Shown: positions 1 to 64,000 of the stretch, one piece after another
How the letters are laid out: every line of letters starts with the position of its first letter
How positions within the stretch are numbered: the stretch's first letter is position 1
DNA from: Hyphomicrobiales bacterium
GTDB lineage: Bacteria > Pseudomonadota > Alphaproteobacteria > Rhizobiales > Methylopilaceae
DNA: 64,000 bases
Direction: 5' to 3'
NCBI GenBank assembly: GCA_022842205.1
Contig: JALHQA010000003.1
Coordinates: 124,001 to 188,000, forward strand
The notes under the pieces: generated by a model
Databases searched by the model: none
What the model saw: only the letters and a program-made list of their open reading frames with translations
Told to the model about the DNA's origin: nothing
Made by a program: the position numbers and the translations under genes

Positions 1-270
1 ATAGGTATGCTGCTCGCACAGGAACCCCGCGTTCTGCTGGTCGACGAGCCGGCCGCCGGCATGACCGACCAGGAAACGGCCGATACCGCCGACCTTTTGC
101 GTGAAATCGCCAAGACGCGCTCCGTCATCGTCGTCGAACACGACATGACGTTCGTGCGCGATCTCGGGGTGAAGGTCACCTGCCTGCACGAAGGCTCGGT
201 ACTGGCGGAGGGATCGCTCGATCAGGTCTCGGCCGACGAACGCGTCATCGAAGTCTACCTGGGGCGCTGA
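1..270 (+). CDS. urtD: Urea ABC transporter ATP-binding protein UrtD (C-terminal part, 5' truncated by window edge)
   Basis: C-terminal 89 residues of a branched-chain/urea-type ABC ATPase; the reading frame is open from base 1, so the start lies before the window. Visible are the Walker B stretch (RVLLVDEPAAGM) and the switch histidine in VVEHDM. In the HAAT transporter family this subunit hydrolyses ATP at the inner membrane to drive urea import. It ends two bases before the next ATPase and is followed by urease genes, which is why I read it as UrtD rather than LivG. The call rests on context as well as sequence; a general LivG-type ATPase is the alternative. Confidence 0.85.
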   Translation: MGMLLAQEPRVLLVDEPAAGMTDQETADTADLLREIAKTRSVIVVEHDMTFVRDLGVKVTCLHEGSVLAEGSLDQVSADERVIEVYLGR

Positions 271-272
271 CC

Positions 273-968
273 ATGCTAGCCGTCGAAAACCTCTCCCTGC
301 ACTACGGCGCCGCGCAGGCGCTCCACAAGGTTTCGCTCACGGCAAAGGCCGGCGAGGTGACTTGCGTGCTCGGCCGCAACGGCGTCGGCAAGACATCGCT
401 CATGCGCGCCATTGTCGGCCACCGGCCGATCTCGGGCGGCAGGATCGAGTTCGACGGTACGGACATCACCGGCCTGCCGACCTTTCAACGGGCACGCCAG
501 GGCGTGGCGTATGTCCCGCAAGGCCGCGAAATCTTCCCGCTGCTGACCGTGCGGGAAAATCTTGAAACCGGCTTCGCGCCGCTGCCGCGCGCGCAGAAGA
601 GCATTCCGGGGGAGATCTTCGACCTGTTTCCGGTGCTGAAAAGCATGCTCCACCGGCGCGGCGGCGACCTATCCGGCGGCCAGCAGCAGCAGCTCGCCAT
701 CGGCCGCGCGCTCGTCACCCGCCCAAAACTGCTCGTTCTGGACGAGCCGACCGAAGGCATTCAGCCCTCGATCATCAAGGATATCGGCCGGGCCATCATC
801 TATCTCCGCGAACGCGGCGACATGGCCATCGTGCTCGTCGAGCAATATTTTGACTTCGCCCGCGCGCTGGCTGACCGTTTCATCGTGCTTGAGCGCGGCG
901 AGGTGGTCGAGGCCGGCGACAAGAAGGCACTCGAGGGAGACGATGTTCGAAACCGCCTGGTCTTCTGA
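273..968 (+). CDS. urtE: Urea ABC transporter ATP-binding protein UrtE
   Basis: Complete 231-residue ABC ATPase. Walker A is at about residues 34-41 (GRNGVGKT), the signature LSGGQ at 133-137 and Walker B at 153-160 (LLVLDEPT), followed by EGIQPSI, which is typical of LivF/UrtE proteins. It pairs with UrtD as the second nucleotide-binding subunit of the urea importer. It starts two bases after urtD, so the two are co-translated. Its last 26 bases overlap the start of ureD in another frame, tying urea uptake to urease assembly in one transcript. LivF is the alternative family assignment; the urease context favours UrtE. Confidence 0.9.
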   Translation: MLAVENLSLHYGAAQALHKVSLTAKAGEVTCVLGRNGVGKTSLMRAIVGHRPISGGRIEFDGTDITGLPTFQRARQGVAYVPQGREIFPLLTVRENLETGFAPLPRAQKSIPGEIFDLFPVLKSMLHRRGGDLSGGQQQQLAIGRALVTRPKLLVLDEPTEGIQPSIIKDIGRAIIYLRERGDMAIVLVEQYFDFARALADRFIVLERGEVVEAGDKKALEGDDVRNRLVF

Positions 969-1788
969 TGAGCTCGGCGCCGCACCGCGCCGGCAGCGCG
1001 CCCACGGCCAGGTCACTTTCGAGACCAATCTTTTGGACGGTATCACGCGGCCTGTCCGCATCGCCGAAAGCGGGCCGTCGCGTGTCCGTCTGCCAAATGT
1101 CGCGGGGCAAGGGCTGGAAGCCGTCATCATGAATACCGGAGGCGGCATCGCCTGCGGCGACCGGTTCGATATCGCAGTCAAAGCCGGTTCCGGTTCGGAT
1201 CTCGTGATCACCACACCCGCCGCCGAACGCTGCTACCGTTCGGACGGCCCCATCGCCGCCATCGATGTGTCGCTGCAAGTCGCATCCGGCGCATCGCTGG
1301 CGTGGCTACCGCAGGAGACGCTTCTCTACAACGAGGCACGCCTCCGCCGGCGCTTCGACGCGCATCTCGCCGAAGACGCCCGGCTCTCCATGTTCGAATG
1401 CGCCGTTTTCGGCCGCGCGGCGAAAGGCGAGATTGTCGAGACCGGCCTGTTCGAAGACCGCTGGCGGATCCGCCGCGGCGGACGTCTGATCTACGCCGAT
1501 ACGCTGAAGCTCGACGGCCAGATAGCCGCCCTGCTGGAGCGCCCGGCGATCGCCAAGGGCGCGCGCGCCCTCGCCACCTTCCTCCACATTGCCCCTGACG
1601 CCGAAGCCCGGCTGGACGAAGCCCGCGATCTTCTTGCGGATGCGCCCTGCACCGTCGTCGCATCGTCCTGGTGCGGCCTTCTGGCCGTCCGCTTTCTGGC
1701 GCCGGAGATTGCGGCTCTGCGCACTGCGGCGATAAACTTCCTCACCCGCTTCCGCGGCGCGCCTCTGCCCCGCGTCTGGCAATCATAA
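943..1788 (+). CDS. ureD: Urease accessory protein UreD
   Basis: 281-residue UreD/UreH family protein, a scaffold that binds apo-urease and recruits UreF and UreG for nickel insertion in the cytoplasm. Family-like stretches are SRVRLPN near the N-terminus, the conserved [12 protein letters not shown] and [11 protein letters not shown]. The start chosen is the ATG at 943, inside the 3' end of urtE. The ATG at 968 is out of frame, and an upstream in-frame ATG at 850 would add 31 residues that look like shadow coding. The length fits the family. It is first in the urease cluster, the usual rhizobial order. Confidence 0.9.
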
Positions 1789-1801
1789 AAAGGACTGTCT
1801 C

Positions 1802-2422
1802 GTGAATCTGACGCCGCGCGAGAAAGACAAGCTGCTGATCGCCATGGCCGCCGAAGTGGCGCGCAAGCGCCTCGCCCGTGGCGTGAAGCTCAACCATCCG
1901 GAAGCGATCGCGCTCATCACAGATTTCGTTGTCGAGGGCGCGCGCGACGGCAGGAGCGTCGCCGAACTCATGGAAGCCGGCGCGCATGTGATCTCCACCG
2001 AGCAGGTCATGGATGGCATCGCCGAGATGATCCACGACATCCAGGTCGAGGCGACGTTCCCGGACGGCACCAAGCTCGTAACCGTTCATGTCCCGATCCG
2101 CGGCAAGGCATCGAAGGACATTCCCGGCGTCGTCACGGCCGCTCCCGGCGATATCACCTTCAACGAGGGCGCGGAGCGCATCACGCTGACGGTGGCAAAT
2201 ACCGGCGACCGCCCTATACAAATCGGCAGCCACTACCATTTCTTCGAAACGAATGCTGCGCTGCACTTCGATCGTGCGAAGGCACGCGGCATGCGTCTCG
2301 ATATCGCGCCCGGCACGGCTGTGCGCTTCGAACCTGGCTCAAGCCGGGATGTCACGCTCGTGCCGCTCACGGGCAAAAGGGAAGTCTACGGCTTCCGCGG
2401 AAACGTCATGGGGAAATTGTAA
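1802..2422 (+). CDS. ureAB: Fused urease gamma-beta subunit (UreA-UreB fusion)
   Basis: 206-residue fusion of the two small urease subunits. Residues 1 to about 100 match UreA ([26 protein letters not shown]-like SVAELMEAG). After a short linker (RGKASKD) the UreB domain begins at [12 protein letters not shown] and carries the conserved [11 protein letters not shown] and AIAPG-like [13 protein letters not shown] stretches. Start is GTG at 1802 with AAGGA seven bases upstream. The frame is continuous, so this is a true fusion like the small subunit of Helicobacter urease, whereas most bacteria have separate genes. The product should form the heterotrimeric core with UreC. Confidence 0.93.
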
Positions 2423-2776
2423 ATGCAGCAAATGTATTCCGGCGGCTGCCAGTGCGGCGCTGTCCGTTATCAGGCCGTGGCCGATGTCACCAACACGATC
2501 ACCTGCAATTGCTCGCGCTGCCGCAGGCTCGGCCTGCTTTTGACATTCACGCCCGCCTCCGCATTCCGGCTCGAAAAGGGCGAGGAAAGCCAGACCGAGT
2601 ACAAGTTCAACAAGCACGTCATCTCGCATCTGTTCTGCAAGACTTGCGGCGTCCAAAGCTTCTCGCGCGCCAAGGCGCCGGACGGCACGGATACCGTGGC
2701 TCTGAACGTCCGATGCCTCGACGGCGTGAATCTCGACCTCCTTCAACCCCAGAAATTCAACGGCGCCGCCGTCTGA
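2423..2776 (+). CDS. CENP-V/GFA domain protein inside the urease operon
   Basis: 117-residue protein of the glutathione-dependent formaldehyde-activating (GFA, CENP-V) fold. The zinc-binding cysteine pattern is complete: GGCQCGAVRY near the N-terminus, CNCSRCRRLG in the middle and LFCKTCGV towards the C-terminus. It begins directly after the ureAB stop codon and ends nine bases before ureC, so it is co-transcribed with urease. No urease role is known to me for this family. Possible jobs are nickel or zinc handling or an unrelated thiol-linked reaction; both are guesses. The family name does not prove formaldehyde chemistry. Confidence 0.8.
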   Translation: MQQMYSGGCQCGAVRYQAVADVTNTITCNCSRCRRLGLLLTFTPASAFRLEKGEESQTEYKFNKHVISHLFCKTCGVQSFSRAKAPDGTDTVALNVRCLDGVNLDLLQPQKFNGAAV

Positions 2777-2785
2777 GGTAACTGC

Positions 2786-4498
2786 ATGCCATCCACCCTT
2801 CCCCGCCAGGCTTATGCGGATATGTTCGGCCCCACCACGGGCGACAAGGTCCGGCTGGCCGACACTTCACTCGTCATCGAGATCGAGAAGGATTTTACGA
2901 CCTATGGCGAGGAAGTGAAGTTCGGTGGCGGAAAGGTCATTCGCGACGGCATGGGCCAAAGCCAGGTGATGAACAGGGACGGTGCGGTCGACACCGTCAT
3001 TACGAACGCCGTCGTGCTCGATCACTGGGGCATCGTGAAGGGCGATGTCGGCATCAAGGCCGGCCGCATCTTCAAGATCGGCAAGGCCGGCAATCCGGAT
3101 GTGCAGCCGGGCGTCGATATCATCATCGGCCCTGGCACCGAGGTCATCGCGGGCGAAGGCAAGATCCTCACCGCCGGTGGGTTCGACACGCACATCCATT
3201 TCATCTGCCCGCAGCAAATCGAGGAGGCGCTGATGTCCGGCGTCACCTCGATGCTCGGCGGCGGCACCGGCCCAGCGACGGGCACCTTCGCCACTACATG
3301 CACGCCGGGCCCGTGGCACATCGCGCGCATGATCGAGAGTGCCGACGCGTTTCCGATGAATCTCGGTTTCGCCGGCAAGGGCAATGCCTCCCTTCCCGGA
3401 GCCCTCGTCGAAATGGTGCTGGGCGGCGCCTGTGCGCTCAAACTGCACGAGGACTGGGGCACGACACCGGCGGCCATCGACAACTGCCTCACGGTCGCCG
3501 ACGAGCACGACGTGCAGGTGATGATCCACACCGACACGCTGAACGAATCCGGATTTGTCGAGGACACCATCGCCGCTTTCCGCGGCCGCACCATCCACGC
3601 TTTCCACACCGAGGGCGCCGGCGGCGGCCATGCCCCGGACATCATGAAGGTCGCGGGGCTCGACAATGTCCTGCCCTCGTCCACCAACCCGACGCGGCCG
3701 TTCACGAAAAACACGCTCGACGAGCATCTCGACATGCTGATGGTCTGCCATCATCTGTCGCCATCCATACCGGAAGATCTCGCTTTCGCCGAAAGCCGCA
3801 TCCGCAAGGAAACCATTGCCGCCGAGGACATTCTCCACGATCTCGGCGCGCTATCGATGATGTCGTCCGACAGCCAGGCCATGGGCCGCGTCGGCGAGGT
3901 CATCATCCGCACCTGGCAGACCGCCGACAAGATGAAGCAGCAGCGCGGCCGCCTGTTCGAGGAGACCGGCGACAACGACAATATGCGCGTCCGCCGCTAT
4001 GTCGCCAAATACACGATTAACCCTGCCATCGCGCACGGCGTGTCGGCGCATATTGGCTCGATCGAACCCGGCAAGCTTGCCGATCTCGTGCTCTGGTCGC
4101 CCGCCTTTTTTGGCGTGAAACCCGATCTCGTCATCAAGGGCGGCGCAATCGCCGCCGCGCCGATGGGCGATCCCAACGCCTCGATCCCGACACCGCAGCC
4201 GGTGCATTACCGGCCGATGTTCGGATCGTATGGACGTGCCATCGCCTCGACGTCCATGACGTTCGTCTCGAAATCCGCATTCGAGAACGGCCTCCGCGAC
4301 AAGCTCGGCTGCATCAAGGAGTTCGTCGCCGTCGACAACACGCGGGCGGGCATCGGCAAGAAGAGCATGATCCTCAACGACGCCACACCCGTCATCGAGA
4401 TCGATCCCGAGACTTACGACGTGCGCGCAGACGGCGAACTTCTTGTCTGCGAACCCGCGGAAAAGCTGCCAATGGCGCAGCGCTATTTCATGTTCTGA
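2786..4498 (+). CDS. ureC: Urease alpha (catalytic) subunit UreC
   Basis: 570-residue catalytic subunit that hydrolyses urea to ammonia and carbamate at a di-nickel centre. All key residues are visible: the nickel ligands HIH at 136 and 138, the carbamylated lysine K219 in [10 protein letters not shown]248 (MIHTDTLNE), H274 (AFHTEGAGG), the flap cysteine and histidine C321-H322 (VCHHL) and D362 (SSDSQAMG). Numbering is about two higher than the Klebsiella enzyme. A GAGGT ribosome binding site precedes the ATG. The length is standard, with no sign of damage. Confidence 0.98.
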
Positions 4499-4505
4499 GG
4501 TTCCC

Positions 4506-5036
4506 ATGCAGCGCGCCGTTCTTATTGTCCGCAAGCTTGCGGTAAAGCCCGACAAAGTGGTCGACACGATCACCCTCGATCATCAGGACCGGCACCGCCG
4601 CCGCGTGGCGATGACGGCCGATGGCGGGCTCGAATTCCTGCTCGATCTCGGCAATGCCGCCATTCTGGAAGACGGCGATGCGCTGAAACTCGAGGACGGC
4701 GCCCTTGTCCAGGTCGCGGCGAAGCCGGAAGACCTGATCGAGATCACGACGGAAAATCCCCTGCGCCTGATGAAGGTGGCATGGCATCTCGGCAACCGCC
4801 ATGTGCCGGCGGAAGTAACAACGGACGCGATCTATATCGCGCCGGATCATGTGCTGGTCGAAATGGTGCGCGGCCTCGGCGCGAAGGCGGATCCTGTGAA
4901 GCGCCCGTTCCGCCCCGAACGCGGCGCCTATCACGAACACGCCGCACACGATCACAGCCCTCTCGAACACAAGCAGGGTGGCCACGACCACCACCACGAA
5001 CACGGCGAAGCCTGCGGCTGCGGTCATGGGCATTGA
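4506..5036 (+). CDS. ureE: Urease nickel metallochaperone UreE
   Basis: 176-residue UreE. The N-terminal half is the peptide-binding domain and the second half the metal-binding domain. The C-terminal about 30 residues form a His-rich nickel tail (HDHHHEHGEACGCGHGH) with two cysteines. UreE delivers nickel to the UreD-UreF-UreG complex. The start at 4506 is preceded by GAGG overlapping the ureC stop; the frame is open further upstream but that part overlaps ureC. A palindromic repeat separates it from ureF. Confidence 0.93.
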   Translation: MQRAVLIVRKLAVKPDKVVDTITLDHQDRHRRRVAMTADGGLEFLLDLGNAAILEDGDALKLEDGALVQVAAKPEDLIEITTENPLRLMKVAWHLGNRHVPAEVTTDAIYIAPDHVLVEMVRGLGAKADPVKRPFRPERGAYHEHAAHDHSPLEHKQGGHDHHHEHGEACGCGHGH

Positions 5037-5040
5037 TTTC

Positions 5041-5209
5041 GGTGCCCTCCCTCTCCCCTTGTGGGAGAGGGCCGACGCGAAGCCGGCAGGCTTCGAGCGG
5101 GGTGAGGGGTCACAGGTTCAAATCGGGTTCCCGCAACAAATAGAAAGTACCCCTCACCCGGTGACCGCTCCGCGGTCTGCCGACCTCCCCCACAAGGGGG
5201 GAGGTGAAC
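5041..5209. repeat. Inverted pair of an intergenic palindromic repeat between ureE and ureF
   Basis: The gap holds two diverged copies of one unit in opposite orientation. Each starts with a CTCCCC-TTGTGGG-GAGG hairpin, then a GGC-rich middle, and ends in GGGTGAGGGGT. The ends face each other: GGGTGAGGGGT at about 5099-5110 and ACCCCTCACCC at about 5149-5160. This is a REP/BIME-like or MITE-like arrangement of the kind common between rhizobial genes. The right-hand hairpin (5183-5191 with 5197-5205) contains the ureF ribosome binding site. Confidence 0.8.
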
Positions 5210-5210
5210 C

Positions 5211-5873
5211 ATGACCTCCCTCCCCCTTTTCGCCTGGCTGTCGCCGGCGTTCCCGGTCGGGGCCTATGCTTATTCGCATGGCGTCGAATGGGCGGTCGAG
5301 GACGGCGACATCCGGGACGAAGCGACGCTTCTGGAATGGCTGGAAGACATGATGGCCAATGGCGCGGGACGTAATGACGCCATCCTGCTTGTCCATGCCT
5401 ATCGTTCGCTGACCGACAAGGGAGCGCTCGCCGCCGTCAACGAACTCGCGCTTGCTCTCGCGCCGTCGCAGGAACTGCGCCTCGAAACCGCCCAGCAGGG
5501 CCGCAGCTTTCTCGATGCGGTGCTCGCCGCCTGGCCGCAGGCCGATCTCGCAAAAGCGGCCGGAAACATCGGTGAAATTGCTTACCCGGTCGCGGTTGGC
5601 CTTGCCGCCGCCGCGCACCGGATACCGCTCGAAACGACGCTCCCGGCCTTCGTGCTGGCGTTTGCGCAGAACCTCGTCTCCGCCGCCATCCGCTCGGCAC
5701 CCATCGGACAGACCGCCGGCATGCGCGTCGTCACCGCGCTGACCCCGCTGGCGCGCGGCATCGCGGCGGACGCCGAAACGCTGACACTCGACGATATCGC
5801 CAGCGCGACGTTCCGCGCCGATCTCGGCTCGTTCCGTCACGAAACGCAGTACACAAGGCTATTCAGATCATGA
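5211..5873 (+). CDS. ureF: Urease accessory protein UreF
   Basis: 220-residue all-helical UreF, which links UreD to the GTPase UreG and gates GTP hydrolysis during nickel insertion. Typical features are [16 protein letters not shown]-like residues at the N-terminus, the GRNDAILL stretch and a conserved C-terminal tail. The start ATG at 5211 has GGAGGT five bases upstream, lying in the stem of the adjoining repeat. Its stop overlaps the ureG start (ATGA), so the two are translationally coupled. Confidence 0.94.
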
Positions 5874-6505
5874 GCAACGGACCTCTTCGCGTCGGCATCG
5901 GCGGCCCTGTCGGCTCGGGCAAGACCGCGCTGATGGAAGCCCTCTGCAAGCTGTTTCGCGACCGCTACGATCTCTGCGCCATCACCAATGACATCTACAC
6001 TAAGGAGGACGCGCGCCTCTTGACCGTTGCCGGCGCCCTGCCCGTCGAGCGCATCATGGGCGTCGAGACCGGCGGCTGTCCGCACACGGCGATCCGCGAG
6101 GACGCCTCGATCAACCTCGCCGCCATCGCCGAAATGAACCGGAAGTTTCCCGACCTCGATCTCATCCTGATCGAGTCCGGCGGCGACAATCTCGCGGCCA
6201 CATTCTCGCCGGAGCTCGCCGACATCACGATCTACGTCATCGATGTCGCGGGCGGTGAGAAAATTCCGCGCAAGGGCGGCCCGGGAATTACCCGCTCGGA
6301 TTTCCTCGTTGTGAACAAGATTGATCTCGCGCCGCTCGTCGGGGCCGATCTCGGCATAATGGAAACCGACACGCAGCGCATGCGCGGGGAGCGTCCCTAT
6401 GCCTTCACTAACATCCGCGGCGGTGTCGGAACCGACAAGATCGCCGCCTTCATCGAGCGTGCGGGCGGCCTGACGGCAAAAGCGGAGAGTGCGCCTGCCG
6501 GATAG
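5870..6505 (+). CDS. ureG: Urease accessory GTPase UreG
   Basis: 211-residue SIMIBI-class GTPase that powers nickel delivery to urease. The P-loop is GGPVGSGKT at about residues 11-19. The conserved metal-binding CPH motif appears in [15 protein letters not shown] and the guanine-specificity motif in VVNKIDLAP. The last base of ureF's ATGA overlap starts it. It closes the urease cluster; no terminator is obvious after it. Confidence 0.97.
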
Positions 6506-6563
6506 TATCCACCGGCAATATGTCGTGCTGGCCAGGAATCGTGCATCGGCCTATGTCGCAAAC

Positions 6564-6854
6564 ATGCTGACCTATCGCGATCTCACTACTCAGGAACGCC
6601 GCGCGCTCGACCGTTTTGCACGCTCGAGCGAACTGGAGGCGCCAGCCTCCAGGTGGGCGGAACTCGGTCCAGCCGCGATTGCCGCGCTCGTAAAATTCCA
6701 TCTGCTGGAAGGGCGCGGCCCCAATGCCGACGGCGAGGAAATCTATCGGCTCACCGATGAAGGCACGCGTGTGCATGACGAGATGTGGCGCGACGGGAAA
6801 GTGCCCTCCCACCCCGACACGGACCCTTTCGACCCCACCACTCTGGAAGGATAG
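6564..6854 (+). CDS. Small hypothetical protein downstream of ureG
   Basis: 96-residue soluble protein with no family I recognise. It reads MLTYRDLTTQERRALDR, then an Ala-rich middle (AAIAALVKFHLL) and LTDEGTRVHDEMW, a pattern resembling a small winged-helix or DNA-binding fold, which is only an impression. The start ATG at 6564 is preferred; the frame is also open from 6489 and would add 25 residues. It follows ureG by about 60 bases and could be on the same transcript. Confidence 0.6.
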   Translation: MLTYRDLTTQERRALDRFARSSELEAPASRWAELGPAAIAALVKFHLLEGRGPNADGEEIYRLTDEGTRVHDEMWRDGKVPSHPDTDPFDPTTLEG

Positions 6855-6904
6855 GTCCCGGCGTGGCGGAGTTTCACCCGGCCTAAAGACTTCTGCCGTC
6901 ATAA

Positions 6905-9244
6905 TTGCTCCGGAAAACCTTAGTATCCGGGGCCATCCTGTTGCGTTTGTTTCCTTTTTCAAATTTCGGCGGAAAGCACGGCCTGTTCTCGCTGCGCCTT
7001 GTCGTGCGCTCGTCGACCCTGATTGTGTGCCTCGGCCTCATCGCCATCGCCGCCACCTTGCTCTGGCAGGCCCGCGAACGCTCACTCAGGTTGGCCGAAT
7101 CCACCACACGCAATCTCGTAGGCATGCTGACACAGCATACCGAGCGCACCTTCGACTCGGTCGACATGCTGCTGAAAATTGTTGCGCGCGAACTCGGCCC
7201 GCGGCCGGAAGACCCGGTGAAGCGCTCCGATCTCGCGGCGAACCTTGCGAAACTTGCGCAGGACCTCCCGCACGTCATGTCGGTCCGGATGCTGGATCCC
7301 GACGACGGCGAGCCGCTCTTTGAATTCTTCCGGACGGCTACGACCGGCCGCGGTGCTGACGCGGATGCCCTTCTGGTCCACAAGGCCAATCGGTATCTCG
7401 GCCTGCATATCGGACGCCCCTATCTGGATCAGCAAAGCCAGACATGGGTCGTCGGCGTCAGCCGCAGGATCAGCGGTCAGGAAGGCATTCCCGGCCGCGT
7501 TGTCGTCGCTCTGCTCAATCTCGAATATCTGAACAGCTTTTACGCTTCGATTGCGATGGGCGACAAAGGATCGATCAGCATCATCCGCGACGATGGCATC
7601 ATGATCGCCCGACATCCTTTCGATCCGTCATTCATCGGCAAGGACGTCTCAAAAGCGTTGCAGGCGAGCACCGGAAATCGGAACGAGGGCAACTATGATC
7701 TACGCGCGCCGACGGATAATATAACGCGCACATACGCTTTCAAAAAAATGGCGCGTACGCCTATTGTTATTACAGCAGGTCTTTCTGAAAGGGCCGTACT
7801 GGCGGAATGGCGCGAGGAAGCCACCCGCGGCATGTCTATTGTTCTCGCGGCGGCGCTCGTCCTTCTGGCTCTCGGCGAAATACTGGCCCGTGTCGCCGGA
7901 CATCGCGAGAAAGCCGAGCTTAAACTCATTCATGCGGCGAGCAACGACGCGCTGACCGATCTTCCCAATCGTACCGAATTTCAGCGCCGACTGGAATGCG
8001 CTTTGAAAGAGTTTCCCGAATCACTGTGCGTACTCTTTATCGACCTCGACGAATTCAAGACCATAAACGACACTCTCGGCCACGACGCTGGCGATTCTCT
8101 CCTCATAACCGCCGCGCGGCGACTGGCAGCGATCGCCACTGATACCGGCTTTCTCGCGCGTCTCGGCGGCGACGAATTCGCCATTGCCATACCGGGGACA
8201 CCGGATCTGGCGCGGCAGACGGCGCGAAAAGTCCTGGCGACGCTTCGCCGGCCCTTCGACCACAACGGCCAGACCGTCATGACCGCCGGGAGCATCGGAA
8301 TAGCTGTGTTTCCCGATCATGGAAGTTCCGCCAGCGATCTTCTCAAGAACGCCGACATCGCGCTCTACTCCGCCAAGGCGAACGGCCGCGGGCGCTATGC
8401 GGAATACGAGACAGGAATGCGTACCGAGATCGAAGAACGCATTGCCCTCCACGAAGACGTCAAGTCGGGCATACAGCAGGATCTGTTTGTTCCGTTCTAC
8501 CAGCCGCAAATCTCGATCCGTACGGGGCGAATCCAGGGCTTCGAAGCTCTGGCCCGCTGGCGGCATCCGGAGCGTGGCCTGCTCGGCCCTTCGGTGTTTG
8601 GCTCCGCTTTCGACAGTCACGAGCTGGCGATCGCCATCGGCCGAAAGCTGTTTCGGCAGGTTCTCGCCGATACACGGCGGTGGATAGATGACGGGCTGCC
8701 GTTCGGCCGCGTGGCGGTCAATGCATCCGCTGCGGAGCTTGACCACCCGGACTATGCGTCGTGGATGCTGAACGAGATCGCGGCGCATGCGGTCCCGCCC
8801 GAGGTCGTGGAGGTCGAGGTCACCGAAGGTGTCCTGTTCGGCAAGACTCTCGATCGGGTCCAGGCAAACCTTCTGCTGCTCCATCGGGCCGGAATCCGTA
8901 TCGCGCTCGATGATTTCGGCACGGGATACGCTTCGCTAACTCACCTGAAGCAGTTTCCGATTAGCGTTCTGAAAATCGACCGCAGCTTCGTTCACAACGT
9001 CGAGAACGACCATGCCGATGCCAGCATCATCAGAGCCGTGATCGATATGGCCCGCAGTCTGAAAATGGAAGTCGTAGCCGAAGGCGTGGAGCGTCCATAC
9101 CAGATGGACTTCCTGAAGAAAACGGGTTGTACCGGCGCCCAAGGCTACCTCTTCGCGAAGCCGATGACCGCCAGCCGCGTTCCGCATTTCATTCAGCAGC
9201 GGCGGCTGGAAGCTGAACCATCGACGCTGGAGGCCCGAGCATGA
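6905..9244 (+). CDS. Membrane-bound GGDEF-EAL cyclic-di-GMP protein with periplasmic Cache-like sensor
   Basis: 779-residue protein. An N-terminal membrane segment (about 31-55) is followed by a roughly 250-residue periplasmic double-Cache-like domain, a second membrane segment near residues 305-325, a GGDEF domain with an intact GGDEF site near 420 and an EAL domain (GFEALARW near 545, DDFGTGYASL, KIDRSFV). The ELTE-type motif reads EVTEG. It could synthesise or degrade cyclic-di-GMP, or only one of these. The start used is TTG at 6905, as no good upstream ATG exists; a start a few codons later is possible. It overlaps the next gene by four bases. Confidence 0.88.
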   Translation: MLRKTLVSGAILLRLFPFSNFGGKHGLFSLRLVVRSSTLIVCLGLIAIAATLLWQARERSLRLAESTTRNLVGMLTQHTERTFDSVDMLLKIVARELGPRPEDPVKRSDLAANLAKLAQDLPHVMSVRMLDPDDGEPLFEFFRTATTGRGADADALLVHKANRYLGLHIGRPYLDQQSQTWVVGVSRRISGQEGIPGRVVVALLNLEYLNSFYASIAMGDKGSISIIRDDGIMIARHPFDPSFIGKDVSKALQASTGNRNEGNYDLRAPTDNITRTYAFKKMARTPIVITAGLSERAVLAEWREEATRGMSIVLAAALVLLALGEILARVAGHREKAELKLIHAASNDALTDLPNRTEFQRRLECALKEFPESLCVLFIDLDEFKTINDTLGHDAGDSLLITAARRLAAIATDTGFLARLGGDEFAIAIPGTPDLARQTARKVLATLRRPFDHNGQTVMTAGSIGIAVFPDHGSSASDLLKNADIALYSAKANGRGRYAEYETGMRTEIEERIALHEDVKSGIQQDLFVPFYQPQISIRTGRIQGFEALARWRHPERGLLGPSVFGSAFDSHELAIAIGRKLFRQVLADTRRWIDDGLPFGRVAVNASAAELDHPDYASWMLNEIAAHAVPPEVVEVEVTEGVLFGKTLDRVQANLLLLHRAGIRIALDDFGTGYASLTHLKQFPISVLKIDRSFVHNVENDHADASIIRAVIDMARSLKMEVVAEGVERPYQMDFLKKTGCTGAQGYLFAKPMTASRVPHFIQQRRLEAEPSTLEARA

Positions 9245-10209
9245 TCGCACGAATTCTCGGCGCGGCATGCGCCGTTATTCTGTTTGCCATTCCTGCCCCG
9301 GGTTTCGCGGCATGGAAACCGGCGCAGCCCATACGCATCATCGTTCCGTTTGCCGCGGGCGGGCCGACTGACACGGTCGCGCGCATCGTGGCCCATGAAA
9401 TGGCGGACATGCTGGAGACGCCGGTCTATATCGACAACATATCCGGCGGCGGTGGAAAGACCGGTGTACTGCGCTTCCTGGAGGATGCGCGGGACGGCCA
9501 TACGCTTCTGATGGGGCACATGGGAACGCACGGCGCGGCGCCCGCGCTCAATGCGGATCTTGGGTACGACCCATACAAGGATTTCGCACCAATCGGCATG
9601 GCGGCAGGTACGCCGATGGTCATCGCGGTGGCCCGGCACATTCCCGCGCGGGATTTGAAGCAGCTTGGCGAGCTTCTGCGCAAACCGGGAAGCAAATTCC
9701 GTATTGCACATGCAGGGCGCGGATCGGTTTCCCACGCCGCCGCACTGCTCTTTACCTCGGCGCTCAGCATATCGCCGGAGCTTGTCGGCTATTCGGGCAC
9801 GGGTCCTGCACTAAACGATCTCGTGAACGGTCAGGTCGATGTGCTGATCGACCAGATCGTCAACATTGCTCCTGTCGTCGGGACGCGAAAAGCCCGTCCG
9901 CTTGCAATCGTCGGAGACTGGCGTTCGAACGCCCTGCCGGATGTCCCTACGACCAGGGAACTTGGCGTGGAGATGAAGATGGATGCCTGGAACGGGCTGT
10001 TCGCCAAAAACGGCACGCCGGAAAACCAGGTTGCAACCCTGCATACGGCGCTCCGCTACGCGCTGGACAGCCCCTCGGTGCGTGCAAGACTGATCGATCT
10101 GGGGGCCAGTCTGCCGGACGAAGCGACAGGCAGCCCAGATGCCTTGGCGCATCTCGTCAGGGACGAGGTTGCGCGTTGGTCCGCAGCTCTGTTCGAACTT
10201 CGAAATTAG
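9241..10209 (+). CDS. Tripartite tricarboxylate transporter-type periplasmic binding protein (TctC/Bug family)
   Basis: 322-residue Bug/TctC family protein. A signal peptide covers residues 1-23 (ending GFAA), followed by the family's IRIIVPFAAGGPTDTVAR and later GTGPALNDLVNGQVDV. Such proteins bind carboxylates or similar small molecules in the periplasm. No TctA/TctB membrane genes are here. Instead its ATG overlaps the stop of the upstream GGDEF-EAL gene (ATGA), so the two are coupled. It may feed ligand to that protein's periplasmic sensor rather than to a transporter; that is inference. Confidence 0.87.
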   Translation: MIARILGAACAVILFAIPAPGFAAWKPAQPIRIIVPFAAGGPTDTVARIVAHEMADMLETPVYIDNISGGGGKTGVLRFLEDARDGHTLLMGHMGTHGAAPALNADLGYDPYKDFAPIGMAAGTPMVIAVARHIPARDLKQLGELLRKPGSKFRIAHAGRGSVSHAAALLFTSALSISPELVGYSGTGPALNDLVNGQVDVLIDQIVNIAPVVGTRKARPLAIVGDWRSNALPDVPTTRELGVEMKMDAWNGLFAKNGTPENQVATLHTALRYALDSPSVRARLIDLGASLPDEATGSPDALAHLVRDEVARWSAALFELRN

Positions 10210-10484
10210 GCGCCGCGGTGCACCAGACGTGCACAATCCGCCGCCTGACGTCCGACAGAACGCGCCTCGTTCTCCGACATGCGTCCGGAATCGACCTTCG
10301 GCTGCAGCGCACGGCGCACAGCATCTTCGAGCGTTGAACCGCGCTGAACATGCCCGACAACCGAGCGATAGGCGACCTTGCTCTGACCCTTCAGCCCTTT
10401 GGCGCAGGCATCGGCATCGGCACGATCCGCCAGCGCAGCTGTCGGAACCGCGAAAAGAGCAACGAAAACAACAGCACGCAGCAT
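10206..10484 (-). CDS. Small secreted hypothetical protein
   Basis: 92-residue protein with a clear signal peptide (MLRAVVFVALFAVPTAALA) and a short mature part containing two cysteines (DACAKGLKG and ADCARLVHRG) that could form a disulphide. The start at 10484 is chosen for the signal peptide and the GGGAG ribosome binding site upstream; the frame extends further to 10565. It is convergent with the TctC-type gene and overlaps its stop by four bases. I do not recognise the family. Confidence 0.7.
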   Translation of the reverse strand: MLRAVVFVALFAVPTAALADRADADACAKGLKGQSKVAYRSVVGHVQRGSTLEDAVRRALQPKVDSGRMSENEARSVGRQAADCARLVHRGA

Positions 10485-10581
10485 TTTTATCTCCCTGTTA
10501 TTGGGTTCTTTGCTGGCTTGGCTTTGCGACTTTTTTGGGTCCTTCGCTTGACCCTTCGTCTTCACGCGTTAATCAGGCGCC

Positions 10582-11280
10582 ATGCTTGATCTATCTCTCG
10601 CAGGGCGCATCCATTTCCGGCATCGCACGCCGTCGCAGGCTCCGCTTCCGCCCGGTCTGCACAAAACCGGCCTTTACGAAAAACGCGATTATCATCTCGT
10701 CGTTCCGGAAAAGCTCGATCCACGCACGCCTGCCCCGCTGATGGTGATGTTTCATGGCGGGGGCGGAAGCGCCGAGAGGATCATGCCGGTCATGAAAGCT
10801 CATGCGGAGGAACACGGCTTTCTTCTTCTCGTGCCGCAATCCTTCATGGCGACATGGGACATCGTCATCGCCGGCAACGGGCCGGATCGCGAGCGCCTTG
10901 AGAACGCACTCAACTGGGTTGCCGACCGCTACACGCTGCGTCCCGACAAATTCGCGTTCGCCGGCCATTCCGACGGCGGTTCCTATTCGCTGTCGAATGG
11001 CGTTGCGAACGGGGACTTCGTCACGCACATCCTCGCATTCTCGGCGGGGTTCTTCTCACCGCTGCATCAGGAAGGCGCGCCGCATATTTTCATCGCCCAC
11101 GGCTCGAAAGACGAAAAGACGCCCGTCGAAACCGCCGGCCGCGCCAGCGCGTTGAAATTGAAGGCGGCGGGTTATGACGTCACTTATCTTGAGTATGATG
11201 GTCCGCATGCCTCCCAGCCGCCGATCGTAGCTGTCGGCGTCAATTACTTCCTGAACTATCCGAAGGTTCCGAACGCCTAG
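10582..11280 (+). CDS. Alpha/beta hydrolase, PHB-depolymerase-like esterase
   Basis: 232-residue alpha/beta hydrolase of the LpqC/polyhydroxybutyrate-depolymerase-like group. The oxyanion stretch is MVMFHGGGGSAE (about residues 54-65), the nucleophile elbow GHSDGG (about 132-137) and a late His lies in YDGPHASQP. An Asp in HGSKDEKTP completes the triad. No signal peptide is seen, so it is probably cytoplasmic. Substrate is unknown. It ends in a CTAG shared with the convergent cytochrome gene. Confidence 0.82.
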   Translation: MLDLSLAGRIHFRHRTPSQAPLPPGLHKTGLYEKRDYHLVVPEKLDPRTPAPLMVMFHGGGGSAERIMPVMKAHAEEHGFLLLVPQSFMATWDIVIAGNGPDRERLENALNWVADRYTLRPDKFAFAGHSDGGSYSLSNGVANGDFVTHILAFSAGFFSPLHQEGAPHIFIAHGSKDEKTPVETAGRASALKLKAAGYDVTYLEYDGPHASQPPIVAVGVNYFLNYPKVPNA

Positions 11281-11759
11281 GGCATGATCACCCCGAGATA
11301 CGGCGCAGGCGCCTTCTCGCTCGCGCCGGTTAACGGCGGCACCTGGTGGCTTACTGCCGGCAGGCTCTTCAGATAGGCCGCGAGCGCCTTTGCGTCATCA
11401 TCGGACAGCGCGGCATAGGAACGCCAGGGCATAGCCGGCGCGAGTAAACGGCCGTCCGGACGCGCGCCCGTACGTACCGCTGCGATGATATCCTCCTCGG
11501 TCCATGCACCGAGACCCGTTTCGGCGTCCGGCGTCAGATTCGGCGGATAGAAGATGCCAAGGCCGGGAATCTGGAAGCCCACTTCAGACCCGCCAAGCAT
11601 GCGGCTGAAATCCGGTTTGCCGAGGAAAATGCCCGGCGTGTGACAACCCGCGCAATCCATGATCGCGGCGAGATATTTGCCGCGCTCCACGCGATCTTCG
11701 GAAATGGCAGGCCCAGCAAGAACGGCAACCATCACGGCGCCCGATACGACAGCTCTCAT
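11277..11759 (-). CDS. Periplasmic c-type cytochrome
   Basis: 160-residue class I cytochrome c. A signal peptide (ending AGPAIS) precedes one heme site, CAGCH, near residue 37; the distal Met may be in APAMPWRSYAALSDDD. The C-terminal helix (DDAKALAAYLKSLPAV) is typical. Proteins of this type often accept electrons from periplasmic dehydrogenases. No partner enzyme is adjacent, so its donor is unknown. Confidence 0.87.
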   Translation of the reverse strand: MRAVVSGAVMVAVLAGPAISEDRVERGKYLAAIMDCAGCHTPGIFLGKPDFSRMLGGSEVGFQIPGLGIFYPPNLTPDAETGLGAWTEEDIIAAVRTGARPDGRLLAPAMPWRSYAALSDDDAKALAAYLKSLPAVSHQVPPLTGASEKAPAPYLGVIMP

Positions 11760-11861
11760 AAGTCTCCTCCAAGCCCTCGGAGGAGCGGGCTTTTAGCCGC
11801 CATATGTTTCCGCACGTTTTCGCGCCCGGTCTTTTTTATTTCGCCCGTGAAACGTTCACGA

Positions 11862-12242
11862 TCAGGCCTCGCGGCCGTCCGGTTCGCCGTCGATCACGTC
11901 GCGGAACGCCTCGGCCGTGATCTCGTCGACGATGATCATGCCGTCCACGCAGCCATCGACCACAAGCGAAATCCGAGACCCCTCGTCCAGAGCCACAAGG
12001 AGAATGCCGTTGGTTTCTTCCGGCGCGCTCTCGAGCCCATGTTCGCGCAGAAAGGCCATGGCCCGCGAAACCAGGTCGGGCTCGCCGACATAGAGCGATT
12101 CGTACCCCTGCACCTTCAGGCCGATCATGACCTGGCGGACAAAGGCGCACTCCGCATATGCGGAGAAGGCAGACGTCTGGGCGAGCATGAGAGTTGCTGC
12201 GAGGGCGGCCGCACGAAGCCGCAAATCCTTCGGAATGTTCAA
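11862..12242 (-). CDS. Secreted hypothetical protein
   Basis: 126-residue protein with a signal-like N-terminus (LRAAALAATLMLAQ, probable cleavage near SAYA) and a mature part with two cysteines (ECAFVRQV and VDGCVDGMI). The start is read as TTG at 12242 because a strong GGAAGGGG lies about five bases upstream; the frame is open to 12371 but that extension looks non-coding. The family is not recognised. It lies about 100 bases upstream of the cytochrome gene on the same strand and may be co-transcribed. Confidence 0.62.
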   Translation of the reverse strand: MNIPKDLRLRAAALAATLMLAQTSAFSAYAECAFVRQVMIGLKVQGYESLYVGEPDLVSRAMAFLREHGLESAPEETNGILLVALDEGSRISLVVDGCVDGMIIVDEITAEAFRDVIDGEPDGREA

Positions 12243-12385
12243 AACGACCCCTTCCCGAGCGGGAGGCCGGAGCCGGAAAGGTCCGGCCGCTCCGCGAAGG
12301 CTATGCAGGTTCCCTGCCATCCCGCGCCGGCAGCGACTATCGGCTAAGCCGGCCCGTCCGGTGGATCGCACAAGTCACGCCGGAA

Positions 12386-12793
12386 TCAGGTGGTCCGGTG
12401 GATATTGCTCTTCTCTTCCGTGATGTCCTGCTTGATTCCGAATATCCGGACGGCTCTCCCGTTCTCGCACTTGACGTGACCAATGATGCGCATACGGCGC
12501 GAATTCCCCAGCGCGGTCATGATTTCAGTATCGAGCGTAAAATCCGTGCAGTCCCGGATGGCGCGACGGCGCACCTCCTCCAGCATTTTCAGGGACTTCT
12601 GCGTGTAGAACCCCACAGCTTCGGGACGGGTTATCCGAAACCCGCGCGGCAGCTCGAAAATGTCGTAAACGCCATCGGTCCACGTCAGGGTTTCGTGCGG
12701 CAAGTCGCACTGCCACATGCCGGTCGTTCCACCGGCCGTTTCACCCTCAAGTTGTGACAGGCGCTGTTCGAGCTCCTCGGTATCCAGCAGCAT
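12386..12793 (-). CDS. Single PAS-domain protein
   Basis: About 135 residues. A short N-terminal helix (LDTEELEQRLSQLEGE) precedes one PAS fold of the PAS_3 type, shown by GMWQCDLPHETLTWTDGVYDIF, and by a C-terminal KQDITEEKSN, the usual PAC ending. No output domain follows, so it is a stand-alone sensor or adaptor. The start at 12793 is chosen as the first Met before the helix; a longer start at 12892 is possible. Its ligand or partner is unknown. Confidence 0.7.
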   Translation of the reverse strand: MLLDTEELEQRLSQLEGETAGGTTGMWQCDLPHETLTWTDGVYDIFELPRGFRITRPEAVGFYTQKSLKMLEEVRRRAIRDCTDFTLDTEIMTALGNSRRMRIIGHVKCENGRAVRIFGIKQDITEEKSNIHRTT

Positions 12794-12963
12794 TTGCACC
12801 CTGTTCCCGTTAGATATTTCAGGCTTCCGACCATACCTGAATATGCGGATTCCCTGTGTGCCACATAGAAATATATCCCGATATATCTTCATGGATCGTG
12901 TGGTTGAGAGCGCGCATAACGGGGTGACCAAAGGGCTTCCAGCAGCTATCTGTTCTGTCCCGT

Positions 12964-13039
12964 GGGCCCATAGCTCAATGGTTAGAGCCGACCGCTCATA
13001 ACGGTCTGGTTCCAGGTTCGAGTCCTGGTGGGCCCACCA
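12964..13039 (+). tRNA. tRNA with CAT anticodon (elongator Met or Ile2)
   Basis: A 76-base cloverleaf with encoded CCA. The acceptor stem is GGGCCCA with TGGGCCC, the anticodon arm GACCG-CTCATAA-CGGTC and the T arm CCAGG-TTCGAGT-CCTGG. The anticodon CAT fits elongator methionine or the isoleucine tRNA whose C34 is modified to lysidine by TilS. The short D loop (CTCAATGGTTAGAGC) resembles Ile2 of E. coli, so I lean to Ile2. The acceptor lacks the mismatch of an initiator tRNA. No integrase or att repeat is near. Confidence 0.93.
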
Positions 13040-13077
13040 CTTTCCCCAGAGCGGAAGTTCGCCATGCCGCTTGCCTC

Positions 13078-14793
13078 ATGGCGCGCGGGCGGATTAATCC
13101 CCACCCGTTATGGTATTCGACGCCGAGACTCGACGTCGCGCCGAAGGAAAAGCGGTTGAACAAGGAGATCAGATCGAACGTCGCGGAGGTTCTCGGCCAG
13201 TCCCGTGCGATCCGCGCGCGCCTTCTCCTCGTTTGCCTGCTCATCTTCGGCTACCTGGTTCTGGAGTGGGTCAGCTTCCTCCAGGAATTTCGTGGCCTTC
13301 CGATCACCCCGTGGAATCCGGGACTGGGCGTGCTGTTCGCCTTCATGCTCGCGCGGCGCCTGGCCTATGGATGGGTTCTGTTCGCGGCCATTGCCGCGTC
13401 CGAATTCGTTCTGCTGGATACGGTCGTCCCCTGGTACTCCGTGGTGCTGATCGCGGCGATCGCGTCGCTGATCTACACCGTCGCCGCCGCAACCATCCGT
13501 GCCATTGTCCGCGACAATCTGGAGTTCGACCGGATCCAGGACGTCGTTACGCTCGCCCTCGTCGGCGCTGTCGCATCGCTGATCGTCGGTGCCCTGCTGT
13601 CGGCGATCTTCATTAACGGCGAGCATTCGCAGCGCACCATCATGCTGCAGATGTTCATCGGCGACCTCGTCGGTATCATGGTCATGACACCGCTGGCGCT
13701 GCGTCTGCTGCGGATTGATGTCGAGAAGTTGCAGCTTCATGTCGGTCCGCTGAAATATCTCGAAGCCTTGCTTCAGCTGGTGTTCATCTGTGCGGCGCTG
13801 ACCGTGCTGATGCAAACGGGACTCCAAAATTTCTACGTTCTCTTCGTCCCTATTGTTATCGTCGCCGTCCGATACGGCTTTGACGGCGCCTGTGTTGCCA
13901 TCGCCACCGTCCAGTTCGGTGTGGCCGTCATCTTGCACACCATCGGCGCCGATGCCGCTCTTTTCCTGGAATTCCAGACTGCAATGCTGGCGCTTACCAC
14001 CGCCGGTCTGTTCGTCGGCGCGGAAGTCAACGCACGCATCCGCGCCGACAATCTCGCCAAAGCGGCCGAAGAAAAGCTGCGAAAGCAGAAAGAAGCGAAT
14101 ACGAGGGCCGAACGTTTTGCCATCGTCGAAAGTATGGCTTCCGGGCTGGCACATGAGATCAACCAGCCTATGACAGCGATCCGGGCTCTGGTCCGGTCAT
14201 CACAGATGCTGATCGACAGCAAAAAACCCGATCTTGCGCGCGCCGGCAACAACCTGGCGACGGCGATCACCCAGATCGATCATGCCGCGGATGTCATTCG
14301 GCGCATGCGTGATTTCCTGAAACGCCGTCAGCTCAACCTCACGCGCGTCAGCACAAAAGATCTGTTGACACAAGCGCCCCTGCTTTCACGGTCGCAAATT
14401 CGAGGCGATGTGGTGATCGACGCCGAGATGGGCGCGGAGAACTACCACGTCGACGCCGATCGCGTTCAAATCATGCAGGTGTTTCTCAACCTGATCCACA
14501 ATTCGGTTCAGTCCATCCACGCTGATCCGTCAATACGTGGCCGCGTCACGATTGGTGCCGAGCATAAAACAGACCCGGAACGGATCGAGTTTTTCGTCCG
14601 CGATAACGGACCCGGCGTACCCCCTAAACGCCGGAAAAACCTGTTCGAGCCCTTGCGAACGACCAAGAGCGACGGGCTTGGCCTTGGACTTCCGATATGT
14701 CTAACCATAGTGGAGGCGCACGGAGGACAGATCTGGCTCGAAAACGGTCAGGCTGGAGCAACCGAGTTCCGATTCTGGCTGCCTGCGAAGTGA
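13078..14793 (+). CDS. MASE1-like membrane sensor histidine kinase
   Basis: 571-residue sensor kinase. The first 330 residues contain about eight hydrophobic segments in a MASE1-like arrangement (WNPGLGVLFAFML, later IPIVIVAVRYGF). Then comes a coiled linker, the H box LAHEINQPMTAI near residue 365, an N box (LNLIHNSV), a G1 box (DNGPGVP) and a G2 box (GLGLGLPI). The H-box style matches FixL/DctB kinases. The start at 13078 is the first ATG; TTG at 13156 with an upstream purine stretch is an alternative. It lies 10 bases before its response regulator. Confidence 0.88.
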   Translation: MARGRINPHPLWYSTPRLDVAPKEKRLNKEIRSNVAEVLGQSRAIRARLLLVCLLIFGYLVLEWVSFLQEFRGLPITPWNPGLGVLFAFMLARRLAYGWVLFAAIAASEFVLLDTVVPWYSVVLIAAIASLIYTVAAATIRAIVRDNLEFDRIQDVVTLALVGAVASLIVGALLSAIFINGEHSQRTIMLQMFIGDLVGIMVMTPLALRLLRIDVEKLQLHVGPLKYLEALLQLVFICAALTVLMQTGLQNFYVLFVPIVIVAVRYGFDGACVAIATVQFGVAVILHTIGADAALFLEFQTAMLALTTAGLFVGAEVNARIRADNLAKAAEEKLRKQKEANTRAERFAIVESMASGLAHEINQPMTAIRALVRSSQMLIDSKKPDLARAGNNLATAITQIDHAADVIRRMRDFLKRRQLNLTRVSTKDLLTQAPLLSRSQIRGDVVIDAEMGAENYHVDADRVQIMQVFLNLIHNSVQSIHADPSIRGRVTIGAEHKTDPERIEFFVRDNGPGVPPKRRKNLFEPLRTTKSDGLGLGLPICLTIVEAHGGQIWLENGQAGATEFRFWLPAK

Positions 14794-14803
14794 AGGGAAG
14801 AAC

Positions 14804-15421
14804 GTGGCCAAGGTTTACATAATCGACGATCAACCGGCGGTCCGGAAAGCCATAGCGGAAATGATGCAGGTTTTCGGTTTCGACGCCGAGACCTTCGAAT
14901 CCGCCAGAGCGTTCCTCGCCGCCGTCGGCAAACCACGCTCTGCCGATCCTGCCTGCGTTGTCTGCGATGTACGCATGCCGGGCATGGATGGGATCGAGCT
15001 GGTGCGGCAATGCCGCGCATCGGGCAATGATGTGCCGATAATTCTGATATCCGGCCATGCCGACGTCCCCATGGCCGTGGCTGGCATCAAGGCCGGCGCC
15101 GCGGATTTCATCGAAAAGCCGGTCGATGACGCGTCTCTCGTCGCGGCCATAAACAGGGCGCTGCTTCCGAAGTTCGAGGAAAAACGCGACGAACAACGGC
15201 GCCAGAACGTGGAAGAAAAGTTCGCCCTCCTCACGCCACGCCAGCGCGAAGTGTTCGATCTCGTCGTCGCCGGTTATACCTCGCACGCCATCGGCGAGAA
15301 GCTGGGGCTGAGCACGCGCACAGTCGAAAGCTACCGCGCGCAGATCATGCAGAAAATGGCGGCGGAAAGCGTCGCGGTCCTCGTCCGGCAGGCAATTCAG
15401 CTCCGGCGGGCGGCACCGTAG
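14804..15421 (+). CDS. FixJ/TtrR-type response regulator
   Basis: 205-residue regulator. The receiver domain starts MAKVYIIDDQPAV, with the phosphorylated Asp in VVCDVRMPGMDG near residue 53, the Thr/Ser switch in ILISGHADVPMA and Lys in IEKPVDD. The C-terminal LuxR-type helix-turn-helix has LTPRQREVFDLVVAGY and IGEKLGLSTRTVESY. Start is GTG at 14804. It forms a two-component pair with the MASE1-like kinase. Targets are unknown; no FixL-like PAS heme domain is present, so an oxygen role is not implied. Confidence 0.92.
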   Translation: MAKVYIIDDQPAVRKAIAEMMQVFGFDAETFESARAFLAAVGKPRSADPACVVCDVRMPGMDGIELVRQCRASGNDVPIILISGHADVPMAVAGIKAGAADFIEKPVDDASLVAAINRALLPKFEEKRDEQRRQNVEEKFALLTPRQREVFDLVVAGYTSHAIGEKLGLSTRTVESYRAQIMQKMAAESVAVLVRQAIQLRRAAP

Positions 15422-15568
15422 TTTTACTGTAGTTTATGTACGAGCAGTAATTTTACCGCCCAATCAATACGAATACCCACCGGCTGTACCTTTTTCTAAT
15501 TCTCCAAGCATCGGCGAATGCGGCTGTCATATGACAAATGCACGCGTCGGCTTAAGGGGAGAAGAGTC

Positions 15569-15880
15569 GTGAACCGGCTGCATCTGAGCTTCCGCGCAGG
15601 TCGGATTGATCCGGCTGCGCTGCTTGATGTAACGACGATGTTCATCGCGACAGGCGCCGCTGCGGCGATCGTTCTGTCGCCGCATGGCTTCGTTCTGCCG
15701 GTTTTCGCAACGATCATGATGGCCGGTGGCGGCTTCCTGGCATTTTATGCCTGGCGTCGCGGCTTGCCTCAGCAAAAGCAACTGTCGGTCTGGGATGTTT
15801 CTGGGAGCCTGCTCGCGCTTGGCTTCTGCGCGGCAATCCTCTCCGACAATGAGCAGATCGCGAAAATCATCTCCCTCTGA
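15569..15880 (+). CDS. Small two-segment membrane protein
   Basis: 103-residue protein with two or three hydrophobic segments (TTMFIATGAAAAIVL, VLPVFATIMMAGGGFLAF and SLLALGFCAAIL). The start is read as GTG at 15569 because AAGGGGAGAAG precedes it closely; an ATG at 15518 would add 17 residues with a poorer binding site. No family is recognised. It stands alone between the response regulator and the TerC-family gene. Confidence 0.6.
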   Translation: MNRLHLSFRAGRIDPAALLDVTTMFIATGAAAAIVLSPHGFVLPVFATIMMAGGGFLAFYAWRRGLPQQKQLSVWDVSGSLLALGFCAAILSDNEQIAKIISL

Positions 15881-16027
15881 GCATGATGTACAGACCGGGC
15901 CCCTCTGGCAGTTCGCAAGAACTGTGATGTCGGACTGCTTTCCGTTGTTTAAACGGGCCCGAAGCTCCGGCGAGTTCTAAAACGTCGCCGTTTGAGAACA
16001 AGGCCCACTAGATTTGGAAATGGGCCA

Positions 16028-16684
16028 ATGTTTAGCGAACTCTTTACCACTGAAGGATTGATGGCGCTGCTGCAGGTCATCATGATTGACCTAGTGCTCG
16101 CCGGCGACAACGCCATTGTCATCGGCCTCGCGGCCGCCGGCCTTCCCTCCGATCAGCGCAAGAAAGTCATCGCCATCGGCATCGCCGCCGCGACGGTGAT
16201 GCGAATCTGTTTTGCGCTGGTCACGACCCAGCTGCTGCAGATCGTCGGCCTGCTTCTGGTCGGCGGCCTTCTGCTCTTCTACGTCTGCTGGAAAATGTAT
16301 GCCGAACTACGCGCTGGTCACGCCGAGGCGGTCGCCGCGACAGGCGACGGGGATTTCGTCGTCAACGCCGACGGGACGATCGCCGGCATTCCGCCGCGCA
16401 AGACATTCGGTCAGGCGGTCTGGCAGATCATCATCGCCGACGTGTCGATGTCGCTCGACAACGTGCTGGCCGTTGCCGGCGCCGCCCGCGAGCATCCGAT
16501 GATCCTTATCATCGGCCTGGCGCTCGCCATCGCCATGATGGGCTTCGCCGCAACCTTCATTGCGAAGCTGCTGCAGAAGCATCGTTGGATCGCGTGGGTC
16601 GGCCTGATTGTGATCGTCTATGTCGCGACTGACATGACTTACCGCGGCTTCGTCGAAGTCTTGCCCCACCTACGCGGCAGCTAA
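16028..16684 (+). CDS. TerC-family integral membrane protein (YjbE-like)
   Basis: 218-residue TerC/YjbE family protein with about seven membrane segments. The family's two conserved acidic motifs are present: LVLAGDNAIVIGLAA near residue 25 and DVSMSLDNVLAVAGAA near 145. Members have been linked to tellurite resistance and, in Bacillus, to manganese export or metalation of exported proteins. No Mn riboswitch is visible upstream. The start ATG at 16028 fits the family; the TTG at 15992 would add 12 residues. Confidence 0.9.
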   Translation: MFSELFTTEGLMALLQVIMIDLVLAGDNAIVIGLAAAGLPSDQRKKVIAIGIAAATVMRICFALVTTQLLQIVGLLLVGGLLLFYVCWKMYAELRAGHAEAVAATGDGDFVVNADGTIAGIPPRKTFGQAVWQIIIADVSMSLDNVLAVAGAAREHPMILIIGLALAIAMMGFAATFIAKLLQKHRWIAWVGLIVIVYVATDMTYRGFVEVLPHLRGS

Positions 16685-16694
16685 GTGGGGCAAT

Positions 16695-16759
16695 GGGTCC
16701 GGGCCGGAGCGGAATGTCGCCTCCCGCGCAGTCCATCTTCACCCGGACCCCTTTTTATT
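16695..16759 (+). terminator. Long hairpin and T-run after the TerC-family gene
   Basis: GGGTCCGGG (16695-16703) pairs with CCCGGACCC (16742-16750), enclosing a G+C-rich loop, and is followed by CTTTTTATT. It lies 10 bases after the stop codon, so it probably ends that transcript. The loop is long for a simple terminator, and a second perfect hairpin (GGCAGCCGG with CCGGCTGCC, 16768-16790) follows. A structured RNA is therefore possible. Confidence 0.55.
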
Positions 16760-16806
16760 CTCTCCGTGGCAGCCGGTATCCCCGGCTGCCGCCCTTTCTG
16801 CCTTCA

Positions 16807-16831
16807 AGCCGCCAGCTTTGGCGGCTTTTTT
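16807..16831 (+). terminator. Compact hairpin terminator upstream of the SIMPL gene
   Basis: AGCCGCC and GGCGGCT form a seven-pair stem around AGCTTT, followed by six T. It sits just before the SIMPL ribosome binding site, so it acts either as a second terminator for the upstream gene or as an attenuator in the SIMPL leader. Confidence 0.65.
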
Positions 16832-16861
16832 GTTCCTTCCCCCGAGAAGGAGCTTTCCTTG

Positions 16862-17593
16862 ATGCGATTTGCGCTAGCCGTCCTCGTCGCCTTTGCCGCC
16901 GCTATGCCCGCCCTGGCCCAGCCGGAACCGCCGCATCCACCCGGGCCGCGGCCCGCCACCTTTGTCCTGTCCGGCGAAGGTTCGGCAACGGCCGCCCCCG
17001 ATATCGCCGTACTGACGTCGGGCGTTGTCAGCCAGGGGGATACCGCGCGTGCGGCGCTCGATACCAACACGGCTGCCATGCAGAAGTTGATCGCCAGCCT
17101 CAAGGACGCCGGCATCGAACCAAAGGACATCCAGACCTCCGGTTTCTCCATCCAGCCGCGCTACGTCTACAGCCAGCGCAACGACGGCCAGCAGGAGCCG
17201 CCGCGCATCGTCGGCTATGAGGTCCGCAACAACATCACCGTTACCGTGCGCGACCTCTCGAAGCTTGGCGCCATTCTTGACAGCGCCGTCACGGAAGGCT
17301 CGAACCAGATCAGCGGCCTTGCCTTCGATGTGTCGAACAAGACCGCTCTCCTGAACGAAGCGCGCAAAAGGGCATTTGCAGATGCCAAAGCCAAGGCGGA
17401 GCTCTATGCCGAAGCCGCCGGCTTGAAGCTCGGCCGCCTGCGCGATCTTTCGGAACAGGCGGGCGCCTTCCCGCCCCCGCGTCCGATGATGCGTATGGAG
17501 GCCGCGGCCGCCCCCAAAGCGGATGTGCCGATCGAACAGGGCGAGCAGGAATTGCAGATCAACATCACCGCGACCTGGGAAATTGCTCCCTGA
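16862..17593 (+). CDS. SIMPL-domain periplasmic protein (YggE/Omp28-like)
   Basis: 243-residue secreted protein with a signal peptide ending PALAQ and one SIMPL domain across most of the mature chain: the opening FVLSGEGSATAAPDIAVLTSGV and QTSGFSIQPRY, the middle VRNNITVTVRDL and the end AFADAKAKAELYAEAAGLKLG. YggE in E. coli lowers oxidative stress and other members help build surface structures, but the biochemical role is not settled. Start at 16862 follows GAAGGAG. Confidence 0.88.
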   Translation: MRFALAVLVAFAAAMPALAQPEPPHPPGPRPATFVLSGEGSATAAPDIAVLTSGVVSQGDTARAALDTNTAAMQKLIASLKDAGIEPKDIQTSGFSIQPRYVYSQRNDGQQEPPRIVGYEVRNNITVTVRDLSKLGAILDSAVTEGSNQISGLAFDVSNKTALLNEARKRAFADAKAKAELYAEAAGLKLGRLRDLSEQAGAFPPPRPMMRMEAAAAPKADVPIEQGEQELQINITATWEIAP

Positions 17594-17647
17594 CGACGAG
17601 GCGGCCGGGCTTGCCCCGGCCGTCCCCGAGGAGCCAATATTCCCGGC

Positions 17648-17977
17648 ATGGCCCCGCCCGGTTCCATATCCGGCCGTCAGATCGCGGCCGCGCGAGCGCT
17701 GGTTTCGATCAGCCAGCAAGGGCTTGCCGACGCCGCGGGTATTTCTCTCAACAGCCTGAAACGCATGGAAGCGAACAGCGTCAATGTCCCCGCCACCGGC
17801 GAAACCTGCAAGGTGACCGCGGTAGGCCGCGCTCTTGAGCGGTTCGGGGCAATCTTCGTTCCGGAGGAAGGCACGCTTGGCGCGGGCGTGCGCCTGAAGT
17901 TCAACCGCACCGAAACACGCCAGATAGCGGGCTGGGAAGGCGAAGGCGGCCGGGTCGGCGATGACGACGTTCAATAA
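17648..17977 (+). CDS. Small XRE-family DNA-binding regulator
   Basis: 109-residue protein with one XRE-type helix-turn-helix at about residues 10-45 (GRQIAAARALVSISQQGLAD, then AGISLNSLKRME). The C-terminal half (RALERFGAIFVPEEGTLGAGVRLKF) resembles the small one-domain rhizobial regulators of this class. It lies between the SIMPL gene and a heme-bearing cyclase gene on the same strand and may regulate one of them or itself; targets are not visible. Confidence 0.8.
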   Translation: MAPPGSISGRQIAAARALVSISQQGLADAAGISLNSLKRMEANSVNVPATGETCKVTAVGRALERFGAIFVPEEGTLGAGVRLKFNRTETRQIAGWEGEGGRVGDDDVQ

Positions 17978-18068
17978 CTTAAGGTGTTGAAGGCCCAACC
18001 GGCCATGGCCGTATCATCAGCCGGGCGCTATGGTGCGCCCGCTTGGCACGAGCGTGGGGGCGCGGGGC

Positions 18069-19670
18069 ATGAGCGTGAAAGAAGCGCCGTCGGAAGGTGC
18101 ACGGTCGATCCCGATAGCGGTGGTTGCGCTCCTGGTTCTCGCCGGGCTGATCGGCATGCCGATTGCCGCCCTGCTTGACCTTCAGAGTCTCTCCGAGAAC
18201 CTCTTGCGGCGTCAGAGCAACGAAATCAGCCGCATCATTGACGACATGCGGACCTTCTACGCCACCGACGTCGTCGGCCGCGTCATGGCCGCTCACGGTG
18301 CGGAAACCAAGCCGACACACAATTTCCGCGAGGTCGAAGGCGGCATTCCGATCCCGGCCACGCTCTCGATCGAACTCGGCAATCTCATCAGCAAGCGCAA
18401 CGACAGCGTCAAATACCAGTTCGTGTCGGATTACCCCTTTGCCGGGCGCGGTCCGCGCGAATTGGATACGTTCGAGAAGCAGGCAATTTCCGATCTGCGC
18501 ATCAATCCGGCACGGCAGATCGTCGATGTGTCGGGCTCGCTGTTTGATAGGCAGATCCGCATGGCGACGCCTGTCCGCATGGCGCAGGCCTGCGTCAACT
18601 GCCACAACTCCCATCCCGAGAGCCCCCGTACGGACTGGAGGGTTGGCGATGTGCGCGGCATCCAGGAAATAACCGTCCACCAGCCGATCGCGGCCAACAT
18701 CTTCGCCTTCAAATATCTCCTCGGTTATTTCGTGATTGCCGGCATCATCGGCATCGGCTTCATCCTGTTCCAGCGCAAGCAGTCCCTGGTCATGGCGGGC
18801 ATGAACAGGGAACTCGGCGAAGCCAATGATTTCCTCGCCGCCATATCGATGAAACTGGCCAAGTATCTCTCGCCGCAGATCTACAAGAGCATCTTCTCCG
18901 GCCAGCGCGACGTTGCCATCGCGACCGAGCGCAAGCGCCTGACGATCTTTTTCTCCGATATCAAGGATTTCACCGCCACCACCGAGCGCCTTCAGCCGGA
19001 AGACCTCACCGCGCTGCTGAACGAATATTTCACCGAGATGTCGAACATCGCGCTGAGGCACGGCGCGACCGTCGACAAGTTCATCGGCGACGCCATGCTG
19101 CTGTTTTTCGGCGACCCCGAGACCAAGGGCGCGGCGGAAGATGCGCGCGCCTGTCTCGAAATGGCGGTCGAGATGCAGAAGCGCCTTGCCACGCTCAACA
19201 CCGAATGGCGCAGGCGCGGTGTGGAAGTACCGTTCCAGGCGCGCATGGGCATCAATACCGGCTACTGCAATGTCGGCAATTTCGGGTCCGAGGATCGTAT
19301 GGACTACACGATCATCGGCGCCGAGGCGAACCTCGCCGCGCGCCTGCAGACCATCGCCGAGCCCGGCGGCATCGTCCTCAGCTACGAGACCTACGCCCAT
19401 GTGAAGGACATGGTGCGGGCGCATCCCCTGCCCGCGATCCAGATGAAGGGCATCAGCCGGGAGGTCGTCCCCTTCGCGGTCGAGGGTCTCGTCGGCGAAT
19501 CGGCCACGAAACCCAACGTCATCGCCCAGCAGTCCAAGGGCGTCGACGTCTTCCTCGACCTCGATGCGCTCGACGGCCCGGCGGCGGTCCGGACGCGCAA
19601 ATTGCTGGAAGAGGCGATCGCTGCGCTCGACAGCAAGCTGCCGAAGCCACGAAAGCCGAAGCCAGCCTAG
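18069..19670 (+). CDS. Membrane adenylate/guanylate cyclase with periplasmic c-heme (DUF3365-like) sensor
   Basis: 533-residue class III cyclase. A membrane segment at about residues 14-35 is followed by a periplasmic region of about 190 residues with a single c-type heme motif, CVNCH (near 174), in a DUF3365/Tll0287-like domain, then a second membrane segment ([20 protein letters not shown]). The cytoplasmic catalytic domain opens with [13 protein letters not shown]; the metal Asp residues lie in FFSDIKDF and KFIGDAML. The start at 18069 follows GGGG; an ATG at 18030 would add 13 residues. It probably turns a redox or ligand signal into a cyclic nucleotide; which one is not known. Confidence 0.85.
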
Positions 19671-20026
19671 GCGGCCTTCTGCTCCGGCCGGTTATCGCCG
19701 TCGACCAGCACCACCTTCGGCTGGAAGGCACGCGCCTCCTCGGCATCCATCTGTGCATACGCCACGATGATGACCTTGTCGCCCGGCATGGCGAGGCGCG
19801 CCGCCGCGCCGTTGAGGCCAATGACGCCGGACCCGCGCCGGCCCTCGATCACATAGGTCGCAAACCGTGCTCCGGTGTCGATGTTGTAGATCTCGACCCG
19901 CTCGTTGACCAGAAAGCCCGCCGCCTCGACGAGGTTCATGTCGATCGAGATCGAGCCTTCGTAATGAAGATCGGCTTCGGTCACCGTGGCGCGGTGAATT
20001 TTGCCCTTCATCATCGTGACGATCAT
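19667..20026 (-). CDS. panD: Aspartate 1-decarboxylase PanD
   Basis: 119-residue pyruvoyl enzyme that makes beta-alanine from aspartate for pantothenate. The self-cleavage site is Gly24-Ser25 in HYEGSISID, where Ser becomes the pyruvoyl group. The catalytic Lys9 (KGKIHRATV) and the [14 protein letters not shown] stretch are also present. The start at 20026 (MIVTMMKGK) matches the family; the frame is open further but not conserved. It shares its terminal CTAG with the cyclase gene. Confidence 0.95.
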
Positions 20027-20141
20027 GGCGCGGCCTCCGGGGCGTTTGGGAAAGCGGTCTGATAGCGGAACACTCCCCCCTCCACAACCTCGCCGCCGGT
20101 CGCGCCCCCGGCCTTGTTCTGCTAACGTTCCCGCCGATTCC

Positions 20142-21251
20142 ATGCCGAAATTCACGCCCCACCAGGACGCCGCGCTGAAGGCCGTTTCCGACTGGCTCAA
20201 ATCGAAGCCGGGCCGGAAGGGCACGCCGCAGATTTTCCGCCTGTTCGGCTATGCCGGCACCGGCAAGACCACGCTCGCGCGCCACCTGGCCGAAGGCGTC
20301 GACGGCACCGTCAAATACGCCGCCTTCACCGGCAAGGCGGCGCTCGTCATGCGCGCGCGCGGCTGCGAGGGGGCGCAGACCATTCACAGCCTGATCTACA
20401 AGCCGAAGGACAACAGTTCCGAAACGCCGACCTTCGAACTCTGGGACGAAGCGCCCGCCTCACGCGCCAAACTCATAGTCGTCGACGAGGCCTCGATGGT
20501 CGATGCCGAGCTCGGCCGCGATCTCCTGTCGTTCGGCGCCCCGCTTCTCGTCCTGGGCGACCCGGCCCAGCTCCCGCCCATACAGGGCGGCGGCTTCTTC
20601 ACGAATGAGGAGCCGGACGCAATGCTGACGGAGGTTCATCGTCAGGCACAGGACGATCCGATCGTACGCCTCTCGATGGACGTGCGCGAAGGCCGGCAGC
20701 TCGAGCCCGGCTCTTATGGCGACACCGAAGTCGTGACGAAATCCAATCTCGATCCCGCGCGCGTTGTCGGCGCCGAACAGGTCCTTGTCGGCCGCAACAA
20801 CACCCGCCGCGCCTACAACAAGCGCATGCGCGAACGGCGCGGCTTCGAAGATCCCTTCCCCGTCGCCGGTGACAAGCTGGTGTGCCTCAGAAACAACCGC
20901 CGCAAGGCGCTGTTCAATGGCGGCCTGTGGACCGTCACGGAGCGCCGCGCCTCGCGCACGAAGCTCGTTTCCATGCGCATCAAGCCCGAGGACGACGTCG
21001 CGGCGCGCGAAACCCGCGTCAGCGTCCGCCCGGAATGCTTCGTCGGCGGCATCGAGGACATGTCGTGGGAGGAACGCCGTCATTACGACGAGTTCGACTT
21101 CGGCTATGTGCTGACCGTGCACAAGAGCCAGGGCTCGCAATGGGACGATGTCGTCCTGTTCGACGAGAGCTTCGCCTTTCCCGAAAGCCGCGCCCGCTGG
21201 CTCTATACGGGCATCACCCGGGCCGCAAAGCGGCTGAGTGTCGTTGTCTAG
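20142..21251 (+). CDS. RecD-like superfamily 1 DNA helicase
   Basis: 369-residue single-subunit SF1 helicase. Motif I is [12 protein letters not shown] near residue 37, motif [11 protein letters not shown], motif [12 protein letters not shown], motif [14 protein letters not shown] and motif [12 protein letters not shown]. This compact RecD-type family occurs widely in Alphaproteobacteria as a stand-alone ATP-dependent helicase, distinct from the RecBCD subunit. The start at 20142 is the first sensible ATG. It precedes msrB by about 65 bases. Confidence 0.9.
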
Positions 21252-21316
21252 CGATTTGGCGTCAGCGCGCCTACATCTTCCGTATATTCCGTCGAACCCG
21301 CTCGAAACGGAGGCAC

Positions 21317-21715
21317 ATGGACAAGCTCTACCCCGTCACCCGCACCGACGCCGAATGGCGCGAGCGCCTGACGCCCGACCAGTATTACGTCATGCGTCAG
21401 CATGGCACAGAATATCCCGGAAGCTGCGCCCTCCTCGCCGAAAAGCGCCCTGGCACCTTCTCATGCGTGGGCTGCGACCGGCCGCTGTTCCAGGCCGATG
21501 TGAAGTTCGAAAGCGGCACTGGCTGGCCCAGCTTCAACACGCCAGTCCCCGGCTCGGTCGAGACCACGACGGATCGCGGGCTCGGCATGGTGCGCACCGA
21601 AGTGCACTGCGCCACCTGCGGCAGCCATCTCGGCCATGTCTTCCCGGACGGTCCGCCACCGACCGGGCTGCGCTACTGCATCAATGGCGTCGCGCTGAAA
21701 TTCACTCCTGCCTGA
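21317..21715 (+). CDS. msrB: Peptide-methionine (R)-S-oxide reductase MsrB
   Basis: 132-residue MsrB that reduces the R form of methionine sulphoxide in proteins. Four zinc cysteines are present (C50, C53 in CVGC; C98, C101 in CATC). The catalytic cysteine is C121 in RYCINGVAL, and the substrate-binding GTGWPSF and [11 protein letters not shown] are conserved. An ACGGAGG ribosome binding site is present. No MsrA is nearby. Confidence 0.96.
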
Positions 21716-21721
21716 CGCGAA

Positions 21722-21755
21722 AAGGCGCGGATGCCAAAGCATCCGCGCCTTCGAT
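21722..21755. terminator. Bidirectional hairpin terminator between msrB and the formate dehydrogenase gene
   Basis: A perfect 13-pair stem, AAGGCGCGGATGC and its complement, around the loop CAAA. It lies between two converging genes, with a short T run on the minus side, and probably ends both transcripts. Confidence 0.75.
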
Positions 21756-21832
21756 GTTCGCCCGGGTCACCGGCTCGTGCGGCGGTGCGTCTGCGGATAC
21801 GCGCCGCCGGGACCGAAGCCCGAGCGAAAGCC

Positions 21833-23041
21833 CTACGCCAGTTCCTTTTTCTTGTACTTGGCGGCTTCGTCCGAACCGCCGGTCGCGTTGCCCTTCGAGT
21901 AGGAATGCGCGCCGACACCGGCAAGCGCACCGCCCTGCACGATCAGATACTCGTCGCGGATCGGGCGGTTCTCGAAGATGCACTCGAGAATTTCGCGCGT
22001 GCCGGCCGCATAACGCGTCTGTGCCGACAGCGAGGTGCCCGACATGTGCGGGGTCATGCCTTCATTCGGCATGGTGCGCCACGGATGGTGGTTCGGCGCC
22101 GGCTGCGGGAACCACACATCGCCGGCATAGCCGGCAAGCTGGCCGGATTCCATCGCCCGCACGATCGCATCGCGGTCACAGAGCTTGCCGCGTGCCGTAT
22201 TGACGATATAGGCGCCGCGCTTGAACAGCTTGAGCGTCTGATCGTTGATCATGTGCTCGGTTTCCGGATGCAGCGGGCAGTTGAGCGTGACGACATCGCA
22301 ATGCGGATACATGTCTTCCCGCTTCGCATGCCAGGTCAGATTTAGTTCCTTCTCGACCGCCTCCGGCAAACGGTGACGGTCGGTGTAGTGCAGCTTGACG
22401 TCGAACGGCTTCAGGCGGCGCAGCACCGCCAGGCCGATGCGGCCGGCCGCAACCGTGCCGACATGCATGCCTTCGAGGTCATAGGACTGCTTGACGGCAT
22501 CCGCGATGTTCCAGCCGCCCGCGCGGACGATGTCGTGCGCCGGGATGTAGCTGCGCACAAGGCCGAGGATCATCATGACGACGTGCTCGGCGACCGAGAT
22601 CGAGTTGCAGAAGGTGACTTCCGCGACGGTGATGTTGCGCTCCATCGCCGCCTGAAGGTCGGTGTGATCCGAACCGATGCCGGCGGTGAGGATCGCCTTG
22701 AGCTTCGGTGCCTTGGCGATGCGTTCCGCCGTCATGTAGGCCGGCCAGAAAGGCTGGGAAATGATGATGTCGGCATCATGGAGATGCTTCTCGAGTTCGG
22801 AGTCCGGGCCGTCCTTGGAGGACGTCACGACATATTCATGCCCGAGGCTCTTCAGCCATTTCGCAAGGCCGAGACCGCCGGACACCGAACCGAGCATCTC
22901 GCCGGGCTTGAAGTCGATGGCCTTGGGCGTCGGCGCGGTCTGACCGTCCGCGTAGACCTTGATCTCGGGGATCGAGTCGCGAGCGTATTTCGGCGGGAAA
23001 CCGCCCTGCGGATCGTCGTAAAGTATGGATACGATTTTCAT
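21833..23041 (-). CDS. fdh: NAD-dependent formate dehydrogenase
   Basis: 402-residue D-2-hydroxyacid-dehydrogenase-fold enzyme that oxidises formate to CO2 with NAD. The match to the Pseudomonas sp. 101 type is strong: opening KIVSILYDDPQGGF, NAD-site GTVAAGRIGLAVLRRL, FPQPAPNHHPWR and the ending SYSKGNATGGSDEA. The catalytic Arg is in ILTAGIGSDH-NTARG region and His in PHMSGTSLSAQ. The start at 23041 is the family start. It provides NADH and removes formate from one-carbon or oxalate metabolism. A LysR gene lies upstream on the same strand. Confidence 0.96.
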   Translation of the reverse strand: MKIVSILYDDPQGGFPPKYARDSIPEIKVYADGQTAPTPKAIDFKPGEMLGSVSGGLGLAKWLKSLGHEYVVTSSKDGPDSELEKHLHDADIIISQPFWPAYMTAERIAKAPKLKAILTAGIGSDHTDLQAAMERNITVAEVTFCNSISVAEHVVMMILGLVRSYIPAHDIVRAGGWNIADAVKQSYDLEGMHVGTVAAGRIGLAVLRRLKPFDVKLHYTDRHRLPEAVEKELNLTWHAKREDMYPHCDVVTLNCPLHPETEHMINDQTLKLFKRGAYIVNTARGKLCDRDAIVRAMESGQLAGYAGDVWFPQPAPNHHPWRTMPNEGMTPHMSGTSLSAQTRYAAGTREILECIFENRPIRDEYLIVQGGALAGVGAHSYSKGNATGGSDEAAKYKKKELA

Positions 23042-23233
23042 TTGTCCTGCCTCCCGGTTTCGCTCGGCCGCGGACAAAGCTCCGCCTCTCCCGGAATCGG
23101 GGTTTCAGCGGCTGGCCATGTCGTTACGGTCGATCGCGCCGGCAGCTCAATGCACCGGCTCTTCCGCGTAATGTGTGGCGTCGCGCCGCACAGTTCCAAC
23201 TATTTGTTTTTGTTTTTTGATAGCCCCAGGCTA

Positions 23234-24145
23234 TCAATGCGCGATGTCGCGCTCCAGCTTGAGGCGTATCTCAGGCTTGCGCGCTTCCGCCAGGAGCGCC
23301 TTTGCGAGGGGCTGCAGCGGCTCGCGTTCCGCGACCACAAGACCGACCTCGTGCCGCGCTTCGGGTTCCAGCGGCCGCGTCGTCAAACCGTCGAGCGTGC
23401 CCATGACCGCGAGATAAGGATGTGGCAGCACGGTCGACCAGCGTGTCGTCGTCAGATGCTGCAGCAGCGCAAATGGCGAATTCGTCTCGAACACCGGGCT
23501 TACCGTCACGCCCGCTTCGCGGAAATGCATGTCGAGAATGCGCCGGTTCTGCATGTCAGCTGTCAGCAGCGCCAGCGGCAGGTCCGCGGCCTCTGCCCAC
23601 GTGACTTTCTTTTTCGTGTCGATCGCCCCGCCCGACGGTGTCACCAGAACATAACGCTCCTCATAGAGCTTTAATGTACGCACCCGCGCCAGCGGTTCGT
23701 TGTCAAGATAGGTCACGCCGGCGTCGAGTTCGAATGCATCGATTCCTCGCTGGATTTCCACAGAGGTTAGCGACAGCACCTCGATCGTCGTCTTTGGATG
23801 CGCCGCCGCGAACGCCTCCGTCAACCAATGCACCAGCGGCAGCGCCACGGGGATGACCCCGATCTTCAGCCGCCCGTTCAGCCCTTCCTTCAGGCCGCTC
23901 AGTTCCTGCGTCAGGCCCGAATAGTCGGCAAGCACGCGCTGCGCCCAGGCCAGCACGCGCTCGCCTTCCGGCGTGAAGCCGACGAAACGATGGCCGCGCT
24001 CGACGATGAGAACGCCGAGCGTGTCCTCGATCTGCTTGATCCCCGCAGAAAGAGTCGGCTGCGTCACATTGCTGGCGGCGGCGGCACGGGCGAAATGCCG
24101 TTCGCGCGCCAGAGCCGTCAGATACTGCAGTTGTCGAAGAAGCAT
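23234..24145 (-). CDS. LysR-family transcriptional regulator upstream of formate dehydrogenase
   Basis: 303-residue LysR regulator. The N-terminal winged helix reads LRQLQYLTALARERHFARAA and SNVTQPTLSAGI; the ligand domain follows (GRLKIGVIPVALPLVHWLTE). Start at 24145 is chosen because the helix begins there; the frame extends to 24499 inside the upstream gene. Located 190 bases upstream of the formate dehydrogenase on the same strand, it probably controls that gene, as in some methylotrophs; that is inference. Its start overlaps the GT25 stop by one base. Confidence 0.87.
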   Translation of the reverse strand: MLLRQLQYLTALARERHFARAAAASNVTQPTLSAGIKQIEDTLGVLIVERGHRFVGFTPEGERVLAWAQRVLADYSGLTQELSGLKEGLNGRLKIGVIPVALPLVHWLTEAFAAAHPKTTIEVLSLTSVEIQRGIDAFELDAGVTYLDNEPLARVRTLKLYEERYVLVTPSGGAIDTKKKVTWAEAADLPLALLTADMQNRRILDMHFREAGVTVSPVFETNSPFALLQHLTTTRWSTVLPHPYLAVMGTLDGLTTRPLEPEARHEVGLVVAEREPLQPLAKALLAEARKPEIRLKLERDIAH

Positions 24146-24897
24146 CAGCGTTTCCCCGCGGCGAAACCGCCGGTCGTCGTTGCCTGCTGATCGTTTGGCG
24201 ACAGCGCGATCGGAGGAAACGATATGTACGCTTTGATATCCTTGTAGGCGGTGTTCATCATCCCGTTCAGGCTGAAAGCGGGAAACGGCGGCTTGCCTGG
24301 CGCGAACGTCACGGGTTTGTTGTCGAGCGGGAAGCACGCCTTCAGCAGTGCGGCGGCGCCTTTCGGTGAAATCGCGTAGGCACAGCCGCCAAACATGCCG
24401 CGCAAGGGCAGCAGCGCAGGCCGCGTCATCGAAGCGGCGAATGCGTCCATGTCGGCGGCGCTGGGATAGCGGTTTGAAAATACCGACAGCGTATCGCAAC
24501 CGGGAAAAAGGCCCGTCGCCAGCTGGTAGTCCGTGTTGAAGCCGAACATCACGAGGTCGAAGTCCCCGGCCTCTTTGAGAAGCCCTTCAGCCTGCACGGC
24601 AAAATCTTTCCGCAGCCTCGCGTCGTCCTCGAATACGAGAACCGTTTGGCCGAGATCGACCGCCTTTTGCCAGAGTTCGCCATGCGACAGGGCGGAGCCG
24701 ATCATTCCCGGCTTGTAGTTTGCCGTTTCGGTGATCTTCCCCCATTTCACCAGCTTTCGAAGATTGGCCTCCTTGCCATCGACACCTTCGTGATGACGGA
24801 TATCGAGCCCCACGCCCTCGTTGCTTCTGCGAAACGAGGCCAGCCGTTGCGGCGTGCGGCTGAGGCTGATCACGAAGGCAGGCAGGTCGGCGATCAT
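24145..24897 (-). CDS. Glycosyltransferase family 25 (LPS-type) protein
   Basis: 250-residue protein of family GT25. It starts AFVISLSRTPQRLASF, has GMIGSALSHGELWQKAV and the metal site VLVFEDDARL (about residues 85-95), and ends with GMFGGCAYAISPKGAAALL and NDQQATTTGG. GT25 enzymes add galactose or related sugars to lipopolysaccharide cores. It lies upstream of lysR on the same strand and shares one base with it, an unusual pairing. The donor sugar is unknown. Confidence 0.83.
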   Translation of the reverse strand: MIADLPAFVISLSRTPQRLASFRRSNEGVGLDIRHHEGVDGKEANLRKLVKWGKITETANYKPGMIGSALSHGELWQKAVDLGQTVLVFEDDARLRKDFAVQAEGLLKEAGDFDLVMFGFNTDYQLATGLFPGCDTLSVFSNRYPSAADMDAFAASMTRPALLPLRGMFGGCAYAISPKGAAALLKACFPLDNKPVTFAPGKPPFPAFSLNGMMNTAYKDIKAYISFPPIALSPNDQQATTTGGFAAGKR

Positions 24898-24972
24898 TTC
24901 GACGGCTCATATATGGCGTTCCAAGTCGATAGTAAACGCCTATTCTAACTCCGTTTTCAAGAGTTCAGATCT

Positions 24973-25189
24973 ATCAATGTGCTGGCGAAGGAGGAGCGCT
25001 TCACTTCGTTCCAGATCGCGGCGATGCAGCTTGAGAGCCGCCACACGGTCCTCGATGTGGGCGCAGGCACCGGCCGGCTCGCTTTGCCGTCGCGCAACGC
25101 GTGAAAAGCGTCACCGCTCCGTTCTGAACCGCAATATCCGCCGCTTCCTGTTCGAGACGCGCAGCGCGCTCGTCTGGTGGCGCAAATAA
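24973..25189 (+). pseudogene. Decayed SAM-dependent methyltransferase fragment
   Basis: The plus strand encodes NVLAKEERFTSFQ, then the class I methyltransferase motif I (VLDVGAGTGRLALP), then a stop. The adjoining +1 frame continues plausibly (AVAQRVKSVTAPF), and further on another frame reads RFLFETRSALVWWRK before a stop. The SAM motif together with frame breaks indicates a broken gene. The N-terminus and most of the C-terminal domain are missing. No functional start is visible. Confidence 0.6.
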
Positions 25190-25195
25190 GCGGGG

Positions 25196-26338
25196 CTATT
25201 CCGGAGACCGGGCGGTCGCTTGCGGTGGGGGAGACGGTCTGAAAGCCTTGCCCTCGCGTGCGTCCTTTTCGCCCCGGTCGAACAGCTCCTTCATATAGAC
25301 GCCGTCGAACGCTCCCTGCGAAACTTTCGTGAAGTCTTCCGGCATGACCGCGATTTCATACGGTATGCCATCTCTGGCGGTCGCCGCGGCAACGCGCTGC
25401 GCGTCGATGCGGCCCGAATATTTCAGCGTCATGGAGATCGCGCGCCCGAGAAGTGACAGCACATTCTGCTGCACCATCTCGAAATACGGTTCTTCACGGG
25501 CGTTCAGAAGCACATACACATTCTTGGCGGGCAGCTTGAACTGCGCGTTGCCCGCAAGCCAGACGTCCGGCGCGATGTAGAATGCGCCGCCCGCGCTGCC
25601 GTCGATATGGACCTCGCGCACACATTTTCCGCCTGATTCAAGATCGATCGCCACCGGCGGAAAAAGGCCCGGTACGGACGACGACGCGAGCAGCACATCG
25701 CGGAACAGGGCCAGTGCGCGCTCGTCGCCGCGGCTGGCAATGGCGCCCATGTTCCAGATCACGCGGCGTTCGGAATCGAGATTCACCGTCGCGACAAACA
25801 GCCGTCTGCCCTTCTTGTGTTCTTTCGCCACCGCCGCGACCAGTTCGGGCGTGGCCTGCCGTGCGATGAGATCCTTCAGCGGCCAGGTGTCGAGAAGACT
25901 CTGGTCGGTGTCGATATCCTCGAAAATATCGCCGGCATTGATCGCGGTGTAGTTTTCGCGGACCTTGGCGTCGTACTCGCGGCCGAGAAAGGCAAAGGGC
26001 GCAATCGCCGCCCCGGTCGATATTCCGGTAACGACCGAAAACTCGGGGCGCTTGCCGGTCGCCGACCAGCCGTTCAGAACCCCCGCGGCATAGGCGCCAT
26101 CCGCGCCGCCGCCGGACAGCGCGAGCCACACTCCCGCTTTCTTCGGCACCGCGCGCAGGAAGCCTGCGATCTCGTCGGCGAAAAAGCGTGCATCCGGAAT
26201 GCCGGGAAAGACGGCTGCGTTCTGCTCTTCAAGTGTGAAAGCTGCGCGCTGGCCTTCTGTCGTCGTGCATTCCGCCGCGTGGCCCGTGGCCGGCATCGCT
26301 GCGATCGCACAGGCTAGGCTTAACTCACGGATCCGCAT
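25196..26338 (-). CDS. Patatin-like phospholipase (secreted)
   Basis: 380-residue patatin. A signal peptide covers about residues 1-22 (ending TGHA). The oxyanion loop is LSGGGADGAYAAG near residue 75, the catalytic serine is in GISTG near 105 and the Asp of the dyad in HIDGSAGG near 240. It probably hydrolyses lipids in the periplasm or outside. A patatin fold is common in secreted lipases and toxins; no type III or VI signal is seen. Expressed alone. Confidence 0.85.
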   Translation of the reverse strand: MRIRELSLACAIAAMPATGHAAECTTTEGQRAAFTLEEQNAAVFPGIPDARFFADEIAGFLRAVPKKAGVWLALSGGGADGAYAAGVLNGWSATGKRPEFSVVTGISTGAAIAPFAFLGREYDAKVRENYTAINAGDIFEDIDTDQSLLDTWPLKDLIARQATPELVAAVAKEHKKGRRLFVATVNLDSERRVIWNMGAIASRGDERALALFRDVLLASSSVPGLFPPVAIDLESGGKCVREVHIDGSAGGAFYIAPDVWLAGNAQFKLPAKNVYVLLNAREEPYFEMVQQNVLSLLGRAISMTLKYSGRIDAQRVAAATARDGIPYEIAVMPEDFTKVSQGAFDGVYMKELFDRGEKDAREGKAFRPSPPPQATARSPE

Positions 26339-26525
26339 GCAGCGCCTTCTTCAAAGGTCGGCCCGCGAGAGCGGACCGGAATCAGATACCGCAGATAGTA
26401 GCGCGGGATTCGCGATCCCATTCCCCCTATTAACGACCCTTATTGACAAGGCAGGCAACAGACTGATGACCTAGAGCCACGCCTTGCGGCGGCTTTCCCC
26501 AGTGAGTTGCGTCCGGAGTCTGCGT

Positions 26526-27518
26526 ATGAACCTGTCTGCGTTGCGGTTGGGCATGCTCGCCGCGTTTTTTGCAATTCCTTCTGTTGCTTCGGCCGGCCTC
26601 TATGCCGGAGGCGATGTCGCCGCCGCTGAAACGCAAAGCCCCGATGAGCCGTCTATCATCTTGAAATCGCAGGTTATGCTGGATCGTCGCGGTTATTCTC
26701 CCGGAGCCATCGGCGGCACGCTCGCCCCCGCCACACGGATTGCGATCAAGGCCTTCCAGCAGGATCATGGCCTTGAGCCTACCGGTACCGTCGACGAACT
26801 GACCTTCGCGCTGCTGGCGGCCTCGGACGACGCCCCGGTGCTGACCCGCTACACGATCGAGCACCAGGATGTGATCGGCCCATTCGCCGACGCCATTCCC
26901 TCCAGCATCGCCGGCATGGCCCGGCTCAAGCGGCTTGATTACACCGGTCCGCGCGAACTTCTCGCCGAGCGCTTCCACATGGATGAAGCCTTTCTCGCCC
27001 GCCTCAATCCCGATACCGATTTCAGCAAGGCCGGCGTGGAAATCGTGGTTGCCGCCGTCGAAGTGACGATGGAAGGCCGTGCCGCTGCCGGCGGCAGCCG
27101 TGTCGATAGGATCATCGTCGGCAAGAACGAGCGTACGGTGCGGGCCTTCGACAGGAACGGTAGACTGGTCGCCTTTTATCCGGCTTCCATCGGCGGTGAG
27201 GAACATCCGTCGCCGGACGGTGAAGCGCGCATCACCCGTATCGCCCGCGTGCCGACATGGAACTACACGCCGAAACTCGCACTCGCGGGATATGACGAAC
27301 TGCCGGGCCGGCGGCTGACCATTGCCTCCGGCCCCAACAATCCCGTAGGTACGGTCTGGATTGCGGTAAACCGTCCTTCCTACGGTATTCACGGCACAGC
27401 CGAACCCAACGAGGTCGGCGAAAGCACATCATCCGGCTGCGTCCGGCTGACGAACTGGGACGTCGAGGAGCTTGCGGGTTTTGTTCGCCGAGGCGTTCCT
27501 GTCATTTTCGAAAACTGA
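26526..27518 (+). CDS. L,D-transpeptidase with N-terminal peptidoglycan-binding domain
   Basis: 330-residue secreted protein. A signal peptide ends near SVASA. A peptidoglycan-binding domain (about 45-95: LDRRGYSPGAIGG, AIKAFQQDHGLEPTG) precedes the YkuD catalytic domain with YGIHGTAEPN and SSGCVRLTNWDVEELA, the latter holding the active-site Cys. It would form 3-3 cross-links or attach proteins in the cell wall. The start at 26526 is chosen because GGAG lies seven bases upstream; TTGACA at 26441 may be a -35 box, though no clear -10 follows. Confidence 0.9.
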   Translation: MNLSALRLGMLAAFFAIPSVASAGLYAGGDVAAAETQSPDEPSIILKSQVMLDRRGYSPGAIGGTLAPATRIAIKAFQQDHGLEPTGTVDELTFALLAASDDAPVLTRYTIEHQDVIGPFADAIPSSIAGMARLKRLDYTGPRELLAERFHMDEAFLARLNPDTDFSKAGVEIVVAAVEVTMEGRAAAGGSRVDRIIVGKNERTVRAFDRNGRLVAFYPASIGGEEHPSPDGEARITRIARVPTWNYTPKLALAGYDELPGRRLTIASGPNNPVGTVWIAVNRPSYGIHGTAEPNEVGESTSSGCVRLTNWDVEELAGFVRRGVPVIFEN

Positions 27519-27522
27519 GCGC

Positions 27523-27945
27523 GTGGACGACCCCCACAATCTCGCACGCTTTGTCGAAGGTCAGCGCGACAGCCACGAGCTCGCACTAACCGAGCTTCGC
27601 GACGGCAGAAAGCGGTCGCACTGGATGTGGTACGTATTTCCGCAGATCGCGGGGCTTGGCGACAGTGCGATGTCGCAGCTATACGCCATTCAGTCGATGA
27701 GTGAAGCTCGCGCATATCTCGTGCACCCCGTCCTCGGGCCTCGCCTGATTGCATGCACACAGGCCGTGAACGTCGTCACCGGGCGGACCGCGCACGAGAT
27801 ATTCGGCAGCCCGGACGATATGAAATTTCAATCCTGCATGACGCTCTTTGCTGCCGCATCTCCAGAAACGCCTGCCTTCGGCGAAGCCCTGAACAAATAC
27901 TACGGCGCGCCGGATGCGCGCACTCTCCGAGCGCTTGGCATGTAA
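27523..27945 (+). CDS. DUF1810 family protein
   Basis: 140-residue DUF1810 protein. It has NLARFVEGQRDSH at the start, HWMWYVFPQIAGLG and CMTLFAAASPETPAFGEAL, all typical. Members are found in many bacteria and the function is not established. The start used is GTG at 27523, just after the transpeptidase stop; earlier in-frame starts at 27472 would overlap that gene. It shares no function I can see with its neighbours. Confidence 0.8.
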   Translation: MDDPHNLARFVEGQRDSHELALTELRDGRKRSHWMWYVFPQIAGLGDSAMSQLYAIQSMSEARAYLVHPVLGPRLIACTQAVNVVTGRTAHEIFGSPDDMKFQSCMTLFAAASPETPAFGEALNKYYGAPDARTLRALGM

Positions 27946-27953
27946 GCGTGAAA

Positions 27954-28760
27954 TCAAAGCAGATGCCGGCTCATCACATGATGCAGCGCGATACCGCTTG
28001 CTGTTGCCACGTTGAGGCTGTCGAGACCTGACGCCATCTCGATCCGCACCGTCTCGCAGGCAGCAATCAGGCTTTCGGGCAGCCCCGGCCCTTCGGTGCC
28101 GAACAGCAACGCGGCACGCGGTGGCGGCACGAGGTCCGCAAGAGGCGTCCGGCCCGTCCCGGTAAAAGCCAACGGCGTAAATCCGCGTTCCTTCAGGAAG
28201 GATGCGATATCGATGCCGGTCGGACATCGCGCGAAGGGGATGGTCAGCGCGGCACCGACCGAAACGCGGATGGCTTTTCTGTAAAGCGGGTCGCAGCAAC
28301 CGGAATCCAGCAGAACCGCACTCACTCCGAAAGCCGCGGCATTACGAAAAAGCCCGCCGATATTGTCGTGATTGGAAATGCCGACGGCGACAACGATTGT
28401 GGCCCGATCGGGCAACGTGGCAAGAAGTGCACACGGATTCGCATCGGAAGCGCGCCGTCCCAACGCGAGAATGCCGCGGTGCATATGGAAGCCAGCGACC
28501 GCATCCATGATATCCTGCGATGCCGTATGTACTACAAAATCTTCGCCCATGGCGTCGAAAAGCGGCTTGAGCTTCTCAGCCCGCTTCTCGGCAATCAGGG
28601 CGGAAACGACGCTGTGGTGGCGGCTGGCGACCAAGGTTCGCAGCACCGTTTCTCCCTCGGCGATGAACATCCCTTCCCGGCCCACGAGATCACGCTCGCG
28701 AACGGCGTGAAACGGCTCGATCGCAGGATCGTTAGGGTCGGTGATCGGGATGAAACGCAT
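27954..28760 (-). CDS. SpoU/TrmH-type RNA 2'-O-methyltransferase
   Basis: 268-residue SPOUT methyltransferase. An N-terminal substrate-binding part (GREGMFIAEGETVLRTL) precedes the knotted domain with the three SpoU motifs: NHDNIGGLFRNAAAFG, LLFGTEGPGLPESL and SLNVATASGIALHH. It probably methylates a ribose in rRNA or tRNA; the site cannot be told from sequence. RlmB or a paralogue are possible. Confidence 0.87.
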   Translation of the reverse strand: MRFIPITDPNDPAIEPFHAVRERDLVGREGMFIAEGETVLRTLVASRHHSVVSALIAEKRAEKLKPLFDAMGEDFVVHTASQDIMDAVAGFHMHRGILALGRRASDANPCALLATLPDRATIVVAVGISNHDNIGGLFRNAAAFGVSAVLLDSGCCDPLYRKAIRVSVGAALTIPFARCPTGIDIASFLKERGFTPLAFTGTGRTPLADLVPPPRAALLFGTEGPGLPESLIAACETVRIEMASGLDSLNVATASGIALHHVMSRHLL

Positions 28761-28919
28761 CGGAAGGCTTCAGCCGGCGTCGGGATGACGTCGTTAACAT
28801 GTAGCGCCGCCGGCCTCACGCCGGCGCGCGATTATTGCCAAGAGGAAACACCGCGTCGCGGCACTGGATAGACCAGCGCCGCGCTTGGCAGGTTCCATCG
28901 CGGGCAATTCCGCCCGGGA

Positions 28920-30932
<2,013 letters not shown>

Positions 30933-31081
30933 GTCGTCCGTGTCTCTTCGCGGACCCCTGGGGAGGTCCTCTGAATATAGCGCAACGCCCGCGCAGGATA
31001 ACCATCCGCCGGGCGAATCATATAACCCTTGTCTGCGAACCGGATTAAACGCGGCTTAACCACGCAACCGGCTCGTAGGGT

Positions 31082-32986
31082 TCAGAAACTCCGCGCCGGC
31101 CGTCCGGAAGCGGCTCCAAACCCCTCGATCGAGGCTTCGGTGCCCTCCACCCTGTTCAGCTGGAGCTGGATGTCCTGAAGGCGGGAGAAATTCTCTTCGC
31201 TTGTGTCCAGCCCGAGTGCGGCCTCGGCCGCGCGAAGCTCCTTATGTAACGCATGGGCCTTCTGATGCAAGGCAAGCGCTTGCAGGAAGCCTGTCTCGGC
31301 ATCGAGGTCGTCGGCATGGGAGCCGGCCCACCAGGTTCCGGGGGTCAGCGCCGCCTCCGCACGATCCAGTGCGGCCGACAAACCTGAACGGGCAATGGCG
31401 GCCTCCATCAATTCCGGGCTGTCCGCCTCGCCATGTGCCGCCGCATCGATGGCCGCGCCACGCAATCTCACGAGATCGGGAGAGGTCAGGTCCACCTCGG
31501 ACAGTGTCTCGGCGTGGCGATCGAGCAATTTCGGATGTCTTATCAAAGAGATAAGCATTGCCGCCTCGCGCACCTTGATGCGTGTCCCCATGAGCGACGC
31601 GCTCTGGCGCAGTGTCTGGCTCGCCCGCAGCGGCTCGGCACGATAGCCGGTCCGTGGGCGCCGCTCACCCGGCGCCCTGCCCCGGCGCTCGAAAGGAACC
31701 GGCGCGTTGATAGGCGGCGGCGCGAAGATCTGGAGTTTTTCCGCCATTGCCGTCTGATAGTGCCGCCGCACCGTCTCGTCGCGGATGCCGCGTACGAGAT
31801 CGCCGATCCGCTTCTCCAGCGCCGCGCGCCGCTCGGGCGTGTCGGCCGGCCCGGCGTCCAGTTCGCGCTCCCAGAGGACATCGACCAGCGGCCGCGCCTG
31901 CTGCAGCGCCATTTCGAACGCGCCGCGCCCGGCATTCTTGATCAGATCGTCCGGATCCTGTCCGTCTGGCAGGAAGGCGAAACGAAGCGAGCGGCCCGGC
32001 TTCAGATGCGGTAGCGCGACATCGACCGCCCGGTGCGCCGCCCGCTGCCCGGCTTTGTCGCCATCGAAGCAGAGCACCGGCTCCTCGCCCATGCGCCAAA
32101 GCAGCTCGAGCTGGTTCTCGGTCAAGGCCGTGCCACAGGTGGCAACCGCATTGGCGATGCCCGCCTGCGCCACCGCGATGACATCCATATAGCCTTCGAC
32201 AGCGATCACCGTTCCGGCCTGATGCGCCGACGGGCGCGCGCGATGATGATTGAAGAGCACATTGCCCTTATGGAAGAGCGCCGTTTCGGGGGAATTCAGA
32301 TACTTCGCCTGCGCCTCGGCCTGCATCGCACGTCCGCCGAAGGCAATGACCCGGCCGCGCGCATCGTGAATGGGGAACATGATGCGGTCGCGGAAGCGAT
32401 CGAACGGCTCTGAAATATCCTCGCCGTGAATTATCAGGCCGCAGGCGATCATGGCCTCTTCCGGCACGTTCTGGGCCGCGAGATGCTTTTTTAGCCCGCC
32501 GCGATCGTTAGGCGCGTAGCCAAGCCGGAATTCCGCGCGCGTCGCATCGGTCAGTCCGCGCCGGTCGAGATAGGCGCGCGCCGCCTGCCCGGCTTTGCCC
32601 GCCAGCGCCGCCTCGAAATATTTCGCCGCCATGTCCATGACGTCGTTCAGGGTCCGGCGGCGCTCGGCGCGCTCCTGTTCCTCGGGCGCGGATTTAGGAA
32701 TCTCAAGCCCCGCCTGACCCGCCAGCCGCTCCACGGCTTCGGGGAAGGACACGCCTTCCGTCTCCATGAGAAAGCGGAAGATGTCTCCGTGCTTGCCACT
32801 TGAGAAGCAATGATAAAAGCCCTTCGCGTCGTTCACGAAAAAGCTCGCCGTCTTCTCCTTGTTGAACGGAGATAGCCCGGCCCATTCGCGCCCCTGCTTC
32901 TTGAGCTTCACCCGGCGGCCGACGACTTCCGACACCGGAAGCCGGGCGCGAATCTCGTCGAGGAATTCGGGAGTGAAGCGGGACAT
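31082..32986 (-). CDS. dnaG: DNA primase DnaG
   Basis: 634-residue primase that lays RNA primers at the replication fork. The N-terminal zinc-finger region reads SPFNKEKTASFFVND and FYHCFSSGKHGD, so three of the four zinc ligands are replaced, as is usual in this class. The catalytic TOPRIM domain holds VIAVEGYMDVIAVAQ and LCFDGDKAGQRAA. The C-terminal helicase-binding part completes the length. It lies 149 bases upstream of rpoD. Confidence 0.97.
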   Translation of the reverse strand: MSRFTPEFLDEIRARLPVSEVVGRRVKLKKQGREWAGLSPFNKEKTASFFVNDAKGFYHCFSSGKHGDIFRFLMETEGVSFPEAVERLAGQAGLEIPKSAPEEQERAERRRTLNDVMDMAAKYFEAALAGKAGQAARAYLDRRGLTDATRAEFRLGYAPNDRGGLKKHLAAQNVPEEAMIACGLIIHGEDISEPFDRFRDRIMFPIHDARGRVIAFGGRAMQAEAQAKYLNSPETALFHKGNVLFNHHRARPSAHQAGTVIAVEGYMDVIAVAQAGIANAVATCGTALTENQLELLWRMGEEPVLCFDGDKAGQRAAHRAVDVALPHLKPGRSLRFAFLPDGQDPDDLIKNAGRGAFEMALQQARPLVDVLWERELDAGPADTPERRAALEKRIGDLVRGIRDETVRRHYQTAMAEKLQIFAPPPINAPVPFERRGRAPGERRPRTGYRAEPLRASQTLRQSASLMGTRIKVREAAMLISLIRHPKLLDRHAETLSEVDLTSPDLVRLRGAAIDAAAHGEADSPELMEAAIARSGLSAALDRAEAALTPGTWWAGSHADDLDAETGFLQALALHQKAHALHKELRAAEAALGLDTSEENFSRLQDIQLQLNRVEGTEASIEGFGAASGRPARSF

Positions 32987-33120
32987 ATGCGTCTATAGCA
33001 CCGCGAATCACCAAGCCGGCAAAAGCTTCTGCCGACCAACACATATGTCCCGGTTTCCACAGCGTTCGCGGGTCTGTTCCGCAGCCTCAAGTGCACTATC
33101 CTCCCAAGTGGAGGCATCAA

Positions 33121-33570
33121 ATGTACAAACACATCCTCATCCCAACGGACGGTTCGGATTTTTCCCGCAAGGGCGTCGATCACGGTCTGGCGCTGGCGAA
33201 AACCGTCGGCAGCAAGGCGACCGTGCTGATCGTCACGGAACCCTTCCCGCTTCACATCACCTCGGCTGATCTGGCCGGAATGCTCGGCCCGCACGGCATC
33301 GAGAAATATGAGCGCCAGCAGCAGTCCTTTGCCGAAGAAATATTCGCGCCGATCCGCCAGCGGGCGTCGGAACTGGGCATCTCCATCGAGACACTGCACG
33401 AAGGCGATGGCTACCCAGGGGAGATCATTCTCAAAACGGCGAAAGAGCGTGTGTGCGACCTGATCGTGGTTTCATCCCACGGCCGGCGGGGCATTGCGCG
33501 ACTGTTCCTCGGCAGCCAGGCCCAGCAGGTCGTTCAGACCTCTCCGGTGCCTGTACTCGTCGTAAAGTGA
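33121..33570 (+). CDS. Universal stress protein (UspA family), first of a tandem pair
   Basis: 149-residue single-domain Usp. It begins MYKHILIPTDGSDFSRKGVD and ends with the nucleotide-binding signature SSHGRRGIARLFLGSQ followed by PVPVLVVK. These are induced by stress and bind ATP in many members. A GGAGG site precedes the start at 33121. It is 69 bases from a close paralogue. Confidence 0.92.
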   Translation: MYKHILIPTDGSDFSRKGVDHGLALAKTVGSKATVLIVTEPFPLHITSADLAGMLGPHGIEKYERQQQSFAEEIFAPIRQRASELGISIETLHEGDGYPGEIILKTAKERVCDLIVVSSHGRRGIARLFLGSQAQQVVQTSPVPVLVVK

Positions 33571-33638
33571 CGGGTGGATTGCCGCAGGAACAACAAGCAC
33601 CACATCAGGACATGCGGCGCGTTTCCTGGGAGGCGCGG

Positions 33639-34091
33639 ATGTATGGCCGTATCCTGATACCGACAGACGGTTCCGACTTCGCGCGCAAGGGAGTCGACCA
33701 TGGGCTCGAACTCGCGGAGAAACTCGGCAGCGCGGTGACCGCATTAATGGTGACGGAGCCTTACCCGCTTTACGCCACCTCCGCGCACCTCGCCTTTGCG
33801 CCCGCTTCCAGCGAAATCGACAGATATGAGGCATCGCAGCGTGCCTTCGCAGGAACCGTTCTGGAAGCTGTTAGGCAGGAGGCGGAAAAACGCGGCGTGA
33901 CCATCGAGACCATCCATCTCACCAAGGAGCTCCCGTCCGAAGCGATACTGCAAACAGCGATCGAACGCGGGTGCGATCTCATCGTCATGGCCTCGCACGG
34001 CCGGCGCGGCATCGTCCGGCTGCTGCTCGGCAGCCAGACGTCGCAAGTGCTGCACGGCACCAGGGTTCCCGTTCTCGTGGTGCGCAACTAG
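33639..34091 (+). CDS. Universal stress protein (UspA family), second of a tandem pair
   Basis: 150-residue paralogue of the preceding gene, with MYGRILIPTDGSDFARKGVD at the start and ASHGRRGIVRLLLGSQ near the end. Similarity along the whole length points to tandem duplication. The start at 33639 follows GGGAGG; the frame is open further upstream but lacks conserved residues. The terminal CTAG is shared with the minus-strand permease gene. Confidence 0.92.
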   Translation: MYGRILIPTDGSDFARKGVDHGLELAEKLGSAVTALMVTEPYPLYATSAHLAFAPASSEIDRYEASQRAFAGTVLEAVRQEAEKRGVTIETIHLTKELPSEAILQTAIERGCDLIVMASHGRRGIVRLLLGSQTSQVLHGTRVPVLVVRN

Positions 34092-34774
34092 GCGCGCACG
34101 AGATGACGGTTCCAGCGCCTTTCGACGAAGCGGAATCCCTGCACCATGATGAATGACAGCAAGAGATAGATCGCCCCCGCCGCGGTGAAGATTTCGACCG
34201 GCGTGTAGGTCTTGGCTATGATCGTGCGCGCCATGCCGGTCAGTTCCAGCAGGGTGATGGTCGAGGCCAGCGCGGAGCCCTTCAGCATCAGGATGACCTC
34301 ATTGCCGTAGGCGGGCCAGGCAATGCGCGCCGCGCGAGGCAGTATAATGCGGCGGAAGGCCGTGTAGCGCGACATGCCAAGCGCGCGTGTCGCCTCGATC
34401 TCGCCGACGGGCACGGCCTGGATCGCACCGCGCAGGATCTCCGCGATATAGCCTCCCGTGTGCATGGACATTGTAATGACGGCACACCAATATGGCTCGC
34501 GCAGGATCGGCCACAGCACGCTGTTGCGTATAAACTCGAACTGGCTGAGCCCGTAATAGACGAGGAAAAGCTGCACCAGCAGCGGCGTGCCGCGGAAGAA
34601 GAAGATATAGGCGTAGGGAAACGCTGCGATCAGCGGGTTCCGCGACAGCCGTCCGACCGCCAGCGGCAGCGCGATGACGACACCGAGTATGCCCGACACC
34701 AGGACGAGCTGCACGGACAGAACCGCACCCGTAAGGAGTTGCGGGAGATACTCCCACATCAGCGCGACGTTCAT
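34088..34774 (-). CDS. Polar amino-acid ABC transporter permease (HisM type)
   Basis: 228-residue HisM/GlnP-type permease with about five membrane segments. The EAA loop reads GEIEATRALGMSRYTAFRRIILPRA, the docking site for the ATPase. It partners with the next gene as a heterodimeric membrane channel for basic or polar amino acids. The upstream gene's stop overlaps its start (ATGA). Confidence 0.9.
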   Translation of the reverse strand: MNVALMWEYLPQLLTGAVLSVQLVLVSGILGVVIALPLAVGRLSRNPLIAAFPYAYIFFFRGTPLLVQLFLVYYGLSQFEFIRNSVLWPILREPYWCAVITMSMHTGGYIAEILRGAIQAVPVGEIEATRALGMSRYTAFRRIILPRAARIAWPAYGNEVILMLKGSALASTITLLELTGMARTIIAKTYTPVEIFTAAGAIYLLLSFIMVQGFRFVERRWNRHLVRA

Positions 34775-35463
34775 GCGTGCGCCCTCCTGATGCCCCGGTT
34801 GGCCCGGCGTTCCAGGAATTGCAGGGTGATCATCGCCACGATCGTGATGCCGAGATAGATGCAGGCCGCAGCGAGATAGAAGGTGAAGGGAGCCTTCGTG
34901 ACACTGGTCGCCACCGAGGCCTTGCGCATGATCTCCTCGAGGCCGATGACCGAAACCAGCGCCGTGTCCTTCATCATCACCATGAAAAGATTGCCGAGGC
35001 CCGGCAGGGCGATGCGCCAGAGCTGCGGCAGGATAAGGCGGCGAAAGATGTACGGCCTGGACAGTCCAAGCGCGAGGCCGGCCTCATACTGGCCGCGCGG
35101 GATGGTCAGGAGCGCCCCGCGAAACACCTCGGTCGCGTAAGCCCCGAAGCAAATGCCGAGCGCAAGCGTACCCGCGGCAAACGGATTGAGCTCGACAAAG
35201 CCACCGCCGAACCAGCCCGAGATCGTCGTCAATACGCCTGTCGAGCCAAAATAGATAAGCAGAACGACGACCAGTTCCGGCACGCCACGGAAGATCGTCG
35301 AATAGACGTCGCCAAGCCAGAAAAACAGCCTGTTGCGCGACGACTTCAGGATTGCGCCGAAAAGGCCGAGCGACAACCCAAGGATCAGCGACGCGAAGGC
35401 GAGCTTCAGCGTCATCCATGTGCCGAGCAGAAGCTGCGGCCCAAAACCATGCAGATCGATCAT
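34771..35463 (-). CDS. Polar amino-acid ABC transporter permease (HisQ type)
   Basis: 230-residue HisQ/GlnP-type permease with the EAA loop GQYEAGLALGLSRPYIFRRLILPQ and the typical FRGVPELVVVLLIYFG segment. It forms the channel together with the HisM-type protein. It is coupled to that gene by a four-base overlap and lies 52 bases after the binding-protein gene. Confidence 0.9.
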   Translation of the reverse strand: MIDLHGFGPQLLLGTWMTLKLAFASLILGLSLGLFGAILKSSRNRLFFWLGDVYSTIFRGVPELVVVLLIYFGSTGVLTTISGWFGGGFVELNPFAAGTLALGICFGAYATEVFRGALLTIPRGQYEAGLALGLSRPYIFRRLILPQLWRIALPGLGNLFMVMMKDTALVSVIGLEEIMRKASVATSVTKAPFTFYLAAACIYLGITIVAMITLQFLERRANRGIRRAHA

Positions 35464-35515
35464 CTGCCCCCGTGGATGTCGGAAGGGGCCGCTCGCGCAG
35501 CCCCTTCGACCAATC

Positions 35516-36265
35516 TTAGCGGATCGAGAACGGGAAGTACTTCTTGTTGATTTCCTCGTACTTGCCGCTGTCGATCACGGCCTTGAGGGCCGTGTTCAGC
35601 TTGGCGAGCAGTTCGGTATCTTCCTTGCGGACCGCGATGCCGATCTTGTCGTCATCGAACACCGGATCGCCCTTGAACTCGAAGTTCTTTCCGGTGTCGC
35701 TCTGCAGCCAGTCATAGGCGACGAACACGTCGGCCAGGACGGCATCGGTGCGGCCGGCATCGAGATCGAGCCAGGCGTTTTCCTGCGTGTCGTAAAGCTT
35801 CACATCGACGCCGGGCGCGTTCTTCTCCAGCCATTCGGCCGAAATCGTCGCGCGCTGCGCCCCGACGGACTTGCCCTTGAGGCCTTCCGCCGTGATGTCG
35901 AGATCGGCACCCTTCTTGCCGACATATTGAAGCTTGTTGCGATAGTAGGGATCTGTGAAGCTCACCGCCTTCTGGCGTTCCTCGGTGATGGACATCGAGG
36001 CCACGACGAAATCGAACTTCTTGTTCTGCAGCGCTGGAATCATGCCGTCCCAGTCCTGCCCCACGACCGTGCAATCCGCCTTCATCTCGGCGCAGATCGC
36101 CATCGCGATATCAATGTCGAAGCCGACAATGTTGCCGCTCGTGTCCTTTGTATTGAACGGAGGATACGCGCCCTCCGAACCGACCTTGTAGCTTTCGGCC
36201 GAAGCGGCCGAAACGGTTAGCGCAAGCGCCAGCGTCGCCGCGGAAAGAATACGCACTATCATCAC
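35516..36265 (-). CDS. Lysine/arginine/ornithine-type periplasmic binding protein
   Basis: 249-residue family 3 solute-binding protein. A signal peptide (ending VSAASA) is followed by YKVGSEGAYPPFNTKDTSGN and VGFDIDIAMAICAEM, the usual opening of LAO/HisJ/ArtJ proteins. It captures a basic or polar amino acid for the import system. The start is read as GTG at 36265 with GGGAG upstream, overlapping the ATPase stop; ATG at 36262 is equally possible. Confidence 0.9.
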   Translation of the reverse strand: MMIVRILSAATLALALTVSAASAESYKVGSEGAYPPFNTKDTSGNIVGFDIDIAMAICAEMKADCTVVGQDWDGMIPALQNKKFDFVVASMSITEERQKAVSFTDPYYRNKLQYVGKKGADLDITAEGLKGKSVGAQRATISAEWLEKNAPGVDVKLYDTQENAWLDLDAGRTDAVLADVFVAYDWLQSDTGKNFEFKGDPVFDDDKIGIAVRKEDTELLAKLNTALKAVIDSGKYEEINKKYFPFSIR

Positions 36266-37053
36266 ACTACCAGCTCCCTCTTGTTGTCTTCACGGTGCGC
36301 CGCCATGAACTGGCGGCAGCGGGCCGACTTCGGATTGTCGAACACCTCTTTCGGCGTGCCTTCTTCCTCGATCCGGCCGGCATGCAGAAAAATCGTCCGG
36401 GTCGAAACGTTGCGGGCGAAGCGCATCTCATGCGTGACAAGCAGCATCGTCCGCCCTTCCTGCGCCAGAGCCTGAATGACGCCCAGGACTTCCCCGACCA
36501 TCTCCGGGTCCAGCGACGATGTCGGCTCGTCGAACAATATGATCTTCGGCTCCATCGCCAGTGTACGGGCAATGGCGGCGCGCTGCTGCTGACCGCCGGA
36601 CAGCATCATCGGATAGCTCTGCGCCTTGTCGGCCATGCCGACTTTCCGCAGAAGCGCCTCGGCGCGCGCGAGCGCTTCGGCCCGCTTGAGACCGAGAACC
36701 TGTATGGGCGCCTCGATGATGTTCTCGATCACCGTCATGTGCGGCCAGAGATTGAAATTCTGGAAGACGAAGCCGAGATCGGCGCGCAACCGCGCGATCT
36801 GCTTGCTGTCGCTCGCCGAAAGCTCGCCGCTCTTGTCGCGCTTCAGGCTGATTTCCTCGCCGTGGAGGATGATCTGCCCTTCGTTCGGATGCTCGAGCAG
36901 ATTGAGACAGCGCAGCAGCGTGCTCTTCCCGGAGCCCGATGTACCGATGATCGAGATGACATCGCCGGTGCGGGCCTCGATATCGATGCCTTTCAAAACT
37001 TCCAGCGCGCCGTAACGCTTGGTGATCCCTCGCGCGGCAAGCGCCGGGGCCAT
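36262..37053 (-). CDS. Polar amino-acid ABC transporter ATP-binding protein (HisP type)
   Basis: 263-residue ATPase. Walker A is GTSGSGKST, the signature LSGGQQQR and Walker B IILFDEPTSSLDPE, with H-loop THEMRFA. It energises import through the HisQ/HisM pair. The four genes form one operon on the minus strand in the order ATPase, binding protein, HisQ-type, HisM-type. The start is read as ATG at 37053; GTG at 37086 would add 11 residues and has no clear ribosome binding site. Confidence 0.9.
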   Translation of the reverse strand: MAPALAARGITKRYGALEVLKGIDIEARTGDVISIIGTSGSGKSTLLRCLNLLEHPNEGQIILHGEEISLKRDKSGELSASDSKQIARLRADLGFVFQNFNLWPHMTVIENIIEAPIQVLGLKRAEALARAEALLRKVGMADKAQSYPMMLSGGQQQRAAIARTLAMEPKIILFDEPTSSLDPEMVGEVLGVIQALAQEGRTMLLVTHEMRFARNVSTRTIFLHAGRIEEEGTPKEVFDNPKSARCRQFMAAHREDNKRELVV

Positions 37054-37161
37054 CGCCTCTTCTGGCAGGACACACGCTCCTTTCACGAAATCAGTCTGTT
37101 CAACGCGAAAGCTTGAGTCAATTCACCCAAAAGCTGCAATCTCCGTGCCTGGGACGCAAAA

Positions 37162-37191
37162 AAGCCCGGCGCTGAGGCCGGGCTTTTCAAA
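37162..37191 (-). terminator. Hairpin terminator after cspA
   Basis: AAGCCCGGC (37162-37170) pairs with GCCGGGCTT (37177-37185). Read on the minus strand it is followed by six T. It lies about 35 bases after the cspA stop, which it probably ends before the amino-acid transporter genes. Confidence 0.85.
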
Positions 37192-37223
37192 GGATGCCGG
37201 AGTGAAGCCTCCGACGGTCTTTC

Positions 37224-37430
37224 TCAGACCGTCTTGAGATTCGCGGCCTTGGACTTGCCGCGGTCGGCGACGACCTCGAACTCGACCTTCTGGCCTTCGT
37301 TCAGGCTGTAGATGCCGGCCTGCTCAAGAGCCGTGGCGTGGACGAAAACGTCCGGTCCGCCGCTGTCCGGCTGAATGAAGCCGTAGCCCTTCTGCGAATT
37401 GTAGAACTTCACCGTACCCGTAGTAGCCAT
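37224..37430 (-). CDS. cspA: Cold shock protein (CspA family)
   Basis: 68-residue single-stranded nucleic-acid binder. Both RNP motifs are present (KGYGFIQ and VFVHATAL). It opens [15 protein letters not shown]. These proteins destabilise RNA structure and often are cold-induced. TAAGGAGG precedes the ATG, and a perfect hairpin lies a few bases further upstream in the leader. Confidence 0.96.
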
Positions 37431-37449
37431 TGTCTGGCCTCCTTAAGAA

Positions 37450-37468
37450 GCATGCCCGACAGGCATGC
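37450..37468 (-). promoter_or_regulatory. Hairpin in the cspA leader
   Basis: GCATGCC (37450-37456) and GGCATGC (37462-37468) form a seven-pair stem with a five-base loop. On the minus strand it ends a few bases before the TAAGGAGG ribosome binding site. It could affect leader stability or translation with temperature. The hairpin is seen; the role is inferred. Confidence 0.5.
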
Positions 37469-37625
37469 GCCGCAACATCGAATTTGGAAAACACGCTTGC
37501 AGCACTCAAGGCAGACAAGGCAGGCCAAAATTCGTCGATGCCGAAGCAGTGCGCTTCAGCTGCCTCTAAATGGAGCACCCGCTTCCGGATGGCAAGGATC
37601 GAAAATCCGGTTTGAGACGCTCTCC

Positions 37626-38261
37626 TCAGCTCTGAAACACGCGGCGGATGTAGTCGCGATAGAGTAAAATCTGGCGGGGCAGAATCGACGGATCCTGAAA
37701 CACACGCCCGAGAATTAGACCTCCCTCGACGAGCGCCGCCGCCATGTCGGCAAGCGCTTCGAGATCGGGGGCATCTTCCGGCGGATGGCGCTTCGCAATG
37801 ACATCGAAACGTGAGCGGAAGCGTTTCCGCCAGAATTGAAATGATTCCGCATTAAGGTCGCGGATAGCCTGGTCGAAGAGCTGGTCCTGATAGCAGAAAC
37901 TGGCGGCGAGGCAGCCGGGGTGATGCTCGGGCAAATCGCCGAGCATTTCCGCGAACAGCTTCAGACCGACGAGCAGGCCGTGCAGCGGATCATCATGCAG
38001 TTCGTCGCCGCGCCGGAATATGCCTTCGACCACATCCGCATCCGCACGCATGTAACGCTGCATCATGGAACGGGCGAGGTCGTTCTTGTCCCTGAAATGA
38101 TAAAAGAAGCCGGACTTTGTAATGCCAACGGCCACGATCAGTTCCTCGATCGAGGTCGCGTGGAAGCCCTTGGCCAGCACCGCGCGCTCCGCGGCTTCCA
38201 GCAGCCGTTCGCGCGTATCGTGCCTTTTCGGCGTCTTTTCCAGGGTGGCGGACTGTACCAT
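37626..38261 (-). CDS. TetR/AcrR-family regulator
   Basis: 211-residue TetR-type repressor. The N-terminal helix-turn-helix reads TRERLLEAAERAVLAKGFHATS, then ITKSGFFYHFRDKNDLARSM. The C-terminal ligand domain is of the AcrR kind (LKLFAEMLGDLPEHHPGCLAASF), and its CLA cysteine might sense a reactive compound. The start at 38261 (MVQSATLEK) is chosen because conserved residues follow; the frame extends to 38345. A palindrome covers that start codon. Confidence 0.85.
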   Translation of the reverse strand: MVQSATLEKTPKRHDTRERLLEAAERAVLAKGFHATSIEELIVAVGITKSGFFYHFRDKNDLARSMMQRYMRADADVVEGIFRRGDELHDDPLHGLLVGLKLFAEMLGDLPEHHPGCLAASFCYQDQLFDQAIRDLNAESFQFWRKRFRSRFDVIAKRHPPEDAPDLEALADMAAALVEGGLILGRVFQDPSILPRQILLYRDYIRRVFQS

Positions 38262-38270
38262 GGGTACAGT
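38252..38270. promoter_or_regulatory. Palindrome over the TetR start codon, probable operator
   Basis: ACTGTACC and GGTACAGT form a near-perfect inverted repeat, ACTGTACCATGGGTACAGT, that contains the start codon on the minus strand. TetR-family operators are such short inverted repeats. Placed here, a bound repressor would block its own gene's transcription or translation start. Seen in the sequence; binding is inferred. Confidence 0.55.
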
Positions 38271-38440
38271 CTCTGCCCGATCTATGTTTCCGGAGTATTT
38301 CGAGCGGCCGTATGGCGCCCCCAAGCCACTGTTTTCAGACGGCAATCAATTAATTCCTCAACTGGACCACGGGATTTCTAGCCTCGCGGAGAGCCCTCCC
38401 CTAGCTTCCGCGCCGGGTGGAAAGCTTTTTGGAGGGCCTG

Positions 38441-39397
38441 ATGGCCAAGTACAGACATAACCTGCCGCAGCTCGGCGATACGGTCTTTCTGACCGACAGC
38501 GGTCTCGAAACGACGCTGGTCTTCCACGACGGCATGGACCTGCCCTGCTTCGCCAGCTTTCCACTGCTGGAGAGGGACGCCGGGCGGGCGCGTCTGCGTC
38601 AATACTACGAGCTCCATGCCCGCATGGCTCTCGACGGCAATCTCGGCTTCATTCTCGAGACGGTGACATGGCGCGCCAACGCTGAATGGGGCGAGAAGCT
38701 TGGCTATGATGCCCGCGACCTCGTGCGCGTCAACCGCGACTCCGTCGACTTCATGCTCGATATCCGCAAGCGTTTCGAAACGCCCGCATCGCCGATGGTG
38801 ATTTCCGGCAATCTCGGACCACGCGGCGACGGCTACGATCCGGGACAACTGATGGGATTCCTCGAGGCGGAAGATTATCACTACGCGCAGGTCGCGACCT
38901 TCGCCGACACTGATGCGGATTTGATCGCCGGCTTCACGATGAACAATGTCAACGAAGCCATCGGCATTATCCGCGCCGCGCGGCGCGCGGGCATTCCGGC
39001 GGCAATTTCGTTCACCGTGGAAACCGACGGGCATCTTGCCACGGGCCAGCCGCTGAGGGATGCGATCCGGCAGGCTGACCTCGAGACCGGCGGCTATGCA
39101 GCTTATTACATGCTCAACTGCGCTCACCCGACACATTTCCAGGACGCATTGAGCAAGGGCGAGGCCTGGACGAAACGCATACGCGGCCTGCGGGCCAATG
39201 CATCAAGGCGCAGCCATGCCGAACTCGACAATTCGACCGATCTCGACGCCGGAAATCCGGTCGAACTCGGCGGGCAATATCGCGATCTCCGTAAATCCTT
39301 CGGACACATCACCATGCTCGGCGGATGCTGCGGCACCGACCATCGCCATGTCGGCGAGATCGCGCGCTGGTGCCGTCGGGTCGAAACAGCCGCCTGA
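38441..39397 (+). CDS. Homocysteine S-methyltransferase family protein
   Basis: 318-residue BHMT/MmuM-like protein. Zinc ligands are the cysteine in LNCAHP (near residue 226) and the pair in GGCCGTDHRH near the C-terminus. It opens VFLTDSGLETTLVFHDG. It transfers a methyl group to homocysteine, from S-methylmethionine or another donor; the donor is not clear. Start at 38441 follows GGAGGG. It is divergent from tetR and may be a target. Confidence 0.88.
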   Translation: MAKYRHNLPQLGDTVFLTDSGLETTLVFHDGMDLPCFASFPLLERDAGRARLRQYYELHARMALDGNLGFILETVTWRANAEWGEKLGYDARDLVRVNRDSVDFMLDIRKRFETPASPMVISGNLGPRGDGYDPGQLMGFLEAEDYHYAQVATFADTDADLIAGFTMNNVNEAIGIIRAARRAGIPAAISFTVETDGHLATGQPLRDAIRQADLETGGYAAYYMLNCAHPTHFQDALSKGEAWTKRIRGLRANASRRSHAELDNSTDLDAGNPVELGGQYRDLRKSFGHITMLGGCCGTDHRHVGEIARWCRRVETAA

Positions 39398-39484
39398 CGC
39401 ATTGCGGGCGGCGTTGGCGCGCCGCTCGCGCTTTTGTCAGCAGAACGCGGTGGACAATCGGAGCGCGGCACGCACATTTCCCGC

Positions 39485-40486
39485 ATGAAAATGCGTGCGA
39501 TCACAATCTTCTGTCTTTTTCTCCTCGGCGTTCCGGCGCATGCGCAGACCGACCCGCGCTTCGCCGATCTCGAGAAGCGTGCCGCGGCACTCCCGCGTCT
39601 CGAAAGCGTCGTCGTCTCCCGGAACGGCAGTATCGTCTATGAGCGGGGCCCGGTCGCGCGGCCGACCAACATCAAATCCGCATCGAAGACGATCATCTCC
39701 GCGCTTGTCGGCATTGCCATCGACAGGGGCCTGCTGCAGAGCCCGGACCAGAAGATTGCGTCGCTCCTGTCCACCGATCTGCCGAAGGATCCCGATCCGC
39801 GCATCAACGAGATCACCATCGGCGATCTTCTGACCATGCGCGCGGGTCTTGAGCGGACGTCTGGTGCCAATTACGGGAGCTGGATTTCCAGCGCCAACTG
39901 GGTGCGCAATGCACTGGCCCGCCCCTTCGTCGACGAGCCGGGCGGGCGGATGCTCTATTCGACGGGCAACACTCATCTGCTTTCCGCCGTACTGACAAAG
40001 GTGTCCGGCAAGTCGACCTTGGCGCTGGCCGAGGAATGGCTGGCCGAACCGCTCGGCCTCCGCATCGCCTCCTGGGACCGCGACAAGCAGGGAATTTACC
40101 TCGGCGGAAACAACATGGCGGTCTCGCCGCGAGCGCTCGTAAAATTCGGCGAGCTCTATCGCAATCGGGGCGACGCCGGCGGAGTTCGTATCCTGCCGGA
40201 AACCTGGATCGACGCCTCCTGGAGCCCCGTGACCGAAAGCTTCTTCACCGGCCACGGCTATGGCTATGGATGGTTCGCCACCGAACTTGCGGGCCAGCAG
40301 GTCCGCTATGCCTGGGGCCATGGCGGCCAGATGCTTTATGTCGTCCCGTCCGCAGGCCTCACCGTGGCAATGACCTCGAAAATCGACGGTTATCAGCGCG
40401 GCACGGGTTATGTGGAAGAACTGCACGCCCTTCTCGGCGAAGCCATAATTCCGGCCGTAATGTCTGACCAAAGCCTGACTCAATAA
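39485..40486 (+). CDS. Serine beta-lactamase-like (class C/esterase) protein
   Basis: 333-residue secreted serine hydrolase of the beta-lactamase class C family. A signal peptide ends near AHAQ. The catalytic motifs are S65-ASK68, Tyr158 in MLYSTGN and HGG near residue 279. The family contains beta-lactamases, esterases and peptidases, and this one is nearer the esterase group by its motifs. The substrate is not known. Confidence 0.85.
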   Translation: MKMRAITIFCLFLLGVPAHAQTDPRFADLEKRAAALPRLESVVVSRNGSIVYERGPVARPTNIKSASKTIISALVGIAIDRGLLQSPDQKIASLLSTDLPKDPDPRINEITIGDLLTMRAGLERTSGANYGSWISSANWVRNALARPFVDEPGGRMLYSTGNTHLLSAVLTKVSGKSTLALAEEWLAEPLGLRIASWDRDKQGIYLGGNNMAVSPRALVKFGELYRNRGDAGGVRILPETWIDASWSPVTESFFTGHGYGYGWFATELAGQQVRYAWGHGGQMLYVVPSAGLTVAMTSKIDGYQRGTGYVEELHALLGEAIIPAVMSDQSLTQ

Positions 40487-40511
40487 GCGGGCCGAACATT
40501 CGGGGGCCGAT

Positions 40512-41735
40512 TTGCCGGCATTTGCGATCGCGCTTCTGGCGCTTGTCTGTCTTGCTCTTCCCGCCGCGGCGCAGAACCGCCCGGCGCTTGAGCAGGAGTT
40601 CCGCTCGTGGCTTGAGGCCAAGGTCTGGCCAGACGCGCAGAAGGCCAAGGTCTCGCGGCCGACTTTCGAAGCGGCGTTTACGGGCATCGCGCTCGACTGG
40701 ACGCTGCCCGATCTTGCGGCACCCGGCGCGCCCCCGGCCAGGGAACAGCGACAGCCAGAGTTCCAGACGCCCGGCCGCTACATCACGGAAGACAAGCTCG
40801 CACCGCTGATTTCCGGCGGTCGTACCCAGCTCAAGAAATGGAAGCAGACGCTTGATGCCGTCGAGCGTCAATACGGTGTGCCGCGAGAGATCATCGTTGC
40901 CATCTGGGGCCGCGAGACCGGCTATGGCGCGGTGAAGCCGAACAAGAACGCCATCCGTTCGCTCGCGACGCTCGGCTTCATCGGCGCGCGGAAGAACTAT
41001 TTCTACCCCGAGCTCATCGCCGCGCTGCAAATACTCGAAGGCGATCACCTGCCGCTCTCCGAACTCCAGAGCTCCTGGGCCGGCGCGATGGGCCAACCGC
41101 AATTCCTGCCGTCGAAATTCCTGCGCTACGCCGTCGATCAGAACGGCGACGGCAAACGCGACATCTGGAATTCGGTGCCCGACACGCTCGGCTCCATCGC
41201 CCATTATCTGAAAGCGCATGGCTGGGTCGCCGGACGTCATTGGGGCACGGAGATCGGCGCACCTGCCGGACTGTCCTGCACCTATGAAGGTCCGGACAAG
41301 CCGCGTCCGGTATCCGACTGGCTGGCAATGGGGGCGCAGCCGCGCACAAAAGTTCTGTCGTCCGCCCCGCATCTCAACGGCCATCTCCTGATGCCCGCCG
41401 GCCGGCACGGCCCGGCCTTTCTCGTTTCAGAGAACTTCTATGTGCTGAAGAGCTATAACGAGTCGGATATGTACGCCCTGTTCATCGGCCACCTCGCCGA
41501 CCGTTATGACTCGAATGCGAAGATCGCGGGCGGCTGGGACCAGCTCTCCGGATTCAACAGATCCGACGTCAGGGTCATGCAGCAGCGGCTGGAAAGGCTT
41601 GGTCTCGATGCCGGCGGCACGGACGGGCTTGTCGGCTTCCGCACCCGCGTCGCCATCGGCACCTGGCAAATGAGCAAGGGGGAAACCCCAACCTGTTTCC
41701 CTGACGCGGCGCTCGTCAGCCGTGCCGGGCGTTAG
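40512..41735 (+). CDS. Lytic murein transglycosylase (MltB type) with peptidoglycan-binding domain
   Basis: 407-residue periplasmic lytic transglycosylase. Signal peptide ends near AAAQ. The SLT-like catalytic core has the Glu in IWGRETGYG and SSWAGAMGQPQFLPS with YAVDQNGDGKRDIW. The C-terminal PG-binding domain (VMQQRLERLGLDAGGTDG) is intact. It cleaves glycan strands to form anhydromuramyl ends. The start is TTG at 40512. It follows the lactamase-like gene by 25 bases. Confidence 0.92.
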   Translation: MPAFAIALLALVCLALPAAAQNRPALEQEFRSWLEAKVWPDAQKAKVSRPTFEAAFTGIALDWTLPDLAAPGAPPAREQRQPEFQTPGRYITEDKLAPLISGGRTQLKKWKQTLDAVERQYGVPREIIVAIWGRETGYGAVKPNKNAIRSLATLGFIGARKNYFYPELIAALQILEGDHLPLSELQSSWAGAMGQPQFLPSKFLRYAVDQNGDGKRDIWNSVPDTLGSIAHYLKAHGWVAGRHWGTEIGAPAGLSCTYEGPDKPRPVSDWLAMGAQPRTKVLSSAPHLNGHLLMPAGRHGPAFLVSENFYVLKSYNESDMYALFIGHLADRYDSNAKIAGGWDQLSGFNRSDVRVMQQRLERLGLDAGGTDGLVGFRTRVAIGTWQMSKGETPTCFPDAALVSRAGR

Positions 41736-41844
41736 CCTCGGCCCGAGCCATCTTCGGATCGTGGATCAGATAGCCGTTGCGGCCACGGCGTTTGGGTTCA
41801 TAGAGCGCCTCACGAGGCCCCTGACATTCATCGCGCTTCCGCCC
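41716..41844 (-). pseudogene. Small ORF remnant without a start codon
   Basis: Between an in-frame TAG and a TGA the minus strand encodes about 42 residues with real-looking composition (EALYEPKRRGRNGYLIHDP). The only Met is near the C-terminus, so no normal start exists. It overlaps the transglycosylase 3' end by 20 bases. It looks like the tail of a lost gene. I do not recognise the family. Confidence 0.3.
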
Positions 41845-41908
41845 CTAGCCTGGTGGCCATCTCATCCGAATCGTTAGTTTCCGGAAGCTGATGGAAGATG
41901 CATCCTTA

Positions 41909-41934
41909 GGAACAGTCCCGCCTCAAGGCGAGTT
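41909..41934 (+). promoter_or_regulatory. EcfG-type promoter upstream of csbD
   Basis: GGAAC (41909-41913), a 17-base spacer, then AGTT (41931-41934). The EcfG consensus is GGAAC-N16/17-CGTT, so only the first -10 base differs. It lies about 27 bases before the csbD start. CsbD proteins are known general-stress products in related bacteria. Confidence 0.55.
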
Positions 41935-41961
41935 TTGCAAAGGAATGTCAGGGAGGCCTAC

Positions 41962-42192
41962 ATGAACTGGGACATGATTGCGGGTCAGTGGAAGCAATTC
42001 AAAGGCAACGCAAAGGAGACGTGGGGCGAACTTACGAACGACGATCTCGATATGGCCGAGGGCAAGCGTGACAAGCTGGTTGGCATCCTGCAGGAGCGCT
42101 ACGGGTACGCCAAGGAGAAGGCGGAAGAGGAAGTGGATCGCTGGTCGCGCCGCCTCCATGTCCGCTATGAGGAGGCAGGTCCCCAGCCCTAG
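41962..42192 (+). CDS. CsbD-family stress protein
   Basis: 76-residue CsbD protein, small, hydrophilic and helical, with MNWDMIAGQWKQFKGNAK at the start and the DDLDMAEGKRDKLVG repeat. In Bacillus it belongs to the sigma-B regulon and in Alphaproteobacteria it is a typical EcfG target; the action is unknown. Start at 41962 follows GGGAGG. It ends in a CTAG shared with the minus-strand transglutaminase-like gene. Confidence 0.88.
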   Translation: MNWDMIAGQWKQFKGNAKETWGELTNDDLDMAEGKRDKLVGILQERYGYAKEKAEEEVDRWSRRLHVRYEEAGPQP

Positions 42193-43007
42193 GCGGCGTT
42201 TTCCAGAACTTCGTCCGTCACAACTTCGAACTTAACAAGTTTGTTTGGACCGAACACGGTGGAGAGTGCGACATCCGTCGCGTCTCTGCCGCGCGCCATC
42301 ACGATACGGCCGATGCGCGGCGTGTTGTGGCGCGCGTCGAATGTGTACCAGCGCCCTCCAAGAAACACTTCGAACCAGGCTGAGAAGTCCATCGGCGCCG
42401 GGTCCTTCGGCACACCGATATCGCCGAGGTAACCCGTGCAGTAGCGCGCCGGGATGTTCATGCAACGGCAGAGCGTTATGGCGAGATGCGCGAAATCGCG
42501 GCAGACGCCGATCCGCTCATTATAGCCCTCGAAGGCGGTGCGGGTGGCGCGTGCATGGCTGTAGTCGAACGTGATGCGCTCGTGGGCGAAATCGACGATT
42601 GCCTGCACCATCGGCCAACCACGCGGTACCGCGCCGAACAGGCTCCAGGCGATGTTCAAAAGATGCTCGGTATCGCAATAGCGGCTTGCCAGAAGATAGA
42701 CGAGCGCCTCGTCCGGCAGATCCTCGACCGGCAGCTGCACCGCGTTCGGCGCGACTTCGTCCGGCTCCCCGGAGTCGTGGATCAGGAAATCCGTCTTGAT
42801 TTCGAAGCGCCCAGCGGGAGCCACCACGCGCGTGCAGATATTGCCGAAAGAGTCATAATAATCGCGGCGGACGACATCAGGCGAATAGCTGAAATGCTGC
42901 GGCGATATCAGATCGGGCAGCCGGCTTGGATGCACGCTCAGCATCAGGATGATCGGCGTGGGTTGCGGACATTCGAAGACGATCTCGAAACCGCAGCGGA
43001 TCTTCAT
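42189..43007 (-). CDS. Transglutaminase-like protein with altered catalytic His
   Basis: 272-residue COG1305-type protein. An N-terminal domain (FEIVFECPQPTPIILML) precedes the transglutaminase-like core. The Cys is present in ERIGVCRDFAHLA and a His/Asp region in TFDARHN, but the usual His-Ala-Trp reads FSAWFEVF. Activity by the classical triad is therefore doubtful, though DARHN may supply a histidine. The start at 43007 is chosen where the family similarity starts. It lies beside an intact homologue. Confidence 0.82.
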   Translation of the reverse strand: MKIRCGFEIVFECPQPTPIILMLSVHPSRLPDLISPQHFSYSPDVVRRDYYDSFGNICTRVVAPAGRFEIKTDFLIHDSGEPDEVAPNAVQLPVEDLPDEALVYLLASRYCDTEHLLNIAWSLFGAVPRGWPMVQAIVDFAHERITFDYSHARATRTAFEGYNERIGVCRDFAHLAITLCRCMNIPARYCTGYLGDIGVPKDPAPMDFSAWFEVFLGGRWYTFDARHNTPRIGRIVMARGRDATDVALSTVFGPNKLVKFEVVTDEVLENAA

Positions 43008-43081
43008 GCAACGGACTCCTGTCCCGCAAGCGCCATCGCCGCGGGCTATGCCTAGAAGCAAGACGGATGCCGGATGGTTCC

Positions 43082-43978
43082 CTACTCGGCCGCGTAGCGC
43101 CGGGGATCGAGCGTGATCTCGCGCACATCGACCTCGACGTCCATTCCGACCGCGTCGTCGCGCGAGCCGTTCCATGTGCCCCAGAGAGGCACCGCGTGGC
43201 GCGGATCGCGCGCGACGGCAACGCGCACGAGATCGCGATTGCCGATGATGCCGTTTGTCGGATCGAACTCCACCCAGCCGGCACCCGGCAGGTAGACCTG
43301 CACCCAGGCATGGGTATTGCCGCCGCCGATATGACCCGCCGAATCCGGCACATACAGATAGCCCGAGACAAAACGCGAGGCGAAGCCGAGCGCGCGGGTC
43401 GCCTCCATCATCAAAACAGCGAAGTCGCGGCAGGTGCCTGCCCCTCTTTCGAGCGTCATTATCGGATCCTGCGTGCCCTGCTCGGGCCGCCCGACATAAG
43501 CGAAGCTCTCCTTGATGGCGTGCGTGATGTTCATCAGCAGCTTGCCGGTCGGCGTTTCGCCGTCGTGTTCGAGAAACTGCCGCACCCAGCGATCAATCTC
43601 ATGGCCGGGATCGAAGTAATGACGCTCGATGGATCTGGCGAGGTCGGGCATCTCCTCCGGCCCGTAGGTGAAAGGATAGGTCCGCGCATAGTTTTCCATG
43701 CGGAAGTCCGGCGTGTTCATCGGCAGGTGATCGAGGAGGACGTCGCTTTCGAACACCAGTTCCTCCGCCGGCTCACCGAAACGTGCGATCCCGACGACAT
43801 TGCCGAGCACGTCGTGAATCCAGCGCAGGTCGACCGGCTCCGGCGTAATGCGCAGCCGCATGTCGATCAGCCGTTGGTCATAGCTCTCCTGCGGCCGGAA
43901 CATCAGGCGATGCTCGCCGAAGGACACCGGAAGGCGGTAGCGGTAGACGGTCGTATGGCGGATCGAGAGCCGTGGCAT
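43082..43978 (-). CDS. Transglutaminase-like cysteine protease family protein
   Basis: 298-residue COG1305-type protein with an N-terminal beta-rich domain (IRHTTVYRYRLPVSFGEHRL) and a catalytic core with Cys in GAGTCRDFAVLM, His in GNTHAWVQVYLP and Asp in WVEFDPTNG. It may be a protease or amidase. No signal peptide is visible. It lies upstream of the altered homologue on the same strand and is probably in the same transcript. Confidence 0.87.
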   Translation of the reverse strand: MPRLSIRHTTVYRYRLPVSFGEHRLMFRPQESYDQRLIDMRLRITPEPVDLRWIHDVLGNVVGIARFGEPAEELVFESDVLLDHLPMNTPDFRMENYARTYPFTYGPEEMPDLARSIERHYFDPGHEIDRWVRQFLEHDGETPTGKLLMNITHAIKESFAYVGRPEQGTQDPIMTLERGAGTCRDFAVLMMEATRALGFASRFVSGYLYVPDSAGHIGGGNTHAWVQVYLPGAGWVEFDPTNGIIGNRDLVRVAVARDPRHAVPLWGTWNGSRDDAVGMDVEVDVREITLDPRRYAAE

Positions 43979-44217
43979 GGGGGGCCTTTTTAGCCCCCTC
44001 CCTCCTGCCTAGCCAGCCGGCAGGCCCGACGGCGTATCTTCCAACCTTCGGTCTTCCCGGCCAGAACCCGAAAAGCGGCCGGCGGAATAGTGGGAAGGCT
44101 CGCCCAACGGGCATAAAAGCGCTTTGTTATCAAAAGCTTGTCTGCTAACGGCGCAGTCATGTCAAAAAAATATCACACGGCGCGGATTAAACCCGTATCG
44201 GGCCGCGTATATGGCGC

Positions 44218-44751
44218 ATGAGCGGAAACGCGCCCAAGTTCGACGTCACGGCCCTGCTGCCCGCCCTGCGCCGGTATGCGAGAGCGCTGACGCGTGACGA
44301 CGCTGAAGCCGATGACCTTGTTCAGGACGCGCTCGTGCGCGCCTATGAGGGTCACGCCACCTTTCGCCCGGACGGCGATCTGAAGAGCTGGCTGTTTTCC
44401 ATCCTCCACAATTCGTTTGTGTCCGGCACCCGCCGCCGCCGTGCCTATTCGGCGCGGATTGAACGCGCCGCCGAATTGGCCGACACCGAAATCCCGCCTG
44501 ATCAGGAGGCACGGCTGCGTCTCGCGCAGGTCCGGACGGCCTTTCTCGCTCTGCCTATCGAACAGCGCGAAGCGCTGCATCTGATCGCGATCGAAGGCAT
44601 GGCCTACGGCGAAGCCGCCGACGTGCTTGGCATTCCGGTCGGCACCCTGATGTCGCGGCTCGGCCGCGCGCGCGCCGCCCTGCGCGAGATCGAAAGCGGC
44701 GGGAACATCATTCCTCTCAAACGCACACGAGGCCGTAATGACGATCGCTGA
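44218..44751 (+). CDS. ECF-family RNA polymerase sigma factor
   Basis: 177-residue ECF sigma factor. Region 2 reads DEAEADDLVQDALVRAYEG-like residues (AEADDLVQDALVRAYE) and LKSWLFSILHNSFV; region 4 reads LPIEQREALHLIAIEGM and YGEAADVLGIPVGTLMSRL. It is followed by a membrane protein that looks like its anti-sigma factor; the genes overlap by 14 bases. The target promoter is not visible. It is not shown to be EcfG, since no nepR/phyR is near. Confidence 0.92.
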   Translation: MSGNAPKFDVTALLPALRRYARALTRDDAEADDLVQDALVRAYEGHATFRPDGDLKSWLFSILHNSFVSGTRRRRAYSARIERAAELADTEIPPDQEARLRLAQVRTAFLALPIEQREALHLIAIEGMAYGEAADVLGIPVGTLMSRLGRARAALREIESGGNIIPLKRTRGRNDDR

Positions 44752-45412
44752 TCGTATCGGTGAGGCCGAACTCAATGCTTATGTCGACGGACAGCTGGAT
44801 CCGGCTGGCCGCGTCGAGGTCGAGGACCATCTGGCCGACCACCCTGCGCTTGCCGCGCGGGTGATGGCGGATCTTGCGATGCGCGATGCGCTTCGCCTCG
44901 CCTTCCCGCTTCAGAATACGCAGGCCGAACCGCAGACTCTCGCCTGGGCCCGCAAGCTCGAAGGCGCGCTCGGCCGCCGCCGCTTCGTCGCGGGCTTCAC
45001 CCGCCTGGCTGCCGCGATCGCTATTTTTGCTCTGGGCTGGGGCGCCAGCAGCGGTTGGGACAGGCTGAACCGCCTGCCCGATCAGTCCGCGCTTCTCGCC
45101 AAGGCAACAAAGCTCGGCGAACAGGTCAATGTCCGCCTGCCTCAGCTTCCGAAAGGCTGGTCCATCGTTGACGCCAGGCTCGCCGATGTTGGCAAGGGCG
45201 TGCAGCTCACATTCGCAACACCGCAGTTCGGCCGCCTGTCCCTCGTGGCGCACAGTTCGGACGATGTCGGCATCGTGTTCCCGACCGTAAATACGGGCGA
45301 AGACACCTCGATTCACTGGCAGCTCGTTTCGGATCATTACGAGCTGACATCGAACCTGACCGGAAAGCCGCTCGAATACGCGGCGCTGGAACTCTACCAG
45401 ACCCTCTACTGA
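44738..45412 (+). CDS. Membrane anti-sigma factor for the adjacent ECF sigma
   Basis: 224-residue protein. The cytoplasmic N-terminus (IGEAELNAYVDGQLDPAGR) resembles the anti-sigma domain that binds the sigma factor, but lacks the zinc His-Cys-Cys site. One membrane segment is at about residues 86-105 (LAAAIAIFALGWGASSG), with a periplasmic C-terminal domain of about 120 residues that could sense a signal. It overlaps the sigma gene by 14 bases, so both are made together. Confidence 0.78.
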   Translation: MTIADRIGEAELNAYVDGQLDPAGRVEVEDHLADHPALAARVMADLAMRDALRLAFPLQNTQAEPQTLAWARKLEGALGRRRFVAGFTRLAAAIAIFALGWGASSGWDRLNRLPDQSALLAKATKLGEQVNVRLPQLPKGWSIVDARLADVGKGVQLTFATPQFGRLSLVAHSSDDVGIVFPTVNTGEDTSIHWQLVSDHYELTSNLTGKPLEYAALELYQTLY

Positions 45413-45487
45413 GCGGACTGCAAATCCAAAGAAGCCGGAACCGGGGGGTATCCGGACGCAATATCTTTGACCTGGAGAAACGTCCTT

Positions 45488-46816
45488 ATGAGTGAGAAAG
45501 CAAATCCCGCGCTGAAGCCGCAGGTGTCGGAAGCGACACGCTGGCTGCAGCTTGTCGTCGGCGTGGTCTGCATGGTTGCGACCGCGAACATCCAGTACGC
45601 CTGGACTCTTTTCGTTCCTGAAATTCAGCAGACTTTCGGCTGGGAACGCGCATCGATCCAGATCGCGTTCACGATCTTCGTGCTTGTCCAGACATGGCTT
45701 GCGCCGATCGAGGGCTACTTCATCGACAAATTCGGCCCGCGCCTGATGGTTGCCTTCGGCGCGATCTTCATCGGCCTCGCCTGGATCATCAATTCGCAGG
45801 CCACCAGCCTCATGGGCTTCTATGCCGGCGCGGCCATCGGCGGCATCGGTGTCGGCTCGATCTACGCGACGTGCATCAACAACGCGCTGAAGTGGTTTCC
45901 GGATCGCCGCGGTCTCGCCGTCGGCCTCACGGCGGGCGGCTACGGTGCCGGCTCGGCCGCCACGATCCTTCCGATCGCGGCCATGATCGAGTCCTCCGGC
46001 TTCCAGGAAACCTTCTTCTTCTTCGGCCTGCTGCAGGGCGGTCTGGCCTTTGTGGCGGCATGGTTCCTGCGTTCGCCCGGCAAGGACGAGATCCGCACCT
46101 CCCAGAAGCTCGTGCAGTCGCGCCGCGACTACACGCTGAAGGAAGCCATGAGCACCAAGCTCTTCTGGCTGATGTTCCTCATGTTCATCTGTGTCGTCAC
46201 CGGCGGCATGATGGCGGTCGCCCAGCTCGGCGTTATTGCGCAGGACCTCGGCGTGAAGGAATTCGAAGTCAATCTGTACTTCTTCACAATGGCCGCCCTG
46301 CCGCTCGCGCTGATGCTCGACCGCATCATGAACGGCATCTCGCGGCCGCTGTTCGGCTGGATTTCCGACAATATCGGCCGTGAAAAAACGATGGTCATCG
46401 CCTTCACGCTCGAAGGCCTCGGCATCATCGCGCTCGGCTATTTCGGTCACAACCCGTACGCGTTCCTCATCCTGTCCGGCGTCGTGTTCCTGGCCTGGGG
46501 CGAGGTCTACTCGCTGTTCTCGGCGCTCGCCGGCGATGCCTTCGGCACCAAGCACATCGGCAAGATTTACGGCGTGCTCTACACGGCCAAGGGCATTGGC
46601 GCGCTGTTCGTTCCCGTCGGCAATCTGCTGATGGAAGCGACCGGCACCTGGGCAACCGTGCTGTACACGGTCGCCGCGATGGACCTGTTCGCCGCATTCC
46701 TCGCCGTCGTCGCCCTTCGACCGACGCTCGCCGCGCATGTCGCGCGGTCCGGCCTCGCCGAAAAGGATGTACCGACGGAGAATCTCGGACGCGCGGCGGG
46801 AGCTGCCGTGTCCTGA
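45488..46816 (+). CDS. Oxalate/formate antiporter-like MFS transporter (OxlT family)
   Basis: 442-residue MFS carrier with about 12 membrane segments. It begins WLQLVVGVVCMVATANIQYAWTLF and has QQTFGWERASIQIAF and PYAFLILSGVVFLAWGEVYSLF, all typical of the OxlT subfamily. Members exchange oxalate for formate or take up related dicarboxylates; substrate cannot be fixed here. Start at 45488; TTG at 45467 is an alternative. The formate dehydrogenase elsewhere in the window would fit oxalate use. Confidence 0.85.
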   Translation: MSEKANPALKPQVSEATRWLQLVVGVVCMVATANIQYAWTLFVPEIQQTFGWERASIQIAFTIFVLVQTWLAPIEGYFIDKFGPRLMVAFGAIFIGLAWIINSQATSLMGFYAGAAIGGIGVGSIYATCINNALKWFPDRRGLAVGLTAGGYGAGSAATILPIAAMIESSGFQETFFFFGLLQGGLAFVAAWFLRSPGKDEIRTSQKLVQSRRDYTLKEAMSTKLFWLMFLMFICVVTGGMMAVAQLGVIAQDLGVKEFEVNLYFFTMAALPLALMLDRIMNGISRPLFGWISDNIGREKTMVIAFTLEGLGIIALGYFGHNPYAFLILSGVVFLAWGEVYSLFSALAGDAFGTKHIGKIYGVLYTAKGIGALFVPVGNLLMEATGTWATVLYTVAAMDLFAAFLAVVALRPTLAAHVARSGLAEKDVPTENLGRAAGAAVS

Positions 46817-46906
46817 CGTAATTGGCGCCGGGTTCGCGTTCGGCGCCGATCGCGGGTTTACCGCGTTTCCCCCTCTCGCCTCTCCCCAAGACAGGCGGGA
46901 AAACTT

Positions 46907-46950
46907 GAAGGCAGGTCACCTCCCCCGGAGGCCTGCCTTCTTTTCTTTTC
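46907..46950. terminator. Hairpin terminator between the OxlT-like and GGDEF-EAL genes
   Basis: GAAGGCAGG (46907-46915) pairs with CCTGCCTTC (46932-46940), followed by TTTTCTTTTC. It serves the plus-strand transporter gene, with the minus-strand gene ending soon after. Confidence 0.75.
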
Positions 46951-46973
46951 GGGGACATATCTTCTGTTGAGGG

Positions 46974-49385
46974 CTAAGCCACCCGGGCGCGGTCCGCCGG
47001 TCCCTTGCGAAGGCGTTCGCCGACATCCCGCGCAGGCATCGGCCTGCCAAAGGCATAGCCCTGCCCGTAAGTGCAGCCGATGGCGCGCAGCACGCCCGTG
47101 AGCTCAATATCCTCAATGCCTTCGGCAATGACCGGCATGTTGAGCGTCCGCGCCAGCCCGACGATTGCGTTCACCAGCTTGCGGCTGTCTTCGCTGTTCA
47201 GCAGATCGGTGACGAAGGACCGGTCGATCTTGATTTTATCGAAGCGGAGTTCGTGCAGATTCTGCAGGCTGGAGTAGCCGGTGCCGAAATCGTCGAGCGC
47301 GATCTGCATGCCATGGCTGCGGAAGGCCTGCATGATGGCCTGCGCCGCCGGAAAGTCCTGGATCAGCGCATCTTCGGTAACCTCGATTTCGAGACGGCTC
47401 GGGGCTATGCCCCACTCCGTGGCAATGCTCGCCATCAGCCCCGGCAACATCGGATCGCTCAGTTGCTGCGGTGAGAGATTGATCGACAGGGTAATATCCT
47501 CCGGCCAGGACTTCGCATCGCGGCACGCTGCCGCGAGCAGAAGCCGGGTCATGGATTCCATCAGGCCGACGTCACTTGCGACTCCGATGAAGACATCCGG
47601 CGGCAATATTCCCTTCAACGGGTGATTCCAGCGCGCGAGAATTTCGAGACCCACGATCCGCCCGCTCTCCAGATCGACGATGGGTTGGTAATAGGGGATG
47701 ATCTCGCCATCCCTGATGCCCGTATGCAGTTCGGATTCCAGCGAAACCCGGCTCTGAAGTTCCGCATGCATGCTTTTTTCGAAGAAGCAGTAGCCACCGC
47801 GCTCATCGCGCTTGGCCCGGTACATCGCAAGATCCGCCGCACGCAGCAGATCGTCGGGAACTGACGCGTCCCGTACGGACAGAGCGAGACCGACGGTGCC
47901 CCCGATTTCGACATGCCCGCCTCTGATCGGGAACGGCGAGGCCATCGCGCGCAGAATATCCCTGGCCATTTGCCGCGGACGCCACTCTTCTCCCTGCAAG
48001 GCAACAACGATCGCAAACTCATCGCCACCAAGACGCGCCACGAGATCCTGCTCGCGTGCGATCAGCTTCAGCCGGCGTGCGGCTTCCTTCAGAACCAGGT
48101 CGCCTACAGGATGACCCATCAGGTCGTTCACCCGTTTGAACTTGTCGAGGTCCAGAACCATCAGCGCCACTTCTTCCGGCCTGGAGCCGGCGAAGACCTC
48201 GGCAAGGCGCGCATTGAGCAGGCGACGGTTGGCAAGCCCCGTCAGCTCATCAAGCCGCGCAAGTTCGGAAAGGCGCGCATTGGCCTCCGCCAGATGGCGG
48301 TTTTTCTCGACGATGAGCGCCTCGTTGCGTGAAACAAGATCGACCGCGGCGTTGAATGTCCTCGCCAGCTCGCTGAAATCGCGCGGCAGCGCCTCCGGAT
48401 CGACACGCGCCTCGCGATTGCCCACGCCATAGGCGAGCGCGGCATGGGTGAACGCGCGGATCGGCCGGACGACAATGCTTTCCGCCAGAACCCAGGCAAT
48501 CGCCATCAAAGCGATGAAAAGCAAAACATTCTTGCCGAACTCCTCGCGCATGGCGTCGTAGACCGGCTGCATCAGCTTGGCTTCCGGAAAGCCTATGATC
48601 GTTCGGGCCCGCGTCCCTGCCAGCGGCGCCGAGATGTAAAGACGATCAATGCCGTCCGGTCCCTCGCCGGCCACCACCTGCCCGTCCGTTTTCGCAAGCT
48701 CGGCGAAAAGCGGGTTCTCCGAGACGTTCTTGCCTTGGAGCGTGGATTTGTTATTGGCAGAAACAACCGTGTTGGAGCCGTCGACGAGCAGGACTGTCGT
48801 GTCTTCGCCGGCCAACTTCTCGCTGACTTCGTCCAGAAAGCTCAAATCAATCGTGAGAATAATGACGGATTCAATCTCACCTTCGGCGTCTATACGAGGC
48901 GCCGCGGCGATCACGATCGGCATGTTGTGCACGCGCCCGACCAGATAATCGCTCAGGACGAAATCTCGTGTCTTCAGCGCTTCCTGATAATAGGCGCGAT
49001 CCATCACGGTGGTGCCAGGTTTCAGAGGCCCCGTACTGCAGGCGAGACTCCCATTTCGGTCAGCGATCGAGATGGCCTTCAGCCATCTGGGAGCTGTCGA
49101 AATCTGCTTGAACCCCTCGCCGCAGATATCGAGGCTCGGGGCCAGCTTCGTGATGACGCCGAGCAGAAGACGTGCCGACTCCACAAACTCGGCCTGCTGA
49201 ACCGCCGCGTTCTGGGCAACCAGCACCATCCGGTGCTGGACCTCGCTGACGCGGCGGTCCCGCCGGTCCATGACGTCCAGATAGGAATCGAAGGCGAGCC
49301 CAGCCGCGGCCAGGCCAAGCAGGACAACAAGCCTGCGGCGCATGCCGGTCCGGAGAAGAGGGCGAAGGCGGTTGAGCAGCCCCAT
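46974..49385 (-). CDS. Membrane GGDEF-EAL protein with periplasmic Cache-type sensor
   Basis: 803-residue protein. A membrane segment near the N-terminus precedes a large periplasmic Cache-type domain, a second segment near residues 285-305 and a HAMP-like linker. The GGDEF domain has LARLGGDEFAIVV (near 450). The EAL domain opens GLEILARW, with EIL in place of EAL, then VTEDALI, ALDDFGTGYSSLQ and KIKIDRSFV. Most catalytic residues of both domains are present, so cyclic-di-GMP turnover is likely. The start is ATG at 49385; an ATT at 49406 is less likely. Confidence 0.9.
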   Translation of the reverse strand: MGLLNRLRPLLRTGMRRRLVVLLGLAAAGLAFDSYLDVMDRRDRRVSEVQHRMVLVAQNAAVQQAEFVESARLLLGVITKLAPSLDICGEGFKQISTAPRWLKAISIADRNGSLACSTGPLKPGTTVMDRAYYQEALKTRDFVLSDYLVGRVHNMPIVIAAAPRIDAEGEIESVIILTIDLSFLDEVSEKLAGEDTTVLLVDGSNTVVSANNKSTLQGKNVSENPLFAELAKTDGQVVAGEGPDGIDRLYISAPLAGTRARTIIGFPEAKLMQPVYDAMREEFGKNVLLFIALMAIAWVLAESIVVRPIRAFTHAALAYGVGNREARVDPEALPRDFSELARTFNAAVDLVSRNEALIVEKNRHLAEANARLSELARLDELTGLANRRLLNARLAEVFAGSRPEEVALMVLDLDKFKRVNDLMGHPVGDLVLKEAARRLKLIAREQDLVARLGGDEFAIVVALQGEEWRPRQMARDILRAMASPFPIRGGHVEIGGTVGLALSVRDASVPDDLLRAADLAMYRAKRDERGGYCFFEKSMHAELQSRVSLESELHTGIRDGEIIPYYQPIVDLESGRIVGLEILARWNHPLKGILPPDVFIGVASDVGLMESMTRLLLAAACRDAKSWPEDITLSINLSPQQLSDPMLPGLMASIATEWGIAPSRLEIEVTEDALIQDFPAAQAIMQAFRSHGMQIALDDFGTGYSSLQNLHELRFDKIKIDRSFVTDLLNSEDSRKLVNAIVGLARTLNMPVIAEGIEDIELTGVLRAIGCTYGQGYAFGRPMPARDVGERLRKGPADRARVA

Positions 49386-49484
49386 AACCCTAGGTTGGAC
49401 CCTCAATGGCTAACAGTGCCTTGAATTGCACCCGAAGTTTTTAGGATGGTTAGCACAAGTATACTTTGGGAAATTTCTCCCGCA

Positions 49485-49513
49485 TTGACCCGGGGCCGTC
49501 TCTCCTCTAGAAA
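49485..49513 (+). promoter_or_regulatory. Sigma-70 promoter for rpsD
   Basis: TTGACC (49485-49490), a 17-base spacer and TAGAAA (49508-49513) make a good vegetative promoter about 150 bases upstream of rpsD. The leader that follows contains short hairpins (GGGCGGTCTTCGCCC) and could mediate feedback by S4; that part is inference. Confidence 0.6.
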
Positions 49514-49659
49514 CCCGGCCGTGCGGGCCATTTCGGCCCGCGCTTTGTTTTGCACGCACCCGTGGCCTGGGCGGTCTTCGCCCAAGAGCCTGTCGGCCCC
49601 CGAGAGGGGGTGTCCAGGAAGGGCGCGTCTCCAACTCGCTTTCGAGAGGAACGCGGAAT

Positions 49660-50277
49660 ATGTCCAAGCGTCATGCTTCCAAGCACAAGATCGACCGCCG
49701 CCTTGGCGCCAATATTTTCGGCCGCCCCAAGAGCCCGGTTAACCGCCGCGAATACGGCCCCGGCCAGCACGGCCAGCGCCGCAAGGGCAAGATGTCGGAC
49801 TTCGGCACGCAGCTGCGTGCCAAGCAGCGTCTGAAGGCCTCCTACGGCGACATCACCGAAAAGCAGTTCAAGAGGATCTACACCGAAGCGTCGCGCATGA
49901 AGGGCGACACCTCGGCGAACCTGATCGGCCTGCTCGAGTCGCGCCTCGACGCGATCGTCTACCGCGCCAAGTTCGTTCCGACGATCTTCGCCGCCCGCCA
50001 GTTCATCAATCACGGCCACGTCAAGGTGAACGGCCGCCGCGTGAACATCGGCAGTGCGCGCATCAAGGTCGGCGATGTCATCGAGGTCAAGGAAGCCTCG
50101 AAGCAGATGGCGCTGGTTCTCGAAGCGGTCAGCCTCACGGAACGCGACGTGCCGGACTACATCGCGGCCGATCACTCCAAGATGACGGCGCAGCTCTCGC
50201 GCGTTCCGGGCCTCGGCGATGTGCCCTACCCGGTCCAGCAGGAACCGAACCTGGTCGTCGAGTACTATTCGCGCTGA
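49660..50277 (+). CDS. rpsD: 30S ribosomal protein S4
   Basis: 205-residue S4. It starts [20 protein letters not shown], lacks the zinc cysteines of the Bacillus-type C+ form and carries the S4 domain ([20 protein letters not shown] and [12 protein letters not shown]). It nucleates 30S assembly on 16S rRNA. The gene stands alone here, away from the alpha operon, as in other members of this class. Confidence 0.98.
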
Positions 50278-50302
50278 TCAGCGCTATCATCTGCAGGAAT
50301 AC

Positions 50303-50329
50303 AAAAAGCCGCCCTCGGGGCGGCTTTTT
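50303..50329. terminator. Bidirectional terminator between rpsD and grxD
   Basis: AAAAAGCCGCCC (50303-50314) and GGGCGGCTTTTT (50318-50329) form a perfect stem with T runs on both strands. It ends rpsD and the convergent grxD operon. Confidence 0.92.
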
Positions 50330-50350
50330 CATTGAGACCGAAATGACCGG

Positions 50351-50683
50351 TCAGGAAGTCTGCTTGACCGGCAGTCCCTTCGACTGCAGCAGCTGCTGCA
50401 GCTCGCCGGCCTGGAACATCTCGCGGACGATATCGCAGCCGCCGACGAACTCGCCCTTTACATAGAGCTGCGGGATGGTCGGCCAGTTGGAAAATTCCTT
50501 GATGCCATCGCGCAGGCCGTCGCCTTCCAGCACGTTCACATCCTTATAGGGCGTGCCGAGATACTCCATGATCTGGACCACCTGGCCGGAGAATCCGCAC
50601 ATCGGGAACTGCCGGTTCCCTTTCATGAAAAGCACGACATCGTTGCTGTCGACGTCATTCTTGATCTGTTCGAGAACGTTCAT
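50351..50683 (-). CDS. grxD: Monothiol glutaredoxin (Grx4/GrxD)
   Basis: 110-residue monothiol glutaredoxin with the CGFS site (C29 in PMCGFSGQ), [20 protein letters not shown] and the glutathione-site GGCDIVREM. These hold a [2Fe-2S] cluster with BolA partners and act in iron-sulphur transfer. It is the last gene after bolA on the minus strand, the usual pairing. Confidence 0.95.
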
Positions 50684-50740
50684 TTTACCACCTGTCGGGC
50701 CGGTTCAAGGTCGGCCGGTTAGCGCAATATAGGCACGCTT

Positions 50741-50977
50741 TTACGGATTGGGAGCCGAGGTCTGCAACGCCAGCGCATGCAGCACGCCGCCCATCCGGCC
50801 CTGAAGGGCCGCATAGACCATCTGATGCTGCTGAACCCGGCTTTTGCCGCGGAATGCCTCGGACACAACAGTGGCGGCATAGTGGTCGCCGTCTCCGGCC
50901 AGGTCCTTGATGGTCACCTGGGCATCCGGGAAGGCATCCTTGATCATCTTTTCGATGTCGCTTGCTGCCATCGGCAT
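50741..50977 (-). CDS. bolA: BolA-family protein
   Basis: 78-residue BolA/IbaG protein with the fold's HYAATVVSEAFRGKSRVQQHQMVY stretch (His and its neighbours are the cluster ligands with Grx4). It begins two bases after the purL stop and is followed by grxD, an arrangement widely kept in Alphaproteobacteria. The start may be the first or third codon. Confidence 0.92.
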   Translation of the reverse strand: MPMAASDIEKMIKDAFPDAQVTIKDLAGDGDHYAATVVSEAFRGKSRVQQHQMVYAALQGRMGGVLHALALQTSAPNP

Positions 50978-50979
50978 GG

Positions 50980-53190
50980 TCAGTTCCCCGCACCGGCCAT
51001 ATAGGCCGGGAACCAGCCCTCATGGGCTTCGCGCAATTCGGCGATGGATATGGACTGGCCGCCCGGCAGCGTCAACGCACTGCCCCCCGTCTTGCCGATC
51101 CTTTGCGCCGGAACGCCGGCGGCCTTCGCGTCCGCGAGCACGCCTTCGGCATCCTTCGTGGCGATCACATACCTCGCCTGGTCTTCGCCGAACAATGCCG
51201 CATGGGCCGGAATGCCCTCCGGCAGCACATCGATCGTCGCGCCAGTATTTCCGGCCATCGCCATTTCGGCAAGCGCCGCGCCCAGCCCGCCGTCCGACAG
51301 GTCATGCACCGCGCTGACGCGCTCCTGTTTGATGAGCGTACGGACAAAATCGCCGTTGCGCCTTTCCACGGCGAGATCGACCGGCGGCGGAGCGCCGTCT
51401 TCCCGGTTCTCGATCAGCCACAGATAGACGGACGAACCGAGCCACCCCGCCGTCTCGCCGACGAGGACGATCTCCTCGCCCTCGTCCTTGAACGCCAGCG
51501 TTGCGGTCTTTGCGACGTCCTCGACGACGCCCACGCCGCCGATCGTCGGCGTCGGCAGAATGCCGCGACCCTGCGTCTCGTTGTAGAGCGACACATTGCC
51601 GGACACGACGGGGAATTCGAGCGCCGAACAGGCCGCGCCGATGCCCTTCAGGCAGCCGACGAGCTGGCCCATGATTTCCGGGCGCTCCGGATTGCCGAAG
51701 TTCAAATTGTCCGTAATGGCGAGCGGCCTGCCGCCGACAGCCGTGATGTTGCGCCAGGCTTCCGCCACCGCCTGCTTGCCGCCTTCGAACGGATCGGCCT
51801 CGCAGTAGCGCGGGGTCACGTCGCAGGTCAGGGCCAGGCCCTTCGGACCATCATCGATCCGCACGACCGCGGCATCGCCGCCGGGGCGCTGCACGGTGTT
51901 GCCGAGGATCAGGTGGTCGTATTGTTCATACACCCAGCGCTTCGACGACAGTTCGGGCGAGCTGATCAGGGTCTTCAGCGCGCCGGTCAGCGAGGTCGGA
52001 GCCTTCACGCTGTCGGCCACAAGCACCGGACGTTTCGGCGTTTCGACCCACGGCCGGTCATATAGCGGCGCCTCGTCGCCAAGCTCCTTGATCGGCAGGT
52101 CGGCCCATTCCTTGCCCTGATGCCAGACGCGGAATCTGAGATCGTCGGTCGTATGGCCGACGACAGCGAAATCAAGCCCCCATTTTGTAAATACAGCCTT
52201 GGCAATCTCTTCCTTCGCGGGGTCGAGCACCATGAGCATGCGCTCCTGGCTTTCGGACAGCATCATCTCATAGGCGGTCATGCCGGATTCACGCGTCGGT
52301 ACGCTGTCGAGATCGAGCTTGACGCCGAGATTGCCCTTGGCCCCCATCTCGACGGACGACGAGGTCAGCCCCGCCGCTCCCATATCCTGAATGGCGATCA
52401 CGGATCCGGTCTGCATGAGTTCGAGGGTCGCCTCGAGCAGAAGCTTTTCCGCGAACGGATCGCCGACCTGCACCGTCGGCCGCTTCTCATCCGATGCTTC
52501 GTCGAATTCCGCCGACGCCATCGTGGCGCCGTGGATACCGTCGCGCCCGGTCTTGGAGCCGAGATAGACGATCGGATTTCCGACGCCGGTCGCCTTTGCG
52601 TAGAAGATCTGGTCGGATCGGCAGATGCCGACCGCCATCGCATTGACGAGGATGTTGCCGTCATAGCGCGTGTGGAAACCCACCTGCCCGCCAACCGTCG
52701 GCACGCCGAAGGCATTGCCGTAACCGCCAATGCCGGAAACGACGCCCGAGATCAGATGCCGCGTCTTGGGGTGTTGCGGATCCCCGAACCGCAGGGCGTT
52801 GAGCGCCGCGATCGGCCGCGCGCCCATCGTAAAGACATCGCGCAGAATGCCGCCCACGCCCGTCGCCGCGCCCTGATAAGGCTCGATGAAGCTCGGATGG
52901 TTGTGACTCTCCATCTTGAAGACAACCGCCATGCCGTCGCCGACATCGATGACGCCGGCGTTCTCGCCCGGGCCCTGGATGACCCACGGCGCCTTGGTCG
53001 GAAGACCTCTCAGATGGAGCCGGGACGATTTGTACGAGCAGTGCTCATTCCACATCGCCGAGAAGATGCCGAGCTCGGTGAGCGTCGGTTCACGGCCGAT
53101 GAGTTCGAGAATGCGCTGGTATTCGTCCGGCTTGAGCCCGTGCTGGGCTACGAGTTCAGGCGTGATCGCAGGGGCGGAAGCCGCCATCAT
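50980..53190 (-). CDS. purL: Phosphoribosylformylglycinamidine synthase subunit PurL
   Basis: 736-residue small-type PurL that works with PurQ and PurS to make FGAM in purine synthesis. It has two ATPase-fold repeats: [21 protein letters not shown] near residue 100, later [13 protein letters not shown] and [16 protein letters not shown]. The start at 53190 (ATG ATG) fits the family length; the frame is open upstream to 53391 without conserved residues. Confidence 0.96.
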
Positions 53191-53499
53191 TTCGCTCGGG
53201 AAGTCCGCGTGAAGGATAGGTTTTGGATAGCGGCTCGGTCCGCCGGGCGCAAATGCTTTCCGCACCGCGCCCCAGCCGCCCCCAATAAGAGCCATCCGGC
53301 TCTCCGCAAAACGCATTCGGTGACTGAAAAGCAGGCAAAACTGCCTAAAACCCAATCTAGTTTTGGTTATCGGAAAGTAAATCTTCATCAAACTACTGAT
53401 TCAAATGCCGATATTTCAAATTTTAGGCGATTGAGTAAGTAATTTTCGCCGTTCTGGTAATAGGTTGCCCCTCGAATTTCATTTGGGGAAGTACCTTCC
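53191..53499. other. Divergent intergenic region between purL and the vWA gene
   Basis: 309 bases, partly AT-rich (53330-53460) relative to the rest of the window. It probably holds the promoters of both divergent genes. I see no clear -35/-10 pair, RNA gene or operator that I can support; the open frames here look like shadows. Confidence 0.5.
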
Positions 53500-54792
53500 A
53501 TGCCTCGGAAATCGCTCTGGAAATGCCAATCCGGCAATTTTGGCATCATGTTCGCCTTCGCCGTCCTGCCGATCCTGGCGGGGGTCGGACTCGCTGTCGA
53601 TTATGCGCGGGCGGAATCAGCACGCGGACGGCTTACCTCGTCGGTCGATGCGACGGCTCTCGCCCTCGCCCACGCCAGCGTTAACCTCACTCAGGCGGAG
53701 ATGCAGGCCAGGGCGCGCCAGCTGTTCGACGGCAATTTCGCGGGCGAGCCCGGAACGCTTGTCGGCGACATCGATATTGAGCGCAGCGCCGCGGAACTGA
53801 CGGTCGGGGCATCCGCTCAGGTGCAGACGACGTTTCTGAAGCTGTTCAACGTCGCCACGCTCGACGTGACCAGCCAAAGCAAGGTGACGTGGGGCGGCCG
53901 CGCCAGCAAGGTCGAGATCGTTCTCGCGCTGGACAACACAGGCTCGATGAAAGGCGACAAGCTCGATGAGCTGAAGACCGCCGCCAAGGAGTTGATCGAC
54001 TCGCTTGAGACCGTCGCCAGCACGCCCGGCGCGGTGAAGATCGGCCTTGTACCCTTCGCCACCACGGTCCGCGTCAACCCGAGCGACAGCGATTACAAGA
54101 CGGCACCGTGGATCCGCTTCGACGACGTCACCGAATGGTACCGGAACCGCAATGGCGACTGGCGCCAGCGCACCCGCTCGTTCAGCACGAGCGACTGGGA
54201 GGGCTGCATCCAGGACCGCGACCAGTCGAACGACGTGACGGACATTCTCTCCGGCAAGACCGTCGGCTACGAGACCGACAAGGGCAACACGCTCTACCCG
54301 GCCATCGAAGGCTGCCCGTCGCAGGAGCGCAATCTCCAGACCATCCAGCCGCTCACAACGGATTTGGGCATGCTGAAGGACAAAATCGAGGACATGACAG
54401 CGGCCGGCAACACCAACGTGACCATTGGCATTTCGTGGGGACTGGCCATGCTCTCGAACGCCGCGCCGTTTACCGAGGGGGCGGCAGCGGATGACAGTGA
54501 AGTCGCGAAGTACCTCATCGTCCTCACGGACGGCGAGAACACCCAGAACCGCTTTTCGAGCAACACGAATGCCATCGACGCGCGCACCAAACTTGCCTGC
54601 AAATCCGCGCGCGACGCCGGTACCGTCTTTACGATCCGCGTGATCGACGGCGACAAGACGCTGCTTGAGGACTGCGCCAGCAAGGACAACAACGGCGAGC
54701 CCCGGTTCCACGATGTGCAGTCGGCGGACGAACTGCCCCAGGTGTTCCGTTCGATTGCCAACGAGATCGCGAACCTGCGTATCGCCAGCTGA
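53500..54792 (+). CDS. TadG-like pilus-assembly protein with von Willebrand factor A domain
   Basis: 430-residue protein. The N-terminus has a TadE/TadG-type segment (GNFGIMFAFAVLPILAGVGLAVDYARA), the hallmark of pseudopilin-like anchoring. The vWA domain has the metal site DNTGSM (near 150), a long insert with cysteines (DWEGCIQDRD, PAIEGCPSQE) and the late VLTDGENTQNR. It probably sits in the envelope. A tad pilus locus is not present here, so it is an orphan. Confidence 0.87.
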   Translation: MPRKSLWKCQSGNFGIMFAFAVLPILAGVGLAVDYARAESARGRLTSSVDATALALAHASVNLTQAEMQARARQLFDGNFAGEPGTLVGDIDIERSAAELTVGASAQVQTTFLKLFNVATLDVTSQSKVTWGGRASKVEIVLALDNTGSMKGDKLDELKTAAKELIDSLETVASTPGAVKIGLVPFATTVRVNPSDSDYKTAPWIRFDDVTEWYRNRNGDWRQRTRSFSTSDWEGCIQDRDQSNDVTDILSGKTVGYETDKGNTLYPAIEGCPSQERNLQTIQPLTTDLGMLKDKIEDMTAAGNTNVTIGISWGLAMLSNAAPFTEGAAADDSEVAKYLIVLTDGENTQNRFSSNTNAIDARTKLACKSARDAGTVFTIRVIDGDKTLLEDCASKDNNGEPRFHDVQSADELPQVFRSIANEIANLRIAS

Positions 54793-54807
54793 TCGATGCC
54801 CGAAAAC

Positions 54808-54837
54808 AAAAAGCCCCGCTTCGGCGGGGCTTTTTTT
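54808..54837. terminator. Bidirectional terminator with TTCG loop between the vWA gene and purQ
   Basis: AAAAAGCCCCGC and GCGGGGC with a TTCG tetraloop, then seven T. It ends the vWA gene and, on the other strand, purQ. Confidence 0.92.
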
Positions 54838-54838
54838 G

Positions 54839-55528
54839 TCAGGCGGCCTTCTGGCCGAGACTTTCGAACAGCCCGGCGCCGTCGGTCCCGCCGACAAGCG
54901 GATCGATTAGATTTTCGGGATGAGGCATCATGCCGAGCACGTTGAACTTCTCGGAATAGATGCCGGCGATCGCGTTCACCGAACCGTTCGGACTGTTCTT
55001 CTCGACATTGCCAGCCGCATCGCAATAGCGGAAAGCGACACGCCCTTCGCCCTCGATCCTCTTTAATGTATCGGCATCGGCCAGATAATTGCCGTCGCCA
55101 TGCGCGACCGCAACCTCGATCACCTGATGCTTCTCGTACAGACGCGTGAACGCCGTGTCGTTGCGTTCGACCTTGAGGTGCTGCGCGCGGCACACGAATT
55201 TGAGATGCGAGTTGCGCAGGAGAACGCCCGGCAAAAGCCCGCTCTCGACAAGAATTTGAAAGCCGTTGCAGATGCCGAGCACAAGCCCGCCCTTTGCCGC
55301 GTGCGCCCTCACCGCGTCCATCACCGGCGAACGCGCCGCGATTGCGCCGCAGCGCAGATAGTCGCCGTAGGAAAACCCGCCAGGCAGCAGAACGAGGTCC
55401 GTGCCGGACGGCAATTCCGTTTCGCCGTGCCAGACGATCTTCACGTCACTGCGCGTGACATCTTTCAGCGCGCGCGCTGCATCGCGCTCGCGGTTCGAGC
55501 CGGGGAAGAGAATGACGGCGGACTTCAA
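54839..55528 (-). CDS. purQ: Phosphoribosylformylglycinamidine synthase subunit PurQ
   Basis: 229-residue glutamine amidotransferase subunit. The nucleophile cysteine is in [10 protein letters not shown] and the His/Glu pair in GMMPHPENL. It hydrolyses glutamine to supply ammonia to PurL. The start is TTG at 55528, overlapping the purS stop (TTGA), with GGAGA upstream. The frame continues to 55831 but without conservation. Confidence 0.95.
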
Positions 55529-55767
55529 CCCGCGATCTCCACGCGATAGCTTTCGATCACAGTATTGGCGAGCAGCTTTTCGCACATCTGCCTGATCTCG
55601 GCTTCGGCCTTCGCCTTGTCGCTGCCCGCGACTTCGAGATCGAACACCTTGCCCTGCCGCACGCTCTCCACGCCGCCGAAGCCGAGCGATTTCAGCGCGC
55701 CTTCGATGGCCTTGCCTTGGGGATCGAGTACGGACGTTTTCAGGGTGACGGTTACGCGCGCTTTCAT
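55525..55767 (-). CDS. purS: Phosphoribosylformylglycinamidine synthase subunit PurS
   Basis: 80-residue PurS, the small bridging subunit between PurQ and PurL. It has [21 protein letters not shown] and the end [17 protein letters not shown]. The start is ATG at 55767. It is coupled to purQ by an overlap. Confidence 0.95.
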
Positions 55768-55778
55768 CGGTCTCCTCG

Positions 55779-55919
55779 TTCCCCGGACCGCGTGCGCGCA
55801 GCGCAGCGCGTGATCCGGGGTCCAGCATCAAGTGCGGCGAAGCCGCTCAATAGTGTACTTTGCTCTTCGCCCCTGGTTCCCGGATCGGCGCTCGGCTTCG
55901 CCTCGCTGGTCCGGGAAAC
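55779..55919. repeat. Palindromic rhizobial-type repeats between purS and purC
   Basis: Two imperfect palindromes. In the first CCCCGGA (55781-55787) pairs with TCCGGGG (55814-55820) around a CG-rich loop. In the second TTCCCGGA (55877-55884) pairs with TCCGGGAA (55910-55917) around GGCTTCGCC-like sequence. Such CCCGGA palindromes are spread widely in rhizobial genomes. They occupy most of the gap. Confidence 0.65.
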
Positions 55920-55922
55920 CTG

Positions 55923-56693
55923 TCAGCCCTTCACCAGAGTCGGCCCGGGTTTCGCAGCCGGATTATCGCTTTCGGTCAGGATGCCAAGCCGCTTTGCGAC
56001 TTCGCTGTACGCCTCGACCAGCCCGCCGAGATCGCGGCGGAAACGGTCCTTGTCCATTTTTTCGTTCGTCTTCATGTCCCACAGGCGGCAGGAATCCGGG
56101 CTGATCTCATCGGCAACGACAATACGCACCATGTCGTTTTCCCAGAGCCGGCCGCATTCCATCTTGAAGTCGACAAGACGTATGCCGGCGCCAAGGAACA
56201 GTCCGGACAGGAAATCGTTTACGCGGATCGCGAGCGACATGATGTCGTCGATCTCCTGCGGCGCGGCCCAGCCGAACGCGGTGATGTGCTCTTCGGAGAC
56301 CATAGGGTCTCCGAGCGCATCGTTCTTGTAATAGAACTCAATGATCGAGCGCGGCAGCTGCGTGCCTTCCTCGATGCCAAGGCGCGTCGACAGCGAGCCG
56401 GCGGCGACATTGCGGACAACGACTTCGAGCGGAATGATCTCGACTTCACGGATCAGCTGCTCGCGCATGTTGAGGCGGCGCAGGAAATGCGTCGGCACGC
56501 CGATGTCGTTCAGATTCTGGAAGATGTATTCTGAGATGCGGTTATTCAGCACGCCCTTGCCGTCGATGATCTCGTGTTTCTTGGCGTTGAAGGCGGTCGC
56601 ATCGTCCTTGAAATGCTGGACAAGCGTTCCTGGCTCGGGACCCTCATAGAGGATCTTCGCCTTGCCCTCGTAAATTCGGCGGCGGCGGTTCAT
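55923..56693 (-). CDS. purC: SAICAR synthetase PurC
   Basis: 256-residue enzyme that joins CAIR and aspartate in purine synthesis. It begins [18 protein letters not shown], with [14 protein letters not shown] and [10 protein letters not shown] and [16 protein letters not shown]. The start at 56693 is the conserved one; the frame is open to 57167 but is not conserved. It lies upstream of purS on the same strand, beyond the palindromic repeats. Confidence 0.96.
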
Positions 56694-56897
56694 GAGATGT
56701 CTTACCGTTCTTGAGAATCCATTGGCGGGCGCGGCCGAATCGAACTTTGCGGCTGCTGCATCCCGCGCGCGGGTGGAACCTATAGCATGCGCCTGCCGGT
56801 TACAACGCGGCGAAGGGCCTGTTCCCGGAGCCGTTGATTTGCTGCCCGGCGGGGAATATCTGATGGACCTAGTGGACTGATCCTTGGGAGGAAATGG

Positions 56898-57212
56898 ATG
56901 ACGACCTTCGACGACCGCGAGGCCGCCTTCGAGCGCAAATTCGTTCTCGACGAGGATCAGAAGTTCCGGGCCATGGCCCGGCGCAACCGCATGCTGGGCC
57001 TCTGGGCGGCAGACAAGCTGGGTAAGGTCGGCGAGGAAGCCGACGCCTACGCCAAGGCCGTGGTCCATGCCGATTTCGCCGAAGCCGGCGAAGACGATGT
57101 CTTCAGGAAGCTCCGGGACGATCTCGACCCGTCGGTGACCGACGAGGACATCCGCCGCGCCATGCAAGATCTCCTCGACAAGGCCGCGGCCGAGGTCAAA
57201 GCCGGGTCCTGA
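56898..57212 (+). CDS. DUF1476 protein, F1-ATPase zeta-subunit-like inhibitor
   Basis: 104-residue DUF1476 protein, an alphaproteobacterial family whose Paracoccus member is the F1-ATPase inhibitory zeta subunit. It begins [23 protein letters not shown]. The N-terminal inhibitory segment (about 1-20) matches, and the middle is helical ([21 protein letters not shown]). It is divergent from purC, as in many members of this class. Confidence 0.9.
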
Positions 57213-57254
57213 CCCGGCGAGAATCGAGCGATTTCAAGGCATTTTTACGGACGG

Positions 57255-57280
57255 GGAACTCCTACCCCCGGCCTCACGTT
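57255..57280 (+). promoter_or_regulatory. EcfG-type promoter upstream of the first SH3b gene
   Basis: GGAAC (57255-57259), a 17-base spacer and CGTT (57277-57280), an exact match to the general-stress consensus. It lies 58 bases before the start codon of the SH3b gene. This points to control by EcfG/PhyR. Confidence 0.65.
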
Positions 57281-57337
57281 GGGACTGGAGTGTCGGCTAT
57301 CGCCCGCACGCCATAATCCAACCTGGAGGCACCCAAG

Positions 57338-58099
57338 ATGATGTCCCGTAAGACAACCGTCAGCGCGGCCGCGTTGCTTCTGGCTTCGGCCGGCGCCGCT
57401 GCCGCGTTCCCCGCCACCGCCACCACGGACCTCAACGTGCGCTCCGGTCCCGGTACGGGCTACCGCGTCGTGGATCAGCTCCAGCCGGGCCAGACCGTAG
57501 AGGTCACGGGTCAGCAGGGCTCCTGGTACGAGATCGAGGGTCAAGGCTGGGCGAGCGCCAACTATATGGATGCCCAGGGCGGCCGTAGCGCTGTCATCAT
57601 CGACCGCGGATACGATTATGGACCGACCGCCTTCTATTACGGCAACGATCCTTACTACTGGGATGACGCCGGATTCTATTTCTACGTCCGCGACGGCAGA
57701 CGCCACCGCGTCGGCTGGGATTGGTTCCGCGATCGCGATTATCGCCGCGACTTCCGCTGGTCGGATAATCGCCGGCGCGGCGATTTTGAACGCCGCTGGA
57801 GCCGTCGGGACAATGATGGCGATCGTCGCCGCGTAGGCGATGCTGACCAGCGCCGGGGCGATGGCGATCTCGATCGCAACGGCGAGATGCGGCGCGGCGA
57901 GCGTATCGAGCGCGACGAAGCCAATATCCGCGTAGAGGGCGACCGCGATGTCCGCTCGGGCCGGGCGTCTGCGGAAGGCGAAGGTCGCGTCCGTCGCGAC
58001 GGCACGCTGCATGGCGGCGATCGTGATCGCGGCCCCAGCGGCGGCCGCCAGGGTGGCCAGCCCCGCGTCCTCGAAGAGGTCCCCGGCGGCGGATACTGA
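57338..58099 (+). CDS. Secreted SH3b-domain protein with Arg/Asp-rich tail (paralogue 1)
   Basis: 253-residue exported protein. A signal peptide (ending AAAAFP) is followed by one bacterial SH3 domain (about 27-85: NVRSGPGTGYRVVDQLQPGQ, EIEGQGWASANYM). The tail holds YFYVRDGRRHRV and a long run of Arg and Asp (DRDYRRDFRW). The SH3b domain may bind peptidoglycan; the tail may bind polyanions. GGAGG precedes the start. It has its own promoter and terminator. Confidence 0.88.
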   Translation: MMSRKTTVSAAALLLASAGAAAAFPATATTDLNVRSGPGTGYRVVDQLQPGQTVEVTGQQGSWYEIEGQGWASANYMDAQGGRSAVIIDRGYDYGPTAFYYGNDPYYWDDAGFYFYVRDGRRHRVGWDWFRDRDYRRDFRWSDNRRRGDFERRWSRRDNDGDRRRVGDADQRRGDGDLDRNGEMRRGERIERDEANIRVEGDRDVRSGRASAEGEGRVRRDGTLHGGDRDRGPSGGRQGGQPRVLEEVPGGGY

Positions 58100-58111
58100 C
58101 TTATACATACA

Positions 58112-58141
58112 TCAGCCCGCCGGAGCTTTCCGGCGGGCTGA
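58112..58141 (+). terminator. Hairpin after the first SH3b gene
   Basis: TCAGCCCGCCGG and CCGGCGGGCTGA form a perfect 12-pair stem around AGCTTT. No long T run follows on the plus strand, so it may stabilise the 3' end or terminate weakly. Confidence 0.65.
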
Positions 58142-58144
58142 AAA

Positions 58145-58160
58145 CTGAACATTTGTTCAG
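58145..58160. promoter_or_regulatory. Perfect inverted repeat in the gap before the second SH3b gene
   Basis: CTGAACATTTGTTCAG, six-base arms with a four-base spacer. It lies 118 bases before the start of the second SH3b gene and could be an operator. There is no evidence for the binder. Confidence 0.35.
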
Positions 58161-58277
58161 ATAATTCTCTCCAGTATTTTACTGGATTCCCCGGTCATAC
58201 ACCCCACATCTGATCCATCGCCCGGCGCTTGCCGGCAAGTCTTTCGCGCGGTCGGCCGCGTAGGGAGGAATGTACAG

Positions 58278-58796
58278 ATGAAGCTGTTCAAATCTACTGG
58301 CGGAGCGCTGGCAATGTTATTGGTCTCGGCCGCAGCCGCGGCCGCGTTTCCCGCCACCTCGACAACCAGCCTGAACGTCCGCTCCGGTCCGGGCACGAAC
58401 TATCGCGTGGTAGATACGTTAAGGCCCGGCGAAACCGTGGATGTCACTAGCCGGCGCGGATCCTGGTATCAGATCGACGGCGGCGGCTGGGCCAGCGCGG
58501 CCTATCTTGCCACGGGTGGCGGCGCAGCGGTCTACGAAGAGGATGTTTATGTCGACGACAGCCCGTATTATTACGGGCGTCCATACATAGGTTTCGGCTA
58601 TTCCTCCTACCGGAATTACTGGCGTCCGGACCATCGCTGGCGCCCGGGGCACCATTGGCGACCCGGCAAGCCGGGCCGGCCAGGGCATCATTACCGCCAC
58701 CGGCGTTACGGCTCTGGGGGAATCGCCAAATTCGATCACCAACGTCGCGGCTCTCGCGCAGGCGGCTCGCAGAGATGGTATCCAGGCCGCCACTAG
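58278..58796 (+). CDS. Secreted SH3b-domain protein with Pro/His/Arg/Gly-rich tail (paralogue 2)
   Basis: 172-residue paralogue of the preceding gene: a signal peptide (ending AAAAFP), SH3b domain (NVRSGPGTNYRVVDTLRPGE, QIDGGGWASAAYL) and a short tail rich in Tyr, His, Pro and Arg (WRPDHRWRPGHHWRPGKPG). It lacks the YVRDGRRHRV motif. GGGAGGAA precedes the start. The basic tail suggests contact with acidic polymers. Confidence 0.87.
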   Translation: MKLFKSTGGALAMLLVSAAAAAAFPATSTTSLNVRSGPGTNYRVVDTLRPGETVDVTSRRGSWYQIDGGGWASAAYLATGGGAAVYEEDVYVDDSPYYYGRPYIGFGYSSYRNYWRPDHRWRPGHHWRPGKPGRPGHHYRHRRYGSGGIAKFDHQRRGSRAGGSQRWYPGRH

Positions 58797-58816
58797 GCCA
58801 CACGACATAAAACATC

Positions 58817-58844
58817 AAAACCCGCCGGAAACGGCGGGTTTTTT
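58817..58844. terminator. Hairpin terminator after the second SH3b gene
   Basis: AAAACCCGCCG and CGGCGGGTTTTTT around GAAA. It closely resembles the terminator of the third gene, so it was probably duplicated with the gene. Confidence 0.85.
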
Positions 58845-59181
58845 AGATTTGGCGTGGATCATGATTCCATTACCGCATCTCCCTACGGCGACCTCGTGCG
58901 CCAGCCGGCAGAACGGAAGCCCGTCCTCCGTGCGAGCTTCTCTTTTCTTGCCTTCATCTTTCTTGTACCGACAATATGGCCGCGCAAATCTATGATGGCT
59001 GGATAATAGCTGCCAATTTGTACATATTCTAGCAACACGCTTTGAGTACTGCTTCCTGAACATGAACAGACATTCATAACGCAACACAAATTCGTCATCC
59101 CATTGGAAGCGTTGGATACACATTCATATGTGCGCGTTATCCGATTGGGAAAGTCAAAACAGTTCAGGGAGAGACTCAGAA
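58845..59181. other. Intergenic region between the second and third SH3b genes
   Basis: About 340 bases with lower G+C than the rest. I find no convincing gene: open frames here lack family features. It probably holds the promoter and leader of the third gene, whose SD-like GGGAGAG precedes the ATG at 59182. I see no EcfG motif. Confidence 0.5.
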
Positions 59182-59850
59182 ATGAAATTTGGAAAAACAA
59201 CCGCAAGCGTGCTTTCACTTGTCCTTGGATCGGCAACCGTTGCAGCGGCTTTTCCCGCGACGTCCACGACAAGTCTCAACGTTCGTTCAGGACCCGGGAC
59301 GGGTTATGCCGTTGTCGATACACTTCGGCCCGGTGAGACCGTCGATGTTACGGCACAGAGCGGCGGCTGGTATGAGGTCGACGGTCAGGGATGGGCCAGC
59401 GCGAACTATCTCGACGCCGGCGGCGGCTATTCGACGTCCTATTATCAGGACGACGGGTACTATGCGGGTTACGGCCCCGCGTCGTACTACTATGGAAGTT
59501 ATCCGGCGTATTACTCTGGCGGAGTCTACTTCTATGTCCGTGACGGCCGCCGCCACCGCGTCGACCGGAGTGATCTGCGCGAGGCAAGGCGTGAGGTTCG
59601 GCGCGAACGCCGCGACGTGCAGAACGCTCGCGAGGAACGCCGCGAACTTCGTGGGGACCGCAATGAATCCCGCCGTGAGGTAAGACAGTTGCGACGCGAC
59701 GATGCCCCGCGTGCGGAACGCCGCGAAGCCCGCCGGGATTTGCGTCAGGATCGCCGCGAACTCCGTGAGGGACGGGCATCCGTTCGCCAGGAACGCCGTG
59801 AACTACGCGGCGCCCGCCAGGAGCTTATCGAGGAACGCCGCGGTCGCTAA
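59182..59850 (+). CDS. Secreted SH3b-domain protein with charged coiled-coil tail (paralogue 3)
   Basis: 222-residue paralogue. A signal peptide and SH3b domain (NVRSGPGTGYAVVDTLRPGE, EVDGQGWASANYL) are followed by YFYVRDGRRHRV, as in the first, then about 85 residues of alternating Arg and Glu (RREVRRERRDVQNAREERRE) that should form a long charged helix. Its DNA repeats GAACGCCG-type units. The start at 59182 is chosen from the signal peptide. Confidence 0.87.
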   Translation: MKFGKTTASVLSLVLGSATVAAAFPATSTTSLNVRSGPGTGYAVVDTLRPGETVDVTAQSGGWYEVDGQGWASANYLDAGGGYSTSYYQDDGYYAGYGPASYYYGSYPAYYSGGVYFYVRDGRRHRVDRSDLREARREVRRERRDVQNAREERRELRGDRNESRREVRQLRRDDAPRAERREARRDLRQDRRELREGRASVRQERRELRGARQELIEERRGR

Positions 59851-59870
59851 AAATGCCGCAGTAAAAACGA

Positions 59871-59900
59871 AAAGCCCGCCGGAAAACGGCGGGCTTTTTT
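59871..59900. terminator. Bidirectional terminator between the third SH3b gene and purB
   Basis: AAAGCCCGCCG and CGGCGGGCTTTTTTT around GAAAA. It closely matches the terminator of the second gene. On the minus strand it ends purB. Confidence 0.9.
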
Positions 59901-61208
59901 TCAGGCGCGGCCGAACACGCGGCTGAAGATCGTATCGACATGCTTGAAATGATAACCGAGATCGAACAGCGCCTCGATTTCGGCAGGCGGCAAGAGCTTC
60001 GTCACATCCTTGTCGGCCTTCAGGAGCGTGAGGAAATCCCCCTCCCCGCGCCAGACCGGCATCGCATTGCGCTGAACGAGTACATACGCATCCTCGCGGC
60101 TCGCGCCCTTTTGCGTCAGGGCAAGCAGCACGCGCTGCGAATGTACAAGACCGCCAAGGAGATCGAGATTTTTCTGCATACGCTCCGGGTAGACGACAAG
60201 CTTCTCGACGACGCCGGCAAGCCGGTTCAGCGCGAAATCGAGCGTCACAGTCGCATCCGGCCCGATCATGCGCTCGACGGAAGAATGCGAAATATCGCGC
60301 TCGTGCCACAGCGCGACATTCTCCAGAGCCGGGATCGCGTAGGCGCGGACCATGCGGGCCAGGCCCGTCAGGTTCTCCGTCAATACCGGATTGCGCTTGT
60401 GCGGCATGGCCGACGAGCCCTTCTGGCCCGGCGAGAAATATTCCTCCGCCTCCAGGACCTCGGTGCGCTGCATGTGGCGGATTTCAATCGAAAGATGCTC
60501 GACCGACGAGGCGACGACCGCCAACGCGGAGAAAAAGGCCGCATGGCGGTCGCGCGGGATCACCTGCGTCGATACCGGTTCCGGCTCTAGCCCCATCGCT
60601 TTGGCGACATGCTCCTCGACGCGCGGATCGACATTGGCGAATGTACCGACAGCGCCCGAGATTGCACAAGTCGCGACCTCCCTGCGCGCTTCCTCAAGCC
60701 TCCGCTTGGCACGAGAGAACTCGGCATAATATCCGGCGAGCTTCAGGCCGAACGTCACCGGCTCGGCATGGATACCGTGCGAGCGGCCGATGGCCGGCGT
60801 CATCTTGTACTCGAAGGCGCGCGTCTTCAGTGCCGCGAGAACCTTGTCGACATCTGCGATCAGAATGTCCGCCGCGCGCACGAGCTGCACGTTGAAGCAG
60901 GTGTCGAGCACATCCGACGACGTCATGCCCTGGTGTACGAACCTCGCATCCTCGCCTATGAATTCCGCGAGATGCGTGAGGAAGGCGATGACATCGTGCT
61001 TGGTCTCACGCTCGATCTCGTCGATGCGCGCGACGTTGAACTCGGCCTTGCCGCCCTTGTCCCAGATCGTCTTGGCCGCCGACTTCGGGATGACGCCGAT
61101 CTCCGCCAGCGCGTCGGCCGCGTGAGCTTCGATCTCGAACCAGATGCGGAAGCGCGTCTCCGGGGACCAGACCGCTGTCATGTCGGGACGTGAATAGCGC
61201 GGGATCAT
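59901..61208 (-). CDS. purB: Adenylosuccinate lyase PurB
   Basis: 435-residue lyase that works twice in purine synthesis (SAICAR and adenylosuccinate cleavage). Signature: [18 protein letters not shown] (near residue 260), with [14 protein letters not shown] and [10 protein letters not shown], all conserved. It begins [17 protein letters not shown]. Its ATG overlaps the rpe stop by four bases. Confidence 0.97.
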
Positions 61209-61876
61209 GATGCATCCTCGGCGGCCTTGCGTATTGCCGCGATTTTGTTCGCATAGCCGGCTCCGCCGGAAAACACCGCGGAGCCCGCGACCATGACATT
61301 GCCGCCCGCCTTCGCGCAGGCGCCGGCCGTCTCGGGGGACACGCCGCCATCGATCACGATGTCGACCGGACGGCTTTCGAGCATTGTCCGAATTTCCGCG
61401 ATCTTCGGCAGGACGGACCGGATGAAGCTCTGCCCGCCAAAGCCCGGATTGACCGTCATGACGAGGATGAGATCGAGATCGTCCAGCACATGGGCCAGCG
61501 CTTCCGCTGGCGTCGCGGGGTTGATGGCCGCTCCCGCCTTCTTGCCGAGCTTCCTGATGGCCTGCAGCGAACGGTGCAGATGCGGTCCCGCCTCGGCATG
61601 GACCGTGATGTGGTCCGCGCCCGCCTCGGCGAAGGCTTCGAGATAGGGATCTGCCGGAGAGATCATGAGATGAACGTCGAGCGGCTTTTTGGTGTGGCGG
61701 CGCACGGCGCGCACCACTTCCGGGCCGTAGGAGATATTCGGCACGAAATGCCCGTCCATCACATCAAGATGAATCCAGTCGGCGCCGGCCTTGTCGACGG
61801 CTTCGACCTCCTCGCCGAACCGCGCGAAATCGGCGGCGAGGATCGAGGGTGCAATAAGTATATCCGGCATTGTCAT
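61205..61876 (-). CDS. rpe: Ribulose-phosphate 3-epimerase Rpe
   Basis: 223-residue TIM barrel that interconverts ribulose 5-phosphate and xylulose 5-phosphate. It opens [17 protein letters not shown]; the metal-site residues are in [18 protein letters not shown] and [16 protein letters not shown] is the phosphate loop. It precedes purB in an operon. Confidence 0.96.
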
Positions 61877-62163
61877 GGGGTTCTTATGGCTATGGCGGGA
61901 ACATCAATCCAGCCCCGGAAGCCTTGATGGAACATAAAATTAAGGGCGGGATCGCTGTCGTCCGAGTAGGTTCCGGTTCTTAGCCCGGAGATGGCGCGAA
62001 AGCAAAATGGCGGGCCCAACCAGCATTTCGAGGAGGCGGCCACGCCGGCATTTTCGCGGCTTACGCGGGCGAACGGCGGTCCGTACAGTGCTCTGACGCC
62101 CGTTGCCGAAACGCCATAGTGGGCAAATTGCGGCAATCCTTCATTGACCAAATCGGCCACGAA
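61873..62163 (-). other. Doubtful ORF upstream of rpe
   Basis: The gap between rpe and wecC has no clear gene. The minus strand is open here and its TGA overlaps the rpe start as ATGA, which looks like coupling. Read from a GTG at 62163, it gives about 96 residues ending [12 protein letters not shown] with no family I recognise. The frame also continues as a shadow through wecC, so it could be a chance frame. Confidence 0.25.
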
Positions 62164-62208
62164 TGAGCTAATGCCCGCTGGCTGTGTCCAGAAGCGGCGG
62201 CGGGGACA

Positions 62209-63489
62209 ATGCTTGAGAGGCTGAAGAGTGCGGCGCTTTTGCGCGCCGATTCTCAAACCATTGAAACGATTTCCATTCTCGGCCTGGGCTATGTCGGCCT
62301 GCCGGCGGCGGCGCTTTTTGCGCTCAGCGGCAAGCGCGTGCTCGGGGTCGATACCAACCCTTTGACTGTCGAGAAGATTTCGGCCGGTGATTGCCTGATC
62401 GTCGAACCGCATCTGCCGGAGAGGGTCGCGGCGGCCGTCGACAGCGGACGGCTGACGGCATCGGGCAAGCCATGCCCCGCGGATGCCTACATCATCGCGG
62501 TGCCGACACCGTTTCATCCGGGCAGCCATGCGCCCGATATCAGCTATGTCGAGGCCGCGCTGCGCTCCATCGCGCCGCATATCCAGCCCGGCGGGCTGAT
62601 CGTGCTGGAATCGACCTCCCCGGTCGGCACCACCCGCCATCTCGTCGAGATGCTGCGCGATCTGCGCCCCGATCTCGCAATGCCGGAAGCCGGTGACGAT
62701 GGCGATATAGACATCGCCTATTCGCCCGAACGCGTCATCCCTGGCCGCACCTTGATCGAACTCGTCGACAACGACCGCGTTATCGGCGGCGTGACCCCCC
62801 GTGCTGCTCAGCGTACCGCTGACCTCTACGCCAGCTTCGTCAAAGGTGAGTTGCACCTCACCGACGATCGCACGGCGGAGATGGTGAAACTCTCCGAAAA
62901 CACGTTCCGTGACGTAAACATTGCGCTCGCCAACGAGATGTCGTTGATCTGCAAGGCGCAGGGCGTGGACGTCTGGGAGATGATCGCGCTCGCCAACCGC
63001 CACCCGCGCGTGAAAATCCTCGAGCCTGGCCCGGGCGTCGGCGGACATTGCATCTCGGTGGATCCGTGGTTCCTGGTGGCCGGCAACCCTGATCTTGCGA
63101 ACCTCATCCGCACCGCGCGGGAGGTGAATGACGGCAAGATGCACCGCACGCTCGACTGGGTGCGCGAGACCATCGAAGCGACAGGCGCCGAAAAAATCGC
63201 CTGCTTCGGCCTGACCTATAAAGCGGACATCGACGATTTCCGCGAAAGTCCCGCGCTCGATATCGTGCTGGAGCTGAACCGGCTCTATCCGGGCCGGGTC
63301 ATCGTGGCGGACCCGTTCGCGGATCTCTTCAGGATGCGCGACCCGCGCGCGGAAGAACTGACTTTCGCCAAGGCGGACCACGCGCTCGACGCATGCGATC
63401 TCGCGGTCATGCTGGTCGGGCATACGGCGTTCCGCGGCCTTCCGCAGCCGCACGTTCCCACGGTCGACGTCATCGGTTTCTGGCGCTGA
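62209..63489 (+). CDS. wecC: UDP-N-acetyl-D-mannosamine dehydrogenase WecC
   Basis: 426-residue UDP-sugar dehydrogenase. The N-terminal Rossmann motif is ISILGLGYVGLPAAALFA. The catalytic Cys is in GPGVGGHCISVDPWF (near residue 280), and the central helix has VKLSENTFRDVNIALANE. It oxidises UDP-ManNAc to UDP-ManNAcA for surface polysaccharide. The neighbouring epimerase gene supports the substrate call. Confidence 0.92.
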   Translation: MLERLKSAALLRADSQTIETISILGLGYVGLPAAALFALSGKRVLGVDTNPLTVEKISAGDCLIVEPHLPERVAAAVDSGRLTASGKPCPADAYIIAVPTPFHPGSHAPDISYVEAALRSIAPHIQPGGLIVLESTSPVGTTRHLVEMLRDLRPDLAMPEAGDDGDIDIAYSPERVIPGRTLIELVDNDRVIGGVTPRAAQRTADLYASFVKGELHLTDDRTAEMVKLSENTFRDVNIALANEMSLICKAQGVDVWEMIALANRHPRVKILEPGPGVGGHCISVDPWFLVAGNPDLANLIRTAREVNDGKMHRTLDWVRETIEATGAEKIACFGLTYKADIDDFRESPALDIVLELNRLYPGRVIVADPFADLFRMRDPRAEELTFAKADHALDACDLAVMLVGHTAFRGLPQPHVPTVDVIGFWR

Positions 63490-63495
63490 CGCGCC

Positions 63496-64000
63496 CTATC
63501 CGCTTTTCAGCACCGCATCGGCGATGCGCGCAGCGGCGCGTCCGTCGCCGTAGGGATTGGCGGTTACAGGTGCCCCGCCGTCCTTTCCGTCGAGATAATT
63601 AGACAGCACCTCCACAATCCGGCCTGCCCGATTGCCAACCATGGTGATGCAGCCTGCGGCGACCCCCTCAGGCCGCTCGGTCTTGTCCCGCATGACGAAG
63701 ACCGGCTTGCCTAGGGACGGCGCCTCTTCCTGCACGCCGCCTGAATCCGTCAGGATCAGATCCGCGCGGCGCATGGCGTAGATGAACTCCGGATAATCGA
63801 GCGGCTCGATCAGATGAACATTCTCCCTCTTCCCGAGAAGCTCGTGAACTGGCCCCTTGACGTTGGGATTGAGATGCACGGGGTAAACGATCTGGACGTC
63901 GCTGCGACCGGCGAGTTCGGCGAGGGCCGCACAGATCTGCCGGAACCCTTCTCCGAAACTCTCGCGGCGATGTGCGGTCACCAGGATTGTCCGTACACCC
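63496..64000 (-). CDS. wecB: UDP-N-acetylglucosamine 2-epimerase WecB (C-terminal part, truncated by window edge)
   Basis: C-terminal 167 residues of a non-hydrolysing UDP-GlcNAc 2-epimerase, which makes UDP-ManNAc. Conserved TAHRRESFG, LNPNVKGPV, LTDSGGVQEEAPSLGKPV and RDKTERPEGV are seen. It lies convergent to wecC with a six-base gap. The 5' end lies outside the window. Confidence 0.92.
   Translation of the reverse strand, partial: GVRTILVTAHRRESFGEGFRQICAALAELAGRSDVQIVYPVHLNPNVKGPVHELLGKRENVHLIEPLDYPEFIYAMRRADLILTDSGGVQEEAPSLGKPVFVMRDKTERPEGVAAGCITMVGNRAGRIVEVLSNYLDGKDGGAPVTANPYGDGRAAARIADAVLKSG

Follow-up and report, generated by a model that had tools for sequence, protein, structure and literature searches.

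The window analysed here, a 64,000-nucleotide stretch of DNA from a Hyphomicrobiales bacterium, holds three tandem genes for exported-type SH3b proteins, and comparison with related genomes shows that they occupy an old conserved SH3b locus, enlarged by tandem duplication in a single Hyphomicrobiales genus. A promoter motif before copy 1 and many of its relatives suggests that such proteins are made in the general stress response, which guards Alphaproteobacteria against many stresses. Upstream-region comparisons show that copies 2 and 3 have a palindrome of the TGAAC-N4-GTTCA type instead of this EcfG motif, and that they share it with an Arg/Pro-rich OmpA gene. The domain class itself is known; what is new here is the regulation of the cluster and the inheritance of the tails of copies 1 and 3.

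The initial annotation had described three tandem SH3b paralogues with different tails, which the open reading frames, the Pfam SH3_3 assignments and the tail compositions confirm (Table 1). With PF08239 scores of 55.4, 57.6 and 55.4 bits (curated cut-off 27), copies 1, 2 and 3 all belong to SH3_3, as do all 25 family members compared (Pfam, E up to 0.01). For copy 3 the listed open reading frame is 59128-59850, and the homologous start lies 54 bases further in; because of this homology and a GGGAG read directly upstream, we place the start at 59182, not 59128. Each of the three SH3b genes has an upstream gap of more than 120 bases, and a hairpin or terminator-like site follows each copy, so that copies 1, 2 and 3 look like separate transcription units.

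Table 1. Coordinates of the SH3b cluster and its flanking features in the window.
Feature	Position	Strand	Basis or remark
ATPase inhibitor subunit zeta, neighbour	56898..57212	+	PF07345 E 2.9e-37
EcfG-type motif GGAAC-N17-CGTT, 83 nt before copy 1 start codon	57255..57280	+	upstream-region reading, exact pattern
Copy 1 (SH1), exported-type SH3b protein, 253 aa, Arg/Asp/Gly-rich tail	57338..58099	+	ORF list, Pfam
Putative signal peptide, copy 1, residues 1-23, AAA before FP	57338..57406	+	sequence features
SH3b domain, copy 1, residues 31-77	57428..57568	+	PF08239 E 7.1e-15
Tyr-rich module, copy 1, about residues 92-127, with YFYVRDGRRHRV	57611..57718	+	AlphaFold block pLDDT 79-89
GRAS tetrapeptide in copy 1 tail, residues 208-211	57959..57970	+	sequence
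Hairpin after copy 1, strong, no T-run	58114..58139	+	sequence reading; absent from terminator-scan list
Exact palindrome TGAACATTTGTTCA, 132 nt upstream of copy 2	58146..58159	.	pattern scan; sole exact copy in window
Copy 2 (SH2), exported-type SH3b protein, 172 aa, Arg/Gly/Tyr/Pro/His-rich tail without YFYVRDGRRHRV motif	58278..58796	+	ORF list, Pfam
SH3b domain, copy 2, residues 31-77	58368..58508	+	PF08239 E 1.4e-15
Intrinsic-terminator-like site after copy 2	58817..58842	+	terminator scan, listed on both strands
Palindrome TGAACAGACATTCA with one mismatch, 119 nt upstream of copy 3	59063..59076	.	aligned with exact site before G002_c
Copy 3 (SH3), exported-type SH3b protein, 222 aa, helical Arg/Glu tail	59182..59850	+	translation, Pfam
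SH3b domain, copy 3, residues 31-78	59272..59415	+	PF08239 E 6.9e-15
Tyr-rich module, copy 3, about residues 100-128, with YFYVRDGRRHRV	59479..59565	+	AlphaFold block pLDDT 78-86
Helical Arg/Glu tail, copy 3	59566..59844	+	two predicted helices 129-174, 177-221; GRAS 197-200
Hairpin in the gap separating copy 3 from purB	59870..59898	.	scan: - strand; + strand also with T-run
purB, neighbour, convergent with copy 3	59901..61208	-	TIGR00928 E 5.4e-149

The N-termini of all three products have export-like features (a basic N-end, a hydrophobic core and an AxA cleavage-like site without a lipobox cysteine), in agreement with the export proposed initially, and AxA occurs within residues 15-31 in 25/25 family proteins. 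Because the three window proteins contain no cysteine at all, they should not be lipoproteins. The signal peptide and the SH3b domain had been called nearly unchanged among the copies; they are indeed shared, but the degree was overstated, since pairwise identity is 39, 43 or 45 of 57 in residues 24-80 and 11-13 of 23 in the signal peptides. Among the 15 family proteins from outside the genus, cysteines number two (13 proteins) or three (2 proteins), whereas of the ten genus proteins nine lack cysteine and only G003_b contains it, with two residues. With the SH3b cysteine pair of the relatives lost in nine of ten proteins, the SH3b anchor may have changed in this genus and may differ from that of the relatives.

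The shared ancestry of the copies is far beyond chance: copy 3 matches copy 1 with an E of about 1e-34, and a 25-protein tree (the window copies and 22 relatives) unites the ten genus proteins in one supported set (96/81), within which the branching order is mostly open. The homology of the copies and the tree grouping rule out unrelated insertions. The duplications, which the initial annotation had suggested dating against relatives, are old, since synonymous sites of the SH3b domain are saturated between the window copies (dS 1.3-2.0), and a dN of 0.18-0.25 indicates that the domain is constrained.

In the window genome (2.78 Mb, 17 contigs) there are six SH3_3 places, three of them at this locus. 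A profile of the three copies gave matches in 31 of the 61 genomes tried and in all 18 family genomes; for copy 3, a contig search returned no close relatives and an alignment search led to four loci. All 18 family genomes have one to four SH3b genes at most 1.1 kb away from the gene for the ATPase zeta inhibitor, with purB within 3.7 kb. By coordinates, an SH3b gene lies 87-1044 bases from zeta and 16-3637 bases from purB in 17/17 family relatives; the zeta-SH3b interval is about 1 kb in ten genomes of genus g2, and the SH3b-purB interval is 2-3.6 kb in G006, G008, G009, G013 and G017. The number of copies at the site is three in the window genome, one in G001, four in G002, two each in G003 and G005, and a single one in all 13 g2 genomes. 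Outside the family, the zeta/purB neighbourhood was found in G048 and at six of 80 loci from the order (5/5 in family f32 and 1/8 in f35).

The motif before copy 1 is an exact GGAAC-N16/17-CGTT, and the same pattern was not found, with up to one mismatch, in the 200 bases before copies 2 and 3. We scanned the 200 bases upstream of 25 SH3b genes of the family against 300 dinucleotide shuffles. The exact motif precedes six genes (win_SH1, that is copy 1, G001_a, G002_a, G002_c, G003_a and G003_b; shuffles 0.05, maximum 1), and with one mismatch allowed the count rises to 19 (shuffles 1.4, maximum 6). The pattern NNAAC-N16/17-CGTT stands before 18 of the 25 genes, compared with an average of 0.8 and at most 5 for the other 63 trinucleotides in place of AAC, and NNAAC-CGTT at spacers of 10-15 and 18-25 is found before zero or one gene each. 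NNAAC-N16/17-CGTT is absent from all 55 control upstreams (zeta 18, purB 18, purS 5, purQ 5, purC 5 and rpe 4), which were limited to hits starting within the first 3 residues and having at least 200 bases upstream. The seven family genes without an AAC-keeping motif are win_SH2, win_SH3, G002_d, G005_a, G006, G011 and G016.

According to the promoter passages of the respective papers, the EcfG consensus is GGAAC-N16-CGTT in Rhizobium etli (PMC3892343) and in Sphingopyxis, where AAC is almost invariant (PMC7083833), and GGAAC-N17-20-GTT in Sphingomonas (PMC6599016). The cluster resembles the EcfG/PhyR/NepR regulon in having the exact consensus motif before copy 1 and its relatives and in the presence of NepR. 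The latter, from which the presence of the response was judged, is found in 18/18 family genomes. The window genome contains 70 exact sites, compared with 23 for a reversed control pattern, and one of them lies upstream of the NepR domain, at a distance of about 190 bases. In the 13 genomes of g2, the 350 bases upstream of nepR hold one exact motif, three AAC-keeping variants and, in nine genomes, none, so that the motif variants of g2 are less secure. The -35 elements of g2 read TGAAC, CGAAC or GAAAC, not GGAAC, as might be expected if the GGAAC-N16/17-CGTT sites served a different ECF sigma factor and not EcfG. We hold this to be improbable, because the exact motif coincides with the EcfG consensus in the cited passages (PMC3892343, PMC7083833) and stands before nepR itself in 4/4 genus genomes; it does so in G005 too.

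In a set of 35 loci, 31 of which were usable (four were without a BLAST start), the AAC-keeping motif was found in 11 of the 31. This count includes two genes twice (as L020/L087 and as L025/L096) and four orthologous hits from a single genus. The association of motif and SH3b genes also extends beyond the family: of 82 such genes sampled in the rest of the order, 22 have the exact motif upstream, in nine of 19 families, and about one would be expected from the density in the same loci. The spacer is 16 in 16 genes and 17 in six; one gene has the motif at 13, and the other 17 spacers tested (8 to 27) gave no exact-motif gene among the 82. These genes, with putatively exported products, were picked by hand among the matches listed for A5, a profile that spans the signal peptide, the SH3b domain and the Tyr-rich module; the sample does not include loci already analysed, those of the family itself and some others, for example very long open frames. 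The exact motif was absent from the sampled genes of f11 and f32 (0/5 each), f50 (0/4), f29, f41 and f51 (0/2 each), and f2, f5, f13 and f44 (0/1 each). Since seven of the 22 hits come from family f35 and are probably orthologous, the independent origins number fewer than 22.

As for the second upstream element, an exact TGAAC-N4-GTTCA lies 129 bases before G002_c. The genomes G000, G003, G001 and G002 have 3, 3, 1 and 6 exact sites, compared with 1, 0, 0 and 0 for the reversed control pattern on one strand. In 4/4 genus genomes, one palindrome is located about 85-200 bases upstream of the same OmpA gene, the product of which combines an N-terminus judged export-like on inspection with a long stretch rich in Arg, Pro and Gln and, at the C-terminus, an OmpA domain (Pfam E 1.8e-12 to 8.6e-16). 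A family-wide search for TGAACRGATGTTCA also found it in three genomes of g2, at other genes.

The view that each copy bears a different low-complexity tail on a common anchor holds: the anchor is kept while the tails differ, the most frequent tail residues (%) being R23/G16/D15 in copy 1, R17/G16/Y13 in copy 2 and R29/E12/Y10 in copy 3. The motif YFYVRDGRRHRV is common to copies 1 and 3, letter for letter, as had been noticed. It is part of a Tyr-rich module that in both copies is predicted to form a four-strand beta meander (block pLDDT 78-89). The AlphaFold models (nine sequences) are weak as wholes, with a mean pLDDT of 58.7 for copy 3 and 59.4 for copy 1; in copy 3 the SH3b domain is below 50 over most of its length, and in copy 1 the values are mostly below 50 beyond about residue 172. 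A Foldseek search of the PDB with the models of copies 1 and 3 gave nothing below E 1, and hmmscan of three module fragments returned no Pfam family even at E 10. The latter result also speaks against a presumed likeness of the 'GRRH' stretch to BA14K.

We compared the tails by z scores against 300 residue shuffles. The copy 3 tail matches that of G002_c with a z of 48, and the copy 1 tail matches those of G003_a (25), G001_a (25) and G002_a (19.5). In other words, the cross-species comparisons show that, for copies 1 and 3, the tail types are inherited across species. The initial annotation had spoken of swapped tails; for these two copies, the matches between species and the saturated synonymous sites rule out a fresh swap. 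Between themselves, the tails of copies 1 and 3 match with a z of 12, and because the distal part reaches only 1.2, this match stems from the Tyr-rich module. The copy 2 tail has a z of 2.8 against its positional counterpart G002_b (distal part -0.4), and its best match is G005_b, from another genus (7.5; distal part 1.2). Between copy 3 and G002_c the tail has a dN of 0.19 and a dS of 1.89, and this ratio (near 0.1) amounts to domain-like constraint on the copy 3 tail. The tetrapeptide GRAS is present in eight of ten genus tails and in 0/13 of genus g2 (shuffles: mean 0.11, maximum 2 in 2000), a count that does not represent ten independent events because the ten tails are mutually related.

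It is conceivable that the tails are mostly neutral, fast-drifting low-complexity sequences, that only the signal peptide, the SH3b domain and the Tyr-rich module matter, and that the triplicate serves gene dosage. The weak matches of the copy 2 tail and the unmatched distal tails of copies 1 and 3 would fit such drift, as would the single-copy relatives of g2, which also have divergent low-complexity R/G/D/P-rich tails, so that tail turnover seems to be normal in this SH3b family. However, the low dN/dS of the copy 3 tail, the persistence of GRAS and the recurrence of the copy 1 and copy 3 tail types at matching positions in G002 speak against neutrality, and we regard it as unlikely, but as an explanation to be taken seriously. 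The strong tail differences among paralogues with a kept N-terminus might also recall diversifying, antigen-like or phage-receptor-like variation, in which tails change fast to escape recognition. That explanation is very improbable in view of the old duplications with saturated dS and of the cross-species inheritance of the copy 1 and copy 3 tails; moreover, dN never exceeds dS in the compared regions with finite dS, which rules out diversifying selection there.

Like other bacterial SH3 proteins (PF08239 SH3_3, PF06347 SH3_4), the window copies have one SH3b domain after a signal-like N-terminus; unlike them, they have no catalytic domain, and their Tyr-rich module and tails lie outside Pfam. 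An N-terminal SH3b domain after a signal sequence is also the arrangement of TIGR04211 (SH3-and-anchor), which we take to be YgiM-like, but copies 1-3 fall outside that family, with scores of 22.9, 26.4 and 29.6 bits against a cut-off of 65, and have no C-terminal hydrophobic anchor as read from the sequence. The wall-binding proteins EntA/B/C/D/FM (NCBIfam) show weak SH3b similarity through the shared domain only, the window copies scoring below 31 bits against cut-offs of 560-780. In a sequence comparison with chains of solved structure, the closest matches include small SH3b domains that bear the labels enterotoxin and cell wall hydrolase (best E 3.9e-17), and SH3b domains are frequent beside wall hydrolases; the copies might thus be regulators or inhibitors of cell-wall enzymes, with SH3b as an enzyme- or peptide-binding module, and not structural staples. 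We find this doubtful, because Pfam detects a hydrolase domain in none of the 25 members and the named neighbours, namely zeta and purB, purC, purS, purQ and rpe (the latter five named by NCBIfam above its cut-offs), are not wall enzymes.

We put forward, with confidence evenly divided, that these are stress-made, wall-anchored envelope proteins with mostly cationic tails that have been duplicated and rewired. The proteins would be periplasmic and, as assumed from the domain, SH3b would hold them on peptidoglycan. Their mostly basic tails would connect them with anionic partners, be these the phosphates of lipopolysaccharide, nucleic acid, or acidic glycans or proteins, and so might stiffen or repair the envelope under stress. 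Such partners are suggested by the positive net tail charge in eight of ten genus proteins; the range is -12 to +29, with only +3 in copy 1, -12 in G002_a and -6 in G003_b, and since the charge is not always positive, a general polyanion-binding role is weakened. Copy 1 would be induced in general stress, as its EcfG motif suggests, and duplication would have supplied extra staples of different reach (disordered, Pro/His-rich or rigid helical), placed under a second regulator.

For many targets of the general stress response the function is not known; most RpoE2-dependent genes of Sinorhizobium meliloti, for instance, are without a predicted function, according to the relevant section of PMC6180224. 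Among the matches listed in our literature search, no paper ties SH3 proteins to EcfG, PhyR, RpoE2 or general stress, and the supplementary tables of regulon studies may hold such a link. On the wider scale, there is in our judgement an even chance that exported SH3b proteins are a recurrent, unlisted output of the general stress response in many Hyphomicrobiales families, and that in this genus an ancestral stress copy was duplicated, the extra, new-tailed copies coming under a second TGAAC-N4-GTTCA regulon that would also drive the Arg/Pro-rich OmpA gene, to give a two-regulator, wall-anchored set. With the tandem locus, a single cell provides natural variants that combine one anchor with different tails, and the statistically clear promoter link to SH3b proteins would make an envelope branch of the general stress response testable.

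Outside the source family, SH3b genes of other Hyphomicrobiales families also carry the exact EcfG-type general-stress promoter motif GGAAC-N16/17-CGTT upstream, in differing genomic places: it precedes those at the fetched loci L085-L088, L029, L035, L036, L092, and L094, and a further 22 SH3b genes in a sample of 82 from other families. A scan of the window for this motif gave two additional exact matches, both with spacer 16 (table below), and the one within purC is probably a chance occurrence. The palindrome TGAAC-N4-GTTCA, found before two of the tandem SH3b paralogues, likewise precedes an Arg/Pro-rich OmpA gene in all four genus genomes (loci L244-L247).

Further motif matches in the window
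Motif	Match	Position	Strand	Location
GGAAC-N16-CGTT	exact	10682-10706	-	
GGAAC-N16-CGTT	exact	56195-56219	+	within purC, opposite strand
TGAAC-N4-GTTCA	exact	58146-58159		upstream of copy 2
TGAAC-N4-GTTCA	1 mismatch	59063-59076		upstream of copy 3

The tails of the genus proteins are otherwise dissimilar, and the tetrapeptide GRAS is retained in 8 of the 10: in the window, copies 1 and 3 have it, as do relatives encoded at loci L041-L043. When the SH3b domains of the window copies and L041-L043 were compared with those of the relatives in L045-L058, the C..WC cysteine pair of the latter was absent from nine of the ten genus proteins, which suggests that a disulfide has been lost.
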